Source of the DNA: a virus
Strand: one strand, 5' to 3'
IMG/VR virus record: IMGVR_UViG_3300042731_003861
Location: 1-40,988 of that record
DNA length: 40,988 nucleotides
Shown here: positions 1 to 40,988 of the stretch, in pieces
Numbering within the stretch: position 1 is the first letter of the stretch
Layout of the letters: every line of letters begins with the position of its first letter
Notes under the pieces: model-generated
What the model saw: the letters and a program-made list of their open reading frames with translations, nothing else
Told to the model about the DNA's origin: nothing
Database searches by the model: none
Program-made: the position numbers and the translations under genes

Positions 1-66
1 TCACGACCAAACAAGCACTGCAAGCTTACGAAAATAACGAGATTGAAAAAGGCGATTCGTTAAAAG
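1..66. repeat. Terminal direct repeat, left copy
   Basis: Bases 1-66 are identical to 40923-40988. The reading frame at the right end continues in phase into the left end, so the repeat most likely marks a circular or circularly permuted genome with a short assembly overlap. A true short terminal redundancy is possible but cannot be told apart here. Confidence 0.95.
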
Positions 67-356
67 CCGTGGTTGAGTATTACAATAATCTAGCTCCAAC
101 ATTAGCCGCCGCAATGGAATCAGGAGACATGAGCGCAATGACGCAAATAATTTCTGAATTCGTAGCGAAAAACGTGATTGCTAAGACTGAAACAATTACT
201 ATTGATGTAGCAACGGAACAGGCTAAATTAGATGCAATAATTGCCAATCAACAACGAATATTAGCAGATACGCAATTAGACGTTAAAGAGAAAGAAAAAG
301 AGTACAAGAAACTTGAAAAAGAAAAAAAGAAGATTCAGGACTTATTGAATCAATAA
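1..356 (+). CDS. Secreted coiled-coil protein, C-terminal part (joins 40772-40922)
   Basis: The frame is open from base 1 to a TAA at 354-356 and continues the frame that starts at 40772. Closing the circle gives a 168-residue protein. It has an N-terminal signal peptide (in the other part), an 'FTTKQALQAYEN' segment across the join, and a Lys/Glu-rich C-terminal coiled coil that starts near 'QAKLDAIIANQQ'. A GTG at 69 would allow a shorter product, but the in-frame join makes that unlikely. It lies between the tail fibre and the lysis genes, so it could be a fibre accessory protein, a periplasmic lysis factor or a spanin-like protein. No family recognised. Confidence 0.8.
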   Translation, partial: TTKQALQAYENNEIEKGDSLKAVVEYYNNLAPTLAAAMESGDMSAMTQIISEFVAKNVIAKTETITIDVATEQAKLDAIIANQQRILADTQLDVKEKEKEYKKLEKEKKKIQDLLNQ

Positions 357-363
357 AATATTG

Positions 364-371
364 TATCTTTA
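364..371 (+). promoter_or_regulatory. Promoter -7-like box TATCTTTA
   Basis: The box reads TATCTTTA and lies 37 bases before the ATG at 408. A TTG at 345-347 sits 16 bases upstream. The box is identical to those at 3927, 6189 and 22382. It would drive the tiny 408-491 gene and the lysis genes. The call is by motif only. Confidence 0.45.
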
Positions 372-407
372 TATTCAGGTGCACATAATATATAAATTTT
401 TAACATT

Positions 408-491
408 ATGAGAAAATACTCTATTATTCACAGAGATGACGATGAAGCTATTCACCCAACAAATCCACCTGGGGGAGGTGGAGGTAAATAG
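408..491 (+). CDS. 27-residue peptide with polyglycine tail
   Basis: A short ORF starts with ATG at 408 and ends with TAG at 489-491. The peptide begins MRKYSIIHRDDDEAIHP and ends in a Pro-Pro, five-Gly, Lys tail. It sits directly after the TATCTTTA box and 6 bases before the next gene, so translation is plausible, but at this length coding status is uncertain. No family recognised. Confidence 0.4.
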   Translation: MRKYSIIHRDDDEAIHPTNPPGGGGGK

Positions 492-497
492 TTTGAT

Positions 498-839
498 ATG
501 ATTATTAGAAATGCAATAGGACTATTATTAATATTAGCTTATTCTATATATCAGATATTTGGGAATCCTGATAATATGAATTGGTCTAAATATTATTTTA
601 TTTTATCTGGTCTTATTGCATTTTTTATTTGTTATTATTTATTGATAGCTTTTCGGGATAAGTTATTTAGAATTATAATAATAACATATGTAGGAATAAA
701 ATTATATGAATTTACTGGAACTTTGATTTGGTGTTTTAATTTGAATATATTTACACAATTAAATAAATCTATTGAATTATCAGTAATATTTACGGTATGT
801 TTATTTTTATTCTTGCTGATAAAACGAATAGGGTTATGA
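498..839 (+). CDS. Polytopic membrane protein, holin candidate
   Basis: This 113-residue protein is almost entirely hydrophobic, with about four predicted membrane segments (near residues 3-20, 32-50, 58-76 and 92-110) and few charges. It is the first substantial gene after the TATCTTTA promoter, overlaps the next gene by ATGA, and lies two genes upstream of the endolysin. Its size, topology and position fit a holin, but no sequence family is recognised. The minus-strand ORF at 790-1038 is a shadow. Confidence 0.7.
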   Translation: MIIRNAIGLLLILAYSIYQIFGNPDNMNWSKYYFILSGLIAFFICYYLLIAFRDKLFRIIIITYVGIKLYEFTGTLIWCFNLNIFTQLNKSIELSVIFTVCLFLFLLIKRIGL

Positions 840-1150
840 ACGATTGGTTGAAGAACAGACCTTCTTTAGCGTTTCTTTTAAATGCTAGTTTAACAATATT
901 GGCTGTAATTATAGCTTTTAAATTAAATTCCTGGGCTTCTGATAAGGAAAAAGTAGAAAATAGATTAAATATTCTTGAAGAAAAAAAGGCAACAACAGAG
1001 TATGTAGATAAAAAAGATAATGAATTGTCGAAAAACATACATATTCTTGAAACAAAATTAGATGGGAAAGCGTCTAAAGAAGATATAAACTTAATTCGTC
1101 AGGATATCCGAGATTTAAGAAAATGGATGATAGACGAATGGAAAAGATAA
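836..1150 (+). CDS. Single-pass membrane coiled-coil protein (holin or spanin candidate)
   Basis: I chose the ATG at 836, which overlaps the upstream stop as ATGA, over the longer 797 start. That gives 104 residues beginning MNDWLKNRPSLAF. One membrane segment covers about residues 9-30. The rest is a charged helical coiled coil ending in a basic 'LRKWMIDEWKR'. An N-terminal anchor with a long periplasmic or cytoplasmic coil next to an endolysin fits an Rz-like inner-membrane spanin or an accessory holin. Topology and role are inferred. Confidence 0.7.
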   Translation: MNDWLKNRPSLAFLLNASLTILAVIIAFKLNSWASDKEKVENRLNILEEKKATTEYVDKKDNELSKNIHILETKLDGKASKEDINLIRQDIRDLRKWMIDEWKR

Positions 1151-1154
1151 TATC

Positions 1155-1268
1155 ATGGATGCAAAAGTTGAAAAATATGCAAAATTTATTTGTTGGGCTA
1201 TTCCGATAATATTTGTTTTAGCTTGTTTCGCGATTGTTATTTTCGCTAATGTAAAACATTTAATGTAA
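1155..1268 (+). CDS. 37-residue single-pass membrane peptide
   Basis: The ATG at 1155 is preceded by the recurrent 'ATATC' context, and the TAA at 1266-1268 overlaps the next ATG (TAATG). The peptide MDAKVEKYAKFICWAIPIIF continues into one hydrophobic helix and ends 'ANVKHLM'. Tight coupling to the endolysin suggests a lysis accessory (small holin or antiholin), but no family is recognised. Confidence 0.6.
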   Translation: MDAKVEKYAKFICWAIPIIFVLACFAIVIFANVKHLM

Positions 1269-1705
1269 TGGGATATAAATTTAGCAAATCATCAAAATTA
1301 AAGCTTAAAACATGTCATAAAGACTTGCAGTTGATAATGAATACTGCAATAGAATTATCAGATATTGATTTTGGCATTGCAGAAGGATATAGATCATCCG
1401 AAAAACAATTACAATATTTTAATGAAGGTAAAAGTAAAATAGATGGTATTTCAAGAAAAGGAAAGCATAATTATCAACCTTCATTAGCTGTTGATGTTTA
1501 TCCTTTTATAAATGGTAAAGCAAAATGGGATAATGAAACATTAAGCTATCTTGCTGGCTTTATAGCTGGAATTGCTGAAATGCTTTTAAAGGATTGGAAG
1601 ATTTCACATAAAATAAGATGGGGTGGAAATTGGGATGCTGACGGAGAAATATTATATGATCAGTCATTTGATGATCGTCCTCATTTTGAACTTATAAATC
1701 CATGA
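1268..1705 (+). CDS. Endolysin, M15-type peptidase (L-Ala-D-Glu/VanY-like)
   Basis: This 145-residue protein belongs to the phage M15/VanY peptidoglycan peptidase family, which cuts the peptide cross-links of the cell wall using zinc. Visible signatures are 'EGYRSSEKQ' (residues 39-47), the zinc-site stretch 'KGKHNYQPSLAVDVYP' with H67 and D76, and 'DRPHFEL' with H139 as the third ligand. The single-domain length matches typical phage endolysins. It has no signal peptide, so it needs a holin. It starts on the TAATG overlap with the membrane peptide and overlaps the next gene by ATGA. Confidence 0.92.
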   Translation: MGYKFSKSSKLKLKTCHKDLQLIMNTAIELSDIDFGIAEGYRSSEKQLQYFNEGKSKIDGISRKGKHNYQPSLAVDVYPFINGKAKWDNETLSYLAGFIAGIAEMLLKDWKISHKIRWGGNWDADGEILYDQSFDDRPHFELINP

Positions 1706-2202
1706 TAAAAAAATTAGTCAAAATATTATTCGGAACAGAATTTGCATTTATTTATTTTCTTCTTAAATTTTTGAAAAAATTATATAACTACTTAAAAATA
1801 ATGTATATGAATGAAGGACTTATACCCGAAGAAAAAGCAAAAGAATTTGCAGATGTCATTGATGGATTAATACCATTTGATAAAATAGCTAAAAGACATA
1901 AAGGATTTTTTAAATTAGTTCTTAAAAGTGCTGAATTGGTTGACGGCAAATTGATCCTTGCAGGATTTGAATATGTTGATAATAAATATGCCGAACATCT
2001 CCCAGCAAGATTTAAGAAAATATATATTGATTTTGTGAATAATGTTGCAGATAAACAATTTGATAAAATTCAAGAATCAGCAGCAGAATTAATTAATGTA
2101 TTTGTAAATATTCCTGAGCTAAATGAAGGAGAAGAATTAGAATTGATTTCAGCAAATTTGATGGCAATTGTAAAAATCATTAAAAGAAAACTTGCTAAGT
2201 GA
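1702..2202 (+). CDS. Hypothetical protein with hydrophobic N-terminus
   Basis: This 166-residue protein overlaps the endolysin stop by ATGA (1702-1705). Residues about 6-33 are hydrophobic and basic and may be a membrane anchor. The remainder looks helical and soluble ('NEGLIPEEKAKEFADVIDGL', then acidic helices). An internal ATG just after the hydrophobic part ('MYMNEGLIPEEK') could give a soluble short form. As the last gene of the rightward block before the bidirectional hairpin, it is probably a lysis or late gene. No family recognised. Confidence 0.75.
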   Translation: MIKKLVKILFGTEFAFIYFLLKFLKKLYNYLKIMYMNEGLIPEEKAKEFADVIDGLIPFDKIAKRHKGFFKLVLKSAELVDGKLILAGFEYVDNKYAEHLPARFKKIYIDFVNNVADKQFDKIQESAAELINVFVNIPELNEGEELELISANLMAIVKIIKRKLAK

Positions 2203-2213
2203 TAAAATATAGT

Positions 2214-2221
2214 TACCTTAG
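2214..2221 (+). promoter_or_regulatory. Possible orphan -7 box (TACCTTAG)
   Basis: TACCTTAG followed by 'TATTG' resembles the TATCTTAG-CATTG at 10473. No gene lies downstream on this strand before the hairpin at 2283, so any transcript would be a short non-coding RNA of roughly 80 bases. This is weak. Confidence 0.2.
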
Positions 2222-2280
2222 TATTGTTTTCATTTTTATAATTTTTGATTTTTGATTAGTTTAATTTATTCACTTTCCGG

Positions 2281-2601
2281 TTAAGGCTCCCATTTGGGAG
2301 CCTTTCTTATTTGATTCAATACAATATCAAATTTCTTTTTAAATTCTGGATTAGTTTCATATAGCATATCAACCATTTTAATGCCATATACGGCAGTAGA
2401 ATGATCTTTATAATATAACTTACCACAATAATGAAAAGACTTCTTTAAACGGATTCTATTATACCACATACAAACATATCTTGCTTCAACTATATCTCTG
2501 TTTCTAGATTTAGAATAAATATCATCTATTTTTATATTCCAAACTTTTGAAACTACTGATTCAATCTTTTGTGGTAATCCTGGTATAGCGAAATAATTCA
2601 T
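2281..2601 (-). CDS. DnaA domain IV-like DNA-binding protein
   Basis: This 106-residue protein resembles the C-terminal origin-binding domain of DnaA without the ATPase domain. The match includes 'DDIYSKSRNRDIVEARYV' (about residues 26-43), in the place of the DnaA basic loop and helix, and 'KDHSTAVYGIK' (65-75), in the place of the DnaA signature DHTTVxxA. It probably binds DnaA-box-like DNA, either to act at a phage origin or to control host initiation. It is the last gene of the leftward operon, and its 3' end encodes the terminator hairpin at 2283-2304. Confidence 0.8.
   Translation of the reverse strand: MNYFAIPGLPQKIESVVSKVWNIKIDDIYSKSRNRDIVEARYVCMWYNRIRLKKSFHYCGKLYYKDHSTAVYGIKMVDMLYETNPEFKKKFDIVLNQIRKAPKWEP
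2283..2304. terminator. Bidirectional terminator hairpin
   Basis: A perfect 10-bp stem (AAGGCTCCCA / TGGGAGCCTT) encloses a 2-base loop and is followed on the plus strand by T-rich sequence. It lies between convergent transcription units and overlaps the last codons of the minus-strand DnaA-like gene, whose stop is at 2281-2283. It probably ends the late/lysis transcript from the left. Confidence 0.8.
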
Positions 2602-2602
2602 A

Positions 2603-2806
2603 TTAATTATTTCTTTTTAATAAAATAATATTGTCATTTTCTTTTATTGTAAATCTTTTAGTTTCTTTTTCACCTCTTTTTTGAATTATTATATAATTTT
2701 TACCTTCTGGCTTATTAATAACTATAAATGATTCCCTGCCATGAAGAACTAATTTTTTAGCAAATATATCTCCTTCAATTAATTCATGTGATTTAATAGA
2801 TTTCAT
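2603..2806 (-). CDS. Small hypothetical protein
   Basis: This 67-residue basic protein appears to be mostly beta ('GDIFAKKLVLHGRESFIVIN', 'KRFTIKENDNIILLKRNN'). It ends one base before the DnaA-like gene begins, so the two are probably co-transcribed. The beta pattern suggests a small barrel, possibly nucleic-acid binding, but no family is recognised. Confidence 0.65.
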   Translation of the reverse strand: MKSIKSHELIEGDIFAKKLVLHGRESFIVINKPEGKNYIIIQKRGEKETKRFTIKENDNIILLKRNN

Positions 2807-2817
2807 AATTATAAATT

Positions 2818-2976
2818 TTAATTAAATATATTTTTTTGGACAAATACAATATCACTTTTTTTAACTTCCATCTTTTTAGAAGTAGGAATAAGTACACACA
2901 TCACACTATCATCATTTATTTCAATAATGATTGCTTCCACATTATTTTTTAATATTATTTGATCTCCTATATTCAT
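2818..2976 (-). CDS. Small hypothetical protein (52 aa)
   Basis: This ORF starts with ATG (reverse strand, 2976-2974), overlaps the upstream stop by ATGA, and ends with TAA at 2820-2818. The product begins MNIGDQIILKNNVEAIII and is beta-rich, like its neighbour at 2603-2806. It may be another small barrel-like protein. The overlap with 2973-3176 supports translation. No family recognised. Confidence 0.6.
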   Translation of the reverse strand: MNIGDQIILKNNVEAIIIEINDDSVMCVLIPTSKKMEVKKSDIVFVQKNIFN

Positions 2977-3176
2977 TCTACGCCAAATAAAATATCTAAT
3001 TCATTCAATTTATCATCCAATAGCATTGGGGTTTTAAATTTAAAAATCTCCATTTCTATTTTATATCTAGACGTATTGTAATAGATAACTAAAGACTTTA
3101 ATCCATTAGACTTGTATTTTTTGATTGTGTTAAGTCTAATTCTGTCATCATTGATTTTTATAAAATCTTTTTTCAT
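2973..3176 (-). CDS. Small hypothetical protein (67 aa)
   Basis: The product begins MKKDFIKINDDRIRLNTIKK and has a basic N-terminal half and an acidic C-terminus ('LNELDILFGVE'). Its stop overlaps the next start (ATGA), a coupled arrangement typical of this operon. No family recognised. Confidence 0.65.
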   Translation of the reverse strand: MKKDFIKINDDRIRLNTIKKYKSNGLKSLVIYYNTSRYKIEMEIFKFKTPMLLDDKLNELDILFGVE

Positions 3177-3204
3177 GATTATTGATTTTTAATTATTAAT
3201 ATTA

Positions 3205-3414
3205 TTACATTTTAGCTAATCTTTCTTCATGTGATTTTAAAGCTATTAAATTACCTTTCATCCCTTCTCTGATAACAATTATATTATCGTCTCTTAAATG
3301 CTCTATATCGGCATCTTTTGCGCCTGTGAGAGTCTTTAATTTGATTTCATTCATGTAAATCCATTGTTTTTGCTTGAAATTGGATTCTAATATTTCAATT
3401 ATTTTGTTTTTCAT
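3205..3414 (-). CDS. Small winged-helix-like hypothetical protein
   Basis: This 69-residue protein (MKNKIIEILESNFKQKQWIY..) has a helix-turn-helix-like arrangement followed by a beta hairpin with 'IIVIREGMKGNLIALKS', as in small winged-helix regulators. Its start shares one base with the stop of the 3414-3566 gene. A DNA-binding role is inferred from predicted pattern only. Confidence 0.6.
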   Translation of the reverse strand: MKNKIIEILESNFKQKQWIYMNEIKLKTLTGAKDADIEHLRDDNIIVIREGMKGNLIALKSHEERLAKM

Positions 3415-3566
3415 TATTTAAAGATTATAGTTTTAGCATTAATTCTTATAGGCTTTTTAGCTTTCTCTTTCTCGTTGTTCTTTACTTTTTCAAGAATTTT
3501 TTGAGCTTTAGTTTTCAATTGTGATGGACTTGCTTCATAAATCCAATTTTCTTCTGCTTTCCCCAT
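3414..3566 (-). CDS. Small basic protein (50 aa)
   Basis: The ATG lies at 3566-3564 and the TAA at 3416-3414, which overlaps the next start by one base. The product begins MGKAEENWIYEASPSQLKTK and is very Lys-rich ('KVKNNEKEKAKKPIRI'). It is probably a small helical protein, possibly nucleic-acid binding by charge. No family recognised. Confidence 0.55.
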   Translation of the reverse strand: MGKAEENWIYEASPSQLKTKAQKILEKVKNNEKEKAKKPIRINAKTIIFK

Positions 3567-3577
3567 GATTTTTGATT

Positions 3578-3730
3578 TTAATAATAATAACCTTTCCTTA
3601 ATAATTTCAATCCAAACATTGCGCCTAATTTCTCATCAGACATATTCGCTAATTTCCGTTTTAATGTTTCATGCATTGAAACATCATAGTCCAGGAGAAT
3701 GTTTTTTATCAATTGATGTTTTTGTATCAT
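3578..3730 (-). CDS. Small helical protein, first gene of leftward operon (50 aa)
   Basis: The ATG lies at 3730-3728 and the TAA at 3580-3578. The product begins MIQKHQLIKNILLDYDVSMH and contains 'RKLANMSDEKLGAMFGLKLL'. It is the first gene after the leftward TAAGTTTG box and lies 11 bases before the next gene. No family recognised. Confidence 0.55.
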   Translation of the reverse strand: MIQKHQLIKNILLDYDVSMHETLKRKLANMSDEKLGAMFGLKLLRKGYYY

Positions 3731-3757
3731 TTTGATTGTCTTTGATTAATTCTTACA

Positions 3758-3765
3758 CAAACTTA
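3758..3765 (-). promoter_or_regulatory. Leftward promoter -7 box TAAGTTTG
   Basis: Read on the minus strand the box is TAAGTTTG, a perfect match to the Bacteroidota -7 consensus TAnnTTTG, 28 bases upstream of the first minus-strand ATG. A TTG lies at 3782-3780, closer than usual, so the -33 part is uncertain. Confidence 0.55.
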
Positions 3766-3926
3766 TAAATAAAGTTTCACAATTCCTATACATGGTAATT
3801 AATTAATTATTTTCAAATATTTTAAAATCTTCTGAAATATCTGTAAATACAAATGATCGAGCCATTTTAATTCTCATTCATGTTAAAAAACATATTTCTC
3901 ATGTGTGATAATTCAAAAAGTATTTA

Positions 3927-3934
3927 TATCTTTA
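3927..3934 (+). promoter_or_regulatory. Early rightward promoter -7 box TATCTTTA
   Basis: TATCTTTA followed by 'CAATATC' and an A/C-rich leader lies 31 bases before the ATG at 3965. The same box with a similar leader is found at 6189 and 22382. No clear -33 TTG is present, so activity may depend on an activator or on the nearby repeats. Confidence 0.5.
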
Positions 3935-3964
3935 CAATATCAAAACAAACAAAAACACACGGAT

Positions 3965-4219
3965 ATGAAAAACGAATTAATCAAAAAATTAGAGAACGAA
4001 TTTAAAACATACATCTACACAGAAGATCAAATCAAAGAATCAACAGATAGATATTGTGCTTGGCTAGATTCTGATAAAGATATCGCAGAAAAATACAGCC
4101 AGAGAATTGACTTATTAGAAAAAGAATTACAGGAACAAGTTGATTGTCTATGCAAGACATACAAAATAACATCAATTGAGTTTCTTGATCTTTTAATTGA
4201 GTGGGAAAGTAAAAATTAA
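3965..4219 (+). CDS. Small acidic coiled-coil protein
   Basis: I chose the ATG at 3965, after the 'GGATATGAAAA' leader, rather than the GTG at 3905, which would place the promoter box inside the gene. The product is 84 residues (MKNELIKKLENEFKTYIY..), charged and helical throughout. It is the first early gene to the right of the control region. No family recognised. Confidence 0.65.
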   Translation: MKNELIKKLENEFKTYIYTEDQIKESTDRYCAWLDSDKDIAEKYSQRIDLLEKELQEQVDCLCKTYKITSIEFLDLLIEWESKN

Positions 4220-4224
4220 GCGAT

Positions 4225-4416
4225 ATGAAAAACCGAGAAAAGAGAGAATTACTTAATATGCGTCTAAAAAATATAATTGAAACACAATGTGATTCAATTG
4301 GATGCAATAACTGCTCATATAAGCATTACGATGAACAAAATGAGGAAGATGGATGTGAAGCCACTAAATTAAATCTTGAAGTCATTAAATTGGAATTGGA
4401 AGATATTGATTTCTGA
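4225..4416 (+). CDS. Small cysteine-containing protein
   Basis: This 63-residue protein has a cysteine cluster 'CDSIGCNNCSYKH' followed by 'DGCEATK', a four-Cys pattern that could bind zinc. The ends are charged helices. It lies 5 bases after the preceding gene. No family recognised. Confidence 0.6.
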   Translation: MKNREKRELLNMRLKNIIETQCDSIGCNNCSYKHYDEQNEEDGCEATKLNLEVIKLELEDIDF

Positions 4417-4438
4417 TAATTAATTAAAAATAATTGAT

Positions 4439-4582
4439 ATGAAAGATAATCTTACAGAAGACGTAATCCAAAAAATGAAAGATGAAATGTATGAAATAGA
4501 ATGCGCAAGGAATAAATTCAAGCCAAAGAAAAAACAGGGGAGTAATTACACAAAGCCTAAAAAGAAAAGAAGAAAAAGATAG
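4439..4582 (+). CDS. Small protein with very basic tail (47 aa)
   Basis: ATG at 4439, TAG at 4580-4582. The product begins MKDNLTEDVIQKMKDEMYEI and ends in a run of Lys/Arg (KPKKKRRKR). The tail suggests nucleic-acid contact. It fills the gap between neighbours on the same strand, which supports it being real. The minus-strand ORF over it (4424-4630) is a shadow. Confidence 0.5.
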   Translation: MKDNLTEDVIQKMKDEMYEIECARNKFKPKKKQGSNYTKPKKKRRKR

Positions 4583-4587
4583 CAATG

Positions 4588-4613
4588 CTAATCGACTTAA
4601 ACAAACATAAAGA
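4588..4613 (+). repeat. 26-bp near-identical repeat, copy 1
   Basis: The segment beginning CTAATCGACTTAAACAAAC matches 23116-23141 with a single A/G difference. One frame of both copies reads L-I-D-L-N-K-H-K, so the repeat may be the remnant of a duplicated gene start, or a shared regulatory element. Copy 1 lies between genes, copy 2 just before a terminator. Confidence 0.7.
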
Positions 4614-4636
4614 TGAGCTATTAAAAACAAAATATC

Positions 4637-5119
4637 ATGAAAACACTAAGAAATTTATTTTTTATCACATTCGGAGCATTTTTATTTGCTCATATTCTTT
4701 CAGAAATAACAGGATATAAATTAAAAGATATTTTAGAAATAGAATATAATTCAACAAATCAAAATTTAATTTCTAATAATGATCAAGATATCATATTAGA
4801 GAGATGGTTCAGGGTTGAAAATAAAACAGGGGCATTAATACCTAATGGATCAATTGTTTATTTTTCAGGAATTGGAGATGAATATTTATTAATCGAATTA
4901 GCAAATGCAAATGATGTATGTAAAGCAAATTTACTTAGTATTACTTTAAATGATATTGAAAATAATTCTATAGGACTTGTTAAAGTGATCAATGAAAAAC
5001 CTAATATTATCAAAAAAGAATCAAACAGCGATTATATTATCATTTTTTTATCAATTACAACTATTGGAGTTTTAATATGGTTAATCAGAAAGAAATATTA
5101 CAAAAACATTAATAATTAA
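4637..5119 (+). CDS. Membrane protein carrying a tail-fibre-like domain
   Basis: This 160-residue protein has a hydrophobic helix at about residues 6-21, a soluble domain (about 43-123) and a second helix at 133-150 followed by a basic tail (RKKYYKNINN). The soluble part resembles residues 103-190 of the tail fibre at 36809-40753. Without gaps, W57-A91 matches fibre W122-A156 at 15 of 35 positions by my count, including 'NGSIVY' against 'NGSVVY'. The domain is probably displayed in the periplasm or at the cell surface, or the first helix is a signal peptide. It sits among early genes, far from the virion module. A role in superinfection exclusion or receptor masking is my inference. No known family is assigned for the whole protein. 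Confidence 0.8.
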   Translation: MKTLRNLFFITFGAFLFAHILSEITGYKLKDILEIEYNSTNQNLISNNDQDIILERWFRVENKTGALIPNGSIVYFSGIGDEYLLIELANANDVCKANLLSITLNDIENNSIGLVKVINEKPNIIKKESNSDYIIIFLSITTIGVLIWLIRKKYYKNINN

Positions 5120-5123
5120 AATC

Positions 5124-5552
5124 ATGGATGCAAAACAATTTCGTTTAGGAAACTATGTACAAAGCCACAATGGAATATTAACAGTTTCTGATTTAACAAA
5201 TGATATTAGTTGTTCGTTTAAAATCAGAGCATGGCAAGTAAATGGAGGTTCATTGGGTAATAGTGATGAATTTATAAAGCCTATCCCTCTTACAGAGCAA
5301 TGGCTAATTGACTTTGGATGTGAATGCAATGAATATAGCTCTGGAAAATATTACTCTCTGCAACTGATTGATAACTTATGGTTCTATTCTAATAAATTTG
5401 GGAATGGAATATGCACAAGTGAAATTGAATGCGCAACTTGCAGTAATTATGGAGAAGAAATAGATATTGTTAAAAATATTGAATTCGTTCATGTATTGCA
5501 AAATTGGTATTATATGTTTAAAGGCGAAGAATTAATACGTAAAAATAAATAA
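5124..5552 (+). CDS. Conserved Bacteroidota phage protein, 'PIPLTEQWL' family (copy 1)
   Basis: This 142-residue protein shares with 19178-19525 the N-terminal 'xxRLGNYV', a central 'KPIPLTEQWLxDFG' and the C-terminal 'VHVLQNWYYMFKGEEL' pattern. This family recurs in Bacteroidota phages and has no known function. This copy has extra cysteines ('GCECNEYSSG', 'CATCSN'). The start follows 'AAAATC' directly. Confidence 0.75.
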   Translation: MDAKQFRLGNYVQSHNGILTVSDLTNDISCSFKIRAWQVNGGSLGNSDEFIKPIPLTEQWLIDFGCECNEYSSGKYYSLQLIDNLWFYSNKFGNGICTSEIECATCSNYGEEIDIVKNIEFVHVLQNWYYMFKGEELIRKNK

Positions 5553-5554
5553 TC

Positions 5555-5824
5555 ATGGGAGAAAAAGTAAAAATAACAGATTTAATCAAGTATAGAGGTG
5601 ATAAAGCAGGAACAAAGGCTAAAATTGATATTGAACTAATCAGATCAAAAATTGAATCAGAGCTTAGAGAAAGAAAATTATCCAAAGTTGAATTATCAAA
5701 AATGGCTAATATATCACATCAGCTCGTATTTGATTTTTTGAATAAGGATAGCAAAAGAAAGCCATCTTTAGAAAATGTACTAAGAATAATCAATGCATTA
5801 AATCTTAAAATTAAACTTTATTGA
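5555..5824 (+). CDS. XRE-family helix-turn-helix regulator
   Basis: This 89-residue protein has a Cro/CI-type helix-turn-helix near residues 42-62 ('KLSKVELSKMANISHQLVF'), followed by 'KPSLENVLRIINALNL', the usual fourth and fifth helices. It lacks a protease or oligomerisation domain. It could regulate the divergent region at 3731-3964 or the early promoters, or be an antitoxin-like regulator, but no toxin gene is adjacent. Confidence 0.8.
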   Translation: MGEKVKITDLIKYRGDKAGTKAKIDIELIRSKIESELRERKLSKVELSKMANISHQLVFDFLNKDSKRKPSLENVLRIINALNLKIKLY

Positions 5825-5825
5825 T

Positions 5826-6131
5826 ATGGAAACTAAATTTACAAAAGGGAAATGGAGATATCAAGAACCATCACACATATGGAGTCTGCCATATGTCAAT
5901 ATTGGAAACAAGCGTAATATCTTTTGTGAGGGGCACAGTTATGAAGAAGCTGAGGCCAATGCAAAACTAATCGCTGCGGCTCCTGAGTTATTGGAGACAT
6001 CAATTAACAATTTAAATTTAATGAAGCAAATACTAGCGTACAGAGAAATGAATGGGTTGACTATTGGAATAACGTTCTTGAAAACAGCTATTAAAGCCAC
6101 TGAGCAAGCAATCAAAAAAGCAACAGAATAG
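5826..6131 (+). CDS. Conserved phage protein, 'EANAKLIAAAPELLE' family
   Basis: This 101-residue protein opens with 'FTKGKWRYQ' and contains 'EEAEANAKLIAAAPELLE' (about residues 40-57), the hallmark of a widespread phage protein family of unknown function. A helical C-terminus ends 'TEQAIKKATE'. It follows the XRE gene with a 1-base gap and is probably in the same operon. Confidence 0.75.
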   Translation: METKFTKGKWRYQEPSHIWSLPYVNIGNKRNIFCEGHSYEEAEANAKLIAAAPELLETSINNLNLMKQILAYREMNGLTIGITFLKTAIKATEQAIKKATE

Positions 6132-6188
6132 CTTTATTAAAATCATTCTAAATAAGCATAAATTATTGTATATGTGAATTTGATTATA

Positions 6189-6196
6189 TATCTTTA
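6189..6196 (+). promoter_or_regulatory. Early promoter: TTG-N20-TATCTTTA
   Basis: A TTG at 6166-6168, 20 bases, then TATCTTTA, 21 bases before the ATG at 6217. The upstream 'AATTATTGTATAT' also precedes the box at 22382, so the two promoters share their -33 context. The leader ends 'AAGGACATGAAAAC', very close to that at 22415. Confidence 0.65.
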
Positions 6197-6216
6197 TTCT
6201 ATCAAAAATCAAGGAC

Positions 6217-6468
6217 ATGAAAACAAAGATAGACAAATCAAAAGTAATGAAGCTGGCTCACAAAATAGCTAAAAGCTCAACTGGAAACTATGCAGTAAGA
6301 TTATCAGAAGCAATGAAAATTGTTTGGAAATATTTTACTACTGATTACATGAAACTGAAAAGCAATCTTGACAGAACAAAATATTTCTTACTTGATAACT
6401 TCATCAAAAGATTCAAAGAATTAAATATAGTAATAGATAATACAGATTATTCACCATTTTATTCTTAA
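6217..6468 (+). CDS. Small basic hypothetical protein
   Basis: This 83-residue protein starts MKTKIDKSKVMKLAHKIAK and contains 'RLSEAMKIVWKYF'. This pattern (KSxxMKxAHxxxK... SEAMKxxWK) is common in small phage proteins of unknown function. It is the first gene after the 6189 promoter. Lys-rich and helical; possibly DNA-binding. Confidence 0.65.
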   Translation: MKTKIDKSKVMKLAHKIAKSSTGNYAVRLSEAMKIVWKYFTTDYMKLKSNLDRTKYFLLDNFIKRFKELNIVIDNTDYSPFYS

Positions 6469-6471
6469 ACC

Positions 6472-6723
6472 ATGAATAAGGAATTTTTACAAGAAATCAT
6501 AAGAGAAGCATTTGATGCTGTACCATTTAATTATATGTGGGATAATAGTACTAAAAAACGTGATTCTAAATTAATACAACTTGCTATTGATTCAGAATTA
6601 AATCAGGATTTCATTGATGAGCTTAAAAATGATTATTATACTGAATATTCCCAAGAATGGGAGGAAGCCAATCAAGCTGATGATAGAAATGATGAACGTA
6701 AAATAGATAAATTAAACAATTAA
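6472..6723 (+). CDS. Small acidic hypothetical protein
   Basis: This 83-residue protein begins MNKEFLQEIIREAFDAVPFN and ends with a very acidic helical tail ('EWEEANQADDRNDERKIDKL'). The strong negative charge would suit a DNA mimic or a protein-binding inhibitor, but that is speculation. It lies 3 bases after the previous gene. Confidence 0.6.
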   Translation: MNKEFLQEIIREAFDAVPFNYMWDNSTKKRDSKLIQLAIDSELNQDFIDELKNDYYTEYSQEWEEANQADDRNDERKIDKLNN

Positions 6724-6734
6724 AATCAAAAATC

Positions 6735-7025
6735 ATGTTAGTAAAATCATCTTTTAAAGGAACCAAAATGGGTAAATATCAAATTGCAGCCATTTTATTA
6801 AAATTAGGATTATTAACAATTTTTATTTTCAATATTATTATTCCATTTGGAAATGAATTTTTAGAGATAATTCAACAATCTATTGATTCTGAAATATGGA
6901 ATATTAAAGCCATTCTTATTCCAATTGGCAAAATATTATTATATTTTGTAATCCTCACAGCAATAGAAGCTATTATTGTTTTTGCAATTATTTTCCCTTT
7001 AGCAAAATCTGAATTATCCCGATAA
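6735..7025 (+). CDS. Two-helix membrane protein
   Basis: This 96-residue protein has two long hydrophobic helices (about residues 17-40 and 58-90) with a short polar loop between. It is preceded by 'AAAATCAAAAATC-ATG', the local start context. An early-expressed inner-membrane protein of this size could act in exclusion or as an accessory holin. No family recognised. Confidence 0.6.
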   Translation: MLVKSSFKGTKMGKYQIAAILLKLGLLTIFIFNIIIPFGNEFLEIIQQSIDSEIWNIKAILIPIGKILLYFVILTAIEAIIVFAIIFPLAKSELSR

Positions 7026-7027
7026 CA

Positions 7028-7147
7028 ATGTATGATATTTTATTCGCTGGCTATTTCATTAATAGAATCTATTTCGTTATATGTTTTATGATGTACGATG
7101 AAGATGAATTTGATGTGATTGTAGAGTTTAGAATGTCATTAAATTAA
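7028..7147 (+). CDS. 39-residue peptide
   Basis: ATG at 7028, TAA at 7145-7147, filling the gap between 7025 and 7159. The product MYDILFAGYFINRIYFVICF is hydrophobic, then 'MMYDEDEFDVIVEFRMSLN'. A short hydrophobic or amphipathic helix with an acidic tail. No family recognised. Confidence 0.45.
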   Translation: MYDILFAGYFINRIYFVICFMMYDEDEFDVIVEFRMSLN

Positions 7148-7158
7148 AATCAAATATT

Positions 7159-7731
7159 ATGGAAAAAAAAGAATTATTTTCAAAGTATCTCAAAGTTGTA
7201 GATGAAATTGGTAGCATTCAAAAAGATGCTACTAATCCTTTTGCAAAAAGCAAATATTCAACTTTAAGCAATATCCAAAAGCATGTAAGACCTGTTTTAA
7301 ATAAACATTCATTATTATTTACAATGAATTTTACATTAGATTCTCAAATCAATAATATGTACAATTGTATTGCTACATTAATTGATATTGAAACCGAGCA
7401 AAAACATAAATTTTATTATACTATCCCCTATGATGAAACCCAAAAGAATCCAGTTCAAGGATTTGGCTCAACTATGACTTATGGTCAAAGATATGTATAT
7501 GGAATCGTATTTAATATTCCTTTTGATGATGAAGATCCTGATTCGGGAAAAACAAAAGGTGCAAATTGTGAGAAAAAAGAAACTGATTCAAGGGAATGGC
7601 TGAATGAAGGAACAAGCAAATACAAAGATGCTGTTAAATATCTTAAAAATGGAGGTGATATATCAGCCATTGAAAAGAAATATAGAATAAGTAAAAAGAC
7701 AAGAGAGCAATTACTAAATGATTCAATCTAA
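7159..7731 (+). CDS. erf: ERF-family single-strand annealing protein
   Basis: This 190-residue protein matches the ERF (essential recombination function, P22 Erf-like) family, which anneals complementary single strands in phage recombination. Diagnostic stretches are 'IQKDATNPFAKSKYSTLSNI' (about 19-38), 'VRPVLNKHSLLFT', 'GFGSTMTYGQRYVYG' (about 101-115) and the acidic 'DDEDPDSG'. The C-terminal 'YKDAVKYLKNGGDISAIEKK' tail is typical of the partner-binding part. NinB and NinG lie downstream, forming a recombination module. I see no exonuclease partner. Confidence 0.88.
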   Translation: MEKKELFSKYLKVVDEIGSIQKDATNPFAKSKYSTLSNIQKHVRPVLNKHSLLFTMNFTLDSQINNMYNCIATLIDIETEQKHKFYYTIPYDETQKNPVQGFGSTMTYGQRYVYGIVFNIPFDDEDPDSGKTKGANCEKKETDSREWLNEGTSKYKDAVKYLKNGGDISAIEKKYRISKKTREQLLNDSI

Positions 7732-7735
7732 TATT

Positions 7736-7984
7736 ATGGGAGCATCAGGAAAAATGTTTGCAGAAATGCGTGAAAAATATCTAATTGAAGTATCAGATGA
7801 ATATTATAAAGAACACTATGAAGTCTTTAAACATCCGAATACAAAGCATATTAAAACGATAATTGAAGGAGAAGATGAGATGTTTAAAGATGATCCTACT
7901 CATAAAGCTTTATTTAATAATTACATGAAAGCAAGTAAAGCGTTGAGAGATTATAAATATGACAAACGACATAATCATAAATAA
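7736..7984 (+). CDS. Small hypothetical protein
   Basis: I prefer the ATG at 7736 (MGASGKMFAEMREKYL), just after the ERF stop and preceded by the common 'ATATT' context. An ATG at 7718 adds six residues and overlaps ERF. The product is charged and helical ('KDDPTHKALFNNYMKASKAL'). Its position right after ERF suggests a recombination or replication link. No family recognised. Confidence 0.6.
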   Translation: MGASGKMFAEMREKYLIEVSDEYYKEHYEVFKHPNTKHIKTIIEGEDEMFKDDPTHKALFNNYMKASKALRDYKYDKRHNHK

Positions 7985-8121
7985 TGAAATTCTATTTACA
8001 AAATGGAAGAATAGATTCAGTTATATCAGCTTTGAAGTCTTATACCAAACCTGGTAAAGAATATATTGTAATTGTTAAAGAAATTAAAAAACATAAAAAG
8101 AAACGAAATGAGAGAAATTAA
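7984..8121 (+). CDS. Small basic protein (45 aa)
   Basis: ATG at 7984 shares a base with the preceding stop (TAATG). The product begins MKFYLQNGRIDSVISALKSY and ends in 'IKKHKKKRNERN'. The last bases overlap the start of the YopX gene. The coupled overlaps support it. No family recognised. Confidence 0.5.
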   Translation: MKFYLQNGRIDSVISALKSYTKPGKEYIVIVKEIKKHKKKRNERN

Positions 8122-8458
8122 GTTTAGAGCATGGGATGAAAATAAAAATGAATTTATTGATCCTATTTATATGGATGGAATTTTTTATATGGATGAAGAA
8201 TTTAGAAATACTTGCAACAGTGTGGAGCAATTCATTGGACTCAAAGACAAGAACGGGAAAGAGATTTATGAGGGAGATATTTATTTGTCATATGGATATA
8301 TTGTAGTAAATGGAAAACAAAAAAGGCCTAAAAGAATATTGATTATAGAATCAAATATTGAGTCTTGGCATAAAGCATATTGCCTGAATAGTGCAGATAA
8401 CTTAGAAGTAATTGGCAACATTCACGCAAACCCAGAACGTTTAAATAATGAAATTTAA
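8108..8458 (+). CDS. YopX family protein
   Basis: I use the ATG at 8108, because the family begins 'MREIKFRAWDxxxxxF', as seen here. Further YopX marks are 'EQFIGLKDKNGKEIYEGDIY' and the final 'LEVIGNIHANPE'. YopX proteins are small beta-rich phage proteins of unknown function, common in Firmicutes and Bacteroidota phages. Length (116 residues) is normal. It overlaps the upstream peptide by 14 bases and the NinB gene by 11. Confidence 0.88.
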   Translation: MREIKFRAWDENKNEFIDPIYMDGIFYMDEEFRNTCNSVEQFIGLKDKNGKEIYEGDIYLSYGYIVVNGKQKRPKRILIIESNIESWHKAYCLNSADNLEVIGNIHANPERLNNEI

Positions 8459-8861
8459 AATACAAAATACAAGTGATAAAGAATCAATTAAAGCATATAT
8501 TGATTCATTACCTGAAAATCACAGGCATGATGTTAATATAGTGAGATATCGTAAAAAGCGATCATTACCACAAAATAGGCTTTATTGGCTCTGGCTTGCT
8601 TGTATTTCTTTTGAAACTGGAAATGATAAAAATGATTTGCATGATGAATTCAGAAAGCGATATTTGCCGATTAAAGAAACAATAGTATTAGAAATCCGGA
8701 AGAAAAAATTAACTTCTACTACTGAATTAAATTCTAAACAATTCACTCAATATTTAGATAAGATTCAGATATTTGCTTCTGCTGAATTGGGAATTAAATT
8801 ACCTGATCCAACAGATTTATATTTTGAACAATTTTATGAGCAATACAAAGACTATATTTAA
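8448..8861 (+). CDS. ninB: NinB-like recombination protein
   Basis: This 137-residue protein resembles lambda NinB (Orf), which helps load recombinases on SSB-coated DNA. Visible marks are 'RSLPQNRLYWLWLACIS' (about 39-55), 'ETGNDKNDLHDEFRKRYL' and 'SKQFTQYLDKIQIFASAELG' with 'LPDP' near the end. It lies in the ERF-NinB-NinG module, which supports the role. Confidence 0.8.
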   Translation: MKFKIQNTSDKESIKAYIDSLPENHRHDVNIVRYRKKRSLPQNRLYWLWLACISFETGNDKNDLHDEFRKRYLPIKETIVLEIRKKKLTSTTELNSKQFTQYLDKIQIFASAELGIKLPDPTDLYFEQFYEQYKDYI

Positions 8862-8872
8862 AATTAATAATT

Positions 8873-9049
8873 ATGAGAAAATTTAAAAAAATATTAGGCA
8901 TAATGATATTATCATGTGTTTTCATTGGTTTATTTATAGGCACAATGATTGATTCATCTTTTATAAAAGCTTTAATTTTATGGGGGATATCAATTGGTCT
9001 TACTGGAATTGTAATATTTGCTGTGTATTTAATTTTCAATGATAAATAA
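8873..9049 (+). CDS. Two-helix membrane protein (58 aa)
   Basis: ATG at 8873, TAA at 9047-9049. The product has two hydrophobic helices (about 8-25 and 30-54) and a basic start MRKFKKILGIM. It sits between NinB and NinG; its end overlaps one possible NinG start. No family recognised. Confidence 0.55.
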   Translation: MRKFKKILGIMILSCVFIGLFIGTMIDSSFIKALILWGISIGLTGIVIFAVYLIFNDK

Positions 9050-9050
9050 A

Positions 9051-9722
9051 ATGATTGAATCAAAAGAAAGACCATGTAAAGCAATTGGCAATGCAAAAGG
9101 ATTCAAAGGATGCGGAAAATTGATTTTAAAACGCACTTATGGGCTTTGTGATAAATGTTATCGTAATTGGTTGCTTACAACTAAAGAGGGGCAAGAAAAG
9201 CTAAATAAGACAATTCCAAGAGCTAAAAAGAAAGTAAAACAAGATATTAGGCAGGAACAGAGAAAAGCCAAACATGAAGCTAAAAAGAAATCGGAATGGG
9301 AAGCGTTATTGCAAATTGAGATTAATGCGATTGTGAGATTAATTGACCAAGGCAATGGTTGTATAAGCTGCTCACATGCATGGGATGAAATATGGAAAAG
9401 ACAAGCTCAGGCAGGACATTATTATTCTGTTGGTTCAAATCCTACATTAAGATATAATTTATTTAATATTTTTCTTCAATGCCAGCAATGTAATTATTGG
9501 TTCAGTGCTAATGAAAGAGAATATGATAAAGGCATTATCAAACATTATGGGAAAGAAATGTTAGATTATATTAAATCACTTCCTAGAATTTACAAAGAAA
9601 TAAAACTTTCTTCCGAAGAATTGCAACAAAAACTTAAAATAGCTCGTAAGATAAAACGAGAAATCCTACAAGGCAAAAACTACACAAGAAAAGAAATTAA
9701 TAAAAAACTTAAAATTTATTAA
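9051..9722 (+). CDS. ninG: NinG-like recombination protein (Rap/NinG family)
   Basis: I start at the ATG at 9051 (MIESKERPCKAIG); an ATG at 9039 adds four residues and overlaps the upstream gene. The protein has a zinc-like N-terminus ('CKAIGNAKGFKGCG', 'CDKC'), a basic linker, then the NinG core 'GCISCSH', 'AGHYYSVGSNPTLRYNLFNI' and 'QCQQCNYWF'. Lambda NinG/Rap is a structure-specific nuclease acting on recombination intermediates, distantly HNH-like. At 223 residues the length fits. Confidence 0.85.
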   Translation: MIESKERPCKAIGNAKGFKGCGKLILKRTYGLCDKCYRNWLLTTKEGQEKLNKTIPRAKKKVKQDIRQEQRKAKHEAKKKSEWEALLQIEINAIVRLIDQGNGCISCSHAWDEIWKRQAQAGHYYSVGSNPTLRYNLFNIFLQCQQCNYWFSANEREYDKGIIKHYGKEMLDYIKSLPRIYKEIKLSSEELQQKLKIARKIKREILQGKNYTRKEINKKLKIY

Positions 9723-9723
9723 A

Positions 9724-9966
9724 ATGATAAAAGTAAAATACATTAAAACTAAAAATAATCAAATAATTGTTTTTAGCGAGCTTCAAAATCATAGTGATTT
9801 TAAAAATTATGACCCAATAAGCGCAGGATTTATAAGCATTGGCATAAATAATAACAATGTAACTTGTAATTGTTTTGGTAAAAGTATTAGTTTAGGATTA
9901 AATTCTAATCCTGAAGTTGATACTAAACTCGCAAAAAGACAAATATTAGGTCTTGGATATTGGTAA
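9724..9966 (+). CDS. Conserved Bacteroidota phage protein (80 aa)
   Basis: The product has a pattern I associate with a recurring small Bacteroidota phage family: 'KYIKTKNNQIIVFSE', 'SAGFISIGI', then 'CNCFGKSISLGLNSNPEVDT'. It is a small beta-rich protein of unknown function. It starts one base after NinG ends and is probably translationally linked. Confidence 0.7.
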   Translation: MIKVKYIKTKNNQIIVFSELQNHSDFKNYDPISAGFISIGINNNNVTCNCFGKSISLGLNSNPEVDTKLAKRQILGLGYW

Positions 9967-10008
9967 AATTAATCAAAAATTAGAAATTTATAATTAAAAT
10001 CAAAAATT

Positions 10009-10272
10009 ATGAAAAAACAAACAACAACAAGAGAAGCGATTGCAATGTATTTTGAAAAACTTAAATACATGGAGCATTTCAGACTTTATAAAATGTTTAG
10101 ATTTATTTATCGCAAAACTAAACGTAAGCCTACACATGAAACTATTATGCGTGAAATGAGGCGTATGCGATCAGATTACAAAGATATTAATTATCGTGTC
10201 TTAGATTCTGAAAAAGGCTTATACGTAAAATGGCCTTTAAATGAAGATATATTATTAAATGTTAGAAATTAG
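10009..10272 (+). CDS. Small basic helical protein, possible DNA-binding
   Basis: This 87-residue protein begins MKKQTTTREAIAMYFEKLKY and contains 'KRKPTHETIMREMRRMRSDY', a basic helix pair that could be a winged-helix recognition unit, followed by a beta end 'KGLYVKWPL'. Preceded by 'AAAATCAAAAATT-ATG'. No family recognised with confidence. Confidence 0.6.
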   Translation: MKKQTTTREAIAMYFEKLKYMEHFRLYKMFRFIYRKTKRKPTHETIMREMRRMRSDYKDINYRVLDSEKGLYVKWPLNEDILLNVRN

Positions 10273-10276
10273 AATT

Positions 10277-10462
10277 ATGCAAATAATTACAGCGATTGGA
10301 AAAGAATCATCATTTGATATAGGATATAAAATTGATCCTGAATGCTTTGATAGTAAATTTATATGTTTGATCATATTTGATATATTTTGGAATAGAAAAA
10401 CAAAAAGATGGGGCTTTGGATTTGGAATACCATTTATTTTCGGAATAGGGTTTATATTTTAA
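10277..10462 (+). CDS. Small hydrophobic protein
   Basis: I use the ATG at 10277 (MQIITAIGKESSFDIGY); an ATG at 10259 overlaps the previous gene. The C-terminus is hydrophobic and aromatic ('WGFGFGIPFIFGIGFIF'), suggesting membrane insertion. It ends just before the promoter box at 10473. No family recognised. Confidence 0.5.
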   Translation: MQIITAIGKESSFDIGYKIDPECFDSKFICLIIFDIFWNRKTKRWGFGFGIPFIFGIGFIF

Positions 10463-10472
10463 AATAATTTGC

Positions 10473-10480
10473 TATCTTAG
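10473..10480 (+). promoter_or_regulatory. Promoter -7-like box TATCTTAG
   Basis: TATCTTAG is followed by 'CATTGTAAAC'. The same box is found at 18593. No clear -33 TTG is seen. It precedes an attenuator-like hairpin and the HTH gene at 10581, so it probably serves the replication block. Confidence 0.4.
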
Positions 10481-10543
10481 CATTGTAAACAATTTTTATT
10501 AATTGGGTGAACGATTAAAATGATTACTAGCAAAAAAGAACTG

Positions 10544-10563
10544 CCCCTTGTGAAAGCAAGGGG
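10544..10563 (+). terminator. Attenuator-like hairpin within a short leader ORF
   Basis: A 7-bp GC-rich stem (CCCCTTG / CAAGGGG) with loop TGAAAG is followed by TTTT. It lies inside a possible 24-codon leader ORF (10520-10594, beginning MITSKKELPLVKARGF), about 70 bases after the TATCTTAG box and before the HTH gene at 10581. This arrangement could be an attenuator that limits transcription into the replication block. Attenuation is inferred. Confidence 0.55.
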
Positions 10564-10580
10564 TTTTAAAAATCAAAAAC

Positions 10581-10742
10581 ATGAACAAAGTTAAGGAACT
10601 CAAAATAGATCAAACAAGGCTTAGAACTCAAACAGAATATGCTAAAGAAAGAGGCATATCTAAAGCGAGGGTAAATCAACTTATAAAAGCAGGAGAGATA
10701 AAAATAGTAGAAATTAAAGGAGCTACATTGATATATGTGTAG
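10581..10742 (+). CDS. Small helix-turn-helix protein (excisionase/MerR-like)
   Basis: ATG at 10581, TAG at 10740-10742. The 53 residues contain 'TQTEYAKERGISKARVNQLI' followed by 'KAGEIKIVEIKGATLIYV', the helix-turn-helix plus wing seen in excisionase-like and DNA-binding domain 17-type proteins. It could regulate its own region or help at an origin. No integrase is present, so true excisionase function is unlikely. Confidence 0.7.
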   Translation: MNKVKELKIDQTRLRTQTEYAKERGISKARVNQLIKAGEIKIVEIKGATLIYV

Positions 10743-10781
10743 TTATTTTTGGCTTTAAAAATTTAACAATATTAAGCTATT

Positions 10782-11504
10782 ATGTATTATAAAATAGAAT
10801 ATTATACTAAGAAAAGATTTAAAATGCATGATGATGCATACGATAAACTCATAAAATTAGATAACTTATCTAATAAAGAATCAATAAAATATTGCAATGA
10901 AATTGAAAAAAAATTGGAAAAAGAAATAGGCAAATTAGACAAATCGTATATAAACAAACTTACTGGTACATTTATATTAAGAAAAAATAATGAAAATGAT
11001 ATATGGCAACCATATGAAATATGTCAAATATATGTAATAGACTGTCATAATTGTGGAATAGTACTTAGAAAAATAAGTAAAAATTTTAAAAAATGTGTTG
11101 AAAAATCATATTCATTAAGAAAAGGAATATATAAATCTGTTACTATAAATGAAGTTATGGGAATATTTGGATGGGAAAAGCCTGCAAAACAAATTACTGA
11201 TTATGATGAAAGATATTTATATTTTTTTCAAAATGAATTGGGAAGAATAAAAATAGGCAGAGCAGAAAATGTTGAAAATAGATTAAAAGGAATTAGCTCA
11301 CAAGCGGGAATTAAAATATATTTACTTAATAAAATTGAAAATGCTGCTAAATATGAATTTACACTTCATGAATTATTTAAAGAATTTAAATATTCAGGGG
11401 AATGGTTTGTTTTAAATAATAGTCAAATAGAATGGATTTGCTCTTTGAATAAAAAAAATATAAAAAATGAAATAGATTCAATCTCAAATAGTATTAAAAT
11501 TTAA
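10782..11504 (+). CDS. GIY-YIG-superfamily T5orf172/MUG113-domain protein
   Basis: This 240-residue protein has an unrecognised N-terminal part (1-140, with 'CHNCG') and a C-terminal T5orf172-type domain (145-212). The domain shows 'RYLYFFQNELGRIKIGRA' (GIY-YIG equivalent), 'NRLKGIS' with the conserved Arg, 'TLHELF' and 'GEWFVL' with the conserved Glu. T5orf172 proteins are related to GIY-YIG nucleases. It sits between a small HTH gene and the replication genes, and could be a free-standing endonuclease or a DNA-processing factor. It is more AT-rich than its neighbours by eye. Confidence 0.8.
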   Translation: MYYKIEYYTKKRFKMHDDAYDKLIKLDNLSNKESIKYCNEIEKKLEKEIGKLDKSYINKLTGTFILRKNNENDIWQPYEICQIYVIDCHNCGIVLRKISKNFKKCVEKSYSLRKGIYKSVTINEVMGIFGWEKPAKQITDYDERYLYFFQNELGRIKIGRAENVENRLKGISSQAGIKIYLLNKIENAAKYEFTLHELFKEFKYSGEWFVLNNSQIEWICSLNKKNIKNEIDSISNSIKI

Positions 11505-11516
11505 CAATTGTAAACT

Positions 11517-11855
11517 ATGGAAGGGTGGATAAAATTACATAGAATTGTTTTGGATCATTGGATATGGTCTAATGAGAAATATTTTAAAGCCTGGATTTGG
11601 TTTTTAATTCGTGCAAATCATAAGAGCAATAAAATATTGATAGGATCAGAGCTTGTTGAATTAAAAAGAGGGGAATTTATTACTTCGATTTTTAACATTG
11701 CTGAACACACATCTTTAACAACAAGGGGAGTTCGAACATTTTTGCAATTGTTAGAGAATGATGGAATGATAATCAAAAAATCGACAAGCAAAAGAAAAAC
11801 ACATTTCATTAATCACAACTACATCAAAAGTAAATATGATGCTCAATTGTGGTAA
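11517..11855 (+). CDS. Phage replisome-organiser-like winged-helix protein
   Basis: This 112-residue protein begins 'GWIKLHRIVLDHWIWSNEKYFKAWIW', close to the N-terminal domain of phage replication organisers and DnaD-like initiators, then 'LKRGEFITSIFNIAEHTSLT', 'RTFLQLLENDGMI', the winged helix. The usual C-terminal DnaD/helicase-loading part is missing. It is followed by a second initiator-like gene, so the function may be split. Its last bases overlap 11836-11970. Confidence 0.8.
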   Translation: MEGWIKLHRIVLDHWIWSNEKYFKAWIWFLIRANHKSNKILIGSELVELKRGEFITSIFNIAEHTSLTTRGVRTFLQLLENDGMIIKKSTSKRKTHFINHNYIKSKYDAQLW

Positions 11856-11970
11856 ATTCACGAAATTTGATTTAGCTGCTAAACTCGGAATTTCAAGACC
11901 TACACTTGATAGAAGATTAAAAAATAATGATTGGAAAGTAACAGAAATGGTTTTTATTAAATCATTATAA
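11836..11970 (+). CDS. Small helix-turn-helix protein (44 aa)
   Basis: ATG at 11836 (a second at 11839), TAA at 11968-11970, overlapping the upstream gene by 20 bases. The product contains 'FDLAAKLGISRPTLDRRLKN', a clear helix-turn-helix. This may be a stand-alone regulator or the C-terminal part of a split initiator. No family assigned. Confidence 0.6.
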   Translation: MMLNCGKFTKFDLAAKLGISRPTLDRRLKNNDWKVTEMVFIKSL

Positions 11971-12003
11971 TTTTTTTGGCTACTAACCTGTAAAATATTT
12001 AAC

Positions 12004-12783
12004 ATGGCTGGAAGAAAAGATAAAAATATAGTTGATTATTTCCCTCATATGTGTGAACATGGTAAAACAATGTTTATAATAGAGCAAAAACATGGGAATA
12101 ATGGCTATGCCGTATGGTTTAAAACATTAGAAATGCTTGGAAGATCAGAAAATCATTATATTGATTGCAGAAATATAGCTGATTGGGAATTTTTGCAAGC
12201 AAAAATGCAATTAATGTCTGCTGAATTAACAGATATTTACAATACATTATCTAATTTAGGAGCCATTCATAAGGAACTTTGGGAAAATAATAATGTAATT
12301 TGGAGTAATAATTTTATTAAGAATATACAGGATGCATATAAACGAAGAAATAATAAATGTATGCATTTTATAGATTTATGTATACATTTATCCATCAAAT
12401 GCAAACATAAATATGATTCAAATGGTAATATTGTAAGCAAAAAAACACAAAGTAGAGTAAAGGAGAGTAAAGAAGATGAAAGTATAGGGGAAGAAATAAT
12501 TTCTCTATCAGGGAACCATCTTTTTAAAAATTCCCCATATTTTAATAAACAAACTTTATGGGATGCACTTGATGAAAAATATAAGAAATACGATATAGGC
12601 TATTACTATGAACAAATGGTTAATTATTCAGAACAGGGGCATATGTATAAAAATTGGCTTGCTACTTTACGTTCCTGGATCAACAGAGATATAAAAGAAG
12701 GAAATGCAAAAGCAGTACCAAAGAAAAATCAAAATGTTCATACAAGTAAGGCACAGGATTTATTTAAATCTCTAAAATCTTAA
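12004..12783 (+). CDS. DUF4373 (Lin1244/Lin1753-like) replication-initiator-like protein
   Basis: This 259-residue protein opens 'DYFPHMCEHGKTMFIIEQKHGNNGYAVWF', the mark of the DUF4373 N-terminal domain found in phage and prophage replication proteins (known in Listeria and Bacteroidota). A C-terminal helical part ('WLATLRSWINRDIKEGNAK') resembles the DnaD-like end that contacts helicase. Its position just upstream of the helicase supports origin recognition and helicase recruitment. Confidence 0.82.
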   Translation: MAGRKDKNIVDYFPHMCEHGKTMFIIEQKHGNNGYAVWFKTLEMLGRSENHYIDCRNIADWEFLQAKMQLMSAELTDIYNTLSNLGAIHKELWENNNVIWSNNFIKNIQDAYKRRNNKCMHFIDLCIHLSIKCKHKYDSNGNIVSKKTQSRVKESKEDESIGEEIISLSGNHLFKNSPYFNKQTLWDALDEKYKKYDIGYYYEQMVNYSEQGHMYKNWLATLRSWINRDIKEGNAKAVPKKNQNVHTSKAQDLFKSLKS

Positions 12784-12785
12784 TC

Positions 12786-13226
12786 ATGGATACAGAAAAA
12801 ATAAATAGGTTCTTAAATTCTGTTAAAAATTCATTAACTGAAAATCAAAAGAATTTTCTTATAGAAATATTCCAAGAAATTGAAACAAAATTAGGCAAGG
12901 ATGAGTATCTACAAGAACTTGAAATTGAAATAAGCAGAATATTTTACCTTGAATCCGAAATTGAACGCTTAAAAACAATTCTTTCATTATTTGCTCCTGA
13001 TTGCATTATTAGAGATTTAACACAAGGAGACGCACAAATAATTAAGCGATATTTAAGAGAAAATTATTCAAATATGCATGAAGTGAATGAATTGATTTCT
13101 AACTTGGATTTTTTTGAATGTTATCTATCAGTCAAATTTCCAAAATTAAAATCAAGACCAAAAACCCTAGAACAATTAAATAGAGGAATCAAAAACGCTG
13201 AAAACAAAATTTATGAATCAAATTGA
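12786..13226 (+). CDS. Hypothetical helical protein, possible helicase partner
   Basis: This 146-residue acidic protein is helical with coiled-coil stretches ('DEYLQELEIEISRIFYLESE'). It lies between the DUF4373 initiator and the helicase and overlaps the helicase start by 14 bases. That position suits a helicase loader or modulator, but no motif, including Walker A, is present to support a role. Confidence 0.65.
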   Translation: MDTEKINRFLNSVKNSLTENQKNFLIEIFQEIETKLGKDEYLQELEIEISRIFYLESEIERLKTILSLFAPDCIIRDLTQGDAQIIKRYLRENYSNMHEVNELISNLDFFECYLSVKFPKLKSRPKTLEQLNRGIKNAENKIYESN

Positions 13227-14229
13227 TTATTCAATATTATCAGATAAGAAAACAAGTGATTTATCTTTTTTAAGCGGTAGAGATAATGAATCTCAATATT
13301 TGAATGATTATCATGCAGGAAGAATAAAAGAAGGCTTAAAAACAGGCTATGCAAAACTAGATGAACATTTTAGATTTATTGAAAATCATTTAGTGATTGT
13401 AAACGGTCATAACAATGTAGGTAAATCAACTGTCATATGGTACATGGCATTAATAGCAAATGTTCTTTATAACTGGAAATGGTTATTTTATACACCTGAA
13501 AACAATTGCGAACAGGTAAGACGTGTATTAATGGAATTTAAATACGGAAAAAATTGGGGCAAATTCAACAAAGGAGAAATGGAGGAAGCTATGGATTGGT
13601 GCTATGAAAATTTCTTCATAATTAAAAATGATGATTTGCATAGTGTATTTGATTTATTGAAAATGAATGAAGCGATAAAAGCAAAGCATGATTTTAAAGG
13701 AGCCTTAATTGATCCGTATAACTCACTTGATATCAATTTGAATCAGGTTAAATGCAATTCTACTGATGATTATCACAATAAAGCTATAAATTACCTTAGA
13801 ACAACGGGGAAACAAATGAATATAAGCACTTATATTAACACCCATGCAGGAACACAGGCATTAAGACGAATCAATGAAGATAATCTACCTATTGCTCCTG
13901 GAATTGGGGATGTTGAATACGGAGCTAAATGGGCGAATAGAGCAGATGAATTTATAACTATTCATAGATATGTTCAAGATCAAATACGAAATAATCAAAC
14001 AGAAATACACATAAGAAAATTTAAGGATTATGATCTTGGTGGACATCCTACATTTCATGATTCACCTGTAATTTTAAAAATGATGAATCAGGGATTCTGG
14101 GGATTTTATGATGAAAGTAATAATTGTCCTTTATTCCCTGATAAAAATAACAAAAATGAAGCGATAAATTATAATGCAGGATTTGAATCAATAGATTTAG
14201 AAGAACCAAAAAAAGATTTACCATTTTAA
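13213..14229 (+). CDS. DnaB-like replicative helicase (RecA-fold)
   Basis: This 338-residue protein has the C-terminal RecA-like helicase core: 'GYAKLDEHF' (45-53), Walker A 'GHNNVGKST' (65-73), the post-Walker-A 'LFYTPEN', and Walker B 'GALIDPYNSL' (163-172), followed by a 'TYINTHAG' segment in the place of motif H3. The DnaB N-terminal domain is missing, so it is shorter than host DnaB (about 450). It should unwind phage DNA ahead of the host polymerase. It ends with a typical 'EEPKKDLPF' tail. Confidence 0.88.
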   Translation: MNQIDYSILSDKKTSDLSFLSGRDNESQYLNDYHAGRIKEGLKTGYAKLDEHFRFIENHLVIVNGHNNVGKSTVIWYMALIANVLYNWKWLFYTPENNCEQVRRVLMEFKYGKNWGKFNKGEMEEAMDWCYENFFIIKNDDLHSVFDLLKMNEAIKAKHDFKGALIDPYNSLDINLNQVKCNSTDDYHNKAINYLRTTGKQMNISTYINTHAGTQALRRINEDNLPIAPGIGDVEYGAKWANRADEFITIHRYVQDQIRNNQTEIHIRKFKDYDLGGHPTFHDSPVILKMMNQGFWGFYDESNNCPLFPDKNNKNEAINYNAGFESIDLEEPKKDLPF

Positions 14230-14239
14230 AATTAACACT

Positions 14240-14404
14240 ATGATACATTTAACAAGAATGATTTACTCAAAAAATGATAATCAATTCCAAGTATCAAAAA
14301 AATGTTCAAAGAAATTTGATTCTATAAAGCATCTTGAGAAATACAGGAAAAGATTATCAAAGTTTACAGGAGAATCAAAAGTATGGTTTGAATATGATCA
14401 TTAA
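14240..14404 (+). CDS. Small basic protein (54 aa)
   Basis: ATG at 14240, TAA at 14402-14404. The product MIHLTRMIYSKNDNQFQVSK is followed by 'KHLEKYRKRLSKFTGESKVW'. It is Lys-rich with a likely beta-helix pattern. It fills the gap between the helicase and the next gene. No family recognised. Confidence 0.5.
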   Translation: MIHLTRMIYSKNDNQFQVSKKCSKKFDSIKHLEKYRKRLSKFTGESKVWFEYDH

Positions 14405-14419
14405 TTTAAAATTATAGTT

Positions 14420-14644
14420 ATGAAATATTGGCATGAAATATCAAAAGAAGAATATGAGAAACTAAAAATTAAAGGAAAAATTGATTTGAATGAATTTGTT
14501 AAAGAATATAAACAGCCTGATTGGTGCAATTATCCTGAAGCCCTAAGAGGGAAAATGGGATGTTGGTCTTTATTTTATCATCCAGAAATTATAAATAAAG
14601 AATACTGTAAGGATTGTAATGAATGTAATTTAAATTCATTCTAA
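14420..14644 (+). CDS. Cysteine-rich protein, probable zinc site
   Basis: This 74-residue protein contains 'QPDWCNYPEALRGKMGCWSL' and ends 'EYCKDCNECNLNSF'. The five cysteines (37, 48, 63, 66, 69) could form a zinc site. The 'PDWCxYPEALxGxxGCWSL' pattern is one I associate with small phage proteins of unknown function. Confidence 0.65.
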   Translation: MKYWHEISKEEYEKLKIKGKIDLNEFVKEYKQPDWCNYPEALRGKMGCWSLFYHPEIINKEYCKDCNECNLNSF

Positions 14645-14686
14645 GCAAAATAATAAGTAATTTTAAAAAATTAAAAATCAGAAATC

Positions 14687-15181
14687 ATAAAAGAACAAAT
14701 CAAATTAAAAGAATTGGCGATGTTTTTGCCGTATGGATTGAAATTTAAGTCAATAGGATTTAATAGAATCGAAAAAATGATTGGATTAACTAATGATAAA
14801 ATCATTTTTGAAATTGATGACGATGTATTAATGAACTATTATGATTTAAACTACAATGGCAAACCTGGAGTAATTTCGTTATTGCGTCCTCTCTCTCAAC
14901 TTACAAAAGAAATTGAGCATAATGGAAAAAAGTTTGTACCGATAGTAAAAGTGTATATGGGAATATTTGATGGAGAAGAAAGAGAGCCTGATATAATTAA
15001 AAATGATTTTGAATTCATTACATTGCATTGGGATGAAACAAATGAATCTTTTGGAGGTCATATAGATTATGATCTTAAAAATATTAAATTTTGGGAATTT
15101 GGAATAATTCAAAAACTCGCAGAATGGCACTTCGATATATATGATTTTATTGGACGTGGTTTAGCAGAACCAATTAAATGA
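14687..15181 (+). CDS. Conserved phage protein 'LPYGLK...LRPLSQLTKEI', with possible ATA start
   Basis: This is a recurrent Bacteroidota phage family of unknown function: 'LPYGLKF', then 'LLRPLSQLTKEIEHNGKKFVP', and near the end 'EWHFDIYDFIGRGLAEPI'. The conventional start would be ATG 14720 or TTG 14714, but these cut off an N-terminal 'KEQIKLKELAMFLPYG'. The open frame extends to an ATA at 14687, which sits exactly in the local 'AAATC-ATG' start context, so ATA may be the start or a mutated ATG. It overlaps the next gene by ATGA. Confidence 0.75.
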   Translation: MKEQIKLKELAMFLPYGLKFKSIGFNRIEKMIGLTNDKIIFEIDDDVLMNYYDLNYNGKPGVISLLRPLSQLTKEIEHNGKKFVPIVKVYMGIFDGEEREPDIIKNDFEFITLHWDETNESFGGHIDYDLKNIKFWEFGIIQKLAEWHFDIYDFIGRGLAEPIK

Positions 15182-15306
15182 AAAGTATTAAAATCAAATA
15201 TGGGAAACAAGATATTCTAAATAGTCCTATTTCATTTAAAATAATAAGATTAGAAATAAAAATATCCTGGATCAAAAATTTATTTAAAAAACGAAACAAA
15301 AAATAA
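15178..15306 (+). CDS. Small basic peptide (42 aa)
   Basis: ATG at 15178 overlaps the preceding stop (ATGA); TAA at 15304-15306. The product MKSIKIKYGKQDILNSPISF continues to a basic end 'IKNLFKKRNKK'. The overlap suggests it is translated. No family recognised. Confidence 0.45.
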   Translation: MKSIKIKYGKQDILNSPISFKIIRLEIKISWIKNLFKKRNKK

Positions 15307-15336
15307 ATCAATTCGTAAAATTAAAAAATGAAAATC

Positions 15337-15885
15337 ATGAAACAATTATTATTTATTTTATTATTAATTCCTATAATAGGATTTGGACAAGTTAAGCTTT
15401 CTAAAAACCATCACTTCAAATATTATCATGGTGATGGATGGTATTCTTTCGATGGTGTGCATAAAATCAAACTTAAAGAATGCGCAGAAGCAGATAGCGT
15501 TATTGATGCTACAATAAAGTTTCATGCAGATGATGATCTTCCGACAGATTCGTTTACGACTGTTGTACCTACAATTAAAGACAAACCGGAAGAAATGCCA
15601 ATATGGACGTTTGATACTTTGGTTAGTCCGAAATCTACAATTCTATCTGCTGATTATAGCAAACAGTTTTGGATGGAGCGATCAGCGTTTATATCTTTGG
15701 AGGATATAGAAGAATACATAGAGTGGTGTAAAAATAAGGCTCCTAAAGATACCATGAAAAATGGAAGCTTTATAATGGGAATCACTCACTATATTGAAGA
15801 TGATGTGATTTTTAATAAGGAACCAACATTTCTAGGATTTTATAAATGGTTAAAAAAGAAAAATGATGAAACAAGCAATAATTGA
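15337..15885 (+). CDS. Secreted protein, unknown function
   Basis: I choose the ATG at 15337 (MKQLLFILLLIPIIGFGQ), since it follows 'AAAATC' and gives a clean signal peptide with likely cleavage before 'QVKLSK'. An ATG at 15328 adds three residues. The mature part is soluble, with aromatic and acidic segments ('YHGDGWYSFDGVHKIKL', 'ISLEDIEEYIEWCKNK'). An exported early or mid-phage protein could act in the periplasm, for example in exclusion. No family recognised. Confidence 0.7.
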   Translation: MKQLLFILLLIPIIGFGQVKLSKNHHFKYYHGDGWYSFDGVHKIKLKECAEADSVIDATIKFHADDDLPTDSFTTVVPTIKDKPEEMPIWTFDTLVSPKSTILSADYSKQFWMERSAFISLEDIEEYIEWCKNKAPKDTMKNGSFIMGITHYIEDDVIFNKEPTFLGFYKWLKKKNDETSNN

Positions 15886-16045
15886 AGGCTTACAGGCTCC
15901 TATTTTAATTTTAACAATGATATTAGGCATCATCTCAGGATATACAATAAGAATAGCCATTGAAAAAATAAGAAGCAGGAGAATGTTTAAAAGAGTATGG
16001 AAAGAAATTAAAAAAGAATTAGATAAAACTGAAAAAGAAGAATAA
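15863..16045 (+). CDS. Single-pass membrane protein (60 aa)
   Basis: It overlaps the preceding gene by 23 bases (ATG at 15863, alternative ATG at 15866). One hydrophobic helix ('PILILTMILGIISGYTI', about 13-30) is followed by a basic amphipathic tail ending 'ELDKTEKEE'. It could work with the secreted protein just upstream. No family recognised. Confidence 0.6.
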   Translation: MMKQAIIEGLQAPILILTMILGIISGYTIRIAIEKIRSRRMFKRVWKEIKKELDKTEKEE

Positions 16046-16052
16046 TTTTTCG

Positions 16053-16060
16053 TAAATTAG
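16053..16060 (+). promoter_or_regulatory. Possible -7 box TAAATTAG before a structured RNA
   Basis: TTCG-TAAATTAG here resembles TTCG-TAAATTTG at 16174. The hairpin 16078-16140 lies downstream with no gene, so it may drive a small RNA. No -33 TTG seen. Confidence 0.3.
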
Positions 16061-16077
16061 TATAGCATCTAGTATAG

Positions 16078-16140
16078 CAGGGAGCATTTCTTTCATGGTT
16101 TGGGTTGATATGGTTATTAATTTTTCATCTTCGCTCCCTG
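16078..16140 (+). ncRNA. Candidate structured RNA with 8-bp closing stem
   Basis: A perfect 8-bp stem (CAGGGAGC at 16078-16085 / GCTCCCTG at 16133-16140) closes a loop of 47 bases in a gene-free stretch. It is followed by a T-rich run (TTTATTT) as a terminator would be, and preceded by a TAAATTAG box. No RNA family recognised; alternatively it is just a long-loop terminator for the upstream genes. Confidence 0.4.
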
Positions 16141-16173
16141 TTTATTTAAATTCATTCTTAACAAAATAGTTCG

Positions 16174-16181
16174 TAAATTTG
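16174..16181 (+). promoter_or_regulatory. Promoter -7 box TAAATTTG for the tRNA-like cluster
   Basis: TAAATTTG fits the TAnnTTTG consensus perfectly and lies 27 bases before the first tRNA-like gene (16208). The -33 element is not obvious. Confidence 0.5.
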
Positions 16182-16207
16182 AAATAGTTCTTTGATTGAT
16201 TGATTTA

Positions 16208-16305
16208 GCCGGATGGCGGAATAGGTAGACGCAAAGTGTAGAGATTGACTGTTTATCAGATCACATCAAATCATCTTATGCAGGGTGCAAATCCCTGCTC
16301 CGGCA
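16208..16305 (+). tRNA. tRNA-like gene with Leu-type D arm and abnormal anticodon region
   Basis: The ends pair as a 6-bp acceptor (GCCGGA / TCCGGC, then A). The D arm 'TGGCGGAATAGGTAGACGC' is typical of tRNA-Leu. The T arm is CAGGG-TGCAAAT-CCCTG, with G where U55 is expected. The acceptor lacks its seventh pair. Between the D and T arms there are about 47 bases, more than any normal Leu tRNA, and no clean 5-bp anticodon stem. The best loop I find is CTGTTTA (16249-16255), closed by only three pairs plus one wobble. CCA is not encoded. It is either a degenerate or atypical tRNA, or a tRNA mimic. Confidence 0.6.
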
Positions 16306-16391
16306 CAAAGCATAGTTTCTGTTTTCTATGTACAAAGCCGCTAAAAACAAATTATCAAAGATGCAGTGACGGCTCGGAAAGACGAGCATAT
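16306..16391 (+). other. Structured spacer between the two tRNA-like genes
   Basis: The spacer has three possible helices: CATAG/CTATG (16311-16315 / 16326-16330), AGCCG/CGGCT (16336-16340 / 16370-16374) and GCTCG/CGAGC (16372-16376 / 16383-16387, with a GAAAGA loop). The first hairpin is flanked by ACAAAG repeats. The last two helices overlap and would compete. It could be a processing element or a decayed third tRNA. No ORF. Confidence 0.35.
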
Positions 16392-16466
16392 GCCGATTTT
16401 GTGTAGTGGTAGCACGGTTCTGGTCGGGTACCGGAAATTGCAGGGGTTCGAATCCTCTAATCGGCA
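16392..16466 (+). tRNA. tRNA-like gene, anticodon uncertain (best fit GGG)
   Basis: A 7-bp acceptor (GCCGATT / AATCGGC, then A), D arm GTGT-AGTGGTA-GCAC, and a perfect T arm AGGGG-TTCGAAT-CCTCT are clear. The best anticodon helix is TTCTGG / CCGGAA with loop TCGGGTA, giving anticodon GGG (Pro) but with C at position 33 instead of U and two extra bases before the stem. The acceptor and D arm look more like tRNA-Gln. CCA is not encoded. The minus-strand ORF over the cluster is an artefact. Confidence 0.7.
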
Positions 16467-16468
16467 CA

Positions 16469-16500
16469 ATGCCAATAATGGCAGAAAATCAAGATAAAGT
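16469..16500 (+). repeat. 32-bp imperfect direct repeat, copy 1
   Basis: It matches 16749-16780 at 27 of 32 positions by my count. Both copies contain a small inverted repeat (TGCC-AATAAT-GGCA here). The two copies flank the 16527-16748 gene, as if that gene were a cassette. Confidence 0.7.
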
Positions 16501-16526
16501 GTCAAAATTTAATTAAAACTAAAATC

Positions 16527-16748
16527 ATGAAAAAATCAATTCAATTAATAAAAAATGGTAGAGATTATCTAGGAAAAACAATCTACATTGATAGATTTAC
16601 TGGCAATAGAATTATCCCTATGATGGGAAATCCATTGAAAAAAGGAAGAATCCCCAACGATATCATTGATAGATTCATTAAGCCTATGCATCAGCAAAGA
16701 TGGGAAGGAGATATGAAAAAGACGTTATTATATAATATTCCAAAATAA
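16527..16748 (+). CDS. Small basic protein flanked by direct repeats
   Basis: This 73-residue protein begins MKKSIQLIKNGRDYLGKTIY and contains 'FTGNRIIPMMGNPLKKGRIP'. It is basic and probably beta-rich at the start. The 32-bp repeats on each side (16469-16500 and 16749-16780) suggest it came or can leave as a unit. No family recognised. Confidence 0.6.
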   Translation: MKKSIQLIKNGRDYLGKTIYIDRFTGNRIIPMMGNPLKKGRIPNDIIDRFIKPMHQQRWEGDMKKTLLYNIPK

Positions 16749-16780
16749 ATGCCAATAGTGGCACAAAACCAAGGTGAAGT
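16749..16780 (+). repeat. 32-bp imperfect direct repeat, copy 2
   Basis: Second copy of the 16469-16500 repeat, with 5 differences. The inverted repeat is conserved as TGCC-AATAGT-GGCA. It directly follows the stop of the enclosed gene. Confidence 0.7.
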
Positions 16781-16796
16781 ATTAGCATTATTTTAT

Positions 16797-16845
16797 ATTA
16801 CCTCTCACAGAAAGGCAACTGGATTAAAGTTCCAGGGGAGGTAAT
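16797..16845 (+). ncRNA. Candidate structured leader RNA
   Basis: An 8-bp outer stem (ATTACCTC at 16797-16804 / GAGGTAAT at 16838-16845) encloses an inner hairpin CTGGA/TCCAG (16819-16823 / 16831-16835). It ends 12 bases before the ATG of 16858-16977, and 'GAGGT' within the outer stem is SD-like. It may be a translational control element of that gene. No riboswitch class recognised. Confidence 0.4.
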
Positions 16846-16857
16846 TAAATTATCAAA

Positions 16858-16977
16858 ATGGAAATAGTATCAAACATATCAGTATTATTAATTGAAGGAT
16901 TTGAAGTAACAAATATTCGTCTTACAAGATATGGTTATGAATTTGATATTGTTTTATGCGATTGGAAATTAAACTAA
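16858..16977 (+). CDS. 39-residue peptide
   Basis: ATG at 16858, TAA at 16975-16977. The product MEIVSNISVLLIEGFEVTNI is beta-like and ends 'FDIVLCDWKLN'. It follows the structured leader at 16797-16845 and precedes the next gene by 12 bases. No family recognised. Confidence 0.45.
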   Translation: MEIVSNISVLLIEGFEVTNIRLTRYGYEFDIVLCDWKLN

Positions 16978-16989
16978 AATCAAGATAAA

Positions 16990-17250
16990 ATGAAAACAGC
17001 AGTAATATTTTCAGATGGAATTAAACAAATTGTATTTACTCCTGAAACTAAAGATGAAAAATTTGCGTTATCATTAATTAGTACAAATGATGATATTGAA
17101 CTTGCAATAAAAGATGGTCATTTTGGAGAAGAAAGATTTAAACCATTCACAGCGAATATTGACATGTGTAGAAATGATTATTTAAGAGTATTTGATGATT
17201 CAGAAAGCAAAATCTTGGTATTAAAACCTAAGAAAAAAGATAATGACTGA
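16990..17250 (+). CDS. Conserved Bacteroidota phage protein 'MKTAVIFSDGIKQI'
   Basis: The N-terminus MKTAVIFSDGIKQIVFTPET followed by 'EKFALSLI' and an acidic 'FDDSESKILVLKPK' end is a pattern I associate with a small family in Bacteroidota phages. Function unknown. It overlaps the next gene start by 8 bases. Confidence 0.65.
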   Translation: MKTAVIFSDGIKQIVFTPETKDEKFALSLISTNDDIELAIKDGHFGEERFKPFTANIDMCRNDYLRVFDDSESKILVLKPKKKDND

Positions 17251-17407
17251 TCTACAAAGGCAAATATTTAATTCTTACAATGAGAAATATCCAGATATTA
17301 AATTATCAGAAAAAGCATTTTTGATGGCATGGAATGCTTATTTTGGAATAAGAAAAACAGCAAATATTGAAGAAATAAAAAGTTTTTTTAATTGGTTAAA
17401 TGAGTAA
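17243..17407 (+). CDS. Small helical protein (54 aa)
   Basis: ATG at 17243, TAA at 17405-17407, overlapping the previous gene. The product MTDLQRQIFNSYNEKYPDIK continues 'LSEKAFLMAWNAYFGIRKT', then 'IEEIKSFFNWLNE'. All helical. No family recognised. Confidence 0.5.
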   Translation: MTDLQRQIFNSYNEKYPDIKLSEKAFLMAWNAYFGIRKTANIEEIKSFFNWLNE

Positions 17408-17418
17408 ATTATAATGAT

Positions 17419-17781
17419 ATGAAAACATTTTTAATCTCTAGTTATATTTTAATTATTATAGCAGCATTTATTGCATTTAGCTATATTTTAGGGGAAGCAA
17501 GTTCAAATTCAGATTCAGATTCAAAGCAATCAATAACATGGCAAGATTCAAATAATCCAGAAACATATTTTGATGAAGCAGATGTATATGTAAATGATTC
17601 AACTAAATTGGGAATAAGGCTTTATCATTATGATGATGGAACATATATTCAGCATAGCACAATATGGCAAAACGGCGATATAATTGGCACTATTGGAATT
17701 GAATATAATGCAAATATGGAGCCTATATTTATGTATACAACAGATGGCCGATCAATGATGAAAATAAAACCTAAAAATTAA
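17419..17781 (+). CDS. Membrane-anchored or secreted protein
   Basis: This 120-residue protein has an N-terminal hydrophobic helix (about 4-24, 'LISSYILIIIAAFIAFSYIL') with an Ala/Ser-rich end and no clear cleavage site, then a Ser/Asp-rich linker and a beta-rich domain ('LGIRLYHYDDGTYIQHS', 'IGIEYNANMEPIFMYTT'). It is probably an anchored periplasmic domain. No family recognised. Confidence 0.6.
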   Translation: MKTFLISSYILIIIAAFIAFSYILGEASSNSDSDSKQSITWQDSNNPETYFDEADVYVNDSTKLGIRLYHYDDGTYIQHSTIWQNGDIIGTIGIEYNANMEPIFMYTTDGRSMMKIKPKN

Positions 17782-17786
17782 ACAAT

Positions 17787-18557
17787 ATGAAAACAAAAAT
17801 TGCAATTAAGTACGATCCAGATAACTGGAAAGAAATCAAAAAGGCTGTGGATTATTTGAGGGGGAAAGGATTTAAAGTTGAGAAACGTAAAGACGCAACA
17901 AAGGAAGGAAATGATAGCGGATATTTGTCAAGTTGCAGATCTTGTGGAGGTAAATGGTTGAGTGGCGGATTTGAATATACCAGATGGGAAGATACTCCAC
18001 ATAATTGTGATTTCAATACTATCCACCTTCCCCAAGACTGGAAGAAATTCGTTGATCTGATTGAAGCTGAATTGGAGCCGGAGCCAGAATTTAAAGCTGG
18101 GGATTGGGTGATTTACGATAAATATGTGTTTCGAATCAATAAAGTTGAATCTGGAATAGCATCATCTGATGATACGATAAAATGCAAATGGACATTGTAC
18201 ATTGGAACTGAATATCTCCGCCACGCCACACCAGAAGAAATCAAATCGGCTTTGATTGAGGAGGCGAAGAGGAGATATAAAAATAAGCGATTTTATGCAG
18301 CTTCAAATATTTATTATGAATGTGATTTCGATTCTATAAAGGAATTTAAATATATTGAAAATAATGATGGGCTATATGTTATGGGTGATTTTGATGGCCT
18401 GTACATATATTACAGAGGCAAATGGGCCGAAATAATCCAAGACGAACCGGATTATAAGCGAATGTATGAAGAACAGAAAAAGAAAAATGAAGAATATATA
18501 AAACAAGCAAAAAAATTAATTTCTGAACTTGAGGCATTGTTAAATGAAAATAATTGA
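17787..18557 (+). CDS. Multi-domain accessory protein with zinc-like N-terminus and coiled-coil end
   Basis: This 256-residue protein has an N-terminal domain with 'SSCRSCGGKWLSGGFEYTRW' and 'CDFNTIHLP' (about 48-82), which could bind zinc, then 'FKAGDWVIYD' and 'RHATPEEIKSALIEEAKRR' (about 106-165), a segment shared by many Bacteroidota phage proteins, then a tyrosine-rich region and a coiled coil ('YEEQKKKNEEYIKQ'). The GC content is higher near 17880-18250 than around it, a sign of mosaic origin. Function unknown. Confidence 0.72.
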   Translation: MKTKIAIKYDPDNWKEIKKAVDYLRGKGFKVEKRKDATKEGNDSGYLSSCRSCGGKWLSGGFEYTRWEDTPHNCDFNTIHLPQDWKKFVDLIEAELEPEPEFKAGDWVIYDKYVFRINKVESGIASSDDTIKCKWTLYIGTEYLRHATPEEIKSALIEEAKRRYKNKRFYAASNIYYECDFDSIKEFKYIENNDGLYVMGDFDGLYIYYRGKWAEIIQDEPDYKRMYEEQKKKNEEYIKQAKKLISELEALLNENN

Positions 18558-18592
18558 TATGATTAGAATTTTAATAACTCAATATAATTCAT

Positions 18593-18600
18593 TATCTTAG
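18593..18600 (+). promoter_or_regulatory. Promoter -7-like box TATCTTAG
   Basis: Same octamer as 10473-10480, 22 bases before the ATG at 18622. No -33 TTG visible. Confidence 0.4.
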
Positions 18601-18621
18601 TAGATACTAAAAATAAAAACT

Positions 18622-18777
18622 ATGAAATTAATTGGATTAAATTTTGATCGCTGGTCTTATAGGGCTAATGGTGGTAGATTAAGGCGAATATATAAAAGAA
18701 TATATTTGAATGGATATAAATGGACACCATTCATAATAATTAGATTTAAATATTTAAAAACAGAATCATGCCTTTAA
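18622..18777 (+). CDS. Small strongly basic protein (51 aa)
   Basis: ATG at 18622, TAA at 18775-18777. The product MKLIGLNFDRWSYRANGGRL continues with 'RRIYKRIYLNGYKW'. It is very Arg/Lys/Tyr-rich, so nucleic-acid binding is plausible. It overlaps the next gene by 10 bases. Confidence 0.5.
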   Translation: MKLIGLNFDRWSYRANGGRLRRIYKRIYLNGYKWTPFIIIRFKYLKTESCL

Positions 18778-18917
18778 AAAGATGTCAAAAAGATAAAAAG
18801 CCAGGTTGGAAATGGGGAGATACAGGACGATGCTTTGTAGGTCGTGGAGCAAGAGCAAAAGCTTTAAGACAAGGCAGAGCTATTGAGGTTAGTAAAATGA
18901 GAAGAAAACAAAAGTAA
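18768..18917 (+). CDS. Small conserved phage protein 'KPGWKWGDTGRCF...ALRQGRAI'
   Basis: ATG at 18768 follows 'AATC', TAA at 18915-18917. The product MPLKRCQKDKKPGWKWGDTG continues 'RCFVGRGARAKALRQGRAI'. I know this pattern as a short conserved protein, or protein end, in phages, often near packaging or head genes. Two cysteines may bind metal. Function unknown. Confidence 0.65.
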   Translation: MPLKRCQKDKKPGWKWGDTGRCFVGRGARAKALRQGRAIEVSKMRRKQK

Positions 18918-18932
18918 ATTAAATGACATGAT

Positions 18933-19172
18933 ATGAAATTTACAGCTTCAAAAAGCATTAAACAAGATATAAGTGTATTCGAAGGAAAGCCAACGTATTT
19001 AAAATATATTCTTACTGATGATCTGAATAATAGATATGAAATTGAAATGGAATTGCCTAAAGGATGGGATATGAAAGAATTTCCACATAGGTTGAAAGAT
19101 ACTTTTTATTTATGTGAAGGAATGCCAATTTCTATATATTTAATTGAATTGAGATTAAATTATCAAAATTAA
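18933..19172 (+). CDS. Small hypothetical protein (79 aa)
   Basis: The product begins MKFTASKSIKQDISVFEGKP, with beta-rich 'YLKYILTDDLNNRYEIEMEL' and 'YLCEGMPISIYLIEL'. No family recognised. Preceded by 'GACATGAT-ATG'. Confidence 0.6.
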   Translation: MKFTASKSIKQDISVFEGKPTYLKYILTDDLNNRYEIEMELPKGWDMKEFPHRLKDTFYLCEGMPISIYLIELRLNYQN

Positions 19173-19177
19173 ATGAC

Positions 19178-19525
19178 ATGGAAACAAATGAATTAAGGAT
19201 TGGGAATATAATTTATAATACACGAGGCAAAGCTGATAAAGTTAATATTGATGCTTTGAAATATTTGCAACAATACCCAAACACACTATGCCAAGTAAAA
19301 CCTATCCCTCTCACCGAACAATGGCTAAAGGATTTTGGATTTGAGGGAAGTGTAAATGAGAATTCAAAATGTAGGACATATTCTATTGGCAAATTTAAAA
19401 TATGGATTCAAAATGGATCATTTTGTTTTCATCATTATTCATATTTCGAAATCAAACACGTCCATCAACTCCAAAACCTTTATTTCGCATTGACAGATGA
19501 AGAATTAACTTTAAAATCAAAATAA
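19178..19525 (+). CDS. Conserved Bacteroidota phage protein, 'PIPLTEQWL' family (copy 2)
   Basis: This 115-residue protein carries 'ELRIGNIIY', 'VKPIPLTEQWLKDFGFEG' and 'IKHVHQLQNLYFALTDEELT'. It is a paralogue of 5124-5552 and closer to the common form of the family, without that copy's extra cysteines. Function unknown. The region is slightly more GC-rich than its neighbours. Confidence 0.8.
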   Translation: METNELRIGNIIYNTRGKADKVNIDALKYLQQYPNTLCQVKPIPLTEQWLKDFGFEGSVNENSKCRTYSIGKFKIWIQNGSFCFHHYSYFEIKHVHQLQNLYFALTDEELTLKSK

Positions 19526-19526
19526 C

Positions 19527-19805
19527 ATGAAAACGCCAAAAGAAATATTAGAGCTACACATATCAAAAATGCTCAAAAAAACAAAACAATCTCATATCAC
19601 AATTGAAGAAGTTAGAAATCTTCCAGAATATGTATCTGCAATTAATGCTATTAAACAAGCTCAAAAAGAAGCATGGGATGAAGCAGTAGATAAATGTAAA
19701 AAATATGCTAACACAAAAGTAGGAGGATATTTGGGAGGTATTTCTATTATGATAATAGATGAAGATTCAATATTAAAAGTTAAGGAAATGTTTAAATCTG
19801 AATAA
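19527..19805 (+). CDS. Conserved phage protein, helical (92 aa)
   Basis: It begins MKTPKEILELHISKMLKKTK and contains 'QAQKEAWDEAVDKCKKYANT', a pattern common in small Bacteroidota phage proteins. It starts one base after the previous stop. Function unknown. Confidence 0.65.
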   Translation: MKTPKEILELHISKMLKKTKQSHITIEEVRNLPEYVSAINAIKQAQKEAWDEAVDKCKKYANTKVGGYLGGISIMIIDEDSILKVKEMFKSE

Positions 19806-19807
19806 TC

Positions 19808-19991
19808 ATGCAAACCGATAAATCAGAAGAATTAGATAGACTTCATCAAGAATGGAGACAAAAAGAATCTATTAATATTTTTAATATAACTAAACAGCAA
19901 ATAGTAAAAGCTTGCAAAAAAAGCATTTGAAGATGCTAGAAAAACAGATATTAATTTTGAAGAATGGAGAAATAAAAATCTAACAATTTAA
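19808..19991 (+). CDS. Small conserved protein interrupted by a frame change at A7
   Basis: ATG at 19808 (MQTDKSEELDRLHQEWRQKE) reads to 'IVKACKKSI' and a TGA at 19928-19930, just after an A7 tract (19916-19922). Skipping one A continues as 'KKAFEDARKTDINFEEWRNK' to a TAA at 19989-19991, 5 bases before the next gene. The 'KACKKAFEDARKTDINFEEW' string is coherent and looks like a known phage protein end. So this is a sequencing error, a mutation, or programmed slippage. The short form would be 40 residues, the full form 60. Confidence 0.6.
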
Positions 19992-19996
19992 ATATC

Positions 19997-20194
19997 ATGT
20001 ATATAGGCAATTATAAAAAAGCTATAAAAGAATTAAATAAATGGATCAGATTCAATTGGGTAATAGATTTTGAAATGTGGGGCATTGGAATATTAATATT
20101 TAAAAATTCAGAAATTGGACGATATAAATATTCTTTAGATTTTCAATTATTATTTATTAATTGTTGGATAGAAATATTGAAAAAGAATTTATAA
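19997..20194 (+). CDS. Small hypothetical protein (65 aa)
   Basis: The product begins MYIGNYKKAIKELNKWIRFN and is rich in Trp, Phe and Ile ('WVIDFEMWGIGILIF', 'FQLLFINCWIEILKK'). It may be a hydrophobic-core beta-helix protein or be membrane associated. It lies just before the terminase genes. No family recognised. Confidence 0.55.
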   Translation: MYIGNYKKAIKELNKWIRFNWVIDFEMWGIGILIFKNSEIGRYKYSLDFQLLFINCWIEILKKNL

Positions 20195-20207
20195 ATATTT
20201 GATAATC

Positions 20208-20798
20208 ATGTCAGAACAAAAACAATATACAAAAGAAGAACTTGAAAAAGAGCTTAAACAATCTCATAAGGACTTTGCAAGAGAATATCTTGTTAATGGA
20301 TGGAATAGAGTAAAAGCCTATCAAAAAGCATATCCAGATTGTGAATATAAATCAGCATCAGCGAGTGCAACAAGACTGTTAGATGATGTTAGAATACAGC
20401 AATATGTTGACTATTTGAAAGCAGATTTAGAGAAAACCTGTCATATTAACAAGGCAATGGTACTAAATGAACACAAAAAGATAGCATTTAGTTCAATTGC
20501 GCAACTTCACAACACTTGGATAGAGCTAAAAGACTTTCAACAATTATCAAATGAACAAAAGGAATGCATTGAATCAATCGAAACTAAAGTGTTAAAGAAG
20601 AATATAGGCACAAGAGACGAACCAGAGATAATAGATGTTGAATATATTAAAGTAAAGCTATATAGCAAGCAATCATCATTAGAAGCTATAAATAAGATGA
20701 TGGGATATAATGAACCTGATAAAATAGATCACAATGTTCAGGGAATTTCAATAACTGTTAATTCTGACAAATTGAAAGATAAATTGCAAAATGAATAA
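20208..20798 (+). CDS. terS: Terminase small subunit
   Basis: I start at the ATG at 20208 (MSEQKQYTKEELEKELKQ), after 'GATAATC'. The 196-residue product has the small-terminase DNA-binding segment 'FAREYLVNGWNRVKAYQKAY' and 'ASASATRLLDDVRIQQYVDY', as in the Terminase_2 family, then a helical oligomerisation part and an acidic C-terminus. It recognises the packaging site and feeds DNA to the large subunit at 21067. Confidence 0.9.
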   Translation: MSEQKQYTKEELEKELKQSHKDFAREYLVNGWNRVKAYQKAYPDCEYKSASASATRLLDDVRIQQYVDYLKADLEKTCHINKAMVLNEHKKIAFSSIAQLHNTWIELKDFQQLSNEQKECIESIETKVLKKNIGTRDEPEIIDVEYIKVKLYSKQSSLEAINKMMGYNEPDKIDHNVQGISITVNSDKLKDKLQNE

Positions 20799-20885
20799 CT
20801 ATATGATATTCTGAATAACAAAATATACGGGATTATATTGAAAATTGTTCAAATTAGAGCCTAAAAAATAGCAAAATGTCAAAAT

Positions 20886-21065
20886 ATGGTTAAACAATGG
20901 ATACATAAGATTAAATTAAAAAAGAAATTAAAAAAACTTGAACGCAAAGAAATAGTGCTTCTCATAATAAAAAATGAAGGATTTGGAAATATTGGAGAAC
21001 ATTCATGGAATAATGAATATATGCAAACATTGTCAGAAATAAAAGCAATAAAAAAACAATTATGA
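20886..21065 (+). CDS. Small basic protein between terminase subunits (59 aa)
   Basis: ATG at 20886, TGA at 21063-21065, one base before the large terminase start. The product MVKQWIHKIKLKKKLKKLER is a basic helix followed by 'EIVLLIIKNEGFGNIGEHSW'. It may be a packaging accessory or a regulator. No family recognised. The 87 bases before it hold no clear feature. Confidence 0.5.
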   Translation: MVKQWIHKIKLKKKLKKLERKEIVLLIIKNEGFGNIGEHSWNNEYMQTLSEIKAIKKQL

Positions 21066-21066
21066 A

Positions 21067-22299
21067 ATGGATATAGAATTTACTGACAAACAAGAAGAGG
21101 CATTAAATTTACTCTTAGATCATAAGTTTACATTGCTTTTCGGAGGATCAAGATCGGGTAAAACATTTATCACGATCTTTCTTATTCTATGGAGGGCGCA
21201 AAAGAAGAAATCCAGACATGCTATATTAAGATTTAGATTTGCTCACGTTAAGCAGTCGATTTGGTATGATACATTCCCTAAAGTAGCTGAATTACTTGGA
21301 ATCAAATACAAAGAAAATAAAAGCGATTGGTTCGTAACTTTAGAAAACGGTTCTGAAATCTGGTTTGGTGGATTAGATGATAAAGATAGGGTAGATAAAA
21401 TTCTTGGTAATGAATATTCAACTATATTCCTGAATGAAACATCACAAATAAGTTATGATGCTTATACAACTGTTCTTTCACGTTTAGCAGAAACATCAGG
21501 ATTAAAGAACAGGCTGATAGTTGATGAGAATCCTCCTACAAAAGCACACTGGACTTATAAAGTATTCATTGAGGGTTTGGAGCCTGAAACAAAGATGCCC
21601 TTAAAGAACAAAAAGGAATATACATATCTTCAAATGAATCCAGGAGATAATGTAAGAAATTTACCTGATGATTATCTTGAAATACTTGAAAATCTTCCTG
21701 CTGCAAAAAGAAAAAGATTCTTAAAAGGAGAATTTGCTGATGCTGTTACAGGTGCATTGTGGACTGAATCAATAATAAATCAATATAGAACTATTGAGGC
21801 TCCAAAGCTAAAAGAGATAATAATTTCTGTTGATCCTGCTACAACTGCAAATATAACAAGTGATGAAACAGGAATAATAGTTATAGGGAAAGGATTTGAT
21901 AATAGAGGATATCTATTAGAGGATAAATCAGGTATTTATTCTCCTTCTGAATGGTCAACACTATCTGTTGCATTATACGTGAAATATGGAGCTAATTACA
22001 TTGTTGCTGAAAAGAATCAAGGCGGTGACATGGTTAAGCACACAATCAAAACAGCAAATGAAAATGTACCTGTTAAATTAGTTCATGCTACTAAAGGGAA
22101 AATATTGAGAGCCGAACCGATAAGCACACTTTACGAAGATGGTAAAATATCTCATGTAGGCATCTTTCCTGATGCAGAAGAAGAAATGACAACTTATACA
22201 GGTAATCCAGGGGATAAATCACCAAATAGACTTGATGGCATTGTTCATGGATTTACACATTTGTTCCCAATCAAGGGGAATTTTGATGCATTTTGGTAA
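21067..22299 (+). CDS. terL: Terminase large subunit (ATPase/nuclease)
   Basis: This 410-residue protein has the packaging ATPase with Walker A 'GGSRSGKT' (26-33) and Walker B 'STIFLNET' (118-125), and the RNase H-like nuclease with acidic residues at 'ISVDPATT' (D256), 'VAEKNQGG' (E315) and 'NRLDGIVHG' (D390). It pumps DNA into the prohead through the portal and cuts it. The length is normal for a compact TerL. I cannot tell headful from cos packaging from the sequence alone. Confidence 0.95.
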   Translation: MDIEFTDKQEEALNLLLDHKFTLLFGGSRSGKTFITIFLILWRAQKKKSRHAILRFRFAHVKQSIWYDTFPKVAELLGIKYKENKSDWFVTLENGSEIWFGGLDDKDRVDKILGNEYSTIFLNETSQISYDAYTTVLSRLAETSGLKNRLIVDENPPTKAHWTYKVFIEGLEPETKMPLKNKKEYTYLQMNPGDNVRNLPDDYLEILENLPAAKRKRFLKGEFADAVTGALWTESIINQYRTIEAPKLKEIIISVDPATTANITSDETGIIVIGKGFDNRGYLLEDKSGIYSPSEWSTLSVALYVKYGANYIVAEKNQGGDMVKHTIKTANENVPVKLVHATKGKILRAEPISTLYEDGKISHVGIFPDAEEEMTTYTGNPGDKSPNRLDGIVHGFTHLFPIKGNFDAFW

Positions 22300-22381
22300 T
22301 TTAGAATATTTAGAATGATTCCAAATAAGAAAGAATGTGAAAAATATTTGCAATAATTATTGTATATAATAATTTAATCCG

Positions 22382-22389
22382 TATCTTTA
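22382..22389 (+). promoter_or_regulatory. Promoter: TTG-N19-TATCTTTA
   Basis: TTG at 22360-22362, 19 bases, TATCTTTA, 26 bases before the ATG at 22415. It shares both the upstream 'AATTATTGTATAT' and the leader 'GGACATGAAAAC' with the 6189 promoter, so the two are probably co-regulated although far apart. Confidence 0.65.
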
Positions 22390-22414
22390 CAATACAAATC
22401 AAAAACAAATGGAC

Positions 22415-22816
22415 ATGAAAACCACAGCATTAACAATCGGAACAAAAATTAAATTTGAAAATGAAATTTGCATTGTAAACAACATTTTTTCGGAAGAGAG
22501 ATTTACTGTTTTGAATAAAATGGATCAAGAATATGATATGCATATATCATATGATTTTACAATAGAAGACAAAAGCGTAAGGGTAATAAGCAAAAAAAGA
22601 AAAGCAATTTACGGGCATAGTGTAAGATACCCTTATAGTTATGGAGTTGAAAGTTATGATATCACATATACATATATTATAACAATAAATGGAGAGACAT
22701 TAAGGATGAAAATTTTAAATACAAGTAAATCAGAAATGGAAAGATTGGTTAAAAAGGTCACGAGCATTGATCAACTGAAAAAATTTAGTAATATTTCACG
22801 TTACATAATCTCATAA
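22415..22816 (+). CDS. Hypothetical protein with its own early-type promoter
   Basis: I use the ATG at 22415 (MKTTALTIGTKIKFENEI), matching the leader pattern of 6217; an ATG at 22409 adds two residues. The 133-residue product is beta-rich and basic ('VRVISKKRKAIYGHSV', 'YDITYTYIITINGETL'). It breaks the terminase-portal order with an early-type promoter, so it is probably a moron-type insertion. No family recognised. Confidence 0.65.
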   Translation: MKTTALTIGTKIKFENEICIVNNIFSEERFTVLNKMDQEYDMHISYDFTIEDKSVRVISKKRKAIYGHSVRYPYSYGVESYDITYTYIITINGETLRMKILNTSKSEMERLVKKVTSIDQLKKFSNISRYIIS

Positions 22817-22818
22817 CT

Positions 22819-23112
22819 ATGATTTATTCAATATTGAAAATATTCGGATTAGCTCTCATTCAAAACGTGAGCTTTTCGATTGTAAGCAGAAGTAGGAATA
22901 GGAATAATAAGAAATACCACATTATTGCCGCACTATTCTCTAATTCTATTTGGTTCCTAACATTCAGAGAGCTTGTATTGGGAGATATGGATTACTTACT
23001 TTTCATTCCTTATGTAATTGGCACAGTTATCGGAAGTACCTATGGGATGACAATATCAATGAAAATTGAAAAATGGTTAAATGCTTCGGCTGCCAAGCAC
23101 TTAGATAAATAA
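22819..23112 (+). CDS. Conserved polytopic membrane protein
   Basis: This 97-residue protein has three hydrophobic segments (about 3-22, 35-52, 60-80) and the motifs 'SFSIVSRSRNRNNKKYHIIA' and 'SNSIWFLTFRELV', a small membrane protein pattern I have seen in phages and prophages. Function unknown. It ends just before a strong terminator and shares the 22382 transcript. Confidence 0.7.
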   Translation: MIYSILKIFGLALIQNVSFSIVSRSRNRNNKKYHIIAALFSNSIWFLTFRELVLGDMDYLLFIPYVIGTVIGSTYGMTISMKIEKWLNASAAKHLDK

Positions 23113-23115
23113 ACA

Positions 23116-23141
23116 CTAATCGACTTGAACAAACATAAAGA
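23116..23141 (+). repeat. 26-bp near-identical repeat, copy 2
   Basis: Matches 4588-4613 with one A/G difference. It lies immediately after the membrane protein gene and before the terminator. The frame L-I-D-L-N-K-H-K-E then stops, so it is not a gene here. Confidence 0.7.
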
Positions 23142-23143
23142 AT

Positions 23144-23168
23144 AAAGTCTTGCAATAAGCAGGACTTT
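23144..23168 (+). terminator. Strong intrinsic terminator
   Basis: A 10-bp stem with one G-U pair (AAAGTCTTGC / GCAGGACTTT) and a 5-base loop is followed by TATTTTTT. It separates the 22382 transcript from the virion operon. Confidence 0.85.
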
Positions 23169-23183
23169 TATTTTTTGCCATTA

Positions 23184-23217
23184 TTTGTAATTAATCTAAA
23201 TAAAAATTGTATATTTG
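23184..23217 (+). promoter_or_regulatory. Late promoter: TTTG-N22-TATATTTG
   Basis: TTTG at 23184-23187 and TATATTTG at 23210-23217 both match the Bacteroidota consensus fully. The 18 bases to the portal ATG and the terminator just upstream make this the best candidate for the virion-operon promoter. Confidence 0.7.
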
Positions 23218-23234
23218 GATAAATAATTTATGTA

Positions 23235-24848
23235 ATGGCGATATTATCACTTACTGAAATTGTTGGAATTATAGAATTTGGACGTCCTGATTGGATCAAG
23301 AAAGCTGAAAAAGAACACAAGAAATTAACAGTTCATGTTGATGGAGTTGGTGTTGCTGCATATCTTGATAATGTTGCTCATTATGAAAATGCACGTCAGT
23401 TTCAATTAAGGAAAGATTTTGCGACTTCTAATAAGCACGTATTTGAAAATATATTACGTCCTGTTGATAAAATATTTTCCGCAAAAGGAGGGAACAAACT
23501 CTATGATGTATCAACAGAATCAAAAGAAAAAGAATTAAAAAACAGGCTTTCTAATTTTGATAGCGGTTATTCTGTTACTGACTGGATTCAAAAAATACAA
23601 GCTAATAAATTCTATACTGATCCTAACGGATTGGTATTTTTTGAGGTTAATGATGGAGAAACATATCCTACTATAAAATCTATTTCATCAATATTCAATT
23701 ATCAATCAAATGGCAGGCTGATAGAATGGGTTGTATTTCAACCGGAAAAAAGATCAGATGCAAAAGGGAATGAATTACCTGGAGATTTTTACAGGGTCGT
23801 AGATGATAGCAAAGATTATTTGATTTATGTTGTTGATGATAACTTTACAATAATTGAGGATGAAACATTTGACATTCAATTCCCGCGAGTACCAGCTATC
23901 ATTAATTCAGATTTAATTGATTCGAATCTTATATTTAAGAAAAGTCCCATTGATTCAGTTATAGAATTAGCTGATCATTATTTAACTACAAGTAGTGTAA
24001 AAAATATATATGAATTTTTACACGGCTATCCTATCTTTTGGGCATATGTTCAACCGTGTCGTGTTTGTGATGGTACAGGCTTATATGATGGTCAAATATG
24101 CTCTAGTTGTAATGGTGATGGACATACATTCAGTAAAGATGTAAGTGATATTATTAAGCTTAAGCCACCTAAATCAAATGAAGATCCTCAATTAGCGCCT
24201 GATGTAGCTGGATATGTCCAACCTGATCTTGAAGTATGGAGAGAGCAAAGAAATGAATTGGATTGGATATGGGGATTAATGCATTTCACAATGTGGGGTA
24301 CTCATAAAGCGGAAAATGTTAAAAATGAGACTGCCACTGCTGCTTTTCTAGACGTTCAGCCAGTAAATGATAGACTAAATCAATTTACTGATTCATTTGA
24401 ATCAATGGAGAAAATAATGACTGATTTTGTAGGTTCTTTCTATCTTGGAGATGCCTATAAAGGATCAAGTATTAATTATGGTCGTAGATATTTGGTTGAA
24501 AGCCCTGATCAAATTTGGAATAAGTACGAAAAAGCTAGACAAACAGGAAATCCCAAAGTAACATTAGATTATCTATTACAACAGTTCTATCAAGCTGAAT
24601 TTGCTAATGATTTAGAAAGCCTGACAATAGCACAAAAAGGAGTCAAATTAGAGCCATTTGTACATAAATCAGATGAAGAAATAGATAAACTACCAATACA
24701 GCAGGAGGACAAAATAAGTAAGTATTATTTCAATGAATGGTTTAAAACAGTTCCACATAATGATATAATAATGAAAGATACAAATACATTAAGGAAAGAA
24801 TATGAAACATTTATAAAAGATAAACAAAATGAAAGACAAGAGGTATAA
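23235..24848 (+). CDS. Portal protein with inserted DnaJ-like zinc knuckle
   Basis: The 537-residue protein lies just after terminase and before the scaffold and capsid genes. It is the right size for a portal and has the helical C-terminal wing ('NETATAAFLDVQPVNDRLNQ', 'YKGSSINYGRRYLVE'), so it is called portal by context and pattern. Residues 275-296 carry two CxxCxGxG units ('CRVCDGTG' and 'CSSCNGDG'), as in the DnaJ zinc domain, which would fold around one zinc. The portal forms the dodecameric DNA entry channel. Confidence 0.88.
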   Translation: MAILSLTEIVGIIEFGRPDWIKKAEKEHKKLTVHVDGVGVAAYLDNVAHYENARQFQLRKDFATSNKHVFENILRPVDKIFSAKGGNKLYDVSTESKEKELKNRLSNFDSGYSVTDWIQKIQANKFYTDPNGLVFFEVNDGETYPTIKSISSIFNYQSNGRLIEWVVFQPEKRSDAKGNELPGDFYRVVDDSKDYLIYVVDDNFTIIEDETFDIQFPRVPAIINSDLIDSNLIFKKSPIDSVIELADHYLTTSSVKNIYEFLHGYPIFWAYVQPCRVCDGTGLYDGQICSSCNGDGHTFSKDVSDIIKLKPPKSNEDPQLAPDVAGYVQPDLEVWREQRNELDWIWGLMHFTMWGTHKAENVKNETATAAFLDVQPVNDRLNQFTDSFESMEKIMTDFVGSFYLGDAYKGSSINYGRRYLVESPDQIWNKYEKARQTGNPKVTLDYLLQQFYQAEFANDLESLTIAQKGVKLEPFVHKSDEEIDKLPIQQEDKISKYYFNEWFKTVPHNDIIMKDTNTLRKEYETFIKDKQNERQEV

Positions 24849-25134
24849 TGAATTCAAAGTAAAAGGAAGAATTGTCAAAGGACAGTTTGTAATTGATAGT
24901 AAAGAACCTACTGATAGAAAATCAGTAATGATATCTGACCGTGATGCACAAGTTAATAATCAGCAAACACGATTTACATATTTGCATTATGAACTAGCAG
25001 AAAAAAAAGCAAAATCATTTGCTGACCTTAAAAAGGATGATTTGATTGCTTATATCCAGGAAAAAGAATATGAAATTGATATAAATCAAAATAAGCCTGA
25101 ATTAGTAAAGGCAGTTGAAGAAATTGAAAAGTAA
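24829..25134 (+). CDS. Small head-region protein with HeH/SAP-like C-terminus
   Basis: This 101-residue protein overlaps the portal by 20 bases. Its C-terminal 'FADLKKDDLIAYIQEKEYEI' with 'NKPELVKAVEE' is the helix-extended-helix (HeH/LEM/SAP-like) pattern often seen in phage head-tail genes. The N-terminus is beta-rich. Its role may be head assembly or neck. Confidence in function is low. Confidence 0.65.
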   Translation: MKDKRYNEFKVKGRIVKGQFVIDSKEPTDRKSVMISDRDAQVNNQQTRFTYLHYELAEKKAKSFADLKKDDLIAYIQEKEYEIDINQNKPELVKAVEEIEK

Positions 25135-25140
25135 TAAAAC

Positions 25141-25941
25141 ATGATTAAGAATATTGATATATTGGCGAAGTTCGTCAAAGGTGGTGCAGAAGTTCTGCAA
25201 AAAGCAATTAATTCAGATGAAGAATTTAACTTAGAATTGATTGAAGGTAGCTTTGTAAGCGAAGATGATCTTAATACGCTGAAAGAAACAGTTAGAAATG
25301 AAGGTAAATCAGAATGGCAAAAAATAGGTTATGATTTTGCTATGAAAGATTTAAAAAAGGATTATGATCTTGAAATTGAAGGCAAAGACAGGAAAAAAAT
25401 TGTTGATGCTATTAATAAGAAGATATTAGCTGATGCTAAAAGGGAACCAAACGAAAAGATTTCAGAACTCGAAACAAGTCTTTCAAACCTTCAAAACCAA
25501 TACACAACTGATCTTGCAGCAAAAGACACCGATATACAAAAACTAAATAATCAAATCATTAACGGACGAATTAACAATGATTTGATAACACAAATGCCTG
25601 ATAGTCTTAACGGAATTAAACCACAGCAATTTACTATATTGGCTAAAACAGAATATGAATTTGCATATGATGATAATGGTCAAATGGTAGTCAAAAAAGG
25701 TGGGAGCGTTCTAAAAGACAAAATGGAAAAGCCTTTGCCAGTTAAAGAGATTTTGACAGACTTTGCAACTCAAAACAATTGGATAAATGCATCTGGAAGA
25801 GGTGGAGGGCATGAAACACCTGGCGGTTCGTCAGAATTTAAAACAATGAATGATGTCTTTAAGCATATGGAGCATAATAAAATTGATCCTGAAAGCACAC
25901 AAGGACAGAAATTAATTGAAGATTTTAATAATTCAAAATAA
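25141..25941 (+). CDS. Scaffolding protein
   Basis: This 266-residue protein lies directly before the major capsid gene. It has an acidic helical start, a central coiled coil ('NEKISELETSLSNLQNQYTT', then 'KDTDIQKLNNQI', about 100-145) and a Gly-rich linker 'ASGRGGGHETPGG' before a short helical end. This is typical of phage scaffolds, which shape the prohead and then leave. No protease gene is seen in the region. Confidence 0.8.
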   Translation: MIKNIDILAKFVKGGAEVLQKAINSDEEFNLELIEGSFVSEDDLNTLKETVRNEGKSEWQKIGYDFAMKDLKKDYDLEIEGKDRKKIVDAINKKILADAKREPNEKISELETSLSNLQNQYTTDLAAKDTDIQKLNNQIINGRINNDLITQMPDSLNGIKPQQFTILAKTEYEFAYDDNGQMVVKKGGSVLKDKMEKPLPVKEILTDFATQNNWINASGRGGGHETPGGSSEFKTMNDVFKHMEHNKIDPESTQGQKLIEDFNNSK

Positions 25942-25947
25942 TTAATT

Positions 25948-26985
25948 ATGGCTTATACTAATAGCGTATGGAACGCCGCCCAATATAAATTGGACGAAAT
26001 GATGAACAAGCCGGAATTTAAGCATAAGCCTTCGGCGGCTTTATCAGTGTTTCTTAAAAATACCAATTTTCTTATCCCTGCTTCAGAAAGGGAAAGACTT
26101 TGGAATCAAAAAACAAGTGATCAACAGACGGTATCTACTTATTCATTAGATAAACAAACTGTCGCATTAGGTACTGCAAGAGCGCATGATCATTCAGGAG
26201 CAATTGGAGCAAGTTCTACAGCAGACTTGTCTTATACTACTTATGCACGTAAGTTTAAATATTCGATTAAGCAAGGTGATCGAAACGTGTTTGCACTTGC
26301 TGAAATGGTAGCAGCACAAATAAGAAGTGCGGCAATTGATCTTCATGCAGGCATTGAAACTGCTTTGATGACATATCTAAATACTAATAAATCTCAAGTT
26401 GTAGTTTCTGCTGATCCACAATCAGGATTATGGGATGCAACTAATTATTTATTTGGTGTGTTGGCAGGAGATAGTGACCAGTATTTTCAGTATCTTAAAA
26501 TGTTCATGGCTGAACAGTATTACGGAGGCGCATTTGATGTTATTAATAACATACGAGCACAAGCACAAGCAGCCTATTTAGGACAGCAAGGGCAAGGAAA
26601 TGCAACTAATTTAGGATGGCAGATTGACGGGATGAACATGGTTGCTTCTACTGAGCTTGCTAATGCTGATGGTTATGACCAAATGAGTTATATTCTTCCT
26701 GAAGGTTCTATTGGTATTCTGCCCTGGATTCCTACTCTTAATCGTCAAGGGTTTGGGGATACTTTCCAGAATGGCGGTGTATATCGTTCAATTCCTGATC
26801 CTCTTGGTTCTGGTCTAATGTTTGCCGTTCATGAATATGCTGCTGGTGCAGATAATAGTGGTGCATCTGGTGAAACTCAGGATGTGGATATTCAAGTAGA
26901 AATATCTATTGATTTAGCTCCTGTTATAGCTCCAATGAGTACATCTAATTTAACTCCGATTATCAAAGCGGGATTATTGCAATAA
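25948..26985 (+). CDS. Major capsid protein
   Basis: This 345-residue protein follows the scaffold, and its composition (Ala, Gly, Ser and Gln-rich, balanced charge) and size fit an HK97-fold capsid. Segments such as 'TTYARKFKYSIKQGDRNVFA', 'LAGDSDQYFQYLKMFMAEQY' and a long C-terminal beta part ('VDIQVEISIDLAPVIAPM') look like the E-loop, spine helix and P-domain. Its better codon quality and higher GC than neighbours agree with strong expression. Confidence 0.88.
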   Translation: MAYTNSVWNAAQYKLDEMMNKPEFKHKPSAALSVFLKNTNFLIPASERERLWNQKTSDQQTVSTYSLDKQTVALGTARAHDHSGAIGASSTADLSYTTYARKFKYSIKQGDRNVFALAEMVAAQIRSAAIDLHAGIETALMTYLNTNKSQVVVSADPQSGLWDATNYLFGVLAGDSDQYFQYLKMFMAEQYYGGAFDVINNIRAQAQAAYLGQQGQGNATNLGWQIDGMNMVASTELANADGYDQMSYILPEGSIGILPWIPTLNRQGFGDTFQNGGVYRSIPDPLGSGLMFAVHEYAAGADNSGASGETQDVDIQVEISIDLAPVIAPMSTSNLTPIIKAGLLQ

Positions 26986-26986
26986 T

Positions 26987-27403
26987 ATGAAAAAATTAAT
27001 TTTAATAATGGTATTTGCCGTTGTAGCAATGGCAGCCAGCGCACAAAAAGGGCGACCTATTATATTAGAAGCTGATACGCTTACTGATGCTGAAACAAAA
27101 TATATTGTTACCCCTCAATTTACAGGTGATGATGTATTGTCTGTTCAGGTATTGTTCACGCAATTGACTGGAACAGCAGGAGGAACAGCAACTTTCGAAG
27201 GTTCTGTGGATGGTGTTTCTTATGTTCCGATTACTGACGCAGTTGGAGTTCTAAAGGGATATCCTAATGATACTCTTACTATTACTGATGGAGCAGTTAC
27301 AACCTGGGTGCTTGAAAAAAATAATTTCTATAAATATAGAGTTAAGCTTGAAGGCACAGGAACTCAATCAACAAAAGTAGAAACGGCATACATTAGAAAG
27401 TAA
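26987..27403 (+). CDS. Signal-peptide-bearing virion-region protein, possible decoration protein
   Basis: It starts one base after the capsid stop. Residues 1-19 (MKKLILIMVFAVVAMAASA) form a clear Sec signal peptide with cleavage before 'QKGRPIIL'. The 138-residue product then shows an Ig-like beta pattern ('GTATFEGSVDGVSYVPITDA', 'YKYRVKLEGTG'). The position fits a capsid decoration protein, but an export signal is unexpected for a virion part assembled in the cytoplasm. It may be exported, or the signal may be ignored. Confidence 0.72.
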   Translation: MKKLILIMVFAVVAMAASAQKGRPIILEADTLTDAETKYIVTPQFTGDDVLSVQVLFTQLTGTAGGTATFEGSVDGVSYVPITDAVGVLKGYPNDTLTITDGAVTTWVLEKNNFYKYRVKLEGTGTQSTKVETAYIRK

Positions 27404-27404
27404 G

Positions 27405-28445
27405 ATGTTTCAACTATCTAACATACAAAGTAATTTACAGGGGTTAATAGGTTGGAAACAATCTATTAATCCCACTTATGCTGTTGTTGATTCAGATAAT
27501 CTTAAAAGTGATTCAGGGGCGTATTTTCAGGACTATTCGTCATTAGTTACTATTGAAAATATACATCAAAATCAAAATTACCCGGCAATTTCAGATGCTC
27601 AACTTAACACATTGTTGGGCGATATATATGAAAGTGCTATTGTGAAAGTTTTGAATAATGTTTTTCAATCAAATGATTTCATTGAAAATAAAGTGCTTTA
27701 TCCATTTGAATCTTCATATAACGAAAAATTAGATAATGATACTTCGTTTGTAGGATTTGAATTAGAGCAGCCAACAAGAAGAGAGCTAATAAATACTATC
27801 AATAAGCTGATATTAACATTTGACGATGTTGACACAGTTAAAATTTTGGTGTTTCATAGTTCAAGACAAGCTCCTATATTTTCACAGGAAATTACAACTG
27901 TTGCGGATTCTGACAAAGAAGAAGTAGTGAATATTACTTTGACTAAAGAATACAATGGAGGTAAATTCTATATTGGCTATTTGCGTTCAGGATTGACAGC
28001 AAAGGCAATTAATCGTGGATGGGATAAGGCAAATGTAAGAGCCTGTTACAAGGCTTTGAAAATTAATCCTATTCAAGTTGATGGATGGGATGCCGAAACT
28101 CTTTTCGATGTGGAAGATATAGATTATCAGGATAAAACATATGGGTTAAATTTTGATATCACTTCCTGGAAAGATTATACGAATCTAATTACACAAAATA
28201 AGTACAAGTTCGTAAATGCTTTGGGTTTGCAAGTTGCCATTGATGTTATGGATTTGATTTTAAAAAGTACAAGATCAAACAGAATTGAAAGAATTGCTGA
28301 TAGTAAAGTGCTTTTTGAATTAGAAGGGATTATCAACAATGAATTGCCACGTGTGGCAGGATTAAGAGGTAAATTACAAGCTGAAATTGTTAGATTAAAA
28401 CAAACATTCATCGAAACGCCTTTATTAAGTAAGGGAACTCTATAA
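27405..28445 (+). CDS. Virion structural protein, likely head-tail connector
   Basis: This 346-residue protein is between the capsid and tail-terminator genes. It has an N-terminal helical segment and mixed alpha/beta parts ('DTSFVGFELEQPTRRELINT', 'RGWDKANVRACYKALKINPI'). No motif identifies it; position suggests an adaptor, stopper or capsid-associated protein specific to Bacteroidota siphophages. It shares one base with the next gene. Confidence 0.7.
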   Translation: MFQLSNIQSNLQGLIGWKQSINPTYAVVDSDNLKSDSGAYFQDYSSLVTIENIHQNQNYPAISDAQLNTLLGDIYESAIVKVLNNVFQSNDFIENKVLYPFESSYNEKLDNDTSFVGFELEQPTRRELINTINKLILTFDDVDTVKILVFHSSRQAPIFSQEITTVADSDKEEVVNITLTKEYNGGKFYIGYLRSGLTAKAINRGWDKANVRACYKALKINPIQVDGWDAETLFDVEDIDYQDKTYGLNFDITSWKDYTNLITQNKYKFVNALGLQVAIDVMDLILKSTRSNRIERIADSKVLFELEGIINNELPRVAGLRGKLQAEIVRLKQTFIETPLLSKGTL

Positions 28446-28936
28446 TGAAAGGAATAGATGTAGTAATAGAATCATTAAGAACATTGTTTGAAAATAATCT
28501 TTGGATTTCAAACAATACTATCTATTATGGGCGAATATTCCGTAATATCAGAGAAGATGGTACGCATCCTGAGTTCTTTAATACAACTACAAAAGATTAT
28601 GAAGATGTATTATTAGATGATAACAAAGACGCAATATGCTTCTTTGACGTACAGCCCAGCGAAGATTATACAGCGCAATTTGAATCTACTGTTTGGATTT
28701 GTTTTGCTGTTAATCTTAAGGCACTTTATCCAGCAGTTGCAGAACGTGCAACAGAATATGCACATGAAGATGTATTGAATTACATTAAAAAAGCACGTGG
28801 AGGATGGGATATAACAGGCTTAGTACGTGGATTGCCAGCCTTTGATGAATATGAATTATTGAAGAATACGGATAGCATGAATCCTTTTTATCTATTCCGT
28901 TTTGAAACAAATATTAATTATCCAATAAATTGTTAA
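28445..28936 (+). CDS. Tail terminator or head-tail joining protein
   Basis: This 163-residue protein begins 'MKGIDVVIESLRTLFENNLW', then beta strands ('DAICFFDVQPSEDYTAQFES', 'VWICFAVNLKALYP') and a helical segment, as in phage tail terminators (gpU-like), which cap the tail tube. The position immediately before the tail tube gene supports this. No strict family match can be made by eye. Confidence 0.68.
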   Translation: MKGIDVVIESLRTLFENNLWISNNTIYYGRIFRNIREDGTHPEFFNTTTKDYEDVLLDDNKDAICFFDVQPSEDYTAQFESTVWICFAVNLKALYPAVAERATEYAHEDVLNYIKKARGGWDITGLVRGLPAFDEYELLKNTDSMNPFYLFRFETNINYPINC

Positions 28937-28946
28937 AAAATAAGAT

Positions 28947-29852
28947 ATGGGACAATGTAGTGGAACATTACCAGGCGGAATAAATAAAGATTGTTTGATT
29001 CCGTTATCTGAGGTAGATGGCATTGTGATCACAGATAAATCACATTCATTTGCAAGCGTTGCAGATGCACAAAAACTATCTAAATGGACAACAGACATAA
29101 GCACTAATTTAACTGTTTTTGCTGTTGCTGGATTGAAAAATTATGAGAATACAACAGATGATCCTACTATAACCACTAACCCGGTAAGTAAATCTAAATC
29201 TGTTACAGATACGCCAGTGCCTAGTTTTAATTTAACTCTTGATTCGAATCAATGTGACTTTAAAGAAGTATTGAATAATCTTAAGGGCGGTGTATATGGT
29301 ATCTATTATATCTTGAAAAATGGGAATATTCTTGGTACTCTTGATCAAGCAGGATCAGATATAGGGAAAGTAAAGCCATTTTTAGCACGTATCAATGCAG
29401 CTACTAAACTTCTTCAAACAATCGGAGAAGAAAGCGCATTTACTGTTCTTGTCAATCATTTGAATTATGATCAAGTACTGAATCAATTTTACGTTGATTT
29501 AGTATTTCAAGCAAAATTTGAATTTTCTGAAGCTATGCCAGCAGGACTTAATATGTATAAAACTGCTATTTATGCAGCAGGCGATCAAGCCGTACAAATT
29601 AATGTTCGTTGTGAAGGTGCTTATACAGGAATAGCAGATGAAAATGATTTTGAAGTAATTGGATCAAATGTTGATACTCCTGCTGTTACTGCCGTTGATA
29701 TCACTGATGCTGCAACAGGTGTATATGTACTAACAGTTGAAAAAGGTGCTGTTCCTGCATCGCTTGCAGAAGGTGATTGGGTGAAAGTGAGAGTTAAAAA
29801 GGCATCTCCTGTAACTCATTTATCTAATACAATAGTTGTATATGGAGCGTAA
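28947..29852 (+). CDS. Major tail tube protein with C-terminal Ig-like domain
   Basis: This 301-residue protein begins 'MGQCSGTLPGGINKDCLIPL' and has a repetitive beta core ('SKSVTDTPVPSFNLTLDSNQ', 'HLNYDQVLNQFYVDLVFQ'). It ends in an additional beta domain ('ITDAATGVYVLTVEKGAVPA', 'KVRVKKASP'). Tail tube proteins of siphophages often have such a C-terminal Ig-like part. It overlaps the next short ORF by 11 bases. Confidence 0.8.
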   Translation: MGQCSGTLPGGINKDCLIPLSEVDGIVITDKSHSFASVADAQKLSKWTTDISTNLTVFAVAGLKNYENTTDDPTITTNPVSKSKSVTDTPVPSFNLTLDSNQCDFKEVLNNLKGGVYGIYYILKNGNILGTLDQAGSDIGKVKPFLARINAATKLLQTIGEESAFTVLVNHLNYDQVLNQFYVDLVFQAKFEFSEAMPAGLNMYKTAIYAAGDQAVQINVRCEGAYTGIADENDFEVIGSNVDTPAVTAVDITDAATGVYVLTVEKGAVPASLAEGDWVKVRVKKASPVTHLSNTIVVYGA

Positions 29853-30003
29853 GATCGTAGTTTCTAAATCACTCAAAAGACTTAAGCCTAAAGAATTTCA
29901 GAAATGGTTTAAAGGAAGAGAGCTTGAAGGCGATTGGGAAAAAGAATACAAAAAGATAGGAGGTAAAATTGAAGCTCCTGGACGTAGCGAAAAAAGCACG
30001 TAG
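29842..30003 (+). CDS. Short basic ORF, possible upstream half of a frameshifted tail gene
   Basis: ATG at 29842 overlaps the tail tube stop, TAG at 30001-30003. The 53-residue product begins MERKIVVSKSLKRLKPKEFQ and ends 'APGRSEKST'. Near its end is GAAAAAAGC (29989-29997), where skipping one base (or going back two) enters the next, ATG-less frame. Tail chaperone genes lie in this position and commonly use frameshifting. Alternatively it is an independent small gene. Confidence 0.55.
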   Translation: MERKIVVSKSLKRLKPKEFQKWFKGRELEGDWEKEYKKIGGKIEAPGRSEKST

Positions 30004-30400
30004 GATTAATGTTCAGCAATTAGCTAAACTTGCTCTAATGAAGCAAGAAAAGCTAATTGTTGAGCTTAATCAACAACAATTAAGAATAGGTGAAAATGCT
30101 TTTGGTCAAGATGTCGGCAAATATAAATCTGATAGATATGCTGATCTTAAAAAAAGAATAGGTTCACAAGCTCCTAATGGTGTTCCAGATTTATTATTTT
30201 CAGGCAAGCTCTATAAAGAAATGTTTGTAAAATTTGAGGATAAACAATATTTCACAGATTCAAAAGTTGAATACGCCAAATTCCAAAAAGAAAGATATGG
30301 AGAATCTATTTTTGATTTACAAAAACAAAATGAAGAAGAAATAGAATTTAAGGGAGTTAATGAATTAATTGAACTATATAAAAAAGCAATCGGTGTATAA
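29969..30400 (+). CDS. Tail completion or chaperone-like protein without ATG start
   Basis: The frame is open from 29960 with no early ATG. A TTG at 29969 follows AGGAGGT (29958-29964) with 4 bases between, a near-perfect Shine-Dalgarno that is rare here. Without it, the frame would be entered by a +1/-2 shift at the A6GC at 29990. The 143-residue protein contains 'DLKKRIGSQAPNGVPDLLFS', then 'GKLYKEMFVKFEDKQYFTDS' and 'VEYAKFQKERYGESIF', similar in pattern to tail-completion or virion-morphogenesis proteins. Confidence 0.68.
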   Translation: MKLLDVAKKARRINVQQLAKLALMKQEKLIVELNQQQLRIGENAFGQDVGKYKSDRYADLKKRIGSQAPNGVPDLLFSGKLYKEMFVKFEDKQYFTDSKVEYAKFQKERYGESIFDLQKQNEEEIEFKGVNELIELYKKAIGV

Positions 30401-30923
30401 CGCATATAACATACCAATCCAAAACGTTTCTCTTTTATTTGAAACACAAGATTTAGGGCATTTATCAAAACATTGGATGCCTAAATTTTTATTAAGATTT
30501 ACCTATAAGCGATTCATAGAGAAATATAATGAATGGTTTAGTGATAAAAGTGTTTCATCTGTTATAAATGATAGCTTATATATATTAAGGCTTAAAAATA
30601 AAATAGAAAATATATTACCGCTTATACATACGATACTTAAAATAACTCCTGATAGTAAGCTTGCAAATGAAGGATTTGAAGAAGAATTTGGGAGAAAATA
30701 TAAAGGAGAAAATGATTTAAAATTAATTGAAAATAAAATTGAAAATCTTCAATTAAAATTGCCTAAAGAAGCAATTGTGAATAATAAAGGAATATCATTT
30801 TCTACTCTTATAAGTTTAGTTGAATCATCCAGGGGAATAGGAATTGATAGAAATATTACTTTATATGATTTTAAGAATATTTACGAAATAGAACGTGAAA
30901 AATGGCAGAAATCCAGCAAATAA
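30393..30923 (+). CDS. Tail assembly protein upstream of tape measure, no ATG start
   Basis: The frame is open from about 30369 (TTG) without an early ATG. A GTG at 30393 overlaps the previous stop, and TATAAAAAAGC (30377-30387) again allows a +1/-2 shift from the previous frame. The roughly 176-residue product ('NAYNIPIQNVSLLFETQDLG', 'FTYKRFIEKYNEWFSDKSVS') is helical and ends overlapping the tape measure by 22 bases. The position is that of the tail chaperone T extension. Not recognised by sequence. Confidence 0.62.
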   Translation: MYNAYNIPIQNVSLLFETQDLGHLSKHWMPKFLLRFTYKRFIEKYNEWFSDKSVSSVINDSLYILRLKNKIENILPLIHTILKITPDSKLANEGFEEEFGRKYKGENDLKLIENKIENLQLKLPKEAIVNNKGISFSTLISLVESSRGIGIDRNITLYDFKNIYEIEREKWQKSSK

Positions 30924-33067
30924 TACAAGCCACTAAAGCATTAGAAAATCTTAATGCTCAAATAGTACTTGCAGGGAAAAATTTAGAATCATTATTGGTA
31001 TCAGCCAATAAAGTTAATACTTCTATTACAACTATTTCAAAATCAACTGAAAATAATACGACTAAACAAACCAAATTAAATAAAGAACAAAAAGAAGCTG
31101 AAAAAATTGCTAGAGAAAGACAAAAAGCAATTGATTCTCTTGAAAAACAACGACAAAAAGGATTGCAGCAACTTGCAAAGCAAGAAGCTAAAGAACGTGA
31201 ATTAAAAAAGGCAATTGATCAACAAGTAAATTCCATAAGACAGGCACGTGATCAAAATATAGCACTTAGAAAAGAAAGAGATAAACTTAATTTAAGTACG
31301 GATGCAGGAAGAAAAAAGCTTGAACAAATAAACAAGCAGATTGATAAGAATAGTGCATTTGTAGAAAAAAATTCCGATAAACTTACAAAACAAAAAATAG
31401 GAATTGGTAGATATGAAAATGCATTAAAAGGTTTGCCTGGTATTCTTGGACGTGCTACAAATGGAGTTGCAGCGTTTGGAAAGCAATTAATGGTATTATT
31501 AGCTAATCCAATTATTGCTATTGTTGCAGGAATTGTAGCAGGATTTACAGCATTAGTAGCAGCATTTAAAAGAAGCCAACAAGGAATAGATTTCTTTAGA
31601 ACAGCAGCAGCAAAAGCAAGTGCGGTTTTAAATGTTCTTTTAGATCGTATAACAGGATTTGCAAAAGGTCTATTTCAGATTCTTAAAGGTAATTTTTCAG
31701 CAGGAATTGATGCTATTAAAGATTCATTCAAAGGAATGGGTGATGAAATAGAACGTGAAGTTAAAGCAGCAGGAGAACTAGAAAAACAACTTATAGCATT
31801 AGAGAAAGCACAAAATGATTCTATAATAACAACTGCAAAAAATAGGCGTGAAATAGCTAAATTAAGGCTTATTTCTAATGATCAAACAAAAGCCAATAAG
31901 GAAAGAATTATAGCACTTCAGGAGGCTAATAGATTAGAACAAGCAAATAGCAAGATACAGGAAGATTTACAATTAAGATTAATTGCTAATAAGCTCGGAT
32001 TAACGGATATTGAACAAGCCCGTAAAAGAATTAATGACGTTATTGAAAATGGAAATCAATTAACTCTTGAAGAAATAGGATTATCTGAAAGTACAGAAGA
32101 AGATAGAAAAGTAGCTAATGAAGCAATTGCACAATTAATAAATATCAGAACTCAGGAATTTACACGTAGACAAAGAATTGCATCAAGATTAACAGGATTA
32201 CAAGAAGAAGAACGCAAAGCAGAAGAAAAACGATTACAAGAAGAACAGGAAAGAGCAGAAATAAGAGAACAAACAATTAATGATATAGCAAATATAACCA
32301 TATCTCAAAATGAATTAATTTTAGAATCAGAAAGAGAGCTTGCAGAGCAATTAAAAGAAATTGATGAAGAAGAAACACAAAGCGTAATAGATAATATAGA
32401 AAGAGAAAAACAGGCAAAAGAGGAAGCAGCACAAAGAGATATGGAGTTAGAAGAACAAAAAAGAAATGCTAAACTTCAAACTCTTTCTATAATTAGAGGT
32501 ATATTCGGACAAGAATCAGCGATAGGAAAGGCAGCAACAGCATTGCAAGCAACAGAAGCAATAAGACAAAATCTTATTTCACTTGGGATTATAACAACTA
32601 AACAGGCAGAAGCAGAGGCAAAGGCAGCAGCAGCAGCGCCATTCCCATTTAATCTGCCTTTAATTGCTGGAACAATAGCGCAATTTGTTAGTATTATTGG
32701 ATTATTTAAAAAAGGGAAAGATACAATACCAGCATTTGCAACTGGTACTGAAAACTCACCTAGTACATTTATTGCAGGAGAGGCAGGAAGGGAATTAATG
32801 AAAACTAAAGATGGTAGATTTATGATGGCAAATCAACCAACTTTATTTAGCGGAATGCCTGGAACTGTTGTAATTCCAAATAAAGAAACAGAAGCCATTA
32901 TGAATGGTAGACAATCTATTAATATTAATTTAGGAAAAGTAGAAAATGAATTATCTGGATTGCGAAAAGATTTAAGAAAACAAAAACAATATATTCCTAC
33001 AAATAAAGGAGTAAAAGTAAGAAGTGGCAATTACTGGAAGCGTTATAACGATATACACTATAATTAA
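30902..33067 (+). CDS. Tape measure protein
   Basis: This 721-residue protein has long coiled coils (about 50-165 and 270-545, Lys/Glu/Gln-rich with many 'EKQRQKGLQQ'-type repeats). One hydrophobic stretch ('LLANPIIAIVAGIVAGFTAL', about 195-220) is found, and a second mildly hydrophobic Ala-rich segment near 575-605 ('FNLPLIAGTIAQFVSIIGLF'). This is the standard tape measure plan. It sets tail length; at about 1.5 angstrom per residue the tail would be near 108 nm, a rough estimate. Confidence 0.92.
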   Translation: MAEIQQIIQATKALENLNAQIVLAGKNLESLLVSANKVNTSITTISKSTENNTTKQTKLNKEQKEAEKIARERQKAIDSLEKQRQKGLQQLAKQEAKERELKKAIDQQVNSIRQARDQNIALRKERDKLNLSTDAGRKKLEQINKQIDKNSAFVEKNSDKLTKQKIGIGRYENALKGLPGILGRATNGVAAFGKQLMVLLANPIIAIVAGIVAGFTALVAAFKRSQQGIDFFRTAAAKASAVLNVLLDRITGFAKGLFQILKGNFSAGIDAIKDSFKGMGDEIEREVKAAGELEKQLIALEKAQNDSIITTAKNRREIAKLRLISNDQTKANKERIIALQEANRLEQANSKIQEDLQLRLIANKLGLTDIEQARKRINDVIENGNQLTLEEIGLSESTEEDRKVANEAIAQLINIRTQEFTRRQRIASRLTGLQEEERKAEEKRLQEEQERAEIREQTINDIANITISQNELILESERELAEQLKEIDEEETQSVIDNIEREKQAKEEAAQRDMELEEQKRNAKLQTLSIIRGIFGQESAIGKAATALQATEAIRQNLISLGIITTKQAEAEAKAAAAAPFPFNLPLIAGTIAQFVSIIGLFKKGKDTIPAFATGTENSPSTFIAGEAGRELMKTKDGRFMMANQPTLFSGMPGTVVIPNKETEAIMNGRQSININLGKVENELSGLRKDLRKQKQYIPTNKGVKVRSGNYWKRYNDIHYN

Positions 33068-35676
33068 TGAGCATCGAATTTCAAAATAGAAGGCGCAAAT
33101 ATAGATATTTTCTAAATAATTCAAGTTTAGGACTTAAAGAATTATATGATGTTCCCGAAGGATGGGAAAATGCAGGATTTAAATGGAAGAGGTCAGAAAC
33201 TTATTGGGGGTTATTCAGAAATTATACTGCTGAATCATTCAATTTTGTAAAAGAAGGTCGTAGATATTTACAACAGGTTGAACGTGAACAAGGCATTGAG
33301 GCAGTTGTGGAACTTATTGTTAAAGAATATGATTTATCAACATATGAATATACAGAAATATTCAGAGGTGAAATTGATATGGCTTCATTTGTTGAAACTA
33401 TTTTAAGATTTGAAGTCAAAGTTAATGATTCAGATTTTGAAAATAAGATTAAAACAAGAGACGAAATAAATATAAAGCTTACGTCCACTGAGACATTAGA
33501 TGGTTTAACATTGCCAGGATTCACAAATGAGGGGCAACATATTGTATTACCGGAAAGAAGAGATTTCTTATTTAATACATTAAAAGCTGATGAATCACAG
33601 ATATGGTATACAACTCATGCAATTGCATTAAATGTAGAATCTAATGAGGATAATGCAATAACATCTTCACCAGGAGGCACAAACCCTACTGCATCTGCCG
33701 TATCTTTCTATAAAAATGAAACAGGCGAAGATGTACAAGTTAATCTAAATGGAATATTCGGAGCAATAATTGATAATGAATCTGGATATCAAAGGACATT
33801 AAATGCTCGTTTTCAAGTATACGAATTAGGGGGATTTGTTAGAAGCGTAACAATATATACTGTAACATTAGAAGATAGAGAAATTGTAAATCCGTTAATC
33901 TCATTTGACGAATCTATTTTAGTTGAAGATGGACAATGGTTAACATTAGTATTTGGTGGGATTGATGTTATTTTATCAAATTATAATATTGAATTCAATG
34001 CAAATACACAATCAGGAACAATTGAAGAAACGACATTATTAACTTATTTGTGGCATGAAAAATTTACCCGAATTTTACAAAGTATTACTAATGAAATAAC
34101 TCCATTTTATTCAGAATTATTAGGTAGAACAGATTCAGAGAATGTTGATTATAATGAAGATGGGGAATTATCTTTAGCGTGTACCACAAATGGAAAATTA
34201 ATAAGAGGCTTTACACTTGAAGAAGCTCCATTATATGCGAATTTAAAAGATTCATTTGATTCTATTAATGCCATTCGTCCTGTTGGATTAGGAATTGAAA
34301 CAATAAACGGGATTAAGACAGCAAGATTAGAACAGCGAGAATATTTTTTTGATGAAAGAGTTATTTTAACTTTTGATAATGCCAATGAAATAACAAGAGA
34401 AGCATATCCAGATTTGATTTTTAATAAGATCAAATCTGGATATGACAAAGCAGCATATGAAGAAAGAGAAGGACTTTTAGAATATAATAATAAAAGTGAA
34501 TGGACTAATATTATAAGCACAATAAAGAATAATATTGATAATATCGCTCCATATAGGGCAGATAATGCAGGGATAACATTTGCCCGTAAACTTCAAAAAA
34601 TCAATAAGCCTACGGAAGATAGCCAGTATGATGAAGATAATTTTATTATTAATCTTGTCAGAGGCGAGGCATCAAATAGAATTCAAAATGGTGATTTTAA
34701 TCTTGTTCAACCTGATCCATTAGTAAATTGGACGTATCAAGATGTAATAGTAGAATCTATTTTAGGAAACGCAAGAGCAGTAATTGCCGATAATACAAGC
34801 GCATACTTACAACAATCATTTACAGTAAATGCAGATGATGTTTTAGATATATCTTTTGTATTTAATATTTTGGGACAACAAGGCTTAATTGCTGTAGCTG
34901 CTGAATTCCAATTAATCCTTACAGATGGAGTTGACACATATTATATAAATAGTAATGGAGAATGGCAAGAATCAGATTCAAAAGCATTAACTGGGTTTGT
35001 ATTTCCAACAAATAGGAGTAATATTCAGGGATTTTATAATTATTCTAAAACAACAGAAGCAGCGCCAATAACAGGAACATGCACACTTAAATATTTAGGA
35101 TTGAATAATTATGAAACATTAATTGATGAAGTTCGAATAGCTACAAGTGCAAAATTTAAAGCCAGAACAACAGAAGGATTTGATGTAATTGAAAATACAA
35201 TTAATAATACTGAATCCTATAATATTGCTTGGTCACCTGGAAGAATGTTAAGGAACTGGGGGTATATATGGAGAGGATTTTTAGAAAAGCATCTTAATTC
35301 ATATATCAGGTTTAGCAAGTCTGAAAAAAATAGCAATATGCGGTCTCAATTAACAGGAGGCGATTTAATTGTTGAAAATGAAGATGTAATTATCAATGAT
35401 CTTGATACGCCAATTTGGAAAGCTGAAAAAATTACATTTGAAGCTCCTGTAAATATCCAAACTATTCAAACATTAAACGGAACATTTACAGCAGATGATA
35501 AACCTAAAATATATGGTATCGTTAAATTTCGTCAAACAGAAAATGATTTGTATTTTTATGGATATATTTTAAGCGTTGAAATAACAGGAGATAAAGGAAC
35601 ATCAAGCAATAATAGAACAGGACAATTTGAAGTTTTAACAGTTAATACGGACTATGTAACACCTATTGAATCATGA
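33067..35676 (+). CDS. Tail tip/baseplate protein with carbohydrate-binding-like insert
   Basis: This 869-residue protein is next to the tape measure, where distal tail and tail-tip proteins lie. The N-terminal 'SIEFQNRRRKYRYFLNNSSL' and 'YEYTEIFRGEIDMASFVETI' look like a tail-tip hub. Residues about 538-700 begin 'NGDFNLVQPDPLVNWTYQDV' and continue 'SAYLQQSFTVNADDVLDISF', the pattern of CBM4/9-like glycan-binding jelly rolls. The start overlaps the tape-measure stop by one base, and the end overlaps the next gene by ATGA. Confidence 0.78.
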   Translation: MSIEFQNRRRKYRYFLNNSSLGLKELYDVPEGWENAGFKWKRSETYWGLFRNYTAESFNFVKEGRRYLQQVEREQGIEAVVELIVKEYDLSTYEYTEIFRGEIDMASFVETILRFEVKVNDSDFENKIKTRDEINIKLTSTETLDGLTLPGFTNEGQHIVLPERRDFLFNTLKADESQIWYTTHAIALNVESNEDNAITSSPGGTNPTASAVSFYKNETGEDVQVNLNGIFGAIIDNESGYQRTLNARFQVYELGGFVRSVTIYTVTLEDREIVNPLISFDESILVEDGQWLTLVFGGIDVILSNYNIEFNANTQSGTIEETTLLTYLWHEKFTRILQSITNEITPFYSELLGRTDSENVDYNEDGELSLACTTNGKLIRGFTLEEAPLYANLKDSFDSINAIRPVGLGIETINGIKTARLEQREYFFDERVILTFDNANEITREAYPDLIFNKIKSGYDKAAYEEREGLLEYNNKSEWTNIISTIKNNIDNIAPYRADNAGITFARKLQKINKPTEDSQYDEDNFIINLVRGEASNRIQNGDFNLVQPDPLVNWTYQDVIVESILGNARAVIADNTSAYLQQSFTVNADDVLDISFVFNILGQQGLIAVAAEFQLILTDGVDTYYINSNGEWQESDSKALTGFVFPTNRSNIQGFYNYSKTTEAAPITGTCTLKYLGLNNYETLIDEVRIATSAKFKARTTEGFDVIENTINNTESYNIAWSPGRMLRNWGYIWRGFLEKHLNSYIRFSKSEKNSNMRSQLTGGDLIVENEDVIINDLDTPIWKAEKITFEAPVNIQTIQTLNGTFTADDKPKIYGIVKFRQTENDLYFYGYILSVEITGDKGTSSNNRTGQFEVLTVNTDYVTPIES

Positions 35677-36812
35677 GTACATTTATAATAAGTCCATTAA
35701 ATAGTATAGAATATAAAAAACGTGACAATGCGTTACCGAATTATAACAATACTTTACAATCTGAGATAGAAGGTAAAACAAATGAAGCATATTGCCAAAA
35801 ATTTCTATCTGCTGATAATGTAAGAACTCAAATAAAAACAGATTATCAAACTGTTACTGCTACTTTGATTGATGAAGCAGGAACAGAAACATCATTAACA
35901 GTTACAGAAGTATCAACATATACTGATTTTAGTTTCTGGGAATTTGTATTTACGGGGCAATCGACAGGATATTATTATATTAAAATTCAAGGTACTGATC
36001 CTGCATTTGATACTGTCAATTATCAAAGTGAACCTATTGAAATTGTTGAACCTTATATAGCACATAATGGAGCAAATATAATACAGGATCATTTAAAAAT
36101 CAGGCATTATAATCGTGAAAATAATTTTGATCTTGATTATTCAACAGGAATAGAGCATATTTTATGGATTCCAGCAGAATTATTTGAAGCTGTATCAGGA
36201 GGCGAAGCAGAAATATATAATAATTTAGGAAATGAAACTAAATTACAAGAAACGAATCAACGAATATTTACTTTAAAAACCGATCCGATTCCAAGATATT
36301 TATTTTTAAAAATAAATGAGGGAGCAAGTCAAGATTTTTTTGAAGTTAATACCATTGAATATGTCACAAACGATAAAGGGGAACCAGAATATAGCAATGA
36401 TTATACATTAGTTAGCTTTTCGGCTAATCTTACAGATAGATTTGTAGTAGGTTTAAATAGTGATGATCAGGGCTTTGTTTGTCCTGATATCGAAACAGGT
36501 GAAATTATGTTATTAGAAGAATTAAATGCATTTGGAACATTTCAACTACAAGTTCCTGCCGGTTATGCAATAGAATGGATTAAGCTGTTTAAACAAACAG
36601 GCACACAAGCAACTATTGATATGGGTTGGTCACCATCTGGAACAGATATTTTAGATGGAGCAGTTCTAACTGATAGTAGGGCAAATGAATATAGTAGACT
36701 TACAAGGATTGTGGGTGAAGCATCGGCAGGAACTATTTACGGTGAAGTTTCAGGAGTTGGAGCAACTGTAAATATTTATATTCAATTAGTAAAATTTAAA
36801 GAAATAACATGA
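35673..36812 (+). CDS. Tail protein with Ig-like N-terminus
   Basis: This 379-residue protein opens with a beta domain ('TATLIDEAGTETSLTVTEVS', 'YYYIKIQGTDPAFDTVNYQS'), and later has 'FGTFQLQVPAGYAIEWIKLF' and Gly/Ser-rich beta parts. It is between the tail tip and the fibre, overlapping both by ATGA, so it is probably a baseplate or fibre-attachment component. No family recognised. Confidence 0.7.
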   Translation: MSTFIISPLNSIEYKKRDNALPNYNNTLQSEIEGKTNEAYCQKFLSADNVRTQIKTDYQTVTATLIDEAGTETSLTVTEVSTYTDFSFWEFVFTGQSTGYYYIKIQGTDPAFDTVNYQSEPIEIVEPYIAHNGANIIQDHLKIRHYNRENNFDLDYSTGIEHILWIPAELFEAVSGGEAEIYNNLGNETKLQETNQRIFTLKTDPIPRYLFLKINEGASQDFFEVNTIEYVTNDKGEPEYSNDYTLVSFSANLTDRFVVGLNSDDQGFVCPDIETGEIMLLEELNAFGTFQLQVPAGYAIEWIKLFKQTGTQATIDMGWSPSGTDILDGAVLTDSRANEYSRLTRIVGEASAGTIYGEVSGVGATVNIYIQLVKFKEIT

Positions 36813-39800
36813 TGAAAAAATTACTCACGATAGCATTGATTTTTCTAGTTGGATATATCAATGCACAAGACATAAGTAGGATTGATTCTTTAAAAGTCAA
36901 AGGTGGAGCAACTTTTGAAAATATAATTGATGTAGATACAAATAGGATTCGTAGTGTTGGTGATCCTGTTGAAGATTATGATGCAATTAATAAACAATAT
37001 TTTGATAATAATGCTATTTCTCAGGGAGTACCAATAGATTCATTATTATTTTCTACTAATATTGCGAATTTACAATGGGACGAAGGAAAAATATATTATG
37101 ATTCTATTACAGGAGGATTAATATTTTTCAATGAAGAACAAGATATTGCTTTAAATATTGGATTTGAAAGTTGGATTAAAGTTAAAAACAATACAGCAGG
37201 CATAATTACAAATGGATCTGTAGTGTATCCCACTGGCGTAGAAAATGGTAATGTAACGATAGGATTAGCAGATGCAAAAGAAAGGCGAAAAAGTAGCTTA
37301 GTTGGAGTTGTAACTCATGATATTGCAATTGGAGAAATTGGATATGTTACAAAAGCCGGTGAAGTTGGAAATTTAAATACAACTGGGTTTGATCCTGATT
37401 CTCTTTTATATCTTTCTCCTGATATTCCAGGGACAATGACAAATACAAGACCTGATAACGGAGAATTTGCTGTAATATTAGGAGCAGTTAAAACAATAGA
37501 CAATGATTCAGGTTCTATTATTGTTGACATTGTTCCATCTGAATTAGCAACTGAATTAACAGCAGATAGGGGTTGGTCAAAAATACATAATACAACAATT
37601 ATTCCAACAGCATATAACCGAACATTAAAAGTTATTCCAACAACAGGAAATTCATTTTATTATTATCAAGATGGAGTAAAATATGAATCTGATGGTGATA
37701 CCATTGTTTTTAATGACACTGAAGGAACAATAGATTTTTACTACGTTAATGATGTTTTAACAGCAGCCTATAATCAAACAGAATCACAGGTCAGAGAAAC
37801 GTATACAAAATATGCTGGTGTATCAAGAGCATATTGGGATGCAGTGAATGATACTATCATTTTTATTAATAATATGCGACATGGATTCAAGCCTGATGGT
37901 GAAACATGGGCGATGTCATGGGATTTTCATAAATGTGAAGTATTAGAAGGGCTTGCACTTACAGATATTATTGCAGATGCAAGTGGTGATTTAGATGCGC
38001 ATGCTCAATTTGGTAATGAATCGGGATTAATAAGAAATCAAGGAATATTGACTTCTATTCCAAGTCAGACAAGCACAACAGGATATACAGTATTTTATCG
38101 TGATGGTGCAACAGCATGGCGTTCTCAGGATGGTGCGCCGTTTCCAGTACTAACAACTGGAACAGGTCGTTTAGCTTGGAATGAAGAAGTAGGAGGAAGT
38201 TGGCAATTAAGTGAAGTTCCAAACAATGATTATGTTCTTTATCATTTATTTGTATCTAATACTTTAGGTGATAAACTTGGTACAGTTATAGGACAAAGTG
38301 AATATGCCACTATAGCTGCGGCACAAGCAGGAGCATTAACAGAAATCCAAAATTTGCTAATTGGTCAATTCCCTATTAAAGAATTAGCACCCGTGGCAAC
38401 GCTTATTTATCAAACTGCAGATGTATATGCAAATGCAGTTAATGCAAGAATAGTTAGTGCTGAAGATATACAGGGAAATCCTGTTGATTATATAGATTGG
38501 AGATTTCAAATAATTCCTGGTGGAGGGACAGGAACAACGACCACAACATATCTAGGATTACTTGATACGCCAAGTACGAATGCTGGGGAAGCAGGAAAAT
38601 CTGCGGTTGTTAATCCTGGCGAAACTGGACACATATATGAATATAGAACAAAATCTGTCAATTCTAAAACTGTAGGAAGTTCGTTAAATGTAGATGTTAA
38701 TTTAGATGATGTTGCTGAAATTGATAGCATAACAGATGTAAATGTTTCATTTAATTCTAATTCTTACACAAAGTTAGCATCTGGAACAACAGCGCAAAGA
38801 CCTGCAAGTCCCATTAATGGAATGTATCGCTATGATAGTGATTTAACCAAAGCACAGACATATGAAAATGGGGAATGGAAAAATTTAATTACTTCTGCAA
38901 CAGATATAAATCTTTTTGATTACGTAAAAGGAGCTTTATCATCAACGGACAATGCTATTGCTTTATGGGATGGAACAACAGGCAAATTAATTAAAAATAG
39001 TTCAGCTACAATTGATGGTTCTGGTAATCTTGATGTAACTGGATCGATAGAGACTGTGGGCTTGACGAGTACGGATGATGTAGAAATAAACGGCGGAATA
39101 AGACCTCAATTTATTGCAGGACAAGGCACGGTTAAAACACATTTTGGGGATTTATCAGGTGCAGGGACTTTGTTTTTTAGCTCAAATTTAAGTTACGATG
39201 GTGCTAATTGGAATTTAGATGACACGGGTGTTGCGGGAATTGTTATATCATCCGCACAAACAACTCCATTGAGAATCAGAACAGCAACATCAGGAACTAA
39301 CCCAAGAACATTGACGGAACTATTGACAAGTGATGGAAGTGGTAATTTCACCTTCTCCGGCAACGTCTCATCTAACCCACCCCCAACCTTAGGCGATCAC
39401 TTAACGAATAAGACGTATGTGGATGCTGCAATCGGAACTAAAGCCAACCTCCCAGCTACTGTTGCGTATACGGATCAGTCGAATACGTTTAGTGGAGTGT
39501 TACAATCAATTAATCAAACTGGTGCAACTTCTAGTACCATGTTAGCATTAAGATCAAATTCTTCAGGAGCAGCAGATAGCGCAACACCAAATACAAATAC
39601 TACTGTTGAGATGGCTTCAGTAGGTGGCGCAGGTGGATATACCTCAAGGACTCAGTTTGTAAATAGTTTCAATTCATCCTTTAGTGGTACTGAATTTTCA
39701 ATACATACACGTGCTATATCTTTTGGAGCAATGACGGAAAGATTAAAAATAGATGATGTTGGTAATCTTGATCTAACAACAGGCTCCTACCAACTCAACG

Positions 39801-40753
39801 GCTCCGATCTAAAAATAGGCGATCTGGATAATGCCGGATTGGTTGATCAAGTGTATGTATCTGATGGTCTTGGTGGTGGATCGTGGGAGGCACAAGCAGG
39901 GGGGCAATGGTCAACTGATGCGAATGGAATCAATTATCAAGCTGGGAATGTAGGAATAGGACGAACATCTCCTGTTGCTGATGCTCTTGAAGTTGAAGGA
40001 GACATCACAATCAATGGTGATATAAAAATGGAAGGTTCAAATTATCTATCCATGTGGGAATTGAACCCAGCTACGCATGTACCAACGCCTTCAACAATTC
40101 AAGGCATATTTTATGTAAATTCGGCTGACGAACTGCCATACATGCTAAATGGCAGCATAGATACCTTGAGTTTATCTACTCATGGAATAGTTGAAATGCC
40201 AGATATTCCTAGTGCAACAAAAGCGAATATGTTATATTTCGATACTACTACTAAAGAAGTTAGCTACGGCGCTGCACCATCAGGCGGAACTCCTGCCGGG
40301 TCAAGTACTCAGATTCAGTATAATGATGAAGGCTCATTTGGGGCAAGCTCTGATTTTACATACAATGATACTTCCAAAAAATTAGAAATGGGAGCAACGA
40401 CTGAGGCGTTGTTCGGAGGGGTTTCAGATGCAGGAAACTTTGACGTGCAATGTATAGGTGTATATAACGGAGGAAAACAAGCGCATCAATTGAGCTTACA
40501 TAGTGGATCAGGAACTTTAGGCATTGAGGCAGGGCATACTTATATATTGGAAAGTTCACATACTTATACAAATATCTCGCTGCCATCAGTATCTACAAAT
40601 ATTAGAGTTGAATATGTAATTGTGAATCATAAGGCTTCAGCTACAACTATTACGTCTTATGTTGGATTAGACGGAGCCACAAAAACAACAATCCCTGCAC
40701 AGTCATCAATTACAGTGCAATCAAATGGAACTAATTGGTATAGAATTCAATAA
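36809..40753 (+). CDS. Large tail fibre protein with signal peptide and mosaic receptor-binding part
   Basis: This 1314-residue protein begins MMKKLLTIALIFLVGYINAQ, a Sec-type signal peptide. Residues 103-250 form the 'NGSVVYPTG' fibre domain that is also found in the membrane protein at 4637. Later parts include 'SGTTAQRPASPINGMYRYDS' (a common fibre motif, near 657-680), 'LTNKTYVDAAIGTKANLPAT' and 'GNVGIGRTSP', and a beta C-terminus ending 'SNGTNWYRIQ'. There is no S74 chaperone motif. Some stretches (39340-39500, 39780-39900) are clearly more GC-rich. It should mediate host binding. Confidence 0.88.
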   Translation: MMKKLLTIALIFLVGYINAQDISRIDSLKVKGGATFENIIDVDTNRIRSVGDPVEDYDAINKQYFDNNAISQGVPIDSLLFSTNIANLQWDEGKIYYDSITGGLIFFNEEQDIALNIGFESWIKVKNNTAGIITNGSVVYPTGVENGNVTIGLADAKERRKSSLVGVVTHDIAIGEIGYVTKAGEVGNLNTTGFDPDSLLYLSPDIPGTMTNTRPDNGEFAVILGAVKTIDNDSGSIIVDIVPSELATELTADRGWSKIHNTTIIPTAYNRTLKVIPTTGNSFYYYQDGVKYESDGDTIVFNDTEGTIDFYYVNDVLTAAYNQTESQVRETYTKYAGVSRAYWDAVNDTIIFINNMRHGFKPDGETWAMSWDFHKCEVLEGLALTDIIADASGDLDAHAQFGNESGLIRNQGILTSIPSQTSTTGYTVFYRDGATAWRSQDGAPFPVLTTGTGRLAWNEEVGGSWQLSEVPNNDYVLYHLFVSNTLGDKLGTVIGQSEYATIAAAQAGALTEIQNLLIGQFPIKELAPVATLIYQTADVYANAVNARIVSAEDIQGNPVDYIDWRFQIIPGGGTGTTTTTYLGLLDTPSTNAGEAGKSAVVNPGETGHIYEYRTKSVNSKTVGSSLNVDVNLDDVAEIDSITDVNVSFNSNSYTKLASGTTAQRPASPINGMYRYDSDLTKAQTYENGEWKNLITSATDINLFDYVKGALSSTDNAIALWDGTTGKLIKNSSATIDGSGNLDVTGSIETVGLTSTDDVEINGGIRPQFIAGQGTVKTHFGDLSGAGTLFFSSNLSYDGANWNLDDTGVAGIVISSAQTTPLRIRTATSGTNPRTLTELLTSDGSGNFTFSGNVSSNPPPTLGDHLTNKTYVDAAIGTKANLPATVAYTDQSNTFSGVLQSINQTGATSSTMLALRSNSSGAADSATPNTNTTVEMASVGGAGGYTSRTQFVNSFNSSFSGTEFSIHTRAISFGAMTERLKIDDVGNLDLTTGSYQLNGSDLKIGDLDNAGLVDQVYVSDGLGGGSWEAQAGGQWSTDANGINYQAGNVGIGRTSPVADALEVEGDITINGDIKMEGSNYLSMWELNPATHVPTPSTIQGIFYVNSADELPYMLNGSIDTLSLSTHGIVEMPDIPSATKANMLYFDTTTKEVSYGAAPSGGTPAGSSTQIQYNDEGSFGASSDFTYNDTSKKLEMGATTEALFGGVSDAGNFDVQCIGVYNGGKQAHQLSLHSGSGTLGIEAGHTYILESSHTYTNISLPSVSTNIRVEYVIVNHKASATTITSYVGLDGATKTTIPAQSSITVQSNGTNWYRIQ

Positions 40754-40771
40754 ATTTAAATAAAAAATAGC

Positions 40772-40988
40772 ATGAAAAATTTAATCACAATTTTATTAGT
40801 AATCTGCTCATTTGGAGCAATGTCACAAGAAAAACAAGTAAATGAAACTACTTACGAGAAATCAATGTCGTATCGGATAGTCGAGGAAAGTGTCGATAAG
40901 CTAATCGAAACACTGAAAAAGTTCACGACCAAACAAGCACTGCAAGCTTACGAAAATAACGAGATTGAAAAAGGCGATTCGTTAAAAG
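40772..40988 (+). CDS. Secreted coiled-coil protein, N-terminal part (continues at 1-356)
   Basis: ATG at 40772 opens a frame that runs to the window end and, allowing for the 66-base overlap, continues to 356 for 168 residues. The N-terminus MKNLITILLVICSFGAMSQE is a signal peptide with cleavage before 'QEKQVN' or nearby. A helical segment follows ('SVDKLIETLKK'). It is the first gene after the fibre and may be part of the adsorption or lysis apparatus. No family recognised. Confidence 0.78.
   Translation, partial: MKNLITILLVICSFGAMSQEKQVNETTYEKSMSYRIVEESVDKLIETLKKFTTKQALQAYENNEIEKGDSLK
40923..40988. repeat. Terminal direct repeat, right copy
   Basis: Identical over 66 bases to 1-66. See the left copy; the unique unit would then be 40922 bp. 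Confidence 0.95.

Follow-up and report, generated by a model that had tools for sequence, protein, structure and literature searches.

P22 SieA is a small inner-membrane protein made by the phage (162/164 aa), for which exclusion has been reported at the inner-membrane entry step (PMC10883804). Interference of another kind, directed against tail components, is described in PMC11364771 for the element-encoded Tai tail-assembly-inhibition proteins. A third point of reference is a structural module found inside large virion proteins such as gp61 of Roseobacter phage CRP-6 and the fibre of Synechococcus phage S-N03. A model of the module resembles phage capsid decoration proteins and the gp8.5 head-fibre base of phi29 (PDB 8saj, 8hdt, 9kzj, 6qyy), which are soluble virion components and share with it a likeness in fold only.

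The locus considered here lies in a stretch of 40,988 nucleotides from a virus (IMG/VR record IMGVR_UViG_3300042731_003861; "the window" below refers to this whole stretch). Its gene at 4637-5119 encodes a module homologous to those of CRP-6 gp61 and the S-N03 fibre, but in truncated form and set between two transmembrane (TM) helices rather than inside a large virion protein. SieA is used as a model for exclusion by analogy, both being small phage membrane proteins; SieA is predicted to have three TM segments whereas two are predicted in the window protein. The window protein finds no match in the 2023 release of PADLOC, which predates the Tai paper. Table 1 collects the features of the two genes concerned.

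Table 1. Positions in the window of features of the membrane protein gene and of the fibre-like gene.
Feature	Positions	Strand	Basis
Gene of 160-aa membrane protein with truncated module	4637..5119	+	ORF call; frame openness improbable without selection
N-terminal TM helix or signal anchor (residues 6-25), preceded by K2 and R5	4652..4711	+	Hydropathy; AlphaFold2 helix 2-25
Truncated fibre module (residues 35-118), profile positions 9-97 of 157	4739..4990	+	BLASTP, profile, AlphaFold2 beta core
C-terminal TM helix (residues 132-150), followed by RKKYYK	5030..5086	+	Hydropathy; AlphaFold2 helix 130-159
Fibre-like gene of the phage, 1314 aa	36809..40753	+	Module homologues annotated as tail fibre proteins
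Signal-peptide-like N-terminus of fibre (MMKKLLTIALIFLVGYINA-Q)	36809..36868	+	Fits Bacteroidetes Q rule (PMC10367356)
Full module in fibre (residues 89-241, ~155 aa)	37073..37531	+	Profile 3-155 of 157; AlphaFold2
C-terminal part of module (~residues 184-241), missing from membrane protein	37358..37531	+	Profile; AlphaFold2 models

The window and its signal peptides

The window begins its structural genes with the terminase, followed by capsid, tape measure and fibre; this order, the 30% GC and the Q-rule signal peptides together indicate a tailed phage, probably with a host among the Bacteroidota. Signal-peptide-like starts followed by Gln, fitting the Q rule, also occur in the gene after the MCP (gene at 26987-27403, signal-peptide-like start at 26987-27046) and from 40772 onward. 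The gene after the MCP has the same kind of N-terminus, ending before Gln, in six related loci (L003, L005-L009), as do the fibres of L021, L049, L069 and L113. The protein encoded at 15328-15885 begins likewise (MKIMKQLLFILLLIPIIGFG-Q) and has no PHROGs match. Q-rule proteins of unknown function have been described in Porphyromonas phages, where cleavage by the prohead protease has been suggested for the signal peptides of major capsid proteins (PMC10367356). The occurrence of such signal peptides on proteins of the virion module poses the question of why a phage would export structural proteins to the periplasm. The window also contains a single tRNA-Asp gene (16392-16467), and the proteins encoded at 5124-5552 and 19178-19525 both match phrog_10066, one PHROGs family of unknown function.

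Homology of the membrane protein to the fibre module

The initial annotation read the 4637-5119 frame as a membrane protein that carries a copy of a domain from the phage's own tail fibre. The frame, of 160 aa, was confirmed, as was the count of exactly 15 identities in 35 between W57-A91 and fibre W122-A156. BLASTP aligns residues 31-124 with fibre residues 91-189 at 36% identity (E 1e-12), and the local score of 138 stands 20 standard deviations above those of shuffled sequences (mean 38.5, sd 4.9, maximum 58, n=300). The significant profile match that had been called for as a check was obtained as well. With 72 independent viral copies as the basis of the profile, and with L021, the closest relative, excluded along with the two copies of the window, the fibre scores 1.3e-46 and the membrane protein 1.4e-17, while the next ORF of the window has E=2. 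The similarity therefore stands as homology, but it does not extend over a whole domain: the membrane protein has only the first ~60% of it, and after profile position 97 the rest is replaced by a linker and then a TM helix. These comparisons show that the protein corresponds by homology to the N-terminal ~60% of a structural module of virions, of which the phage's own fibre has the complete form, and homology and truncation together can be regarded as practically certain.

Structure prediction, proposed at the outset for both segments, agrees. In the AlphaFold2 model of the membrane protein (whole-protein pLDDT 78.6, pTM 0.46) a beta core lies between two long helices, with a strand order similar to that of the fibre module and with the last strands of the latter missing. 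The core is modeled with block-mean pLDDT mostly of 89-98 over residues 61-120 (75 for residues 91-100), and the full fibre module with a mean pLDDT of 92.4. The two hydrophobic helices noted at first sight are thus backed by both hydropathy and the AlphaFold2 model. Searches of Pfam, PHROGs, NCBIfam and PADLOC gave no significant match for the membrane protein; it matches no defence or exclusion family, with no defence profile hit in PADLOC at E 0.1.

The module itself is not peculiar to this phage. The hosts of the annotated phages in which tblastn detects it include Synechococcus, Pseudomonas, Roseobacter, Nitrincola, Acinetobacter and Limnohabitans, and most of the proteins concerned are annotated as tail fibre, tail or virion structural proteins. 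A search of 50 records gave matches in 46, all of them within open frames 243 aa long or longer. The sole record of the phage collection to match the membrane protein itself is CRP-6 (E 6e-5). In two loci, L030 and L031 (records G017 and G018), the module occurs twice in full within a single fibre frame of 1141 aa. In Foldseek the full fibre module finds decoration proteins and the base of the phi29 head fibre (best E 5.8e-4, probability 1.00, TM-score ~0.4-0.5), whereas the copy in the membrane protein, searched alone, matches these folds weakly, with E above 0.01. The module is thus a general structural one, common among large structural proteins in phages whose hosts are unrelated. The membrane protein departs from that pattern on two counts, having a partial module in place of the complete one of ~155 aa and being a protein of 160 aa with two TM helices in place of a large virion protein. 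Given the module's spread across unrelated hosts and its likeness to decoration proteins and a head-fibre base, a host-specific or receptor-binding tip is not indicated.

Relatives and origin of the truncated copy

No orthologue of the membrane protein was found in the IMG/VR, phage or genome scans; since the pattern-seeded scans cover part of each collection, this absence is provisional. A scan of viral contigs with the protein as single query confirmed no relative, and a scan of genome contigs with an alignment gave seven pattern matches, none of them confirmed. Screening for short or partial copies revealed no second membrane-anchored copy among 64 loci from the scan seeded with the membrane protein and 80 found earlier. 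The other partial matches among 143 viral loci are mostly cut off by the end of a contig or frame, and one, in L078, is weak. In two records that have capsid-region genes in common with the window (G001, G004), and in one whose fibre corresponds to fibre residues 52-607 at 61-77% (G009), the membrane protein matches within the fibres only. Hydrophobic 19-mers near the module, present in 19 of 148 domain matches, mostly coincide with one of its own strands and were not counted as TM helices.

In a tree of the module the truncated copy is sister to the window fibre and L021 (support 94/92), and in a broader set restricted to shared columns it again stands beside these two (91/78). These trees carry a long branch for the truncated copy, and their loci were fetched with alignments that included the window fibre. 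AU tests rejected none of three alternative placements (p 0.31-0.41). Descent from the lineage of the phage's own fibre is favoured: of the original suggestion that the domain was copied from the phage's own fibre, a nearby origin is retained with moderate support, and no claim is made for a strict own-fibre origin, since the AU tests leave other placements standing.

Topology and candidate functions

The charges in the membrane protein, K2 and R5 before the first helix and RKKYYK after the second, follow a positive-inside pattern, and thus predict cytoplasmic termini (N-in, C-in) and a periplasmic module. No cleavage site preceding a Gln is visible near the first helix, and by the Q rule this helix is read as an uncleaved anchor. 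Anchoring in the inner membrane with the module in the periplasm is accordingly the probable, if modeled, arrangement. Display at a membrane or periplasmic face, as first envisaged, thus survives for the anchoring, supported by hydropathy and AlphaFold2, and for the periplasm as predicted; display outside the cell is not supported.

The reading preferred here, which is tentative, is that an old, truncated fibre module was exapted into an inner-membrane accessory protein that perhaps excludes later phages at entry. A copy of an ancestral fibre module would have lost its last strands and come to lie between two TM helices, giving an inner-membrane hairpin with both termini inside and the half-module in the periplasm. 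This small accessory protein would most likely bind a partner of the module, candidates being a protein of the envelope or, in an incoming phage, parts of its virion or fibre, and later phages might be blocked at the inner-membrane or entry step, as for P22 SieA, with the surface receptor left unmasked. Taken separately, superinfection exclusion at the stage of entry is a possibility, though less likely than not. A more specific version, in which the tethered periplasmic module, being self-derived, acts as a dominant negative on its counterpart in phages that arrive later or compete, is unlikely.

Roles at the membrane other than exclusion are roughly as probable. The fibre fragment could serve simply as a beta scaffold in a protein of membrane or host-takeover function apart from superinfection, acting for instance on proteins of the envelope or on the timing of lysis, and this account is given the same tentative standing as the preferred one. 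Small membrane proteins are common in such regions of phage genomes, and the neighbours of the gene are small phage genes of unassigned function. The pattern of conservation fits as well. The protein holds 29 of 34 strongly conserved family columns, 19 of these 29 with the consensus residue, and mostly retains the core signature (N, NG, V-Y, G, A-A, D-I, G), but several nearly invariant positions are lost: the G and Q of IGQE are deleted, a G is changed to S and two T are changed. A core kept while nearly invariant residues are lost fits a conserved but altered role. The losses also count against the preferred reading, as this copy may no longer bind the usual partners of the module; so do the tree placements left standing by the AU tests and the lack of a match to any defence or exclusion family. 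The scaffold account suffers from the lack of a specific pointer to any such function.

The fragment could instead be debris of recent recombination, or a decaying piece with no function. Its truncation and the failure of the scans to find an orthologue would be expected of such a remnant, but the state of the gene makes this improbable. At 22% GC, 160 open codons at ~40% identity to the fibre would hardly persist without selection. A random 160-codon frame of the same composition stays open with a probability of 4e-8 (5e-5 with position-specific composition), and in neutral simulations from the fibre to 40% identity 0.5% of runs were stop-free, with a mean of 5.9 stops. In addition, the helices at both ends are well formed, the gene has a regular start and lies at a regular distance from the next one, and the conserved family columns kept by the protein likewise speak for selection. 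The open frame thus disfavours simple decay, the conclusion that this frame has been retained far longer than in a decaying copy is well supported, and it is very likely that the protein has a selected function.

The role first proposed, self-mimicry at the cell surface in which the displayed module masks the receptor or blocks incoming fibres, draws on the homology to the phage's own fibre, with its moderate tree support, and on the membrane anchoring. It is nevertheless quite improbable: the module is a general one with a decoration-like or head-fibre-base-like fold, found in phages of unrelated hosts, and is truncated here; the predicted topology places it in the periplasm, and thus under the outer membrane, which argues against masking of a surface receptor; and no outer-membrane or lipoprotein signal was seen in the protein. 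The gene precedes those for Erf, NinG, YopX and helicase-like proteins, a location that counts in favour of the preferred reading, and its designation as early is inferred solely from its place upstream of the Erf, NinG and helicase-like genes. This location, and the recognition of phage structural components by many immune systems (PMC11364771), would suit a membrane-bound decoy that titrates a host defence sensor of the fibre or decoration module, but with the module predicted to be periplasmic a cytoplasmic sensor is unlikely to meet it, and such a decoy is the least probable of these readings.

In summary, the 4637-5119 protein provides a concrete case, backed by a profile of independent copies, of a small phage membrane protein that reuses a structural module of virions, with the phage's own fibre among the nearest relatives of the reused module. 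If the protein does exclude phages through this module, it would represent a principle of exclusion built from self-derived structural parts.
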